A DNA stretch of 46,188 nt from NCBI GenBank assembly GCA_030372945.1, contig JAUCQD010000032.1, positions 1 through 46,188 of the forward strand, given 5' to 3'. This DNA is from Methanothrix sp. GTDB lineage: Archaea; Halobacteriota; Methanosarcinia; Methanotrichales; Methanotrichaceae. Of this stretch, positions 1-46,188 are shown in pieces. The notes under the pieces were generated by a model. The model was not told where the DNA came from. It did not search any database and saw nothing but the letters and a program-made list of their open reading frames with translations. Numbering within the stretch: the first letter of the stretch is position 1; each line of letters begins with the position of its first letter. The translations under genes were made by a program, and so were the position numbers.

Positions 1-1
1 G

Positions 2-952
2 ATCATATGCACCCTGTTTCTTCTTTGCTCAGCCTGCCTAGCAGATGATCTCATGTTTTTTGCAGACGATCACTACAAAGCCGTTGGGCTGCGTCATCTC
101 AATGCATCAGTCGCAAATCCGGTCTTGGGCAGGGGAGACAATCTCCTCAGGATAACTCTGGCCAACCACGGCAGGCTGGAGGAGCTTGTGCCGATAAGCG
201 GTAACGGTTCAAAGGACGACATACTCAAGGAGATGGCCGAAGAGATGCGCAGCATCGATGCGTTCAGCATCACTGCAGCCTTGGAGGATGCAGGTCCAGT
301 AACAGTCAGATCAGGGCCGCAGCACATAGGGTCTTTGCCATCCGGCTCTGTGGCCGAGCTGGAGTTCAACCTCTCTGTTGGAGATGAGGCCAGCGGCTGG
401 TATGTCCTCCCCCTCCGCCTGGATTTTTTGCGCCAGGCTGACGTGAGCGTGAGCAATGGTGACAGTTCGCCTCTCCTGCAGCCGGAAAATCTCAGTCTGA
501 GCATAGGGGTGCTTGTTGTTGGCACTGCCGGTCCGCTGAGGATCCTGGGAACGAAATCCGATCTCGTCCCCGGAGATCGCAAAACCCTAATGGCCATAAT
601 CGAGAACGATGGTTCAGACGCTCTTCACAACTGCTCTGCCCGCCTTGTAGCCGCGAGTCCATTTCACGCCGACACAGGAGCATCTGCAGTGGGGGATCTG
701 TTGCCTGGAGCATTGGCCGTGGCCAGCTTCTCCGTGCGAGTAGACGGGAATGCAAGCTGGCAGGACTACCAGCTCGGTTGCGAGATCAGCTCAGATGAAG
801 GCATAAACATGCTCTCATTTCCTGTAACAGTAAAGAAAACTGGCAGCTCTTTTTGGAACCTGGCAGTGCCATTGCTCGGGTTATTGATAGCATCTGTTTT
901 TGTATTCCAAAAAAGACGGATTCTGATGCGAAGGCTTGGGAGAAGAAGGTAG
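2..952 (+). CDS. Secreted/membrane-anchored COG1361-like (CARDB/NEW3-type) protein, partial at the left edge; likely partner of the downstream ABC exporter
   Basis: The frame stays open to the left edge and reads a signal-peptide-like IICTLFLLCSACLADDL upstream of the ATG at 53. Beta-sandwich-like repeats are followed by a C-terminal TM helix (LAVPLLGLLIASVFVF) and a basic tail. Confidence 0.7.
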   Translation: MICTLFLLCSACLADDLMFFADDHYKAVGLRHLNASVANPVLGRGDNLLRITLANHGRLEELVPISGNGSKDDILKEMAEEMRSIDAFSITAALEDAGPVTVRSGPQHIGSLPSGSVAELEFNLSVGDEASGWYVLPLRLDFLRQADVSVSNGDSSPLLQPENLSLSIGVLVVGTAGPLRILGTKSDLVPGDRKTLMAIIENDGSDALHNCSARLVAASPFHADTGASAVGDLLPGALAVASFSVRVDGNASWQDYQLGCEISSDEGINMLSFPVTVKKTGSSFWNLAVPLLGLLIASVFVFQKRRILMRRLGRRR

Positions 953-954
953 CA

Positions 955-1887
955 ATGGGAGAAAAGACTGTACAGGCACAAGGGATTTGCAAGAGCTACA
1001 GGAGCTTTTTTGGGGCCGCCACCACTGTGCTAAAAGACATATCCCTGGAGGTCGAAGCAGGAGAGATCTTCGGTCTCCTCGGGCCGAATGGATCGGGAAA
1101 GACAACCCTCATATCGATCTTCTCAACCTTGATCTACCCGGAGATCGGAAGGCTGCGCATCCTAGGCCTGGATGCGGAAAGAGACAGGGACGAAATTCGT
1201 AAATTGATAAACATCAGCACTGCTAAGCCCAACTTTCCATGGAGCCTGACAGTAAAAGAGAATTTGCGCCACTTTGGGATGCTCTACGGCCTGTATGGTA
1301 CTGCTCTCTCGCAGATCGTAAGAGACCAAATAGATGCCTTTGAGCTTGGAGATTTTCAGGACATGAAGTTTGAAGACCTCTCTACGGGCTTGAAGCAGCG
1401 TCTGTCCCTTGCCAAGGCCATGCTCAATCAGCCTCGACTGCTGTTCCTGGATGAGCCCACAACAGGCCTTGATCCCGACATCTCCATGAAGACGCGCCAG
1501 CTAATCCAGAGAATCCATGAGGAAGAGAAGATCTCCGTAGTGCTCTCCACGCACTACATGCCCGAGGCCGAGATGCTCTGCGACAGAATTGCATTCCTGC
1601 GCAGGGGTGAAATCGTGGCCCTGGACACGCCCCAGAACCTTAAGAACCAGCTCGGCCTGGGTGAGAAGGTGACTGTATTGTACGAGGGCAGTGTCGGCAT
1701 CGCAGAGCTTGAGAGGTTGCCTGGCGTCATAAGCCTCTTTTCATCGCCCGGAAGGGTGGAGATGACGATCGACAGGAGCACTGAGAGCTTGGACATGATC
1801 GTCAAGCACTTTGCCAAAGCAAGGATTCTGGATATAATCATAAAGGAGCCCGATCTGGAGGACGTATTTCTTGAACTGGCGCGGTAA
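955..1887 (+). CDS. ABC transporter ATP-binding protein (ABC-2 exporter type)
   Basis: Walker A GPNGSGKTT, signature LSTGLKQRLSLAKAM, Walker B LLFLDEPTTGLD. The ORF opens at 853, but ATG 955 (MGEKTVQAQGICKSY) is the sensible start. Confidence 0.92.
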   Translation: MGEKTVQAQGICKSYRSFFGAATTVLKDISLEVEAGEIFGLLGPNGSGKTTLISIFSTLIYPEIGRLRILGLDAERDRDEIRKLINISTAKPNFPWSLTVKENLRHFGMLYGLYGTALSQIVRDQIDAFELGDFQDMKFEDLSTGLKQRLSLAKAMLNQPRLLFLDEPTTGLDPDISMKTRQLIQRIHEEEKISVVLSTHYMPEAEMLCDRIAFLRRGEIVALDTPQNLKNQLGLGEKVTVLYEGSVGIAELERLPGVISLFSSPGRVEMTIDRSTESLDMIVKHFAKARILDIIIKEPDLEDVFLELAR

Positions 1888-2656
1888 GCTGAATAAATAC
1901 CTGGCCTCGGCCTATAAGAACTGGATCATCTCCAGGAGAAACATCTTCACCATCTTCGAGATCTTCTTCTGGCCCATGATCAGCCTGCTCTCAATCGGCC
2001 TGCTGACGAAGTTTCTGAAGGTCGGTGAGGGAATGGTCTCCTTTCTGCTGGTAGGAGCTATAGCTCTCACCATCCTTCAAGTGGCGCAGATAGATGTAGC
2101 CTACGTTCTCTTGTTTGACATGTGGTCCAAGAGCATCAAGAACACCTTCATCGCACCTGTACGAAGCTATCACCTGGTCTTCGGGGCCCTGCTGTTCGGC
2201 GTTGCCCGGGGAAGCGTCGTATTCTTAATCCTGGTGCTCGTCAGCCACCACCTCTTCGGCTTCAATTTCCTGGCAGGAGGGATTCTGCCGGTGCTCATAT
2301 TTCTTGCAGGGGTCTTTGCCGTCTCGGCCATCATCGGCATCATCGTATGCATTTCCATCCTCACCTTTGGCCAGAAGGCGGATGTAGCTGCATGGAGCCT
2401 TAGCGGTTTGATCCTGCTCATCAGCGGAATTTACTATCCTGTTGATGTGCTGCCCGCGCCGCTGCAGGCTGCAGCCAGAGCCATACCACTGACGTATTTT
2501 CTGGAATATTACAGGTCGGTATTTATCCCCGAACAGCACAATTTAGCTCTTGGAGCAACACTTGCAGGCCTTTACCTGGTCGTTGGCTTGATACTTTTCG
2601 ACAGAGCCATAGAGAGAGCAAGAAGGACAGGCATAATGCTGAGACTGTCGGAATAG
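1871..2656 (+). CDS. ABC-2 type transporter permease
   Basis: About six hydrophobic helices, TTG start overlapping the ATPase gene, C-terminal motif ISGIYYPVDVLPAPLQAAARAIPLTYFLE typical of ABC-2 membrane proteins. Confidence 0.9.
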   Translation: MNWRGKLNKYLASAYKNWIISRRNIFTIFEIFFWPMISLLSIGLLTKFLKVGEGMVSFLLVGAIALTILQVAQIDVAYVLLFDMWSKSIKNTFIAPVRSYHLVFGALLFGVARGSVVFLILVLVSHHLFGFNFLAGGILPVLIFLAGVFAVSAIIGIIVCISILTFGQKADVAAWSLSGLILLISGIYYPVDVLPAPLQAAARAIPLTYFLEYYRSVFIPEQHNLALGATLAGLYLVVGLILFDRAIERARRTGIMLRLSE

Positions 2657-2660
2657 ATAT

Positions 2661-3896
2661 TTGGAGACGTTAGCTGTGATAAAGGGCATTATCGGAAGGG
2701 TCGCTGTAGGAGACATGCAGCCTGTGAGGTCGATGGGCGTCATCAACTTGAGCCGTGAGTCCTTTTACAAGGGCTCTGTGGCCTGCCCAGACGATGCGCT
2801 CTCGAAGGCCCTGGCCATGCAGTCCGAGGGTGCAGACCTGATCGACATCGGGGCCGTCTCAACCGCACCAGGATCGCCTCCCGTGGACGAGGCTCAGGAG
2901 CGGGAGCGGCTCATTCCAGCATTAAAGCAGATCCTAAACAACCTGACCATCGATGTATCCATAGACACTCAAAGGGCGAGCATCGCAGCCGAGGCGCTAA
3001 GTTTGGGCGCCACCTGCATAAACGATGTCTCGGGGCTGCATGATCCTATGATGGCAAAAACCGTTGCCGATCATGACGGCTCCCTTATCATCATGGCCTC
3101 CGACCGGGTGCCTGGCGACCTGCTGAGCCTCGACCAAATAATTCCTCTGCTTGGAGAGAGGGTGAGGGCTGCGGTTCGATCTGGCGTATCTCTACACAAG
3201 ATCACCCTGGACCCTGGGGTAGGCAAATGGATACCTGAAAAGACTACAGAGCACGATCTGGCGATCTTAGATGGCTACAGACGAATGCGCTCTCTTGGTC
3301 GCCCGTATCTTGCGGCGCTCTCCCGCAAGACCTTCATCGGAGCAACATTGAACTTGCAAAATCCTTTTGACAGGCTGGGCGGCACTCTGGCAGCAACAGC
3401 AGTCGCAGTCTACCTTGGAGCTCACATCGTCAGGACTCATGATGTCTCTGCCAGCCTTGAGACCATTCGCATGGCTCAGGCGATAAGGGGGCGGCCGGCG
3501 AGCGCTGAGTGCGATGAGATAAATGTGGAGGTACTGGGATACCTGGGGCAGGGCGAGGACATCGCAGAGACCTTCAAGCGCACTGGAGTCGATGAGCGTG
3601 GCATGGGAATACTGGCAAAGAAAAGCTCCTTTCGGATCCTCTCTGTGCAAGGTTTGAGCTCAATGGAGGCCCTGGTGATAAAGCAGGAGATGCTGGCACG
3701 CGGTGGCGACGCAGCCATCCCCAAGCTTGCTCTGCGCTGCGACGAGCGGCCAAAAGAGGTTTTAATCTTTGGCACCCTCTCTCAGATCAGCGGCCTCGTC
3801 AAGAACCTGAGAGGACAACCATTCCGCCTCCCGCAGGTGGCGAGCTGCATAAACGATGCCCTCGGGCGGATAGATGGCCCTGAGCGCTACAGGTGA
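2661..3896 (+). CDS. Dihydropteroate synthase-like protein (archaeal pterin biosynthesis) with extra C-terminal domain
   Basis: MGVINLSRESFYKG, GADLIDIGAVSTAPGS, VSIDTQRASIAAEAL and LDPGVGKW match the DHPS pterin-binding fold. Confidence 0.85.
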   Translation: METLAVIKGIIGRVAVGDMQPVRSMGVINLSRESFYKGSVACPDDALSKALAMQSEGADLIDIGAVSTAPGSPPVDEAQERERLIPALKQILNNLTIDVSIDTQRASIAAEALSLGATCINDVSGLHDPMMAKTVADHDGSLIIMASDRVPGDLLSLDQIIPLLGERVRAAVRSGVSLHKITLDPGVGKWIPEKTTEHDLAILDGYRRMRSLGRPYLAALSRKTFIGATLNLQNPFDRLGGTLAATAVAVYLGAHIVRTHDVSASLETIRMAQAIRGRPASAECDEINVEVLGYLGQGEDIAETFKRTGVDERGMGILAKKSSFRILSVQGLSSMEALVIKQEMLARGGDAAIPKLALRCDERPKEVLIFGTLSQISGLVKNLRGQPFRLPQVASCINDALGRIDGPERYR

Positions 3897-5065
3897 TTCT
3901 CTTGCAAGTTTTGGGGATAAAAACGGATCTCATAGCAGTCGGCGACGATCTGGTCGGGGCTCTGAAAAAAGGCATGGCAGCCGCAGGCCTTAGCTTGCAG
4001 GATGGAGACATTCTCGTAGTCTCTGAGAGCACTGTAGCCACATCGGAAGGACGCGTATTCAAGCTGGAGGATGTCTCGCCAGGCGACCTGGCCTGCACCC
4101 TGGCAGCCAAGTATCACAAAGATCCGCGCGAGATGGAGCTCATACTTCGCGAGTCAGACGAGATAATAGGTGGAATCCCGGGCGTCGTTCTCACACTGAA
4201 CAAGGGATTTCTTTATCCAAATGCAGGTATTGATAACTCCAACGCGCCCCCTGGACACGTGGTTCTCTTTCCCGCCGATGCGCAAAAATCTGCAATGGAG
4301 ATTCGTGAGCGAATGGCAAACGGAAAGAAGATCGGCGTCATCATCGGAGACAGTCGTACTCATCCTCTCCGGCTTGGATGCGTTGGCGTGGCCCTGGGTT
4401 GCGCAGGTCTGGAGGCGGTCGAGGATGCACGCGGCCAAAAGGACCTCTTCGGCAGAGAGCTGAAGATCACACGCAAGGCAGTGGCCGATAACCTCGTTTC
4501 AGCAGCTCAAATAGTGATGGGCGAAGGAGATGAAGGGATTCCGGCCGTAATAATCAGAGATGCACCAGTGTCGATTCGAGAAGTGTCCAGCGAGATACCC
4601 ACCATACCCCCCCAGGAGTGCATGTACCTCGGAGCCCGTCGCTCTGGTCCCAGGCCTTACACCGGTGGCTATGATGATCTTATCGAGCAGGCGATGGAGG
4701 CGATGGATGATGCTTACGCCCCATACTCAGGGTTCAAAGTTGGAGCTGCGCTTCTATGCAAGAGCGGCAGGATATACTCAGCTGGCAACATGGAGAACGC
4801 CTCGTCCGGGGCAGATATCTGTGCCGAAAGGGCAGCTGTGGCCAAAGCCATAGCGTCAGGGGAGCGAGAGTTTGAGGCCATAGCCGTTGTGGGAGATACT
4901 CCGGAGCCAATCTCGCCTTGCGGGATATGCCGTCAGAGCTTGATTGAGTTTGGCAAAGAGATTCAGGTCGTCATGGTAAATTTGAGAGGGGACACTGCGA
5001 TAGCATCAATAGAGGATCTTCTGCCAAGAGCTTTTACTGGCAGGTGCATGGGATTGAAGATCTGA
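3893..5065 (+). CDS. cofE: Fusion protein: coenzyme F420-0:L-glutamate ligase (CofE) domain plus C-terminal cytidine deaminase domain
   Basis: CofE-like TDLIAVGDDL, LQDGDILVVSESTVATSEGR, IIGDSRTHPLRLG. Then CDA motifs YAPYSGFKVGAALL, ICAERAA and SPCGICRQ in one uninterrupted frame. Confidence 0.9.
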   Translation: MILLQVLGIKTDLIAVGDDLVGALKKGMAAAGLSLQDGDILVVSESTVATSEGRVFKLEDVSPGDLACTLAAKYHKDPREMELILRESDEIIGGIPGVVLTLNKGFLYPNAGIDNSNAPPGHVVLFPADAQKSAMEIRERMANGKKIGVIIGDSRTHPLRLGCVGVALGCAGLEAVEDARGQKDLFGRELKITRKAVADNLVSAAQIVMGEGDEGIPAVIIRDAPVSIREVSSEIPTIPPQECMYLGARRSGPRPYTGGYDDLIEQAMEAMDDAYAPYSGFKVGAALLCKSGRIYSAGNMENASSGADICAERAAVAKAIASGEREFEAIAVVGDTPEPISPCGICRQSLIEFGKEIQVVMVNLRGDTAIASIEDLLPRAFTGRCMGLKI

Positions 5066-5077
5066 GAGCATTGTTTA

Positions 5078-5149
5078 TGGACTTGACGGGATTCGAACCC
5101 GTGGCCTCCGCCTTGCGAAGGCGGCGATCTACCACTGATCTACAAGCCC
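5078..5149 (-). tRNA. tRNA-Ala (anticodon CGC)
   Basis: Reverse complement GGGCTTGTAGATCAGTGGTAGATCGCCGCCTTCGCAAGGCGGAGGCCACGGGTTCGAATCCCGTCAAGTCCA folds as a cloverleaf: 7-bp acceptor, CCGCC-TTCGCAA-GGCGG anticodon arm, GGTTCGAATCC T arm. CCA is not encoded. Confidence 0.95.
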
Positions 5150-5178
5150 TTGTCATCAGACTTAAAATGATGAGGGCT

Positions 5179-5448
5179 TTAAATGAGCCCTACCTCTTCT
5201 ACCTCAACAGACTCCACGCCCGCAAGCTTGGCAAAGGCAGCTTCTATCTCATCCGGACTGTGGCCTCCTTTGTCGTCCATAATGGTTACTACTATCAGAG
5301 CTTTAAGTCCAAAGGCAATGGGCATCTCTTCGATGACGTGTAGCCTGGCAAAGGTTGGTACTGCTCTCTTGATATCTTCTGTGAGCTTGGCAAGATCAAT
5401 GTCAGTGCTCTCCGGCATGATCTTCATTCTTACTGCAGCGTCTCCCAT
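5179..5448 (-). CDS. ef1b: Translation elongation factor aEF-1 beta
   Basis: [22 protein letters not shown]...[23 protein letters not shown]...[12 protein letters not shown] is the characteristic archaeal EF-1beta sequence. ATG at 5448 is preferred to the ORF start at 5460. Confidence 0.93.
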
Positions 5449-5456
5449 AATCCACC

Positions 5457-5627
5457 TCACGGCCCTGAAAAGCCACAGGCTTTGCAGGTATAAACGTTGC
5501 TCTGTTTCTTACATCGGTTGCATCTGGCGATCACGGTACCGCAGCTTGGGCAGGGGAACTTCGTCCCGCCAACGCCGGTCAGCGTAATGCCACATGATAT
5601 GCATCTCTCTGGCAGTTCTTCCTTCAT
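5457..5627 (-). CDS. Small zinc-ribbon protein (DUF1610/HVO_2753-like), 56 aa
   Basis: Not in the supplied ORF track (too short). Minus strand reads [56 protein letters not shown] with four CxxC pairs, directly upstream of EF-1beta, a common archaeal arrangement. Confidence 0.9.
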
Positions 5628-5714
5628 GTTATCTCCTTCCTGGTTGATTTTTTTCCCTGTATAAACCTTCCCATAGCCATGTGGGACGCAGAACGAGTGG
5701 CATTTAGGAAACGC

Positions 5715-6365
5715 TCATCTTATGATAGTTCCCCCTCTGCCGCTTCTCAGCGCCGAGACAAACTGTTGAGGATCGGTGCCATTTAATACCCAAATGCTTC
5801 CGCCTCTGCACAATCCCTGCAGAAGCCACAAGGTGCCCTGATCGATGCAACTCTCTTTTCCCACCAGAGAACTTGCACATAGCTCTTCCTGGACCTTTCC
5901 CTCAAGGATGACCCCGTCCACATCAGTTGCCTTGATGAGGGCTGAGCCGAGCCTGAAGGCTACCAGCATCGCCACTGAGTCAGAGGTGTAGTTCCAGTTA
6001 TGCTCAAGCCCAAAGTCGTCCTCCAGCATAGCCTTATACGGCAGAAGGATCTCGACTGTGGGATATTCGCTATGAGGACGTCGGATATCTCCTGTGAGCC
6101 GCGCGCCAGTTCCATCTGCCAAAAAGTGTGCATACTGCTCCATGGCCAAAATTGCCATCCAATGCGCAGCCTCCTCTGAGACCTTGTGCTGTATGAAAAG
6201 ATCCCAAACAAGGTCGGCCATGGGCCCCCCGCCTGGCACAACCAGAAAGCTGTAGCCTTCATCGGCCAGTGTAAATAGAGAGCGTATCAACTCCCTCGAG
6301 GATGCTATGAGGCTGCCGCCCACTTTTAATACATAGAAATGCATCGGCTTTGAATTAACGAGCAT
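5715..6365 (-). CDS. mfnE: Amino acid kinase superfamily protein, MfnE-like (methanofuran biosynthesis kinase)
   Basis: YVLKVGGSLIASSRELIRSL, FLVVPGGGPMADLVW, HWMAILAMEQYAHFLADG and LIKATDVDGV fit the AAK fold. MfnE assignment is by recalled similarity. Confidence 0.7.
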   Translation of the reverse strand: MLVNSKPMHFYVLKVGGSLIASSRELIRSLFTLADEGYSFLVVPGGGPMADLVWDLFIQHKVSEEAAHWMAILAMEQYAHFLADGTGARLTGDIRRPHSEYPTVEILLPYKAMLEDDFGLEHNWNYTSDSVAMLVAFRLGSALIKATDVDGVILEGKVQEELCASSLVGKESCIDQGTLWLLQGLCRGGSIWVLNGTDPQQFVSALRSGRGGTIIR

Positions 6366-6450
6366 GTATTTTAGGCTCTTCGATGAACTTGGAAATGTAT
6401 CATGGCATGGAAAAGGTTATTCCATAGGTCAGAGGCATCATGGTAGCCAA

Positions 6451-6494
6451 GGTCGATTGGATGTAGGGTAGGGAGGGACACTCCATAATCGACC
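6451..6494. other. Inverted repeat with G-rich loop in the leader of the NUDIX-GluRS ORF
   Basis: AAGGTCGATT (6449-6458) and AATCGACCTT (6487-6496) are perfect inverted repeats; the loop contains GGATGTAGGGTAGGGAGGG. Confidence 0.6.
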
Positions 6495-6548
6495 TTTGCC
6501 GTATGTCCTGACGGTTTCAGTCGTAAATAAGGATTTCGGTTGAGGTGA

Positions 6549-8684
6549 ATGAGAATGATAACTCCTCTCCTGGCAGTAGATGCCATCATACTCTTTCGCG
6601 GAGGGATTGTGCTCATAAAGCGGCACAATCCGCCATATCGGGGCTGCTATGCCCTTCCTGGTGGCTTTGTGGAGGTGGGCGAGAGGGTCGAGGATGCAGT
6701 GAAAAGGGAGGCCCGAGAGGAGACCGGCCTTGACATCGCTTTGAGGGATCTGGTGGGCATCTACTCAGACCCTGGGCGCGACCCCAGAGGGCACGTGGTG
6801 TCAGTCGCATACCTTGCAGAGGGCCGAGGAGATCTGGTATCTGGGTCGGATGCAAGGTCTGCTGAGGTCTTCCCATTGCAGAGCCTCCCGCCACTGGCCT
6901 TCGATCATGAGAAAATAATCGACGATGCCCTACGGAAGGCTGGCAAGAGAGATGCAAAACAATCAAATCAAAGTACGGTAATTGGTTTTTTGGGAGATCC
7001 AAGAATGGAAAAGACAAGAGAGCTCATTGAGATGTATGCGCTTCAGAACGCAGTGAAGTACAAGGCAGCTCCAAACGCCGGAGCTGTCATGGGCAAGCTC
7101 ATGGGCGAGCATCCTGAGCTTCGAGCCCAGGCCAAAGAGTTATCGCCACTTGTAAAAGAGGTCCTGGCCGAGGTGGAAAAGGCAGGCCCGGATGAGTGGC
7201 ACAGGAGGCTGGAGGCCATAGCGCCCGAGCTTTTAGTGGAGCTCTCTGTGAAAAAAGAACCCGACAAAGGCCTGCCGGATCTGCAAGGCGCAAGTGGTGG
7301 CGTGGTCATGCGCTTTGCGCCCAACCCAAATGGTCCGCCGACGCTTGGCAGCGCGCGAGGCATCATTGTAAACTCGGAATATGTCAAAAAGTACGGCGGC
7401 AAGTTCATCATACGCTTTGATGACACCGATCCCGTGAAGAAGCGGCCAATGCCTGAGGCTTACGGCTGGTATCTGGAGGACTGCGCCTGGCTGGATGCCA
7501 AGCCCGATTTGGTGATAACGGCGAGCGAGAGGATCGATCTATACTATCCGATAGTCGAGGAGCTGATCTCGAGGGGCGGGGCTTATGTTTGCGGCTGTCC
7601 TCAGTCAGTCTTCAAGGAGCACAAGGACAGGGGTGTGCCCTGCGAGCACAGGGATCAGACAGCAGAGAAGAACCTCGAGCTCTGGGGGCAGATGCTCGAT
7701 GGCACTCTGGCCGAAGGCCAGGCGGTTTTGAGGATCAAGACGGACATGGGCCACAAGGATCCAGCAATTCGTGACTGGCCAGCCTTCCGGATCGTCTCGA
7801 CGCCTCATCCACTGGTAGGAAGCAAGTTTCGTGTCTGGCCGCTGCTAGATTTCGAGTCGGCTGTGGAGGATCATCTGCTCGGCACGACTCACATACTGAG
7901 AGGCAAGGATCTGGCCGACAGCGGTAGCCGACAGAAGTATTTGTACGATTATTTAGGCTGGAAGTATCCGCAGGTGATTCACTGGGGCAGGATAAGGATC
8001 CATCAGTTCGGATCATTCAGCACAAGCAAACTGCGCAAGGCCATAGAGGCAGGTGAGTATACTGGCTGGGACGATCCCAGGGTGCCAACGGTGCGGGCCA
8101 TGCGCTGTCGGGGCATTCAGCCAGAGGCTCTGCGCAAGTTCATGATAGACCTTGGCGTGGGCGAGACGGACATTGCCATCAGCATGGATTCCATCTATGC
8201 CGAGAACAGGAAGCTCATAGATCCCAAGGCCAATCGGTACTTTTTCGTGTGGAATCCAGTCGAGCTACAAATAGAGGGCGATGTTCCCTCTATCGCAAAA
8301 GCGCCGCTGCATCCTGCAATAGACAGAGGATACAGGGAGATACCGGCTAAAAACAAGGTCTTCATCTGTCACAGCGATCTTGAGGGCCTGAAGATAGGAG
8401 AGAGGATCCGGCTGAAGGACCTGTGCAATGTGGAGATCTTGAGCCTTGAGCCTGCGAGGGCGCGCTTCGAGGGCAGGGATGTGGGCAAGAGGATGAAGAT
8501 CATCCACTGGGCGCCCGCAAGCGGCGTGGCAGTGAAGGTATTGAAGCCAGATGGGATCGACGAGGGCGTGGGCGAGGCAGGAATAGCCAAGGAGCTGAAC
8601 CAGGTTGTGCAGTTTGAGCGCTATGGATTTGTGCGGATCAATCGGCTCGGCGAGCCGATAATTGCGAACTTTGCGCACCGCTGA
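6549..8684 (+). CDS. gltX: Fused ORF: NUDIX hydrolase domain (about aa 1-135) plus archaeal glutamyl-tRNA synthetase (from Met153, nt 7005)
   Basis: Complete NUDIX box GGFVEVGERVEDAVKREAREETGLDI. GluRS motifs RFAPNPNGPPTLGSARG (HIGH equivalent), RFDDTDP and SFSTSKLRKAI (KMSKS equivalent). No stop codon between them. Confidence 0.93.
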   Translation: MRMITPLLAVDAIILFRGGIVLIKRHNPPYRGCYALPGGFVEVGERVEDAVKREAREETGLDIALRDLVGIYSDPGRDPRGHVVSVAYLAEGRGDLVSGSDARSAEVFPLQSLPPLAFDHEKIIDDALRKAGKRDAKQSNQSTVIGFLGDPRMEKTRELIEMYALQNAVKYKAAPNAGAVMGKLMGEHPELRAQAKELSPLVKEVLAEVEKAGPDEWHRRLEAIAPELLVELSVKKEPDKGLPDLQGASGGVVMRFAPNPNGPPTLGSARGIIVNSEYVKKYGGKFIIRFDDTDPVKKRPMPEAYGWYLEDCAWLDAKPDLVITASERIDLYYPIVEELISRGGAYVCGCPQSVFKEHKDRGVPCEHRDQTAEKNLELWGQMLDGTLAEGQAVLRIKTDMGHKDPAIRDWPAFRIVSTPHPLVGSKFRVWPLLDFESAVEDHLLGTTHILRGKDLADSGSRQKYLYDYLGWKYPQVIHWGRIRIHQFGSFSTSKLRKAIEAGEYTGWDDPRVPTVRAMRCRGIQPEALRKFMIDLGVGETDIAISMDSIYAENRKLIDPKANRYFFVWNPVELQIEGDVPSIAKAPLHPAIDRGYREIPAKNKVFICHSDLEGLKIGERIRLKDLCNVEILSLEPARARFEGRDVGKRMKIIHWAPASGVAVKVLKPDGIDEGVGEAGIAKELNQVVQFERYGFVRINRLGEPIIANFAHR

Positions 8685-8688
8685 AAGA

Positions 8689-9522
8689 TCACAAGAGATC
8701 CATTTGGTGAAGGGCTCCAGCAAGGAACGCAGCCAGGGCGAATGCCATTCCGATCTTGAGCGCCCTCTGCGATCCTGCGGCATTTCCTCTGGCCACAATC
8801 ATGATCGAGGCAAGGAAGAAGAGATCTGCTACAGTAACTATTGCCATGTACGCCATACCAAAAGGTGCAGTGAAGCTCAGTGCCACTGCAAGAGCGGCAA
8901 AGGCGGCTGCCAGGGCCGATGCAGTTCGCACCCCTGCCAAGATTGGAAGCGTCTTTGCACCGCCCACGCGGTCTCCTTCCATGTCCTCCACATCCTTCAT
9001 GATCTCGCGGCTCATGGTCGCCAAGAATGAGAGGAGAAAAGGAACCTTGTTTGCCAGTAGCCCGGCAACGCCTGCTGCACCTCCCCCGAAGAGGAAGACT
9101 GAGCCCGTCAGAAAAGCAACGCAGATGTTTCCTGCGAGTGGCGTGGCCTTGAGGCTCCTGGCATAAATGATCAACAGAGCTGAGTTGAGGACTGCCACCC
9201 CAAGGCAGATCTGATTCACAACTCCTGCCATAATGCAGCCCGAAGCAAAAAGGATCAGCGAATAGCGGAGGGCCGTCTGGGAATCGATTCTACCGCTGGG
9301 TATTGGCCGCTTTGGTCTGTTGACGGCATCGATCGCTCGATCGTAGTAATCGTTAACGGCGTTGCCAGCGCCAGTGATCAAGAAAACTGACAGGAATATC
9401 AAGATTAAAATCCTTGGATTTTGGCTCAGGGCGATTGCCAGTCCGATGACGGCAGCTATGCCTGCCATAGTGCAGTTGATCGGACGCAAAATCTCCCAGA
9501 ATGCCCTCAAAGCCTCAATCAC
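8689..9522 (-). CDS. UbiA-family prenyltransferase, probable digeranylgeranylglyceryl phosphate synthase (archaeal ether lipid)
   Basis: NAVNDYYDRAIDAVNRPKRPIPSGRI and SREIMKDVEDMEGDRVGGAKTLP are the two Asp-rich UbiA motifs; multiple TM helices. Confidence 0.9.
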   Translation of the reverse strand: MIEALRAFWEILRPINCTMAGIAAVIGLAIALSQNPRILILIFLSVFLITGAGNAVNDYYDRAIDAVNRPKRPIPSGRIDSQTALRYSLILFASGCIMAGVVNQICLGVAVLNSALLIIYARSLKATPLAGNICVAFLTGSVFLFGGGAAGVAGLLANKVPFLLSFLATMSREIMKDVEDMEGDRVGGAKTLPILAGVRTASALAAAFAALAVALSFTAPFGMAYMAIVTVADLFFLASIMIVARGNAAGSQRALKIGMAFALAAFLAGALHQMDLL

Positions 9523-9531
9523 CTAGCTCAA

Positions 9532-9852
9532 CTAAGAGCGTGTCACGTATTCCAGATAGATCTCAGTTAAGTATCTATCGATATAGCTAAATCTTGCGGC
9601 CTTGCCGGTTTGGTGAGACAGCCTGATGCGAAAAGTGCTGCTCGAAGGCACCCTCTCCCTGTAGATGTGGCCTGCCGACAGCATTCTGCAGACCACTCTC
9701 GAGCACTTGCTGCTATCGATACATAAAAGCCTTCGGAGCTCCGACTGGAGAAGGCCGTCTGATGTTGAGCCGATTAGATTTAGTGCTCTCTCTTGCAGGG
9801 CCAAGGAGCTGTTTGCAGGAGTCTCTCCTATCTTTCTTGACATCGCAATCAC
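9532..9852 (-). CDS. Small winged-helix (HTH) transcriptional regulator-like protein
   Basis: ALNLIGSTSDGLLQSELRRLLCIDSSKCSRVVCRMLSAGHIYRERV resembles a MarR/Lrp-like wHTH. Confidence 0.6.
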   Translation of the reverse strand: MIAMSRKIGETPANSSLALQERALNLIGSTSDGLLQSELRRLLCIDSSKCSRVVCRMLSAGHIYRERVPSSSTFRIRLSHQTGKAARFSYIDRYLTEIYLEYVTRS

Positions 9853-10050
9853 AAACCAGGATTAAACTTAATTTATTTTGTTATAGTCATAGTATAAATT
9901 CTTTTTGACAAGATGCTGTTTTTTGTCTTAAAATTTTATAAGAATATCCGAAAATATGAAAAAATAAAAACATACTCATCATGGCGATGACCGATGCAAC
10001 CTGATTCAAACCTTCCATCAGCGTTGCCAAATGCCTGCCCAAGCCCAAAG

Positions 10051-10964
10051 CTATTTGCGTCTTCGGTAGATCTCTCGCATCATCTCTCTGTGCAAAGAAG
10101 CCATCATATCTCCAAGGATGCCGATGAGAAATAGCTGAAAGCCCACGATTATCAATATCGCAGTTAAAATTGTTAGGGGAATGTGCTCAATGCGCCAGTT
10201 GATCCAGTCTCTTGCAACATAAAGTCCGATCAAAAATCCGACTGCACCAAATATGGAGCCGATCAGGCCGAAGAAGAACATGGGATTCTCGGTCTTAGCC
10301 ATTCGAAATATTGTGAGGGCTATCTTCAGTCCGTCTCGAAAAGGATTGAGCTTCGTCCTCGTGCCGATGGCCCTTGGCATGTAGGTGATAGGAATCTCCA
10401 TGATGCGCAATCCCTTTTTCACGCTCTCAATCGTCATCTCCGACTCGATCTCAAATCCCGGCGTGGAGAGATCCAGAAGGCGTATGCCATCTGTCGTGAA
10501 GGCCCTGTACCCTGAGAGGATGTCTTTGAGATGAACGCCGTAGATAAAGACGAAAAAGCGGTTGATGATTTTGTTGCCGAACATGTTCAGACGCTTTAGT
10601 GCACCGCCCTTCAAGTGGCCGAACCGGTTTCCAACAACGTGGTCTGCTCTGCCCTTGAACAAAGGGTCCAAAAGCATAAAAGCCTCGGAAGGCAGATACG
10701 TCCCATCGCCGTCAATCAAAAGTATATACGGTTGTTCGATCGTCTCAAAGACCTCTTTTAGCGCCTGACCCTTGCCTGAGCCCGACTGGAGGACTACGCG
10801 AGCACCGGCAGTTTCTGCCTTCGAGACCGTTGCGTCTTTGCTGTGGCCGTCCACACAACCAGTATGTTCTCGAAGCCCATGGCTCGGAATTCTCGGATCA
10901 CCGATTCGATGGACTCCTCTTCGTCGAGGGTCGGTATGAGGACGCAGACGTCTTGGTAACTCAA
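10051..10964 (-). CDS. GT2-family glycosyltransferase (DPM synthase/AglK-like), interrupted by a frameshift near nt 10853; intact C-terminal ORF is 10051..10854
   Basis: Downstream frame: DGHSKDATVSKAETAGARVVLQSGSGKGQALKEVFE...LLIDGDGTYLP plus two C-terminal TM helices. Upstream frame: LSYQDVCVLIPTLDEEESIESVIREFRAMGFENILVV, the missing GT2 N-terminus. Confidence 0.85.
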
Positions 10965-11013
10965 GCGGGCTCAGCTCTGTACTGGTTGTATTCGGCCTGA
11001 CTGGCGAGGCTCA

Positions 11014-12333
11014 TTAAATAGCTTTTCTCATGGCCTCGTGTATGATCTGCAAATAACGCTCCTCCAGCTCCTTCATATCACTTCCGGCGTCTTCGATGTA
11101 TAACCTTAAAATAGGCTCAGTGTTGCTGGGCCTGATAAGCACGCTATGACTTTCGGTTGTGATCTTCAGCCCGTCGGTTGTATCCGGTTCCTGCCTTGCC
11201 AGAGCCTCGTTCAGTCGACGCATGACGTCCGCCGGATCTTCACTGAGGCGGATGCTAATTTGCCTGTAGGGATAATCCGGTATCTGGTCTGCGAGCGCTG
11301 ATAGCTTTTCGCCTTCTGAGATGATCTCGCCTATGGCCAGGCTCATGGCAAATGGGTCGTCAGAGTACTGGAACTCCGGCAAGAAGAAGTGGCCGCTGCG
11401 CTCTACCCCTAAAACCGCCCTTTCGTTCTTGACACGATTGGCCACGAAGACATCTCCCACCTTCTCTCTCAAAACCTTTATGCCGTCCTTCTCAAGCTCG
11501 CGCTCCATGATCATGGAACAATCGAAGCCTGATATGACCAGATCTCCTGACTTGTACCTGCGACGAGCAATGATTATGGCCACCTTTTCCGGCGGCAATA
11601 CCCTGCCCCTGTCATCGATGATGATCCCTCGATCTGCATCTGGGTCAAAACCCACACCAAAGTCGGCCCCGCTATCGACTACGACCTTACAGGCAGGCAT
11701 GAGAGATTTTTCGTTGGGGGCTGGCCCGCGGCCAGGGAAGCAGCCGTCCATGGTGCCGTTCATCACAATAGAGTCAAAGCCCAGTCTCTCATAAAATGAG
11801 TTCATGGTACACGCAGAACCATTGCCCATGTCCAGGACTATTTTCAGCGACCGCAAAACCTTGAGCTTCCTTGCCACATACTGTCTGTACCTCTCGATGG
11901 CCTCATCTGGCGAGCGGGCGATCTCTCGACCACTTCCAGAGAGAAAGCCGCCTTCGCTGTAGAACTTCATGATGGACGACTCCTGGTAGAGCAGGCCATA
12001 GCCGTCACCTGTCCTGAAACGAACGCCGTTGTACTCTGGGGGGTTGTGAGAGGCGGAGATGTAGGCTGCTGCTTTGAGCCTGTCTGCCCATGTGATATAG
12101 CTCAAAATGGCAATGGGGATGACGCCAAAGCTTTGTACCTCGCAGCCGGTTGAAAGTACCCCATTTAAAAAAGCCTTCTGCAATGATGGCCCGCTGATGC
12201 GCGTATCTCTGCCAAGCGAGACCTTTCCTCCGCCCGCATAAGATCCGAAGGATTCACCCACTCGCCTGGTCAGCTCTTCTGTGAGATCGGTGCCGTAGAC
12301 ACCTCTAACATCATACGCCCTGAAGACTGTCAC
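11014..12333 (-). CDS. Phosphomannomutase/phosphoglucomutase (alpha-D-phosphohexomutase family)
   Basis: FRAYDVRGVYG, AYISASHNPPEYNGVRF, GFDPDADRGIIID and IRPSNTEPILRLYIE motifs. Confidence 0.93.
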   Translation of the reverse strand: MTVFRAYDVRGVYGTDLTEELTRRVGESFGSYAGGGKVSLGRDTRISGPSLQKAFLNGVLSTGCEVQSFGVIPIAILSYITWADRLKAAAYISASHNPPEYNGVRFRTGDGYGLLYQESSIMKFYSEGGFLSGSGREIARSPDEAIERYRQYVARKLKVLRSLKIVLDMGNGSACTMNSFYERLGFDSIVMNGTMDGCFPGRGPAPNEKSLMPACKVVVDSGADFGVGFDPDADRGIIIDDRGRVLPPEKVAIIIARRRYKSGDLVISGFDCSMIMERELEKDGIKVLREKVGDVFVANRVKNERAVLGVERSGHFFLPEFQYSDDPFAMSLAIGEIISEGEKLSALADQIPDYPYRQISIRLSEDPADVMRRLNEALARQEPDTTDGLKITTESHSVLIRPSNTEPILRLYIEDAGSDMKELEERYLQIIHEAMRKAI

Positions 12334-12398
12334 AAGATCTAAGTTGGCTGCGGCATTTAAATTATTTTCTGCCCATCAGACACAGTTTGGCAGCAAAA

Positions 12399-12677
12399 TC
12401 ATTCATGCTTTGCGAGAACTATCTCCATGGAGGAGACATTCACAGTTCTGCCCTCATCGTTAGGGATGGCCTCTGTGCCGATGGTTATTCCCAAAACCCT
12501 GAGGTTGGGCATGAACCTGTTTTTAGCGATCTCTGCAGCATCAACTGCACGTGAGATCGAGCGCCCCCTGGCCTTCAGTGTGACGCTAGAGACCGGCTTG
12601 TTGAACTGGGTCATCAATGCAAGCACGTAGTTCATGACTGGCTTGTCTCCGATGAAGATCACTGCATTGTCTTCCAT
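12399..12677 (-). CDS. albA: DNA/RNA-binding protein Alba
   Basis: [20 protein letters not shown]...[24 protein letters not shown] is the Alba signature. Confidence 0.95.
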
Positions 12678-12715
12678 ACACTCACCCCATCCTTTTGCTT
12701 TTCTTGGGCAGGTTA

Positions 12716-13486
12716 TTAATCCTTTCTCCCGAGGACTGAGGCAAAGGCAAAATTGGGCTTTACTGCTTCTATCTTTATGCGCAGTCGCTCGCCAATCTTC
12801 GCCCCGCGCACAATGACCGCGAAGCCATCCACCATGGCCACACCATCACCGGATTTGCCAGTAGACTCAATCAGAACATCAAGGATGTCTCCTCTTCGCA
12901 CCGGCCCCGTGAGGAGCTTCTTGGCGACTATGTAGGTCTCTGCACTCTCCTTCCTGGAGGCGGCAGGAGTGTGGGCCTGCACAGATTCAAACTCCCTTTT
13001 CACCTCGTTCAGATAATCTGCGAACATGTCGCCCTGGAAGACCTTGACCACGAAGTTGCCCCGCGGCTTGAGAAGCTTCAGAGCAGCGCGCAGCGCAGAG
13101 CGCGCCAGGTCTACTGACACAGCATGGTCCATGTCCCAGGCGCCGGTTAATTTGGGAGCAGCATCGCAGATCACCACATCTGCGCTTCCACCAAGTGCGT
13201 TCTTGATCATGTCCACAGTGCTCTCCTGAGTGATGTCAGCCTTAAGGGTGATCACATCCGGGATGCGCTCGATCTCCTCCAGGTCCACCCCCACGATCCT
13301 TCCGCCTGATAGCTTGCGGGCCACCTGTAGCCATCCGCCAGGCGCAGCCCCCAGGTCCACGACGCTGTCGCCCCTCTTGATGATGTGGAACTTTTCGTTT
13401 ATCTGCAAGAGCTTGAAGGCGGAGCGGGCCCTGTAGCCCTCTTCTTTTGCGAGACGATAATAGTAATCTCTCTGATCCCTGGCCAT
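12716..13486 (-). CDS. rlmE: 23S rRNA (uridine-2'-O-)-methyltransferase RlmE/FtsJ with C-terminal TRAM domain
   Basis: [31 protein letters not shown] and [12 protein letters not shown]-terminal [31 protein letters not shown] resembles TRAM. Confidence 0.93.
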
Positions 13487-13576
13487 CCCTTGGAGAAAAG
13501 AGAGTCAAAGGATAAAGGTTTGCCCAGCAGATCACCAGCGACGATGTTATATGGCGGACGAGACATAATGCATCTC

Positions 13577-13888
13577 TGCGAGAGAGGAAGGGCGGCTGCC
13601 GCTGGCCAGTCTTTGGTCGGTGTGGAAAGTCCCCCCACCCCTGGACACACAGACATCCCAAAGGATGTGGGGCGAGAGCTCCGGCTCTGGCACAGAAACG
13701 AGACCGCTCCGCGCAAAAGCGATGATGCCGCGAGGCTGAAGGTCGCGCTGGGTTTGCGGATGAAACGGCGAAACCCTGTGGGTGCAAGCCAAAATAGGGC
13801 TGTTAAACTGGATGTCCAGCCAAGCCCGGGTATGGCGCTAAGCTGAATGCCGCCGTGAACAGAAGGGGGCTTACTCTCCTCACTCGCA
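13577..13888 (+). ncRNA. rnpB: RNase P RNA
   Basis: CR-I GGAAAGTCCCCC and CR-V ACAGAAGGGGGCTTACT form P4 (AAG[U]CCCCC with GGGGGCTT, including the bulged U). Also CACAGAAACGAGACCG, GATGAAACGGCGAAACCC and GGGTGCAAGCCAAAATAGG. P1 ends TGCGAG...CTCGCA pair. TATA-like gttatat lies upstream. Confidence 0.92.
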
Positions 13889-14452
13889 TATTTCACCCAG
13901 TACCGCTCGCGCAACCAGCCTGGCGACACGCACAGGCTCTGGAATGCGGCCTTCCAGGGTGAATTTGTTGAGCAGAACCCTTGCATCTTCAGCTGTTGCG
14001 CCAAGGGTGCGCACATAAACTTCGTAGCCTGTCTTGAGCAGCACACACTCCCGCTCGCCCAGGGCGCGATAGCGACGCAGCTTCTCTTCCGGCTCAGGGA
14101 AGTACTCGAGAATGTATCTCTCAAGGCCCTGTGATTCTTCGTAGGTCAGGCAGACCAGAGGCTTTTGGACATCGTCGAAGACCTCTTGCAGGTCGATTAT
14201 GTTAAACCAGCTAACTGCAGCTCCGCTCAGGAGCAGGACGTTCACATCGGTGCGGTCGAGATCCTTGTATATTTTCAGGACTGCCTCAGTGGCATCATCC
14301 CCGCCTACTGTGGCACAGGCAGTCGCCAGGCCATCGACGCGCAGGTCCCCGCGCATAACCACGCCCGCCAAAACAGATGATGGGCTGGAGCGAAAAAAGC
14401 TCTCTGCGATGCCAAGGCACCTTGGCGCTGGCTTGTTTAGGCGAAGGGGCAT
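13880..14452 (-). CDS. DUF99 family protein
   Basis: LGIAESFFRSSPSSVLAGVVMRGDLRVDGLATACATVGGDDATEAVL resembles the DUF99 N-terminus. Confidence 0.85.
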   Translation of the reverse strand: MPLRLNKPAPRCLGIAESFFRSSPSSVLAGVVMRGDLRVDGLATACATVGGDDATEAVLKIYKDLDRTDVNVLLLSGAAVSWFNIIDLQEVFDDVQKPLVCLTYEESQGLERYILEYFPEPEEKLRRYRALGERECVLLKTGYEVYVRTLGATAEDARVLLNKFTLEGRIPEPVRVARLVARAVLGEICE

Positions 14453-14470
14453 GTATGACTCCTGCAGCTC

Positions 14471-14779
14471 TCAAGACCCGTTTTTCCAGGTCTCTTCCAT
14501 TATGTGCCGTCCCTTTTCCATCACGTACTTCAAAGACGGTGCCAATTGCAAGATCGCCTCCAGTGGCATCTCCTCTCCAGTGATGGAGACTGCATACTGC
14601 AACCCTGGCTCTATGATGAGCATGGCAAGCGGCACAAGCCAGCTTCCAAGTGCTTTTCCGTCCTCTGCCTTCAGAGCGGAGACCTCTATCACTGTGTAGA
14701 TGCTCCTGTCTCCGGCTAAAATCTCCTCTGCCACTATTATCTCCGTCTCGACCCTGGGAGGCTTTATCCCAAACATCAT
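14471..14779 (-). CDS. Hypothetical protein in the GerW/DUF2953 cluster
   Basis: Short-gap/overlapping gene order with the next two CDSs; weak resemblance of its C-terminal half to GerW. Confidence 0.6.
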   Translation of the reverse strand: MMFGIKPPRVETEIIVAEEILAGDRSIYTVIEVSALKAEDGKALGSWLVPLAMLIIEPGLQYAVSITGEEMPLEAILQLAPSLKYVMEKGRHIMEETWKNGS

Positions 14780-15399
14780 CGCCTCTCTCGTATTATCATT
14801 ATCAATAGCTCTCTTATCTTCTTTTCCCGCAGGGCGTTGATCAAGGCAACAGACGGCCAGAGCATCCTTACTCCAAGCTCGAATGTGATATCTCCTTCCA
14901 GCAGTTGCTCCTCAAAGCAGGGCTCTATGTGGATGCTTGTGCGCAAGTGACCTGTGGCTGCTGCTAAGGACCAAAGATAACCGCTCATCACAGCGGTCTG
15001 TACAGGGTCGTACAGCCCAAAGCAGATGCTACAGGATGCCTTTTGAAAATTTATCGATTTGCTCAGATATTTTAAGGACGGGATGGCTGCCTGGATGGCA
15101 TCAAGCAGGGATTTTATGCCGACTGGATGAGATGAGCTGTGTTCTGGAGAGTCAGTCGAACTTGGCTCATCAGCTGATGCAGGCTCGATAGTCGGCATAA
15201 AATCCCTGAATCCTTTTTTTATGGCAACTCCAAGCCAGATGATTTTGTAGGACATCTGCATCATCGGGCCTCTTATTCTCAAGCCAAATGAGAGATTGAG
15301 GGGGATGATAAAAAAGAGGACCAAAAACAAGAGAATTAGTGCTGCCAAAATCAATATCATCGAGAACAGGCTGTGGGAGACCTGCATCCATGTGAGCAT
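14776..15399 (-). CDS. DUF2953 (YtfI-like) membrane protein
   Basis: N-terminal TM helix, then ...LSFGLRIRGPMMQMSYKIIWLGVAIKKG...CSICFGLYDPVQTAVMSGYLWSL, DUF2953-like pattern; adjacent to a GerW homologue. Confidence 0.75.
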   Translation of the reverse strand: MLTWMQVSHSLFSMILILAALILLFLVLFFIIPLNLSFGLRIRGPMMQMSYKIIWLGVAIKKGFRDFMPTIEPASADEPSSTDSPEHSSSHPVGIKSLLDAIQAAIPSLKYLSKSINFQKASCSICFGLYDPVQTAVMSGYLWSLAAATGHLRTSIHIEPCFEEQLLEGDITFELGVRMLWPSVALINALREKKIRELLIMIIRERR

Positions 15400-15408
15400 C
15401 GAAAAGAC

Positions 15409-15819
15409 CTACTCGATGTTAATTTTGGCAATCTGTCCGGGCTTCTTCTCTCTGTCCTCCTTTCTGCCTGTCAGTTTTTCCATCACGATGTGGGCGATGT
15501 TTGCCATCGGCTCAGAGAGAGGACTTGGAGCCCCCAAGGGAACGACCTTCACGCCCTCAGAGCCGGCGATCCCTTTGAAGACGATCACCACAGCCACAGG
15601 AAAGACGCCCACTCCCCCACCGGCTCCTCCAGTCACCCCTCTATTGCCCAAATCTTCGCTCCCGCGACCAATGCCAGTGCCAAAGCCCATGCCCATCTTC
15701 GTGATGGGTATGATGATCTTGTCCTCCATCTCTATAGGCTCGCCGATTATGTTTCTGGCCGAGAGAGCTTTGAGGAGCTCATCAACCGTGGCCTTTATGG
15801 CATCCTCTGCAGCCATCAA
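15409..15819 (-). CDS. GerW/YtfJ family protein
   Basis: VIGEPI..DKIIIPITKMGMGFGTGIGRG...GGAGGGVGVFPVAVVIVFKG..VKVVPL is the YtfJ/GerW glycine-rich signature. Confidence 0.88.
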   Translation of the reverse strand: MMAAEDAIKATVDELLKALSARNIIGEPIEMEDKIIIPITKMGMGFGTGIGRGSEDLGNRGVTGGAGGGVGVFPVAVVIVFKGIAGSEGVKVVPLGAPSPLSEPMANIAHIVMEKLTGRKEDREKKPGQIAKINIE

Positions 15820-15965
15820 TATCTCCCAAAATAACTATAGCCTCTGCGTATATACTCCTTTCTGCCTGAAGTTCGATCCCAAGCCGGTAGCGTCGTTAGC
15901 TTTATCAATCATTAAAGATCAAAAGGCCAGAACCGGCCTGTTGGCCGAAAGGTGATTGAACATGA

Positions 15966-17489
15966 ATGCGTGGGATCGCTTTATCGGATAAAATCCGATT
16001 TCTTGACACTACGTTGCGTGATGGTGAACAAACGCCCGGCGTCTCCCTCGATGTGGAGGAGAAGCTTGCCATCGCACGCGGGCTGGACTCCTTGGGTGTG
16101 CAAGTGATTGAGGCTGGCTCTGCCATGACCTCTGAGGGAGAGCGTCAGTCAATAAAGGCAGTTGCCGCTTCTGGTCTTGATGCTGAAATCTGCAGCTATG
16201 CTCGCGCATTGACTTCAGATGTTGATGCTGCCCTGGACTGCGATGTCGATTCCATCCATCTCGTTGTGCCTGCATCAGACCTTCACATCGAATGCAAGCT
16301 CAGGTCTGACAGAAAATCAGTGATACGTAAAGCCGTAGAAGTGACGGAGTTTGCAAAAGACCATGGACTGATCGTGGAATTGAGCGGCGAAGATGCCAGC
16401 AGGGCGGACCTGGATTATCTGACAAGCCTTTACATGGCAGGAATTGATGCAGGCGCTGACAGGCTGGCCTTCTGCGACACTGTTGGCGTGCTGGTTCCAG
16501 AGGTGACGGCCGAGATCTTTGAGAGGCTGTCTCACCTTTGCAAGCCCATAAGCGTGCACTGCCACAACGACTTTGGAATGGCCACTGCCAATACCGTGGC
16601 GGCCTTGCGGGCAGGGGCGGCCCAGGCGCACGTGACCGTAAATGGCATTGGGGAGCGTGCAGGAAATGCCAGCCTGGAAGAGGTTGTCATGACATTGGAG
16701 TCCCTCTACAAGATCAACACAGGGATCAAATGCCAGGACATCTACCAGCTATCGCGGCTCGTATCGCGAACGGCTGGACTGCCTCTCTCTCCCAACAAGG
16801 CAATAGTCGGAGAGAATGCCTTCACACATGAGGCAGGAATTCACGTGCACGGCCTCCTGGCGAACACCAAGACATACGAGCCGATGCAACCTGAGACAGT
16901 GGGCAGGAAGAGGCGCATTGTGCTCGGCAAGCATGCTGGCCGGGCCTCTGTGGAGCTTGCTCTGCATGAGTTCGGCATACGCGTCTCTGAGGACCAGTTG
17001 GCTCAGATAGTCTCAAGGGTAAAGGAGCTGGGCGACAAGGGCAAGCGCGTGTCGGATGCAGATTTACAGACGATAGCCGATACGGTGCTCTCCATCCAGA
17101 AGGAGCCGAAGGTCAAGCTGCATGAGCTGACTGTGGTAGCAGGAAATACGGTAACTCCTACGGCCTCCGTGAAGATCCAGCTCAACGGCTCTGAGAAGCT
17201 GGAGGCTGGCATTGGCGTTGGGCCCGTGGACGCGGCGATCAATGCGATTCGCAGGGCGATCTCTGGGGTTGCAGACGTCCGCCTTGAAGAGTATCATGTG
17301 GACGCCATCACAGGTGGAACAAATGCGCTGGTGGAAGTATGGGTGACGATGGCAATGGCTGACAGGAAGATCACTGCTCGGGGAGCAGACGCTGACATAA
17401 TCATGGCATCGGTCGAGGCTGTGCTGGAGGGCATCAACAGGCTGATGCGGCTGGAAGAGGAGGACAGGCTAAGATGTCAAATAAGATGA
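15966..17489 (+). CDS. leuA: 2-isopropylmalate synthase/(R)-citramalate synthase family protein
   Basis: [51 protein letters not shown] and a C-terminal regulatory domain. Substrate (LeuA, CimA or AksA) not determinable here. Confidence 0.9.
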
Positions 17490-19228
17490 CAGGTGCCCAG
17501 GCGGTATTGGAGTGTCTGAAGAGGGAAGGCGTAGACGTGGTATTCGGACTTCCCGGCGGGGTACTGCTGCCCCTCTACGATGCCATCTATCAGTCGGATA
17601 TTCGCCATATTCTGGTGCGGCATGAGCAGGGTGCAGCTCATATGGCCGATGGCTATGCCAGAGCTACTGGAAATGTTGGAGTGTGCATCGCAACCTCCGG
17701 GCCCGGGGCGACGAACCTTGTCACTGGGATTGCCAATGCCTACATGGACTCAGTGCCAATGGTGGCCATCACAGGCCAGGTCAACACCTGGCTGATAGGC
17801 AAGGATGCTTTCCAGGAGGCGGACATAACGGGAATCACCCTGCCAATAACCAAGCACAACTATCTCCTGCGCAGCGCCAAAGATATCTCTCGCGTCTTTC
17901 GCGAGGCTTTCTACATCGCTCGCACAGGCCGCCCGGGACCTGTGCTGATCGATCTTCCAAGAGATGTGACTGTGGATGAGGTTGAGTTCACCTGGCCTGA
18001 GGTGAATTTGCCAGGCTATCATCCCTCTGTCAAGGTGCATGAGATGCAGATCAAGAAGGCTGCCAGGGCACTGATGGAGGCACAGAGGCCTGTGATCTAC
18101 GTTGGAGGTGGTGTGAAGCTCGCAGGCGCCCATAAGTCGCTCTTCGACCTGGCGACGAAGATCAACGCCCCTGTCACAACGACGCTCATGGGCATAGGCT
18201 GCTTCCCCGAGGACCATCCTCTCTCTTTAGGGATGCTCGGGATGCATGGCACAAAGTATGCCAACTATGCCATCCAGGAGTCGGACTTGATATTGGCCGT
18301 TGGCGCCAGGTTTGACGATCGTGTGACAGGAAAGATCTCCAGCTTCGCTCCCCACGCCAAGATAGTTCATATCGATGTGGACCCAGCAGAAGTTGGCAAG
18401 AACGTGCGCGTGGACATCCCCGTGGTGGGAGATGCAAAGAATGCATTGATGGCGCTTGAAAAGGAGGTCCAGCCCAAACCGAGGAGTGCGTGGAATGAGA
18501 AGATCGATGGCTGGAAGAGAGACTATCCTCTGACCTACATTCCCGATATGAATATCATCAAGCCTCAATTCGTGATCGAGAAGCTCTGTCAGCTTGCGCC
18601 CGATGCCATCATCACAACAGAGGTGGGTCAGAATCAGATGTGGGCAGCGCAGTTCTTTGTGCACAAGGACCCACAGAAGTTCATATCATCAGGTGGCCTG
18701 GGCACCATGGGATACGGATTTCCTGCAGCCATCGGGGCCAAGATAGGTCGCCCGGAGTGCGATGTGATCGACATCGCAGGCGATGGCAGTTTTCTCATGA
18801 ACAGCCAGGAGCTGGCGACAGCTGTTGTGAACGATATCCCTGTGAAGGTGGCAATTTTAAACAACGGATGCCTTGGAATGGTTCGGCAGTGGCAGGAGCT
18901 CTTCTTCGAGAAGAGGTATTCAGCCACGATCCTTGGAAGGACCAGCCCAGATTTCGTCAAGCTGGCCGAGGCCTACGGCGCAATGGGATTGAGGGCCACT
19001 AAGCCATCAGAGGTCGAACCCGTGATCCGCGCAGCTTTGGCTACCGACAGGCCTGTCATCATGGACTTCATAGTAAACCCGGCAGAGAAAGTCTCGCCGA
19101 TGGTGCCAGCTGGCGCAACATTGAGCGAGATTTTGGAGCTTGAGTGGTGCGAAGAGGGCCACATCAGTCACCTGGAGAAGGTCTACGCCGATGCTCGCAA
19201 AGCGATCTTTGGAGAGGAGGGGTACTAG
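17474..19228 (+). CDS. ilvB: Acetolactate synthase large subunit
   Basis: TPP enzyme: VFGLPGGVLLPLYDA, RHEQGAAHMADGYARATG, GDGSFLMNSQELATAVVNDIPVKVAILNN. Confidence 0.96.
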   Translation: MSNKMTGAQAVLECLKREGVDVVFGLPGGVLLPLYDAIYQSDIRHILVRHEQGAAHMADGYARATGNVGVCIATSGPGATNLVTGIANAYMDSVPMVAITGQVNTWLIGKDAFQEADITGITLPITKHNYLLRSAKDISRVFREAFYIARTGRPGPVLIDLPRDVTVDEVEFTWPEVNLPGYHPSVKVHEMQIKKAARALMEAQRPVIYVGGGVKLAGAHKSLFDLATKINAPVTTTLMGIGCFPEDHPLSLGMLGMHGTKYANYAIQESDLILAVGARFDDRVTGKISSFAPHAKIVHIDVDPAEVGKNVRVDIPVVGDAKNALMALEKEVQPKPRSAWNEKIDGWKRDYPLTYIPDMNIIKPQFVIEKLCQLAPDAIITTEVGQNQMWAAQFFVHKDPQKFISSGGLGTMGYGFPAAIGAKIGRPECDVIDIAGDGSFLMNSQELATAVVNDIPVKVAILNNGCLGMVRQWQELFFEKRYSATILGRTSPDFVKLAEAYGAMGLRATKPSEVEPVIRAALATDRPVIMDFIVNPAEKVSPMVPAGATLSEILELEWCEEGHISHLEKVYADARKAIFGEEGY

Positions 19229-19720
19229 ATGAGACACACCATCGCTGTCATAGTAGAGAATAAGTCGGGTGTTTTGACCCGCATTGCAGGGCTCTTCAGC
19301 CGCAGGTCCTTCAACATCGACAGCCTCTCAGTAGGTGCTACCGACAATCCTGATTACTCCCGCATGACCATCACAGTCGAAGGGGACAAAGATGTTCTGG
19401 AGCAGGTCATAAAGCAGCTTAGCAAGCTGATAAATGTCATTCGAGTCAGCGAGCTTGTCCCCTCGGAGTCTGTGGAGAGGGAGCTTGCAGTCATAAAGGT
19501 GACAGCCGACAAGGATACCAGGGGCGAGATCATGCAGATCGCGAACATCTTCAGGGCCAAGGTCATCGATGTCTCGGCGCGCTCAATGATCATCGAGGTT
19601 ACTGGCGATGAGGAGAAGATCAACGCCATCGTTCAGTTGCTGCGACAGTTCGGGATCAAGGAGATGGCTCGTACCGGCAAGGTCTCCATGGTCAGGGGCA
19701 CAAGGGTGATCAAGGCCTAA
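19229..19720 (+). CDS. ilvN: Acetolactate synthase small subunit
   Basis: [39 protein letters not shown] domain; directly follows ilvB. Confidence 0.96.
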
Positions 19721-19824
19721 CAGCTCCTCGGGCAGAAAGCCCTTTTAAGGTAAGAGCTTCATCAACATTTTTGTGATTGTCGTTATTATTATGACTTTAG
19801 GAAAAGAGAAAAGGAGGAATAAAA

Positions 19825-20820
19825 TTGGCAAAGGTGTACCATGACAAGGATGCAGATCTGAGGGTTTTGAGGGACAAGACGATCGCCATCATTGGCTGGG
19901 GCAGCCAGGGGCATGCGCAGGGCGAGAACCTTAAGGACTCTGGCCTGGATGTCATAGCAGCGGGCCGCAATGGATCAGCAGCACTGAAGAGGGCCGAGGC
20001 CGCGGGCGTGAGGGTCATGAGCGTGGAGGAGGCTGCGAAGGAGGCGGACTACATCCAGATCCTTCTGCCAGATGAGGTGCAGGGCAAGGTCTACCGTGAG
20101 AGCATCGCGCCCCACCTGGAGGAGGGCAAGATCCTCGGCTTCTCCCATGGCTTCAATATTCGCTACTTCCAGATCGTGCCCCCTAAGGATGTGGACGTCG
20201 TCATGGTTGCTCCAAAGGGGCCTGGCGATCTGGTGCGCCGGACCTTTCAGGAGGGCCAGGGCGTTCCATGTCTCGTGGCAGTTGAGCAGGATGCCTCTGG
20301 CTCTGCCATGATGAGGGCGCTGGCCTATGCCAAGGGCATCGGCGGCACGAGGGCGGGCGTAATCGAGACCACATTCACCGAGGAGACTGAGACGGATCTG
20401 TTCGGCGAGCAGGTGGATTTGTGCGGCGGCGTCACCGAGATGGTCAAGGCTGCGTTTGAGACTATGGTTGAAGCCGGTTACCAGCCAGAGATCGCTTACT
20501 TCGAGGCATGCCATGAGCTGAAGCTGATCGTTGATCTGATTTATGAGGGCGGGCTGATGCGCATGTGGAACAACGTCTCAAACACGGCGGAGTATGGCGG
20601 AATGACCCGTGGCCAGCGCATCATAAACGAAGAGTCCCGCGAGGAGATGAGGGCCATACTGGCGGAGATTCAGTCTGGTGAGTTTGCCCGCGAGTGGATA
20701 CTCGAGAGCCAGGCAGGCTTGCCTGTGAAAAAGTCGCTTGAGAAGATCGAGTCGGAGCATCCGCTTGAGCAGGTGGGCTCACAGCTGCGCTCAATGATGT
20801 CCTGGATGAAGAAAAAGTAA
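19825..20820 (+). CDS. ilvC: Ketol-acid reductoisomerase
   Basis: [73 protein letters not shown] before a TTG start. Confidence 0.97.
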
Positions 20821-20840
20821 GCTTTATATCATGGGAAGTA

Positions 20841-20900
20841 GTAGCATGGTGACTGGAAGGGCGCACAAGTTCCCGCGTCCTGAAAACGATGCCATGCTAC
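20841..20900. other. Intergenic inverted repeat, candidate structured RNA element
   Basis: GTAGCATGG (20841-20849) and CCATGCTAC (20892-20900) are perfect 9-nt inverted repeats; TATA-like CTTTATATC precedes them. Confidence 0.5.
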
Positions 20901-20968
20901 CATGGCCTCGTGATAGACGATTATAAAAACCATCGACAACTACATCACAGGAGGGAGGAGCAGTTCCA

Positions 20969-20997
20969 GAAGCGCGGGCCTGATGGGCTCGCGTTTC
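20969..20997. terminator. Strong hairpin between convergent ilvC and the REC-PAS gene
   Basis: GAAGCGCGGGCC-TGATG-GGCTCGCGTTTC: 12-bp stem with two G-U wobbles. No U-tract, so terminator function is only a guess. Confidence 0.45.
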
Positions 20998-21008
20998 GGG
21001 GGCTGTAA

Positions 21009-22280
21009 TCAGAGGATTTTCTCCTGTGCAGGACTGGTCTGGATCTTTGGCATAATCGACTCAGGAAGGATTGGGCTTGTTATCCTATCAGTCTCCAGAA
21101 GGTATCCTATTCTGGAAGCTGCCCTCTCCAGAAAAGATAGACATGAGCCATTTCCATCCTTGCAGGCGATCACAACAGCTCCTTTTGCTTTGCCACAACA
21201 CAGGATGGGCGCAGAGATCCACGTCAGAGGTTCGTCTCTTGATCTGTGAGCCTTTGCAACGCAGAGAAGAAGGCTCAGCTCTATGCTATCTATGAAATTT
21301 ATGAGTTCTTCCACAGATCCCCTCAGCGCTCGCAGCACGAGGCCCTTCTCCTCCTGCAGAAATACGCCTCCCACATCTGCTCCATCCATTCCTGCGATCA
21401 CATGAGCCAGGGCATCAGCCAGATCCTTGTCTATATCGCCAATAGGCCGCAAACACCTCTCAGTTATTGCGTCGATGGCCGCCAATTCCCGATTGCTTCG
21501 CAGGACCTCTATCTCCAGCTCCTTTCTCTGGGTGATATCCAGGAGATTGCCCAGAATCGCCCTGCGACCTTCATACTCTATGGGAACTGTGCGAAACTCT
21601 ATCCAGCGCTTCGTCCCATCTTTGCGCATGACCTTCGACTCATAAATGGGCGCAGGAGCTTGCTGTTCTTGGTCCCGTCTGCTGATGCATTCCATATCAT
21701 CAGGCTTGACCAGATGCCAGAAGGGCATGCCGATGAGGCTCTCTGGCTTACAACCAAATATCTCGCCGAGCTTCGGATTGACCAGCTTGAAGATGCCGTC
21801 TTGCAAGATGTAAATGCCAGCAAGGGCATTCTCGACGACATTCCTGTGGATTCTCTCTGACCGCTCAATCTGCTCTCTCATAGCCCTCTCGCTGGCCTTG
21901 AACTTGGCCTCCTGAATGAGGTTCTCAAAGACGTAAGGAAGGCTCCTGAAGCTCTCCAGGCTCTTCACGACGTACTTTGTAGCCCTGTTCTCGAAAGCGA
22001 CTACTGCCATCTCGGTGGTGCCGTGGCCTGAGACCATGACTACTGGAATATCAGGGTCATGCTTGCGGATTCTGACGAGGACATCCAGGCCGCCGATCCC
22101 TGGCAAGACCAGATCCACAGAGATCAGGTCATATGCGATGGAGGCGAGCATCTCCAGCCCCTGCTCCCCAGTAGACGCGAAATCCAGGAAGAATTCATCG
22201 TGTCTTCTGAAGCCCATCCTTATGAGCTCAGCATGCTCAGGATCGTCTTCTATTATGAGAATGCGATAAGGCTTAACCAT
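21009..22280 (-). CDS. Response regulator receiver (REC) plus PAS domain signalling protein without a recognizable histidine kinase domain
   Basis: ILIIEDDPEHAELI...DLISVDLVLPGIGGLDVL...VVMVSGHGT is REC; NALAGIYILQDGIFKLVNPKLGEIFG is PAS. No H-box or HATPase motif in the C-terminus. Confidence 0.9.
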   Translation of the reverse strand: MVKPYRILIIEDDPEHAELIRMGFRRHDEFFLDFASTGEQGLEMLASIAYDLISVDLVLPGIGGLDVLVRIRKHDPDIPVVMVSGHGTTEMAVVAFENRATKYVVKSLESFRSLPYVFENLIQEAKFKASERAMREQIERSERIHRNVVENALAGIYILQDGIFKLVNPKLGEIFGCKPESLIGMPFWHLVKPDDMECISRRDQEQQAPAPIYESKVMRKDGTKRWIEFRTVPIEYEGRRAILGNLLDITQRKELEIEVLRSNRELAAIDAITERCLRPIGDIDKDLADALAHVIAGMDGADVGGVFLQEEKGLVLRALRGSVEELINFIDSIELSLLLCVAKAHRSRDEPLTWISAPILCCGKAKGAVVIACKDGNGSCLSFLERAASRIGYLLETDRITSPILPESIMPKIQTSPAQEKIL

Positions 22281-22395
22281 CAGTCCTTCCTACCCGAGAT
22301 AGGCATAAATGGTTTTGAATATTTCAGGCTTTCTCCCAGATGTATATGATTCAACCGCCATAGATAATAGACCATAATGCCAAATTCATTGATAG

Positions 22396-24543
22396 ATGAG
22401 ATACCTGATATCATTCATCCTGCTGCTTCTCATGGCATCCTGCCAGGCCAAGACCATTGTTGTCGATTCAGGCGGATTTGGAGATGCCGCATCTCTTGCA
22501 AGCGCAATAACCATGGCCAGTTCAGGAGACACAATTCTCCTCAAGCCCGGCAATTATAGCGGAGCCATAGTCGACCGCAGCCTGATCATCAATGGCTCGG
22601 ATCAGGTAAAACTCGATGGTTCACTGATTATAATCGCCCCAGGATGCAAGATCACAAATCTCGCCACAAAAAGCATCGGGAGAGATCCTGCGATTGTTCT
22701 TCAATCCACTGATAATCTTCTCGTTCGCTGCAAAGTGAGTGGGACCTCAATCGGGATTCGCGCGACGGGTGACGGCAACACTCTGCTGGACTGCAATGTT
22801 GATGCCTCCCAAGGGACGTGCATGGAGCTTCTTGGCAAGAGATGCAAAGTCCTAAACAGCACCTTCCTTGGCAATGTAGGCATCAAAATGAATGGCACAA
22901 TACAGAATACGATCGCAGGCTGCGAGATTCAGGCCACGCAAGGGGTGTTAATGGATCTCTCTATCAAGAACAGAATTGAGAAAAACAGCTTTTATGGAAG
23001 TGCTTTTGGCGTCGTTCTCTCCAGATCCTCGTCCAACCAAATATTGGAGAATAACATATCTGGCACCTATATTAGCGGAATTGACGTCACTGACTCAAAG
23101 GAGAACAACATCACAGGAAACTTCATATCAGGAGGCAAACTTGGAATCAGTCTGAGGGGGTCGCAAGGCAACAATGTGACCGAGAACGTATGCCAGAAGA
23201 ATGAGCGTGCTGGCATTTATGGAGACGGGGCAGCCTACAATTATCTGTCATACAATGAGCTCTCTGAAAACGGGAATGGCATCCTTTTATCAGGTTCAAG
23301 CGAAAATGGGCTCAAGTCGAACAACGCATCCAGAAATATCTACGGAATTTCCCTGAGGGGCTCGAAGGGAAACGTCCTGCGAGACAATGTCATGTTTGCA
23401 AACTCCTACAACCTTCGAATTGACGAGGGAGAGTCTTCCAGCGCTCATCTAGCAGCTTCTGGCCACGATTTCTACGTGCAGGACATGGACGAGTCCAATC
23501 TCGTCGATGGCAGGCCCATCTGCTATCTGATAGACGAAGCCGATCTGGTGGCACCGTCTGTCTGCGGCTTTTTGGGCATCATATCCTGCAAGAACATAAC
23601 TGCTTTGAACCTGAGCATATCCAATAGCAGCGCAGGCATTCTTGCAGTCAATTCCACCAACTTGAAAATCGCTGACAGCAGCGTATCAAGATCTGAAAAT
23701 GGGATCTATCTGAAGGACTGCTCTGCATGGACTGTAAAAGACTGCAGGGCCGCGAACTGCCAGATTGGTTATGCAGCATCATCGTCTTCGGACGGGACGT
23801 TCAAGAATGACCTTGCCTCCAACTGCTCTGAGGAGGGCTTTCGGGCCGACGACTCTCTGAACCTGAGCTTGCAAAATTGCAGCGCAAAATCCTGTTCTAC
23901 GGGCATATATCTCATGAGATCCAGGCTCTGCAACATTTTGGACTGCAGGGTGGATCAAAACCGGGAGGCTGGCATACAGCTCACCAGCTCTGACAGGTGC
24001 TCGCTCATCGGCAATGTCGCAACATTGAACGACCAAGGCATAGCACTTGCAGGCAGCAATGAATGTGTCCTGATGAACAACCGCGCAGAAGCAAACCAGC
24101 GGGACGGCATATCCCTTGTGCAGCTATTGATCGGCGAGCTTCAGGACAACGATGCCATCGGCAACGCTCAAGGCATTTTCGTCCAATCCTCAAAAAAACT
24201 ATTGATCAAAGGAAACAATATGAGTGAGAACAGCCGAAACGGCCTGCGCATGAGTGGTGCAGTCGGCTGCAACATCACAGATAACCGCCTTCAGAGCAAT
24301 CAGATTGCAGGGGCCAATTTGGTGGACTGCACTGCAAATTTCCTCTATCACAACCTATTTTTGGACAACGCAGTTCATAACGCCGTCGACAACAACCAAA
24401 ATCAATGGGATGCAGGGCCAAACGATGGAGGAAACTACTGGAGCGACCACAGGGTAGAGGGAAATCCAGGAGATGTGCCCATTCAGATACCATCAAAAGG
24501 AGTAGATCGCTATCCATTCCAGGATCCAGGAGGATGGCTGTGA
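22396..24543 (+). CDS. Secreted right-handed parallel beta-helix (NosD/CASH-like) repeat protein
   Basis: Signal peptide MRYLISFILLLLMASCQA. Many about 22-24 residue repeats with N.I..N/GI.L..S patterns; NosD-like C-term NYWSDHRVEGNPGDVPIQIPSKGVDRYPF. Confidence 0.9.
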   Translation: MRYLISFILLLLMASCQAKTIVVDSGGFGDAASLASAITMASSGDTILLKPGNYSGAIVDRSLIINGSDQVKLDGSLIIIAPGCKITNLATKSIGRDPAIVLQSTDNLLVRCKVSGTSIGIRATGDGNTLLDCNVDASQGTCMELLGKRCKVLNSTFLGNVGIKMNGTIQNTIAGCEIQATQGVLMDLSIKNRIEKNSFYGSAFGVVLSRSSSNQILENNISGTYISGIDVTDSKENNITGNFISGGKLGISLRGSQGNNVTENVCQKNERAGIYGDGAAYNYLSYNELSENGNGILLSGSSENGLKSNNASRNIYGISLRGSKGNVLRDNVMFANSYNLRIDEGESSSAHLAASGHDFYVQDMDESNLVDGRPICYLIDEADLVAPSVCGFLGIISCKNITALNLSISNSSAGILAVNSTNLKIADSSVSRSENGIYLKDCSAWTVKDCRAANCQIGYAASSSSDGTFKNDLASNCSEEGFRADDSLNLSLQNCSAKSCSTGIYLMRSRLCNILDCRVDQNREAGIQLTSSDRCSLIGNVATLNDQGIALAGSNECVLMNNRAEANQRDGISLVQLLIGELQDNDAIGNAQGIFVQSSKKLLIKGNNMSENSRNGLRMSGAVGCNITDNRLQSNQIAGANLVDCTANFLYHNLFLDNAVHNAVDNNQNQWDAGPNDGGNYWSDHRVEGNPGDVPIQIPSKGVDRYPFQDPGGWL

Positions 24544-25001
24544 TGGATCCACGGGACCTCGAACTCCTGAGGGCTGCTCAAGACGGAATAAAGCTGACAG
24601 TGCGACCTTATCTTGTTCTCGGCGAGGCGCTTGGCATGCCCGAGGAGGAGGTCATCGATCGTCTAAAGCGACTGCAAGAGGAGGGCTTCGTTCGCAGGTT
24701 CGCGGCCACCATCGGCCACAGGGCTCTGGGAATTGTGGCCAATGCCATGATCGTCTGGAGGGTCAGGCCTGAGCAGGTTGAGGCTGTGGGAGAGATATTT
24801 GCCAGCGCACAAGAGGTCACTCACTGCTACGAGCGAGCAGCAGCCCCTGACTGGCCCTACAATATTTACACGATGGTCCATTCGCGCAGCAGGGAGGATT
24901 GCCTGAAGATAGCACATCAGCTTTCTCAAGCTTCGGGGATTGAGGACTTTCGCATCCTTTTCAGCGAAAAGGAATACAAGAAGACCAGCGCAAGGATCTG
25001 A
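24543..25001 (+). CDS. Siroheme decarboxylase-like protein (AhbA/AhbB, Lrp/AsnC-type fold)
   Basis: GMPEEEVIDRLKRLQEEGFVRRFAATIGHRALGIVANAMIVWRV, HCYERAAAPDWPYNIYTMVHSRSREDC. ATG at 24543 overlaps the preceding stop and sits about 9 nt after AGGAGG; the longer ORF start at 24405 is not credible. Confidence 0.88.
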   Translation: MDPRDLELLRAAQDGIKLTVRPYLVLGEALGMPEEEVIDRLKRLQEEGFVRRFAATIGHRALGIVANAMIVWRVRPEQVEAVGEIFASAQEVTHCYERAAAPDWPYNIYTMVHSRSREDCLKIAHQLSQASGIEDFRILFSEKEYKKTSARI

Positions 25002-25006
25002 GGTCT

Positions 25007-25693
25007 ATGGATTCAAGAAAGAGGCTTTTACCCCTACTGCTGGACCTGGAAGGAAGGCTCGTGGTGATCTTTGGTGGTGGACGCGTCGGAGAGCGTAAGG
25101 CCAGGCTCTTTTCGGATTATGGAAAAGTTATGGTGGTGAGCCAGGAGTTCACTCCCGGGCTGATGGAGATGAAAAACGACTTGATGCTTGTGCAATCCAA
25201 CCTCTCTCATGGCTTTGAGAAGTATCTGGAAGGTGCATTTATTGTGGTTCCAGCCACTGGCGTCTTTGAATTGAACAGAGCCATTGAGCTTGAGGCACGG
25301 GCCCGGGGATTGCTTGTCAATAAAGTGGACGGCATCGGTGATGTGGTGGTCCCATCCCTGATACGAAAGGACCCCATAACGATCGCTATCTCCACAGAGA
25401 GCCCGGGCCTTACCAAGTACATCCGTCTGCGGCTTGAAAAGGATCTGACGGAGAACTTTCAGCAGATGGCCTTGCTTCTCTCCCAGATCAGGCAGGATTT
25501 GAAGGAGACAGTCCCCATGCAAAGGGATCGCGCCAGAATAATATGGAAGATCCTGGAGGATGAGGAGCTCTGGAGACTTCTTGACATCTCCTATGAAAAG
25601 GCCTATATGAGAGCCCGCTCACATGTATGCCACGATGAGCGAGATAGCCTCGATGCTTGTGACCCATCGCAAGGCCTCCATCGACGAGATTGA
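25007..25693 (+). CDS. Precorrin-2 dehydrogenase/sirohydrochlorin ferrochelatase-like (CysG N-terminal/Met8p type)
   Basis: LPLLLDLEGRLVVIFGGGRVGERKARLFSDYGKVMVVSQEF Rossmann start; LVNKVDGIGDVVVPSLIRKDPITIAISTESPGLTKYIRLRLE. Confidence 0.9.
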   Translation: MDSRKRLLPLLLDLEGRLVVIFGGGRVGERKARLFSDYGKVMVVSQEFTPGLMEMKNDLMLVQSNLSHGFEKYLEGAFIVVPATGVFELNRAIELEARARGLLVNKVDGIGDVVVPSLIRKDPITIAISTESPGLTKYIRLRLEKDLTENFQQMALLLSQIRQDLKETVPMQRDRARIIWKILEDEELWRLLDISYEKAYMRARSHVCHDERDSLDACDPSQGLHRRD

Positions 25694-26882
25694 GAGGGCC
25701 TGGCACGGAGATGTAGAGACAATCCTCAAGTGGGTGGGATCCCAGGAACGGGTAGAGGAGTGCGCTGTGCTAAAGACCTGCAACCGCGTTGAGATTTATA
25801 TCGTAAGCCAGCGTGGCGAAAAAGTGCTCTTCGACCTGGCCAAGAAGGCGCGCGTCTCCTCTCGCATCATCGATTTTCATGATCATGACGAATCATTGCA
25901 TCATCTTCTGCGGCTGGCTTCGGGTCTCGAATCCATGATCATCGGAGAAGACCAGATCCTTGGGCAGATGAAAGAGCTCCTCCAAATGGCGATGAAGGCT
26001 GGAACCACTGGCTGGATGCTGGAGACTGCCTTCAAGAAAGCGATCCAAGTGGGAAAGCGCGTGCGAAAAGAGACCCGCATCAACGAGAGGTCTGTTTCAG
26101 TGGGATCGGCAGCTGTAGATCTGGCTGAAGAAATTTTAGGCGACCTGAACGGAAAGTCGGTTCTCGTGATTGGAGCAGGAGATACGGGTGAGCTGATCTC
26201 CAGAGCACTCATGGCCAAGAACATTTCGTCACTTTGCGTCACCAATAGGACATTCAGCTCTGCGAAGTCCCTGGCAGAGTGCCTGGGGGGCATTGCTGTT
26301 CCCTTCGAGGAGATGAGATCACGTCTGAAGGTAGCTGATGTGGTTATCAGCGCGACTGCAGCGCCTCACTACATCCTGCTCAAAGATGATATCGGGAGGG
26401 CAATGGCCAGCAGAGAGAGCAAGCTTCTCCTGATCGACATCGCCAATCCCAGGGATATCGACGAGGCTGCAGCAGATATCCCGGGCGTGGAGCTGCACAA
26501 TATCGACAGCCTTCGCAATATCAGCAGCGAAAATATGAAGCAGCGGATGGCAGAGGTGGAGCGGGTTGAGGCGATCATATCTGAAGAGCTGCAACTGCTG
26601 AAAGCAAAATACAAGAGAAAACAGGCAGAGGATCTGCTGGCTGCGCTTTACTCCCAGGCGGAGGCAATCAAGGATCAGGAAGTGCGAAAGGCGATGAATA
26701 AGCTCTCAGCTCGCCACACCCTTGGAGAGATCGAGCAGCAGGTGTTGCAGGATATGAGCCACTCTATTGTCAACAAGCTGCTCTCAGAGCCTACTAAGGC
26801 CCTAAAGAGCGCAGCTGAGCGAGGCGACAATGAGCTATTGGCCTCCCTCGCAGAGCTGTTCCGGCTGGAGGATACATCATGA
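25635..26882 (+). CDS. hemA: Glutamyl-tRNA reductase
   Basis: MLVTHRKASIDEIERAW, VLKTCNRVEIYIVS, GLESMIIGEDQILGQMKE, RTRINERSVSVGSAAVDLAE. ORF opens at 25623; start between 25623 and 25653. Confidence 0.96.
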   Translation: MSEIASMLVTHRKASIDEIERAWHGDVETILKWVGSQERVEECAVLKTCNRVEIYIVSQRGEKVLFDLAKKARVSSRIIDFHDHDESLHHLLRLASGLESMIIGEDQILGQMKELLQMAMKAGTTGWMLETAFKKAIQVGKRVRKETRINERSVSVGSAAVDLAEEILGDLNGKSVLVIGAGDTGELISRALMAKNISSLCVTNRTFSSAKSLAECLGGIAVPFEEMRSRLKVADVVISATAAPHYILLKDDIGRAMASRESKLLLIDIANPRDIDEAAADIPGVELHNIDSLRNISSENMKQRMAEVERVEAIISEELQLLKAKYKRKQAEDLLAALYSQAEAIKDQEVRKAMNKLSARHTLGEIEQQVLQDMSHSIVNKLLSEPTKALKSAAERGDNELLASLAELFRLEDTS

Positions 26883-27829
26883 GAAGAATGAGGCGGCTAA
26901 GAGCGCCAGGAATAAGGGAGATGGTGGCAGAGACCGAGCTCTCCCTCAAGGATTTGATACAACCCATCTTCGTGGACGAGCGGATCTCCGAGGCTAGGAT
27001 GATAGATGCAATGCCCGGCCAGTTCCGCCAGAGCCTGGATAGCCTGGCGGCTGAGGCTGGCGCCATCGAGGATCTGGGAGTGCCAGCTGTGCTCTTGTTC
27101 GGTCTGCCTGCTCAAAAGGATGATGTCGGATCAGGTGCCTATGATTCCCAGGGCGTGATTCAGAAGGCTGTGCGTAAAATAAAGGAGACAACCGACCTGA
27201 TAGTTATAACCGACCTGTGCCTCTGCGAATACACCAGCCACGGCCATTGCGGACTCATAAAAGGCGAGAAGATCTTGAACGATGAGACATTGCCGATTTT
27301 AGGTGAAGTGGCAGTTAGCCATGCCGAAGCTGGAGCTGACATCGTCGCCCCAAGCGGCATGATGGACTACATGGTCCGTGCCATACGCACAGCCCTGGAC
27401 ATGGACGGTTTCACTGACACCCCGATCCTCTCATACGCGGCCAAATATGCCTCCACCTTCTATGGACCTTTTCGGGAGGCTGCCGAGTCAGGCTTCGCGT
27501 TTGGCGACCGCATGGGATACCAGATGAATCCAGCGAACCTGGCTGAGGCGCTCTGGGAGGTGCAACTGGACATCGAGGAAGGGGCTGACATGGTCATGGT
27601 CAAGCCTGCCATGCCATACCTCGACGTGCTGCGCCAGGTGAAGGAGATGTTCGCAGTGCCCACAGCCGCCTATCAGGTATCTGGCGAGTACTCCATGATA
27701 GTCGCAGCAGCAGATCAGGGCTGGCTGGATGAAAAAGCGGCATTCTTGGAGGCTCTGACCTGCATCAAGCGGGCAGGGGCAGATATGATCATCACTTACT
27801 GGGCAAAGGAGTATGCGAAACTGGCCTAG
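26879..27829 (+). CDS. hemB: Delta-aminolevulinic acid dehydratase (porphobilinogen synthase)
   Basis: MRRMRRLRAPGIREMVAETEL, DLCLCEYTSHGHCGL (metal site), SYAAKYASTFYGPFREAA, MVKPAMPYLDVLRQVKE. Confidence 0.97.
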   Translation: MRRMRRLRAPGIREMVAETELSLKDLIQPIFVDERISEARMIDAMPGQFRQSLDSLAAEAGAIEDLGVPAVLLFGLPAQKDDVGSGAYDSQGVIQKAVRKIKETTDLIVITDLCLCEYTSHGHCGLIKGEKILNDETLPILGEVAVSHAEAGADIVAPSGMMDYMVRAIRTALDMDGFTDTPILSYAAKYASTFYGPFREAAESGFAFGDRMGYQMNPANLAEALWEVQLDIEEGADMVMVKPAMPYLDVLRQVKEMFAVPTAAYQVSGEYSMIVAAADQGWLDEKAAFLEALTCIKRAGADMIITYWAKEYAKLA

Positions 27830-27850
27830 AAAATTGGCGCGTGATACAAA

Positions 27851-28045
27851 ATGAGGATAGCCATGCCGGACGGGAGCAGAAAGGAGATGACGGTGAGCGT
27901 GGCCAGCATCGAGGAGATCTTGAAGGAGCTACATATAAATCCAGTAGAGGTCGTCGTGGCCAAGAACGGCAAAATTGTGCCTGAGGAGGAGACTGCAAGC
28001 TCTGCAGATGAGCTGAAGATCGTGCGAGTGGTGCACGGTGGCTAG
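27851..28045 (+). CDS. ThiS/MoaD-type small sulfur carrier protein
   Basis: 64 aa, beta-grasp-like, NPVEVVVAKNGKIVPEEE..., terminal GG. Confidence 0.85.
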   Translation: MRIAMPDGSRKEMTVSVASIEEILKELHINPVEVVVAKNGKIVPEEETASSADELKIVRVVHGG

Positions 28046-28802
28046 GTTTGCTCTTATGCTGAATGATCTCGAAAAAAAGAGATACTCCCGCCAGATCTGT
28101 CTCTTTGGCGAGGATGGTCAGAGGAGGCTGAAAAAGACAGGCGCCTTCATCGCAGGAGCTGGCGGCCTTGGATCTATCATATCGATCTACATGGCTGCTG
28201 CAGGCTTTGGCATGATTCGAATCGTGGACTGCGATAGCGTCGAGCTCAGCAATTTGAACAGGCAAGTATTGCACTGGAGCGGTGATGTGGGCACTAGCAA
28301 GGCAGCATCTGCGAAGGACACGCTTGAAGGCATAAATCCAGAGATAGAGGTTGAAGCCATGGAGGAGACAATCAGCATAGAAAACATAGATCAACTACTG
28401 AGTGGGTGTGACATCATCATGGATGCCATGGACAATTTTCCTACCAGATACATTCTGAACAAAGCCGCCCTGAAAAAGAAGATCCCTCTCTTTCATGGTG
28501 CTATTTGCGGCTACCAGGGGCAGGCCACAACCATAATACCAGGCAAGACGGCCTGCCTGCGCTGCACCTTTCCGCGAGCGCCTCCTGTCACGACATTCCC
28601 CGCTTTAGGATCCACTTGCGGGGTAATCGGCTCCATTCAAGTGACTGAGGCTGTGAAGTATGTCTTGGGCTCTGGTGGGCTTCTGGAGAATCGACTGATG
28701 CTGTGGGACGGCTTGAGCTCCAGCATGGACGAGGTAGCATGCGCGCGCAACCCAAGCTGCCAAGATTGTCGTGAAGCTGGTCTGGAAAGAGAAGATAACT
28801 GA
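28038..28802 (+). CDS. ThiF/MoeB/HesA family E1-like adenylyltransferase
   Basis: RYSRQICLFGEDGQRRLKKTGAFIAGAGGLGS, ELSNLNRQVLHW, CDIIMDAMDNFPTRYILN, zinc pairs CLRC and CQDC. Confidence 0.93.
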   Translation: MARFALMLNDLEKKRYSRQICLFGEDGQRRLKKTGAFIAGAGGLGSIISIYMAAAGFGMIRIVDCDSVELSNLNRQVLHWSGDVGTSKAASAKDTLEGINPEIEVEAMEETISIENIDQLLSGCDIIMDAMDNFPTRYILNKAALKKKIPLFHGAICGYQGQATTIIPGKTACLRCTFPRAPPVTTFPALGSTCGVIGSIQVTEAVKYVLGSGGLLENRLMLWDGLSSSMDEVACARNPSCQDCREAGLEREDN

Positions 28803-28826
28803 GAACCGTAATCGAGTGATGAGCAG

Positions 28827-29276
28827 ATGACAGAGTCCAAAAAAGCGTTGCTTGCTATGGGCTGTCCGGAGGTGCCTGTGCAGACGAGCATGGCAATCTA
28901 TCTTTCCCATAAGCTTGAAGCTGCAGGCTACGATGTGACCATTGCGGGCACAGATGCAGCCGTCAAGCTGCTGAAGGTTGCCGATCCAGATGGATATTAT
29001 GTGAAAAAGACAGCTGACCTGGACCAGCTCATAGCAGATATCGTTGAGAAGAAGGTCGACTTTGATCTGTGCTTCGCCTTCATGCACAACGACGCTGGCA
29101 TGACCTATGGAGCTACATTCAGCGCCATATCCAGGGCAAAGCTATTTGCAGTGGTCTTCGGCAGGAACGCCGAAGCCCTGGCTGAGGAGATCGAATACCC
29201 AGCAGAGAAGATAGTCGCCAAGGCTGTCCACAACCCAAATCCACTTAAGAATAAGATCGACAAGGTGGTCTTGTGA
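28827..29276 (+). CDS. DUF1890-like methanogen protein
   Basis: KKALLAMGCPEVPVQTSMAIYLSHKLEAAGYDVTIAGTDAAVKLLKVADP; family named from recalled similarity, next to a DUF1894-like gene. Confidence 0.75.
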   Translation: MTESKKALLAMGCPEVPVQTSMAIYLSHKLEAAGYDVTIAGTDAAVKLLKVADPDGYYVKKTADLDQLIADIVEKKVDFDLCFAFMHNDAGMTYGATFSAISRAKLFAVVFGRNAEALAEEIEYPAEKIVAKAVHNPNPLKNKIDKVVL

Positions 29277-29635
29277 GCTGCATCGAGCAGATGAAGTATA
29301 AGCTGTATCTTGAGCGCACATCGTTCAAGGAAGCTCGCGAATACATAGAAAAGAACTCGGAGGAGGTCTACTATGTCGATCCTGGATACAAGATATTCAA
29401 GGATTACTACATCATCGGCACGCCGCCTGTGGCCATGGGTGTCAGGGGAAAGGAGATGCTCTTTACCTATGTCAAGCCTTGCCACGGCACCTTCGTCATG
29501 GGCATAGACTCAGAGGAGGAGATCAACAGGCTCAGGGAGAATGAGGCGGGCAAGATCAAGAGATCTCAAAAGAAGGGGCCGAAGGAGAGAGCAGAACCTG
29601 TGCCCTCCAGCTACAGTGAGATCTGGAGAAAATAG
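29273..29635 (+). CDS. DUF1894-like methanogen protein
   Basis: YKLYLERTSFKEAREYIEKNSEEVYYVDPGYKIFKDYYIIGTPPVAMGV...KPCHGTFVM; overlaps the preceding gene. Confidence 0.75.
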   Translation: MSCIEQMKYKLYLERTSFKEAREYIEKNSEEVYYVDPGYKIFKDYYIIGTPPVAMGVRGKEMLFTYVKPCHGTFVMGIDSEEEINRLRENEAGKIKRSQKKGPKERAEPVPSSYSEIWRK

Positions 29636-29637
29636 CC

Positions 29638-29916
29638 ATGTTGGTAAAAGTGAGGGCATTTGCCAGCATTCGGGAGATTTTAGGCAGGGAGCTTGAGCTT
29701 GATCTGATGGCGGGCTCAACTTTGGGGGTGCTGCTGGAAGATCTGGCTTCAACCAACCGGAGGTTCAAAGAAGCCGCCTTTGAGGATTCCGGCCAGCTCA
29801 AAGACTGGGTGATGATCATGATAAACAAAAAAATGATCGATCCCCTCCAGGCTCTTGAGACGGAGCTGCATGAGGGAGACGAGATTGCTATATTTCCTCC
29901 TGTCGCTGGAGGCTGA
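29638..29916 (+). CDS. moaD: MoaD-family molybdopterin synthase small subunit/ubiquitin-like protein
   Basis: MLVKVRAFASIREILGRELELDL...EGDEIAIFPPVAGG with terminal GG; followed by moaE. Confidence 0.92.
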   Translation: MLVKVRAFASIREILGRELELDLMAGSTLGVLLEDLASTNRRFKEAAFEDSGQLKDWVMIMINKKMIDPLQALETELHEGDEIAIFPPVAGG

Positions 29917-29923
29917 TGCTCGG

Positions 29924-30310
29924 TTGATCAAGATTTCTGATGAGGACTTCTCCCTCGACGAGATGGTGAGGGCGGCCAAAAGGGATGATGCTGGTGCCAT
30001 TGTGACATTTCTTGGATCAGTCAGGGACGACGGCATCATTGAGATGCAACTGGAGGCATACCGAGAGGCTGCCCTGCCGGTGCTGGAGCGCATCCGGGAG
30101 GAGGCGGAGAGCAGATTCAACCTGAAATCGGTTCAAATCGTTCACCGCATCGGCCTGCTCTCAGTGGGAGATAACATCGTTGCAATTGTCTGCTCAGCAG
30201 GACACCGAGATGAGGCCTTTCAAGGGTGCAGGTACATCATCGAGGAGCTGAAGAGCAAAGTGCCCATCTGGAAGAAGGAGATTGGAAAGGATGAAGAGAG
30301 GTGGGTTTGA
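29924..30310 (+). CDS. moaE: Molybdopterin synthase catalytic subunit
   Basis: ISDEDFSLDEMVRAAKRDDAGAIVTFLGSVRD, IVHRIGLLSVGDNIVAIVCSAGHRDEAFQ, VPIWKKE. TTG at 29924 fits the MoaE N-terminus better than the ORF start at 29855. Confidence 0.93.
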   Translation: MIKISDEDFSLDEMVRAAKRDDAGAIVTFLGSVRDDGIIEMQLEAYREAALPVLERIREEAESRFNLKSVQIVHRIGLLSVGDNIVAIVCSAGHRDEAFQGCRYIIEELKSKVPIWKKEIGKDEERWV

Positions 30311-30311
30311 C

Positions 30312-30629
30312 ATGAGTGAGTATGTGATCGTCTTATGCACGACCGCTCCTGCAGAAGCAGACAAGATCGCCAGAGCCATTGTGGAGGAGAGGCTGGCGGC
30401 GTGCGTCAATATCGCCCCTGTGAGGTCTTGCTATGTCTGGGAAGATAAGTTCACGCAAGAAAACGAGGAGCAGATGATCATCAAGACGGAGCTGGAAATG
30501 GTCGAGCCTCTCAGCAAGAGGCTGCTGGAGCTGCACAGCTACAAAGTCCCTGAGATCATAGTCCTCACTATCCTAGATGGACACAAACCTTATTTGCAGT
30601 GGGTCTCAGAGTCTGTAAAGAAAAATTAA
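30312..30629 (+). CDS. cutA: Divalent-cation tolerance protein CutA
   Basis: YVIVLCTTAPAEADKIARAIVEERLAACVNIAPVRSCYVWEDK...SYKVPEIIVLTI. Confidence 0.95.
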   Translation: MSEYVIVLCTTAPAEADKIARAIVEERLAACVNIAPVRSCYVWEDKFTQENEEQMIIKTELEMVEPLSKRLLELHSYKVPEIIVLTILDGHKPYLQWVSESVKKN

Positions 30630-30655
30630 TGAGGATTGCCGCAGAGACGGCCCCC

Positions 30656-32932
30656 TCAAGCGTACATCTCTCCACGCTCCGCCTCGCGTGAGGCCTTCTT
30701 GCGCAACTCCTTTCCCATCTTGGCATAATACTTCATGGTATCAGGCGTGACCGATGGCCCGATCTCCTCAAGAGCGGCTAGGAAGTGCCTCTGATAGATC
30801 TTCTCAGATGCCATATCCTCGCGCAGAGCAAGTCGCCCAGCCTTTCGAACCAAGGAGGCTATATCTGCACCTGTGTACTGATCAGTCAGATCGATCAGCT
30901 CGTCTATGTCAACATCCTCGGCCAGTGGCGCCTTTTGCAGGTGAACTTGCAGGATCTTCTTGCGGGACTCTTTGTCTGGCACTGGAACCATGATCAGCTC
31001 ATCGAAGCGCCCTGGCCGGAGCAGCGCCGGGTCGATGATGTCGGGTCGGTTGGTGGCCCCGATCACCACCACTTCCCTGAGCTCTTCTAAGCCGTCCATC
31101 TCGCTGAGAAGCTGGTTGACAACCCGCTCTGTGACATGAGGCTCTCCGGCTGCTCCTCCTCTCACTGGCACCAGTGCATCCAGCTCATCCAGGAAGATGA
31201 TGGATGGCGCGACCTGCCTCGCCTTGCGGAAGATCTCCTCGACCTTCTTTTCGCTCTCACCATACCACTTGGAGAGGAGTGCGCTGCCTTTAACTGAGAT
31301 GAAGTTCGCCTCGCTCTCATTGGCCACTGCCTTGGCGAGCATCGTCTTTCCAGTGCCCGGCGGCCCGTAGAGAAGAATGCCTTTGGGCGCATCAAGTCCC
31401 AAGCGTCGGAAGCTGTCAGCATTTCTCAAAGGCCACTCCACAGCCTCCACGAGGAGCTGCTTGACGCCCTCCAGGCCCCCGATGTCCTGCCAGCTCACAT
31501 TCGGAACCTCGACCAGTATCTCTCGCATGGCAGAGGGCTGAACATCCCTCAAGGCATCCTCGAAGTCTTCACTGTGAACTATGAGCCTGTCCAGAATCTC
31601 CTTGGGGATGGTTGGCTCATCAAGGTCGATCTCAGGAAGGATGCGGCGCAGAGCATTCATGGCAGCCTCACGGCAAACGGCTGCAATATCGGCACCCACG
31701 AAGCCGTATGTCCTCTTCGCAAAATCGTCCAGATTCACGCCTTCATGCAAAGGCATGCCCCTGGTGTGAATCTGAAAGATCTCCATGCGCCCTTCTGTGT
31801 CAGGAACGCCCAGCTCAATTTCACGGTCGAACCTTCCCGGACGACGCAGTGCTACGTCCAGAGCCTCGGGTCGGTTGGTGGACCCGATCACAATCACGTT
31901 CTTCCTCTCTTTCAGACCGTCCATGAGGGATAGGAGCTGAGCCACAACGCGCCGCTCGACCTCGCCTGTGACATCGCCACGCTTGGGTGCGATGGAATCC
32001 AGCTCATCTAAGAAGATGATCGCAGGAGTATTCTTCTCAGCCTCTTCGAAGATGTCACGGAGGGCCTTCTCGCTCTCTCCGTAGTACTTAGACATGATCT
32101 CAGGGCCGTTGATGCTTATGAAGTATGCATCGCTCTCGTTGGCCACGGCCTTGGCGAGCATTGTCTTTCCAGTGCCAGGTGGGCCGTGCAGCAGGACTCC
32201 TTTTGGAGGGTCGATCCCCAGACGATCGAAGAGCTCGGGATGCTTTAGTGGAAGCTCTATCATCTCTCGGACCTTGGTTATTACCGGCTTCAGGCCACCG
32301 ACATCCTCATAGACCACTGATGGCACCGACCGCTCCGGAGTCTCCACTGCCTGGGGCAGAAGCTCTATCTCCGTTCCTTCTGTGATCTTGACGATCCCTG
32401 ATGGGCTGGTTGAGATGACCCGCAGCTTGATCTCTCCAAGTCCAAAGGCCTGAGCGCCCAGAAAGCCCCGAAAGATCTCCTCGAACATGGTCTCTCGCCC
32501 GAGGGTCTCTGTTGGAGGCCTTCGAACGCTGGTAGTGGAGATGATATCGCCCTTGATCACAGGCCTTCCGTTGAATACCTTGATGAGGACGTCTCCAGGT
32601 GCGAATATCTGCATTCCCTGTGTCACAGGGGCCAGAGTGACGTGCTTGGCCTCACTCCAGACTGCTTTTTTAACCTCGACGAACTGACCTATGCTCGTTC
32701 CAGCGTTGGATCTGATCAGGCCGTCCATCCTGGCCATGTCGATGCCCTGGTCTGCAGAATAAGCGCTGACTGCAAGAGCTGCTGTGGGCCGAGAACCTGC
32801 AATCTCCACCACATCCAGAGGGCGAGCGCCAATTCTCTCCAGAAACTCCTCACCGATCCGCACTATTCCCTTTCCCACATCGCCTTGATTTGCTTCTGCT
32901 ACCTTGAGTTTGACGCCTTCACCTTCAGTCAT
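30656..32932 (-). CDS. CDC48/VCP-family AAA+ ATPase
   Basis: Two AAA modules: [23 protein letters not shown]...SRH regions and [24 protein letters not shown]-terminal CDC48 double-psi barrel ([19 protein letters not shown]). Confidence 0.97.
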
Positions 32933-33028
32933 GTCTCTTATGCACCTGCTCGCTGATAGGATATGGGGGTCTATTTTTAAGTAGTTTGCTATTTGTTTGC
33001 TCTGGCATTCATCTCTGTGCAGTGTAGC

Positions 33029-33244
33029 TCACGCCACTTTGTACCCTGCCCCTTCAACGGCTCTTTTCAAATCCTGCAAGGTAGTTTTCCCTGGATCGTA
33101 CTCAACGTACGCTTTCTTCTCTGCCAATTCAACTCTTGCCTCATGAACGCCCTCCAGCTTTAGAAGGGCCTTCTTTACAGCATCAGAGCAACCGGCACAA
33201 GCCATGCCGACTACAAACAATTCGGCTTTTTTATTTTCCACCAT
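33029..33244 (-). CDS. Heavy-metal-associated (HMA) domain protein, CopZ-like
   Basis: GMACAGCSDAVKKALLKLEGV is a metal-binding CxxC in an HMA fold. Confidence 0.92.
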   Translation of the reverse strand: MVENKKAELFVVGMACAGCSDAVKKALLKLEGVHEARVELAEKKAYVEYDPGKTTLQDLKRAVEGAGYKVA

Positions 33245-33275
33245 AAAGGATGTGTCCTCCTAATGTGTCCTCCTT

Positions 33276-33851
33276 TTATCTATGAAACATCTCCTCGTAC
33301 TTTGCATGTCTCCCTGAGAAGACTGGATATGTGAAGCTCATCCCCTCACTTCCGAGCATCGCGCCCAGAGGCTTTGCACTTTCAAAGTCCATCTCGCCTT
33401 TGCTATTGAAGAACCTGTCATCGCCCTCCAGGTGCACCACCTTTCCAATGATCAGAACGAACTTATCTCTAATGATCTCCTCCAATAGTGTGCACTCTGC
33501 CCAGGCGAGGCACCCTTCTATGCCTGGAGCGCCAACGATTGTCGATGGCCTGGGACGCAGGCCAGCCTCCTGGAACTCGTCGACTTCAGGAGGATAGTTT
33601 CTGGCACAGATCATAACAGCATCCTCCATTCCGACCCTGGGAATATTGACCACGAACTCTTTGGTATGGCGTATGTTCTCCAGTGTGTCGCGCTTCAACC
33701 ATGAGGCCAAGAGGACCTCGTCCAGTGGGCGCAAGATCGGCGTGAAGTTGGACCACGGGGCTGCATTCCTGATTCCGTCTTTTGAGATGGTAGAGATAAG
33801 CACCACAGGAAGAGGGAGAATGTTCTCCCTCTGATTCGGTCTCAATATCAT
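33276..33851 (-). CDS. Flavin reductase/FMN-binding split-barrel family protein
   Basis: PLPVVLISTISKDGIRNAAPWSNFTPI, KRDTLENIRHTKEFVVNIP. Confidence 0.9.
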   Translation of the reverse strand: MILRPNQRENILPLPVVLISTISKDGIRNAAPWSNFTPILRPLDEVLLASWLKRDTLENIRHTKEFVVNIPRVGMEDAVMICARNYPPEVDEFQEAGLRPRPSTIVGAPGIEGCLAWAECTLLEEIIRDKFVLIIGKVVHLEGDDRFFNSKGEMDFESAKPLGAMLGSEGMSFTYPVFSGRHAKYEEMFHR

Positions 33852-33878
33852 GGATTCCTCCTTTCAATTTAACCCTTT

Positions 33879-34628
33879 TCAGGCAGCAAGCAGCTTATCG
33901 GTGATCTTCTCCATCTCTGGAATCTGCGGAACCTCGTCTCCTCTCAAGCAGGCCTTGAAGACCTCCCTGTCAAAGGGCAAAACCCCGATCACCTTGTTTT
34001 TATCTACAAGCTCCAAGAGCTCCGATGAGTTCTCATCCATTCGGTTTAAGATGAAAAATACCGGCTTTCCAATCTTTTGGCACATCTCAGAGATCTTGGC
34101 GGATAGCTGCACAGATTCAAAGCTTGGGTCCACCACTACAACGATCTTGTCGCATCCAGCCTCCACACCGCGTCCGAAGTGCTCGATGCCCGCATCCGTA
34201 TCCACGATAACGTGCTCTCCGTTGGTCTTCAGCTTTTCCAGGAACTCTCGTGCCAGTGCGCCCATGGGACAGGCACAGCCCTCTCCAAAGCTATGAATCT
34301 TGCCAATTGCCACAAGCTTTATGCCATCCTCGCCGACTACAAGCTCTTGAGGTATGTCTTTTATGGAGAACTCATCCAAGATCTTCAGACCTTCCTTCCT
34401 TTCGGATCTAAAGAACTTCATCATTTTTTCCGATAGCGCTTTCTTGCCTCCCAAAGATTCCATGAAATCTTTGGGCTGCAAAAAACCAAGCTGCTTGTAA
34501 AGTCCGAAGTTGGACTCGTCTGTGTCCACCACCAAAACTTCATTCTCTCTCTTCGCAATCTCTTTTGCCATAAGCGCAGAGATAGTGCTCTTTCCGCTTC
34601 CACCCTTTCCGCAAATAAGTATCTTCAT
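33879..34628 (-). CDS. cooC: CooC-like CODH nickel-insertion ATPase (MinD/ParA superfamily)
   Basis: MKILICGKGGSGKSTISALMAKEIAKRENEVLVVDTDESNFGL, GCACPMGALAREFL, HVIVDTDAGIEHFGRGVEAGCD. Confidence 0.9.
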   Translation of the reverse strand: MKILICGKGGSGKSTISALMAKEIAKRENEVLVVDTDESNFGLYKQLGFLQPKDFMESLGGKKALSEKMMKFFRSERKEGLKILDEFSIKDIPQELVVGEDGIKLVAIGKIHSFGEGCACPMGALAREFLEKLKTNGEHVIVDTDAGIEHFGRGVEAGCDKIVVVVDPSFESVQLSAKISEMCQKIGKPVFFILNRMDENSSELLELVDKNKVIGVLPFDREVFKACLRGDEVPQIPEMEKITDKLLAA

Positions 34629-34642
34629 CTTCAGTTCACTTC

Positions 34643-36193
34643 CTAAACAAAGGACAGTTTGTTCTGGGCGATGGGAATGCCATTGGCGACTCCTCGCTTG
34701 GTGTAGTACATATCGACAAGGCCGTCATGAGCCCAATACGAATTTGAATAGTACAGTGGCAATGCTGGAAGATCCTGAGCATAGACTGCCTGTACCTCAG
34801 CTACAAGCTCTTTTCTCTTCTCAGGATCCATCTCAGAGACCTCTCTTTCAAGGAGATCATTGAGCTTCTGATCAGCAGCATACCGAGCGCTATTGAAGGT
34901 ATAACCCTCGCCGATGATCCTGTTCAAGATCTCGGGGTCGCCGCCCATGCCGCCGTGGCTGTTCAAAGCCAGATCGAAGCTCCACTCTCCAACGAGGCTG
35001 TCCAGGGTCTTGGAGTCCACGCTGCGCAATGTTACCTTGAATCCAGCCTTCTCGAGCTGCTGCCTGATCATCTCGCCTGTGCGCTCGCTTGTGGAGGTCA
35101 CGAGCATCTCTATCTCCAGAGCAGTTCTGTTCTTGGAGAAGTACTCTCCTTCTTTTGAGTAGCCCATCTCGGACATCAGATCCGCAGCTTTCAGCGGGTC
35201 GTATTTGTACTGCTCCACATCGGGATTGTACCACTCGCTGTCGGGTGCGAAGAGTCCCGGGCTGGCGATTATTCCAAAGCCACGCAGAGCGTTGTCCACC
35301 AGTGCCTGCCTGTCAATGGCATAATAGAGCGCCTGCCTGATCCTCGCATCGGAGAAGGGCTCCTTCTTATGGTTCACCATGATCTTGGTGATCCCATCGC
35401 GCGGCGAATTCAAGACAACAAAGTTCTCCTTCTTGAGCTTCTCCACAGCCTCTGCAGGCACGCTGATCGCATCAACATCTCCTTTTTCAAGAGCTGCCGC
35501 TGCCATCTCACTGCTCACTTTTACAAATTTGAGCTGCCGAACCCTCGGAGCTCCGAGATAGTAGCCATCATAGGCCTCGTAAAGATACGTCCCTTGGGTC
35601 TTATCGTAGTTCACGAGCTTGTACGGTCCAGTTCCAACAAGGGCCTTCTCATCCTGAAACTTCGCAGGGTCGGAGACGCTTTTGTAGATATGCTCTGGAA
35701 GGATGGGGAGAGTTCCGGCTACCATATCCAGGAAAGGCGCATAGGAATGGTTCAGATAGATCTTAACTGTATACTCATCAAGCGCCTCAGCCTTCTTTAT
35801 AGGCTCGGAGTTGACCCACTGGTATGGGTGCTGCTTGATGTAGCCTACTGTGAAGACCACATCGCCCGCAGTAAACCTTTCGCCATCATTCCATGTGGCG
35901 TTCTTTCTCAGGTTGAAGACATAGGCGTCATCTCCATCCATCTGCCAGCTCTCTGCCAGCGCGGGCACGTAGCCATTCTGGTCCTTCCAGACGAGGGTGT
36001 CGAAGATGAGGCTCATCCTGATGTAACCTGGGCCGCGAGAGTAGTGTCCGTAGGGCGACGGAAATCCCCAGTCGCCGGTTGTATCGCCGATAGTGTAAAC
36101 CGCCACCTCTTCTTCAGCGCAAACGAAGCCGGAGAAGAGCATAATCATGGCCAGCAAAAGAACGCCTCTGGCAGTCGAATTACTAATTTTCAA
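34643..36193 (-). CDS. ABC transporter substrate-binding protein family 5 (oligopeptide/nickel, DppA/NikA-like), secreted
   Basis: Signal peptide; YNPDVEQYKYDPLKAADLMSEMGY, FNLRKNATWNDGERFTAGDVVFT, IRQALYYAIDRQALVD. GGTGGAGATC precedes TTG 36193; ORF opens at 36211. Confidence 0.92.
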   Translation of the reverse strand: MKISNSTARGVLLLAMIMLFSGFVCAEEEVAVYTIGDTTGDWGFPSPYGHYSRGPGYIRMSLIFDTLVWKDQNGYVPALAESWQMDGDDAYVFNLRKNATWNDGERFTAGDVVFTVGYIKQHPYQWVNSEPIKKAEALDEYTVKIYLNHSYAPFLDMVAGTLPILPEHIYKSVSDPAKFQDEKALVGTGPYKLVNYDKTQGTYLYEAYDGYYLGAPRVRQLKFVKVSSEMAAAALEKGDVDAISVPAEAVEKLKKENFVVLNSPRDGITKIMVNHKKEPFSDARIRQALYYAIDRQALVDNALRGFGIIASPGLFAPDSEWYNPDVEQYKYDPLKAADLMSEMGYSKEGEYFSKNRTALEIEMLVTSTSERTGEMIRQQLEKAGFKVTLRSVDSKTLDSLVGEWSFDLALNSHGGMGGDPEILNRIIGEGYTFNSARYAADQKLNDLLEREVSEMDPEKRKELVAEVQAVYAQDLPALPLYYSNSYWAHDGLVDMYYTKRGVANGIPIAQNKLSFV

Positions 36194-36237
36194 AAGATCT
36201 CCACCTTTCAATTGATACTTAACAAGCTTTCTCTTGA

Positions 36238-36266
36238 GAAAAAAAGCCGCAAGGTAGCTTGCGGCT
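36238..36266 (-). terminator. Intrinsic terminator-like hairpin plus T7 between the FmdE-like gene and the SBP gene
   Basis: Minus strand AGCCGCAAG-CTAC-CTTGCGGCT followed by TTTTTT; perfect 9-bp stem. Confidence 0.75.
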
Positions 36267-36286
36267 TGGCGGCTTCGTTCCCAATT

Positions 36287-37357
36287 TTACAGGACACCTG
36301 CCACCTTCAATGGATGCATTCCAGCATTCTGGAGCATGGCCAGCTTGGCAGAGTCGACCTTGAACTCCTTGATCGTCGATATGAAGGCCTCGGGTTTGTC
36401 CACATAGTCCATGAGCACAATGTCCTGGTAGATCTTGGATCCCCATGCAGGTCCCTTCCATTGAGGCAATTTCACAGCACTGAAGTTGAAGCCCAGTGCC
36501 AATGCATCGCCTGATTTCGATGTGTCGTTCCAGCGTATATAAATCCCGGCTATGTTGGGCACCGCCTTCTTTTCAGCATCTGTCAAAGCCATTACGAACA
36601 TGCCGCTCTTTCCCGGTGTGGCGTCCCAGCGCATCTGGAGGAGGTCATCCTTGCACCAGTTGGGGCATGCTATGACCTTGTAGCTCTCAGCAGTGGTGTT
36701 ATTGATGGGCAGTTTCTCCTCTACATACTTGGCCAGGAACAGTCCGCTGGTAACTCCAGGGCAGAGGTGGTCGTGGAAACAGGTGTCCTGTATGAAGTCG
36801 AATGAGCCTCCGCGAGCCCAGACGTTTGCGATGCTGACCAATGAGAACTCATTTCCATTGAAGGCCTTCTGGTTAAAGGTGACATTGCCCTCGTCTGTGT
36901 GGTTCTCCAGGTAGTCCATATCTATATTAGCCTTGGAGATCTTTGAGAATACCTTATCGACAGGCTGTGCCTTAAAATCATCTAGCGAAGTTTTCAGGGC
37001 GCTCCCATTGGTCTCCATATATATCGCTTCGCCTGACGCCTTGTTGAAGACGAAGAACCATACAGGCTTCCAGTAAGGTCGCAGGACTTGGAAGAGGTTG
37101 CCATCGCCGATGCTGCATCCAGTCTCAGCCGTCACACCCTTTAGTGCTGCCTGCGTCGTCTGCCCGTCTACGATGGCATAACCGGCGTTGGTCAGAGCCA
37201 GGATATTTTCGTCGCCTTTCTCGAACTTTAGCTGATCCATGGCGGCTTTGGCAGCCTTGGAACCCAGCTCCTCCATGATAGTGCTCTCCGCCAGCGCCAC
37301 TCCGGGCATTATCGCCAAGAGAAGCGCCAGAACAAATGTCCTCTCTTTTATATTCAT
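36287..37357 (-). CDS. Secreted FmdE-domain protein
   Basis: Signal peptide MNIKERTFVLALLLAIMPGVALAES; FmdE-like metal motif CFHDHLCPGVTSGLFLAKY and CPNWCKDDLLQ. Confidence 0.82.
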   Translation of the reverse strand: MNIKERTFVLALLLAIMPGVALAESTIMEELGSKAAKAAMDQLKFEKGDENILALTNAGYAIVDGQTTQAALKGVTAETGCSIGDGNLFQVLRPYWKPVWFFVFNKASGEAIYMETNGSALKTSLDDFKAQPVDKVFSKISKANIDMDYLENHTDEGNVTFNQKAFNGNEFSLVSIANVWARGGSFDFIQDTCFHDHLCPGVTSGLFLAKYVEEKLPINNTTAESYKVIACPNWCKDDLLQMRWDATPGKSGMFVMALTDAEKKAVPNIAGIYIRWNDTSKSGDALALGFNFSAVKLPQWKGPAWGSKIYQDIVLMDYVDKPEAFISTIKEFKVDSAKLAMLQNAGMHPLKVAGVL

Positions 37358-37425
37358 TTCAACTCATCTCACTACAATTCATTCTACGAACTTCTTTTTA
37401 ACACTGGTCTTGGTTTCGAGCTTCT

Positions 37426-37457
37426 CATTTATGAATTTTTCTATAAAAAATAACACT
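37426..37457 (-). promoter_or_regulatory. Putative promoter of the FmdE-like gene with AGTGTTA repeat
   Basis: Minus strand AGTGTTATTTTTTATAGAAAAATTC has a TATA-like element; a second AGTGTTA lies at 37399-37405. Confidence 0.45.
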
Positions 37458-37569
37458 AAGTAACTATCGTTATCTTCGCCTTGGATAAAAACGTGTCAAA
37501 TCATCGCTTCATTTCAATTGCTTGACAATTCTCTGAGAAGTAAAAGAGAGATCTCCTTCCTAAAGATTA

Positions 37570-39177
37570 TCATTTTCTTCGTCCCTTCATCGCCTCCACG
37601 AATGCCAAGAATGGAGGCGACGGCCTGCCTGGCCGGGACTTCATCTCCGGGTGGAACTGAGATCCAAAGAAGAATGGATGCCCTGGTATCTCACATATCT
37701 CCATCAGGTCGCCGTTGGTGCCGGAGAAGAGCATACCCTTCTCCTCAATGGGCTTGATGTAGGCGGGATTGACCTCGTAGCGGTGCCGGTGTCTCTCGAC
37801 GATCTCCAAGGTTCCGTAAATCTTGTGCGCCAGGCTGCCCTCTTTCAGGTGCGCAGGATAGTTGCCCAGCCGCATAGTCGCTCCCATGTTCCTGATCTTC
37901 TCCTGCTCGGGCAGGATGGCTATGACCGGGTGGGGCGTGGCCCCGAACTCCGTGCTGCTGGCGCCCTCCAGGCCGCAGACATTGCGAGCAAACTCGATCA
38001 CAGCCAGTTGCATTCCAAAGCAAATTCCAAGGTACGGAACCTTCATCTCTCTGGCGTACTGAACTGCCTTGATCTTTCCCTCTGTGCCCCGCGAGCCAAA
38101 TCCGCCCGGCACAAGGATGCCGTCGACGTCCCGCAAGATGAGGTCCGCCGAGCCACGCTCCAGCTCCTCGGCATCTATCCACACAATCGTCGGCCTGACT
38201 CCTGCCTCAATTCCAGCATGCTTGAGGGATTCGCGAATGGAGAGGTATGCATCCTCCATTGGGTCAGCGCACTGCGAGCCCACTGTGTACTTGCCGACGA
38301 TCGCCACCTTGACTTCTCCCCGGCAGGCGTCCATCTTCTTCACGAACTCGTCCCAGTCTTTGCGCTCCTCCAGAGGGAAGAGCCTCATGGCCTTCATCAG
38401 ATACTTGGCAAGCCCCTCGGCCTCCATCTGCAAAGGCACCTTGTAAATGTCGTCCGCGTTGTGGGCGCTGATGACAGCTTCCACGGGTACATCACAGAAC
38501 TGGGCGATCTTATGCTTCGTCTCCGCCAGCAGTGGCCGCTCGCAGCGCACTACTATCATGTCAGGCTGCAGCCCGAGCTCTCGCATCACCTTGACGCTGT
38601 GCTGCGTGGGCTTGGTCTTCTGCTCGCCATCCATGGTCGATGGAGCCAGTGTGACGTGCACAAAAAAGATATTCCCTGACTCCTCGTACCTGAGCTGCCG
38701 CATGGCCTCGAGAAATGGCATTGACTCGATGTCACCCACAGTTCCTCCCACCTCAATGAGGCAGATCTCGCATCCGCCATCCCTCGATTCCTGACGAATG
38801 CGCCTCTTTATCTCCTCTGTGATGTGCGGAATGATCTGCACCGTCTTGCCCAGGTACTCGCCCCGTCTCTCCTTCTCGATTACAGTGCTGTAAACCTTGC
38901 CGGTTGTGATGTTGTGGTCCCGCGTGAGCTCGACGTCCAGGAACCGCTCATAGTTCCCAAGGTCCAAGTCCACCTCACCTCCATCCTTGAGGACGAAGAC
39001 CTCACCATGCTGGAAGGGACTCATGAGACCTGCATCTATGTTGATGTAGGGATCTATCTTGATGGCTGTTACCTTATAACCCCTGTTCATGAGCAGTCTG
39101 CCTATGGATGCAGCAGTAATGCCCTTCCCAAGGCCGCTCATAACCCCGCCAGTTACCACAATGTACCTCATATTCAC
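37570..39177 (-). CDS. pyrG: CTP synthase
   Basis: [67 protein letters not shown]. Confidence 0.98.
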
Positions 39178-40076
39178 GCCTTCAGGAGCGTTGCCGCTCC
39201 GTATATGATAAGGGTGACGATCAAGATGGAAGACGCCAGGGCCCCCATAAACTCAGGAATGCTCTCGGTAATGAATGTCAGGCCCAAGACGATGACCAGG
39301 CACGAGAAAATGATCATCGGAATTACCTTCAGGGCGCCCAGGTCCCCAGGATTGACAGACGATCCGCCCGAATCCGGATCATCTGTGAAGTCCTCCTCTG
39401 GTTCGTTCATAGCCGATTGACCTTCGTCCTGGACCGATGAATACGCGGGTCGTTTTCTGAAGCGCCTCTGCCCTTGCACAAAGCCATTCCTTGGCGAATT
39501 TTGCAAGCTTTCCTCACTGGGCAGCTCTGCATTTGAATTTTCATCCCGATCTTTGGGACGGGTCGCAGACCTGTAACGCTGAAGGTCGCTCTCCTTGGAG
39601 AAGACAATGCGCCTTGGCTCTTTCGCCTCGTCATCCTCCAAGTCCTCATCCAAGAGCTCGACATCTATGCCTTCCAAGTCTTCTGCCTCTTCAGTTTCCA
39701 AGTCGTCCAGGTCCTCTTCAATCTGCACCTCGGGGTCTTCTAGATCGTCGCCGGGATCTTCCGAGTCACGCAAAAGTGTGATAGGCACACGACTCTTGCC
39801 TTCGTTACTCGTCAAAAGAATCTCACCATCAAGCCGATCAACATTGGAAGGCATCCTGGCCATAACTGGTATCGTCTCCTCCAAAACTACATAATGGTCT
39901 GGCCTTCTCAGGCGTACTGCCTTGAATACAGGATCGCTTGCCACCAGGGAGACGTTGGTGGGCTCGCCATGATTGACGATCTTGAGGTTGAAGATGGTCT
40001 CTTCTCCTGGTAGGAGACGAAGTACGATCGGCCCCGTCTGCACGGAGCCATCATTGATGTGAACAACCCGGTCCAA
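39174..40076 (-). CDS. Hypothetical archaeal protein: N-terminal beta-rich domain, acidic linker, two C-terminal TM helices
   Basis: Coding frame with an Asp/Glu-rich segment and TM segments [17 protein letters not shown] and [23 protein letters not shown] 40076 ([10 protein letters not shown]) placed after the TATA-like region is preferred to the ORF start at 40259. Confidence 0.75.
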
Positions 40077-40132
40077 TCTCAACCCCCACAACGAAGATAT
40101 AACATAATGTTGTATAAATATTTCGCCTGTTG

Positions 40133-40173
40133 GCCAGTAGAAGACCCTTCCCGGGTCTTTCGCGGCTACTGGC
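40133..40173. other. Nested intergenic hairpin
   Basis: Outer GCCAGTAG...CTACTGGC and inner AAGACCC-TTCCC-GGGTCTT inverted repeats. Confidence 0.6.
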
Positions 40174-40180
40174 GCCCTGG

Positions 40181-40363
40181 CTAATTCCTCAAGTCTGGCG
40201 GGAGCATGTTGGGAATTCCGTCCTCGATTGGGTAGCATTCCTTGCAGGCCTGACAGCAAAGCTTACCAGTCACGATCTCTTTTTCATTCTCCTCAAAGAC
40301 CTCAAGTGATAGGTCTCCCTTGCATAACGGACAGGCCAGAATGTCAAGAAGATCACGTTTCAT
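40181..40363 (-). CDS. Trm112-family zinc-ribbon protein
   Basis: MKRDLLDILACPLCKGDLSLEV...CCQACKECYPIEDGIPNMLP. Confidence 0.92.
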   Translation of the reverse strand: MKRDLLDILACPLCKGDLSLEVFEENEKEIVTGKLCCQACKECYPIEDGIPNMLPPDLRN

Positions 40364-40438
40364 CAGCCTGAAGATCTATTGCTGCAATATTAAATCTTTG
40401 CATGAGAAGATACAATGATTGATCGGCCGGATGATCAT

Positions 40439-41521
40439 TCAGATGATGCCCATCTCTGCGAGCCTGTCTGGCAGATATTTCCTGGTCACAAAGTCCAGGC
40501 CCTTGCCTGCGAAGGCCTGCTGCTCTGCCTTCTTCTTGAGATCCATCTGCAGCCTGATCTGCTTTTCCCAGTAGGGTGTATTGAACCTAGGATCTGAAAG
40601 CTCGCTTCTCAGGGCTTGCATATCCTGATCTGTGAGCTTGTCGGTTGAGAGGTTGTACTCCACGATGTCGCTTGGCTGAACGCCTAAGAACCGCGCCGAG
40701 GGAGTGACCAGATGCTCGGAGAGATGAGCGCTCTTGATGGCCCCGTAGGCTATGCTGGCGAAGATGCGATAGGACCAGGGATCGCCATCTGTGAACACTA
40801 CGACTGGCAATTTCAGCTCGGAGTTCAGCCTCTTTATGATGCGGCGTGTGGAACGTGCGGGTTGCCCCTTGATATGCACCAGTATGGCGCCGAACTCCTC
40901 ATCGAAACCGTTCTCGATCAGTCGTGCATACATTCCGCCCGTCTCGATCGCCATGACCATCTTCGCATCGTGGCTCAGGAACTGGATGTTATCCACATTG
41001 AAGGGGATCTGGTAGCCTGCCTCGCCAACATCCTCCTGGCAGTGCATCTCCCGCTCGCCGCGCCTTGTCTGCTCCCTGAGGCGCAGTGGCCCGAAGACCG
41101 CTGCCCCGTCCTCCTCAGGCCGGATGTGGAAGTCCTCGCGCTGCAAGGCGGTCACTATCTCCAGATCCTCGATCAGCCTGTCGCTCTCTGCCTGCTCATG
41201 GAATTTGGCGATGTCCCAGTTCTCGGAGATGTAATAGATCTCCCTCAGTGTTGAGCCTCGGTTGTTCTTCAAATGCTCCTTGATGAGAAGCTCTGACAGA
41301 TAGACGGTCTTGAGCAGGGTCTTGGCACCGCGCACAGTCTTCACGCTGCGTCTTGTCTCCTGATCTCCATAGACCCAGACATCGTCCTTAGTGCTGTACT
41401 CGATATTGCCCTTCGTCCGAGAGGGCAGGGATATGTGAGGCACAATGCCTTCCTGGAACTGATTATAAAGGTCGCTGGCCAGGCCCAGCAGTCTCTCCTG
41501 AGTTATCTTGTTTTTTTCCAT
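40439..41521 (-). CDS. top6A: DNA topoisomerase VI subunit A
   Basis: [52 protein letters not shown] Toprim/Spo11 motifs. Confidence 0.97.
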
Positions 41522-41523
41522 TG

Positions 41524-43365
41524 CTAGATCACCCTGGCCCCAGTGACGATCTCGGCCTCCAGCCCCTCGACCACAGGATCTGCAAAAGAAGCCCCGTCTG
41601 AGCGAACGCTGTAGCAGAGGGTAGCGCTTTCGCCCGGCCCGATAGAGAGCTTCCAGTGGTAATCATAGACGTCGCCCATTGCAACGACCTTGGCAGCCGG
41701 AGAGACAAAGACTGCTTCCTGCCTGAGCACCTCATGCAACTTGAAGGATCTCGTCAGATCGCTGTGATTTTTTACCTCGATCTTGACGGCAGAGAGGCCG
41801 TTTTGCATCTCAACATGTCGAAACACAAGCAGGTTGCCCATTATCTTGGCCACAACTGGGCCGATGTCCGGTTCATCCTTTTCAAGGATATCCGAGAGCT
41901 TCTCGGCAATCCTGGGCAGTATCTTTCTTATGATCTCCTCCTTCTCTCGGCGCTCAGAGAGAATGCTCTGCCTGCTGAGATAGCGGCGCAGCTTCCTTGC
42001 TACCTCTTTAAGTCCCAGGTCTATCTCTGATAGAATTTCGGGCACGTCTGCCACGGCATCCTTGCTCTCTGATGTGAATGGAATATTAGTCGAGGCGATA
42101 TGCACAAGTAGCACAGCCGGACCGACTGGGACGCCCGAGCCTGTGGGCTGGCCAAGAGAATAGTTCTTCCAAGAGACGCCTTCCACAGCGTGTGTGATTG
42201 CACATGCTCCCTGCTGGTAGACTAAAGGAACGCGATTGGCAAATCTGAGGATCTCCACACGGCTCTCCTTCTCCAGCTCTCCACCAAATCCAAGGCCCAC
42301 CTCCACCAGGAAGGGATTGCCTGAGTAAACTGAGACAGGCCTGACTGTTGTGGCTATGAAGTCCAATCTGAACTCCTTCTCCAGGCCAGCCTTGATAAGC
42401 TCCTCTCCAATTGGAGACAAGCAATCTACTGGAGGAGACTTCACCCTGATCTGTTTGAAGGCCGCCAAAAGGCGTTTTGCCTCATCGTGGTTCAAGTCTG
42501 CAGGATGGCGTTCAGGGTCTAGGTTCGCCAGATTGCATAGCTCCTGAGCTGATATTGTGCCTATGCTGGAGAACGTCTCCTTCAAGAAGACGCGTAGCTT
42601 CTTCTTGTCAGTGTACCTTAGGAGCTTGATCAGCTCGCCAAGCTCAATTCCTGCGGGATGAGGTTGAATTGCATAGGCCCTCTTGGGCAAGACTTCTGTG
42701 GCCCTCTCGAAGACCTCGACGTTGCCTTCGGGCTCCACAAGGGTTATGCGAGCATGCGGGTTGACAATGGCTGCGCTCTTCAGTGAGCCGAAGACAGACT
42801 GGCGACGGCTTCGGACATAAGAGCCCTCCATCTCCATCTCAACTCTAGTGCCGCGAGGCCGCTCCCACTCCACATCCTCTGCCTTGAGGATCTCGGGCTC
42901 GTTCTTCATTGTGTTTATCATGAGCTCGCAATAGCGGGCTGGCCTGCCAGGGCCGATCTTGGAGATGACTTTGGTGGGCTTGCCGCTTGTAAGCTGAGAA
43001 TAAAGCACTGCTGCAGAGATCCCTATGCCCTGCTGGCCGCGGCTCTGACGTAATGTGTGAAAACGCGAGCCGTAAAGCAGCTTCGCAAAGACCCTTGGAA
43101 TCTCATCGGACACAATGCCAGGTCCGTTGTCCTCTACTATGACCTGATAATAATCGCCGCTGCGTTTTACCTGCACGAAGATATCCGGCAGTATTCCGGC
43201 ATCCTCGCAGGCATCCAGTGAATTGTCCACTGCCTCTTTCACGCAGGTGATTAGGGCGCGAGGCGCCGAGTCGAACCCGAGTATCTGACGGTTTTTCTCA
43301 AAAAATTCAGCTACAGAGATGGCCTTTTGCTGCTTGGCCAGCTCCTCGGCAATTTCCATAGCCAA
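41524..43365 (-). CDS. top6B: DNA topoisomerase VI subunit B
   Basis: [81 protein letters not shown] ATPase motifs. Confidence 0.98.
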
Positions 43366-43378
43366 AGGAAAAAGAGGG

Positions 43379-43609
43379 CTAGAGCTCGGCCCCGACCACA
43401 GTCTGGGTGGCAGTGACGTTGTCTATCTCTCGGATGACATCCACGAGCTTGTTCAGCATGCTCAGACCCTCTACCTCGATTATGACCACGAAGTCGAATT
43501 CGCCGAATACATGGTAGACGTCTTTGATGCCATCGATGTCCTGCAAAGCATTATAGACAGTTTTCTCCTGTCCTGGGACCACCTTCACCATCGTTACTCC
43601 AATTACCAT
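43379..43609 (-). CDS. Stand-alone Lrp/AsnC ligand-binding (RAM) domain protein
   Basis: [46 protein letters not shown] without an HTH. Confidence 0.9.
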
Positions 43610-43656
43610 GTTATTTCACCCATGTTATAGAGCTTCAGCACATTATATAAAACTTT

Positions 43657-44478
43657 TCAGCTCTTTCTGCCTATGTGGTAGGTCTCCACCTCTTCGTCGC
43701 CCTCTTGCTCGGGCCAGCCATTCAAAGACTCACTTTTTTTGGACCTGGATCTCTTTGCCACAGGCCTCTCAGCCTCTTGAAGCTGTTCGATCTTGGCCTC
43801 AGGCTTGTCCGCAGTTTCTGTCTCCACTTTTGTGCTGCTCTCTGACAAGTCGGCTCTCAAAGATGAGAGCGCGCGAATTACCATTTGCCTGTAGTGCTCA
43901 ATGTCAGTATGATAATGCTCCATGGCTCTCTGTGCATCCTGGATCGGTGAAGATGAAACCTTGTCGGCTGTATCAAAGCCACTGCTGACCGAAACGGGCT
44001 TGACGCCCTTCAAGACCTGCAGCCGTTCTGATGTACGCCTGGCTGTGTCCATGATCCACTGATCTCTTGTAGCCTTATCCACCTGTTGAATGGACTCGGC
44101 GCGCAGGGAGATGATGATGTTGCCATCTTCAGTCTGGTAGAGATTGGGCTTGCCCACCACTGCTACATAGGCAGGAGCCTCCATGTTGGCCAGGATCTGT
44201 GCAGCTTCCGGTTGATACTGACCGGCATAGATCAGAATGCTGCCTGTGGGGTCGACCACTCTGCCCCGCCAGTACTCAGTGTCACCGCCAATGTCGTCCT
44301 TCTCGGTTAGGGTGCCGACAATGAAGACGCGGTTGCATTTTGCGCCGGTCGGCGTAAGCAGGTACTGAGGAGCATATTGGTGCTGATCCTCCCCGTCCCG
44401 GAAAGAGTAGTTGGAGCTCTTCAGCTCCTCGGCAAAGATCCTGCGCGCAACCTCTCTAGAAAATCCCGCCATCATCAC
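43657..44478 (-). CDS. RPA-associated OB-fold protein (COG3390-like)
   Basis: ARRIFAEELKSSNYSFRDGEDQHQYAPQYLLTPTGAKCNRVFIVGTLTEKDD...GRVVDPTGSILIYAGQYQPEAA; overlaps the RPA stop. Confidence 0.88.
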   Translation of the reverse strand: MMMAGFSREVARRIFAEELKSSNYSFRDGEDQHQYAPQYLLTPTGAKCNRVFIVGTLTEKDDIGGDTEYWRGRVVDPTGSILIYAGQYQPEAAQILANMEAPAYVAVVGKPNLYQTEDGNIIISLRAESIQQVDKATRDQWIMDTARRTSERLQVLKGVKPVSVSSGFDTADKVSSSPIQDAQRAMEHYHTDIEHYRQMVIRALSSLRADLSESSTKVETETADKPEAKIEQLQEAERPVAKRSRSKKSESLNGWPEQEGDEEVETYHIGRKS

Positions 44479-45701
44479 ACCCCCATTGAGCCGATCAGCT
44501 CATCGACTTGGGCGACGGTCACTGGCGATGCCTCATTTATCGTCTCAACCAGAAGATAGCGATCAACCCTCGGTCCAGTGATGCTGAAGTATCTGCCCAC
44601 CAGCTTGCCCTCGATCAGACTGCGCACCACCTCGTGATCGAGCGCTTCCATAGCCATCTTCCTGGCTTCATCTAGCGTGAGTCCAACCAGTCGCTCCGTG
44701 GTCTCACGGTTGATCAGCACATCCTGCACATGACGGCCATCGTCAATGACGGCTTTTATGCGCAGATCGTAGGTGCCTTCCACCTTTCCGTGCTCGCTGC
44801 AAATGCCCTTGGCCAAAGAACGCTTGCAAACGGGACATCGCTTGATCAGGCCTGAGCCCTTCTGCACGTCCACCAGGGCGCCAGCGAACTCCACCGATTG
44901 AGAGCCTACCTCAATATCGATATCTAGAGGCTCAATCTTGCTCGTTCTGTTCAGCTTTACGCTGAACCTTCCCAAAAATTCGTCGGTGACCACATTCTTC
45001 AGATGGTAGCTCTTGCCCTCCTCAAGATTTGGCAGTTCTGCCTTGGTCCACTTCACGAACTTGATGGAACCGGTATCGTCTCCGATCAAGCCCGACTGAG
45101 AGATGGCATCGCTGTTCGTCTCCCAGAGCTGAGTCACCTTTACAGTCAGATCTATCCATCGGCCTGGCTCATTGATCTCCACGACCTTGAGATGTTCAAC
45201 AGGCCTTATGCTGGGTTTTGCCTCGACTTCGTTCTCCAGAGCCTGGATCTGGCTGGCTCTGTTCAGCTTTACGCTGAACCTGCCTTGGAACTCATCAGTG
45301 ACTGCATTCTTCAGAAGATAGCTCTTGCCAAGCTCCAGATCTGGCAGGCCCGACTTTGCCCACTTCACGAACTTTATAGATCCTGAGTCATCGCCCACGA
45401 GGCCGGTTTGAGAGATAGCTTCTGTCGCGGGCTCCCATATGTCCAGGACCTTTACCTTCAGATCCACCCACTTGCCTGGCCCGTTGATCTCCGAGACCTT
45501 GACCATAACAGAACCTGGCCCAGAGAAGGGCATTGCTCCATGCTCCTTCAGGAAATAGTTCAAAACCGATCTGCGCGCCTCGCCATCTGGCACGCGGAAT
45601 TCTTCGATGAGCTTCTTTAAGCGAGACTCGATCTCTTCGTTTGGGACAATGATCTTTTGATCCCTGAGGCGAGATGATATCTGATCCACCAGTTCTTTCA
45701 T
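44475..45701 (-). CDS. Replication protein A (ssDNA-binding), two OB folds plus C-terminal zinc finger/OB
   Basis: WVDLKVKVLDIWEP...TGLVGDDSGSIKFVKW OB motifs (twice) and CPVCKRSLAKGICSEHG zinc finger. Confidence 0.94.
   Translation of the reverse strand: MKELVDQISSRLRDQKIIVPNEEIESRLKKLIEEFRVPDGEARRSVLNYFLKEHGAMPFSGPGSVMVKVSEINGPGKWVDLKVKVLDIWEPATEAISQTGLVGDDSGSIKFVKWAKSGLPDLELGKSYLLKNAVTDEFQGRFSVKLNRASQIQALENEVEAKPSIRPVEHLKVVEINEPGRWIDLTVKVTQLWETNSDAISQSGLIGDDTGSIKFVKWTKAELPNLEEGKSYHLKNVVTDEFLGRFSVKLNRTSKIEPLDIDIEVGSQSVEFAGALVDVQKGSGLIKRCPVCKRSLAKGICSEHGKVEGTYDLRIKAVIDDGRHVQDVLINRETTERLVGLTLDEARKMAMEALDHEVVRSLIEGKLVGRYFSITGPRVDRYLLVETINEASPVTVAQVDELIGSMGV
44925..45497 (-). repeat. Tandem duplicated OB-fold modules inside RPA (copies about 45237-45497 and 44925-45185)
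   Basis: 312-nt offset; about 60 of 87 aligned residues identical by eye; nucleotide string CTGTTCAGCTTTACGCTGAACCT shared at 44947 and 45259. Confidence 0.85.
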
Positions 45702-45771
45702 GACATTCTGCCCCCTAATTTTTATTGAGAGGTGACTTTAACTTGGCTGAGATGCTATTTAAAGGAGAGCT

Positions 45772-46188
45772 GTGCGGGGCGAAAGTGATCTATGCCAGGC
45801 AGTCCTGGAAGGACTGCTAATGCAAATCGCTGCGTGGTTTGGAAAAATCGATCAAGAGACAGGCTCCTTCCTCCCGGCAGGAGATACGGATGCGATGGTC
45901 GAGGCGCTGCTATGTCAGGAGGAGCATGCAGCGTGCCCTGCCCATCAGATCGATTTGCGTGCTCTTGCAAAGGATTGTGGATTTGTGGCTGGCGACCGCG
46001 AATACAACTTTCGCCTGAGGGAGGTGGCCATGGAAAAGGTCCGCCGCCAGCTCAAACTCCTGGTTACAGCTGAGCAGGACCTGCTTTTGGCGGTTGAGGC
46101 CCTCGATGACCTCAACAGGGTCGTGAATTTGCTGGACGAGCGGCTCTACGAGCGGTCCCGCCTGCGCAGGCAGGAGATTATGCACGGG
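45772..46188 (+). CDS. Nop5/Nop56-like C/D box sRNP protein, N-terminal fragment cut by the right edge
   Basis: Open frame, not in the ORF track because no stop: MQIAAWFGKIDQETGSF...QLKLLVTAEQDLLLAVEALDDLNRVVNLLDERLYE. Start is GTG 45772 (after AAAGGAG) or ATG 45820. Confidence 0.82.
   Translation, partial: MRGESDLCQAVLEGLLMQIAAWFGKIDQETGSFLPAGDTDAMVEALLCQEEHAACPAHQIDLRALAKDCGFVAGDREYNFRLREVAMEKVRRQLKLLVTAEQDLLLAVEALDDLNRVVNLLDERLYERSRLRRQEIMHG

Follow-up and report, generated by a model that had tools for sequence, protein, structure and literature searches.

The window, a stretch of 46,188 nucleotides that corresponds to contig C32 of a 2.1 Mb Methanothrix genome in 291 contigs (G000, hereafter the host genome), carries five co-oriented open reading frames on the minus strand, which are flanked by pyrG (37570-39177) and a CDC48-type AAA gene (30656-32932). 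The open reading frames, their Pfam matches and the motif CFHDHLCPG in the first product confirmed the protein families proposed in the initial annotation. The first gene (36287-37357) encodes a protein of 356 amino acids with a signal-like N-terminus (codons 37286-37357), and since this protein matches the FmdE family in two stretches (PF02663, 3.8e-18), it represents a tandem FmdE protein that is presumably secreted. It is followed by the genes for a family-5 substrate-binding protein (SBP) with a TTG start (34643-36211; PF00496, SBP_bac_5, 3.2e-77), a CooC-like SIMIBI ATPase of the CooC/MinD type (33879-34628; CbiA, 2.3e-14), a flavin reductase-like FMN protein (33276-33851; PF01613, Flavin_Reduct, 1.4e-22) and, as an optional last gene, an HMA metallochaperone domain with the motif GMACAGC (33029-33244; PF00403, 6.7e-19). 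The gap between the FmdE and SBP genes measures 75 nt and the following gaps 14, 27 and 31 nt. A candidate TATA-like sequence, TTCATAAAT, is located upstream of the FmdE gene (37427-37435, minus strand), where related genes are likewise enriched in AT-rich words. The FmdE/SBP gap contains a terminator-like hairpin of 10 bp followed by a T run (36244-36267, minus strand), the stem of which is retained with changed letters in the close relative L046, and a T-tailed hairpin is present in L035 as well. This conservation suggests that the FmdE gene may be transcribed separately from the other four genes or at a higher level. No RNA families were found in the locus, and an anti-phage reading of the locus gave no meaningful match.

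Among 36 FmdE homologues, the only invariant histidine and cysteine residues are His195, His197, Cys199 and Cys235 (36/36 sequences; coding stretch 36653-36775, minus strand). The spacing of this quartet (HxHxC, 36 residues, C) is that of the His15/His17/Cys19/Cys55 site of B8FYU2_DESHY, an FmdE protein whose crystal contained zinc and nickel at this site in a ratio of 2.6:1 (PMC2954224). A phmmer search against PDB sequences yielded no real relative, its sole match being due to chance, and a fold comparison was therefore used: the AlphaFold model (pLDDT 89) matched the FmdE-like protein 2glz of Desulfitobacterium best (Foldseek, E 1.6e-4) and also 2gvi. Thus, both the profile and the fold place the protein in the FmdE family, with which it shares the metal site and, as described for the majority of PF02663 genes (PMC2954224), a neighbourhood of metal-ion transporter genes. 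It differs from the family in its secretion and its two FmdE domains per chain, in having kept the site in the C-terminal domain only, and in being encoded outside an fmd operon; indeed, no fmd or fwd catalytic genes lie beside it, its neighbours at the locus being pyrG and the AAA gene. The nearest named relatives of the host genome are Methanosaeta/Methanothrix MAGs, and the FmdE protein is 97% identical in one of these, PtaB.Bin018. Relatives of the secreted FmdE protein were found in 78 of the 394 genomes of the phylum, with varied neighbourhoods, and in Methanosarcina the gene is solitary, with CofD as its neighbour. The association of FmdE with transporters is therefore not universal.

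Several of the relatives deserve a separate remark. In some Methanosarcina and other lineages (L056, L149 and the genomes of family f10), a single open frame of about 690-760 (up to 993) amino acids contains the FmdE tandem twice. On contig C222 of the host genome (L057, region 5640-11004), a one-copy FmdE gene is separated from CbiM by about 4 kb, a further case of FmdE near a Ni/Co-type transporter. A contig filed as ‘Clostridiales bacterium’ (L176) encodes a secreted FmdE protein at 44% identity, reflecting either misbinning or transfer. Lastly, stop codons or changes of frame interrupt FmdE or CooC genes in L047 (G015), L040 (G016) and L125 (G034), which may represent assembly errors or decay.

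The structures closest to the model of the SBP (pLDDT 75) are NikZ of Campylobacter jejuni (4oet) and NikA (1zlq), and nearly all of its top 16 structural matches are NikA or NikZ. The nickel ligand of NikA is His416; among the 19 SBPs compared, His419 is invariant. The SBP scores below the cut-off of the NikA equivalog model (NCBIfam TIGR02294; 148.3 bits versus 393). No permease gene lies within the window, and in this respect the initial annotation was correct. However, the recommended search for a DppBCDF/NikBCDE-type permease elsewhere in the genome was successful: SBP-TrmO-DppB is located on contig C220 and DppB-DppC-DppDF on contig C56, with the contig break falling inside dppB, and in relatives these genes are joined to the module. 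The SBP is therefore not an orphan. The complete set of an SBP, two permeases and two ATPase domains is contiguous in relatives (L037, L041/L214) and is distributed over C32, C220 and C56 in the host genome, which also contains a FecCD set (C2), a methyltransferase gene (C6) and two NikR genes. A further SBP, 69% identical to that of the window, is encoded at the end of contig C6 together with a FepB-like protein and the methyltransferase MTa (L239).

The initial annotation had named a lack of conserved gene order in relatives as a reason to reject its reading, but the order proved to be conserved. An FmdE gene followed on the same strand by SBP and/or CooC genes is present in 14 Methanothrix genomes (G000, G001, G002, G004, G006, G007, G011, G012, G015, G016, G017, G019, G022 and G023), at differing chromosomal places, and the order FmdE-SBP-CooC-FLAV recurs across many species and loci. 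G012 and G023, which are close relatives, share the pyrG location of the module. A second block, SBP'-TrmO-DppB-DppC-DppDF, stands apart from the module in many genomes, the host genome among them, and a single strand run unites FmdE or CooC genes with SBP-TrmO-DppB(-DppC-DppDF) in G001, G006, G011, G018, G019 and G022 (in G006, G011 and G018 as far as the contigs or loci extend). In many relatives, a third block, composed of an ABC-2 pair followed by FepB-MTb-SPFH-FecCD-FecE, runs in the opposite direction away from the FmdE gene, and its FepB-MTb-SPFH-FecCD-FecE part is found on contig C2 of the host genome. The module is absent from several near-complete Methanothrix genomes (G013, G020 and G021), and NikM/CbiM-type genes occur in 41 of 41 genomes; the module is therefore accessory. 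A search of the open-licence literature found no description of this gene cluster. A Methanothrix-like module was also encountered on a contig filed under ‘Candidatus Nanosynbacter’ (L165), with an SBP and a CooC protein 82% identical to those of the window and a P-type ATPase 95% identical to that of G004; this contig was probably misbinned.

Nickel is most strongly indicated by the presence of a NikR gene behind the transporter operon. In six genomes (G001, G007, G008, G018, G019 and G024), a gene for a NikR protein with the Ni-binding domain (PF08753, 2.6e-34 to 7.4e-34) follows DppDF on the same strand at a distance of 18-69 nt, and G001 and G019 have an uninterrupted strand run that leads from FmdE to NikR. 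Counted over all DppDF genes with a visible 3' side, NikR is found there in 6 of 15 cases and is absent in 9. In G006, NikR is located upstream of FmdE, and in G013 and G020, which have no module, the corresponding NikR gene stands beside CbiM/NikM. With one or two NikR genes among approximately 2,300 genes, we estimate the chance of finding NikR right behind a given gene at about 1/1000 per genome, but the six genomes are related, so that these chances should not be multiplied and the linkage may reflect a single event. NikR is not adjacent to the module in the host genome. A motif search upstream of the FmdE, SBP, FepB, ABC-2 and CbiM genes found no convincing NikR operator, the dyads and words that it returned being mostly TATA-like AT-rich words common to close relatives.

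The CooC-like ATPase has CooC (3kje) as its best PDB match (5.6e-18), and shares with the Carboxydothermus CooC-1 protein a deviant Walker A motif (GKGGSGKS) and a Cys-x-Cys site: Cys118 and Cys120 (34269-34277, minus strand) are the aligned counterparts of Cys112 and Cys114 of CooC-1, which bind zinc or nickel at the dimer interface (PMC6006190). Unlike CooC-1, it is linked to transporter genes rather than CODH genes and belongs to a separate clade of 23 members (tree support 100/99) with the signature [FY]GEGCACPMG, in which CxC is invariant and a single member reads FDEGCACPMG. Members of this clade nearly always stand beside metal-type ABC transporter genes, which they adjoin in four families. 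Outside Methanothrix, clade members stand with FepB-FecCD-FecE, TrmO or methyltransferase genes in L121, L122 and L123 and with Opp-type genes in L120, and the arrangement FmdE-FepB-FecCD-FecE-MTa-CooC was observed in a further family at a locus outside the tree (L140); two clade members from Methanosarcinaceae (L124, L126) have no such neighbours. We infer that the role of this ATPase is tied to metal import. A third type of CooC-like ATPase, with the motif GAGCLC, was found in L108 (contig C78 of the host genome), L128 and L242. In L108 it lies beside DUF4198, two family-5 SBPs and DppB/DppC, and thus constitutes an independent link of CooC-like ATPases to Opp-type transporters.

Taken together, these observations make it rather probable that the five genes form one module of a system for the acquisition of nickel, or of a nickel complex, whose parts are scattered in the host genome and joined in relatives. 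The idea that the locus serves metal acquisition, with nickel as the likeliest metal, is thereby strengthened by the NikR linkage, the metal site of the FmdE protein and the NikA/NikZ-like fold of the SBP, and we regard nickel itself as a reasonably likely cargo. In such a system, the secreted tandem FmdE protein would bind Ni(II) outside the membrane via His195, His197, Cys199 and Cys235, and would hand over the metal or a small nickel complex to the NikA/NikZ-like SBPs, one of which is encoded here and two more elsewhere in the genome. The SBPs would then all dock on one common permease of the Opp/Nik type (DppB-DppC-DppDF), which has a fused double ATPase. Within the cell, the dimeric CooC-like ATPase might receive or release nickel at its Cys-x-Cys site in an ATP-driven manner, while reduction, release or buffering of the metal could be assisted by the FMN protein and, in a few species, by the HMA protein. 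NikR would control the system in some species. The sequences themselves establish which genes are present, their conservation, the metal-ligand residues and the linkage to permease and NikR genes, whereas nickel as the cargo, import as the direction, the succession of handover steps and what the FMN and HMA proteins and the methyltransferases of the wider cluster do are inferences. Several findings count against nickel: no NikR gene stands next to the module in the host genome or behind 9 of the 15 DppDF genes with a visible 3' side, no NikR operator was found upstream, the SBP scores below the NikA cut-off, many family-5 SBPs bind peptides, and the crystal site of FmdE contained more zinc than nickel.

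The latter finding is also in line with the view that the same machinery transports another cargo, such as cobalt, zinc, a corrinoid or another metal chelate, and that the linkage to NikR reflects cross-regulation. This view would also account for the chelate-type FepB/FecCD set with methyltransferases that many relatives carry in divergent orientation next to the FmdE gene, and for the HMA protein being of the CopZ/MerP type. However, the regulator behind the transporter genes is NikR and no other metal regulator, and the structures closest to the SBP are those of nickel-binding proteins, and we therefore consider another cargo unlikely, albeit worth keeping in mind. Ordinary peptide uptake of the Dpp/Opp type, with FmdE, CooC and HMA as chance neighbours, appears improbable. 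By sequence, the SBP indeed belongs to family 5 with Lmo0135/CtaP as its top match, and the permease is of the Opp type, but chance neighbours are difficult to reconcile with an FmdE-SBP-CooC-FLAV order that is repeated in many species at different loci, or with related CooC proteins that join FecCD-type sets in other families.

The HMA gene in the window, the P-type ATPase in the clusters of G004, G006, G018 and G019 and the nearby CutA1 gene could be taken as signs of a defence or efflux system for metals of the copper, zinc or mercury type, in which the HMA protein, the P-type ATPase and the flavoprotein would take part. This is very improbable, as the conserved core consists of an SBP and an importer-type permease, and the P-type ATPase is absent from the module in the window. 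Moreover, HMA is limited to four genomes, each time behind the FMN gene, which itself is common in the module and resembles archaeal FMN-binding/flavin reductase proteins of the PF01613 fold class (1eje, 8.9e-14). HMA is therefore an optional add-on and not the core part for which it had been taken; the protein has a plain HMA domain and scores below the NCBIfam cut-off for CopZ (66.5 bits versus 91). The initial annotation had also linked CooC to CODH. Acetoclastic Methanothrix depends on CODH/ACS, and a maturation locus in which CooC and HMA insert nickel into CODH would be compatible with the CooC fold and the CxC site. Yet, the cdh operon of the host genome (contig C270, L110) has its own CooC gene between the CODH alpha-type and CdhD genes, and this cdh CooC is placed on a long branch, far from the transporter-linked clade of the window protein. 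A role in CODH maturation is therefore extremely unlikely and was rejected.

Compared with known systems, the proposed nickel module is most reminiscent of NikABCDE/NikZ-type importers, with which it has in common a family-5 SBP with NikZ/NikA as best folds, two Opp-type permeases, ATPases and, in six genomes, NikR by the operon. In contrast to these importers, there are at least two SBPs per system, the ATPase is a DppDF fusion, the SBP falls short of the NikA model cut-off, and an FmdE protein, a CooC-like ATPase, a TrmO-like gene and a methyltransferase are regular companions. The module may thus be a variant of Nik/Opp-type nickel import. The known nickel and cobalt uptake system of methanogens, the ECF importer NikMNQO/CbiMNQO, which is NikR-linked in G013 and G020, has proteins unrelated to those of the module, and since CbiM-type genes were found in all 41 genomes, the module would be an additional system. 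The relatives that carry the module beside a NikR gene suggest that it may represent a so far undescribed nickel route in methanogens.

The wider cluster regularly includes TrmO-like and class I methyltransferase genes. Fusions of FmdE to a tRNA methyltransferase domain, reported from Methanosarcinales and Archaeoglobales (PMC11237513), would be consistent with FmdE and the TrmO-like protein being functionally connected. It is tempting, but at present rather doubtful, to envisage a new nickel-scavenging pathway in which the extracellular tandem FmdE protein serves as a protein metallophore and the transporter-dedicated CooC ATPase frees nickel inside the cell; in such a pathway, the linked methyltransferases (MTa, TrmO-like) might contribute by producing a small, methylated chelator of nickel. 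If the module does acquire nickel, Methanothrix, a major acetate-using methane producer, would possess, as a second system linked to NikR, a high-affinity capture route that employs a secreted binding protein of the nickel/zinc type. This would also provide a role for many FmdE proteins outside formylmethanofuran dehydrogenase, and a transporter-linked function for the entire CooC clade.

Lastly, several other features were identified in the window. Beyond the CDC48-type gene, the plus-strand genes at 28038-30629 encode ThiF, DUF1890, ThiS/MoaD-type, MoaE and CutA1 (divalent ion tolerance) proteins and point toward the locus. An archaeal RNase P RNA is located at 13580-13885 on the plus strand, and a tRNA-Ala (cgc) at 5078-5149 on the minus strand.
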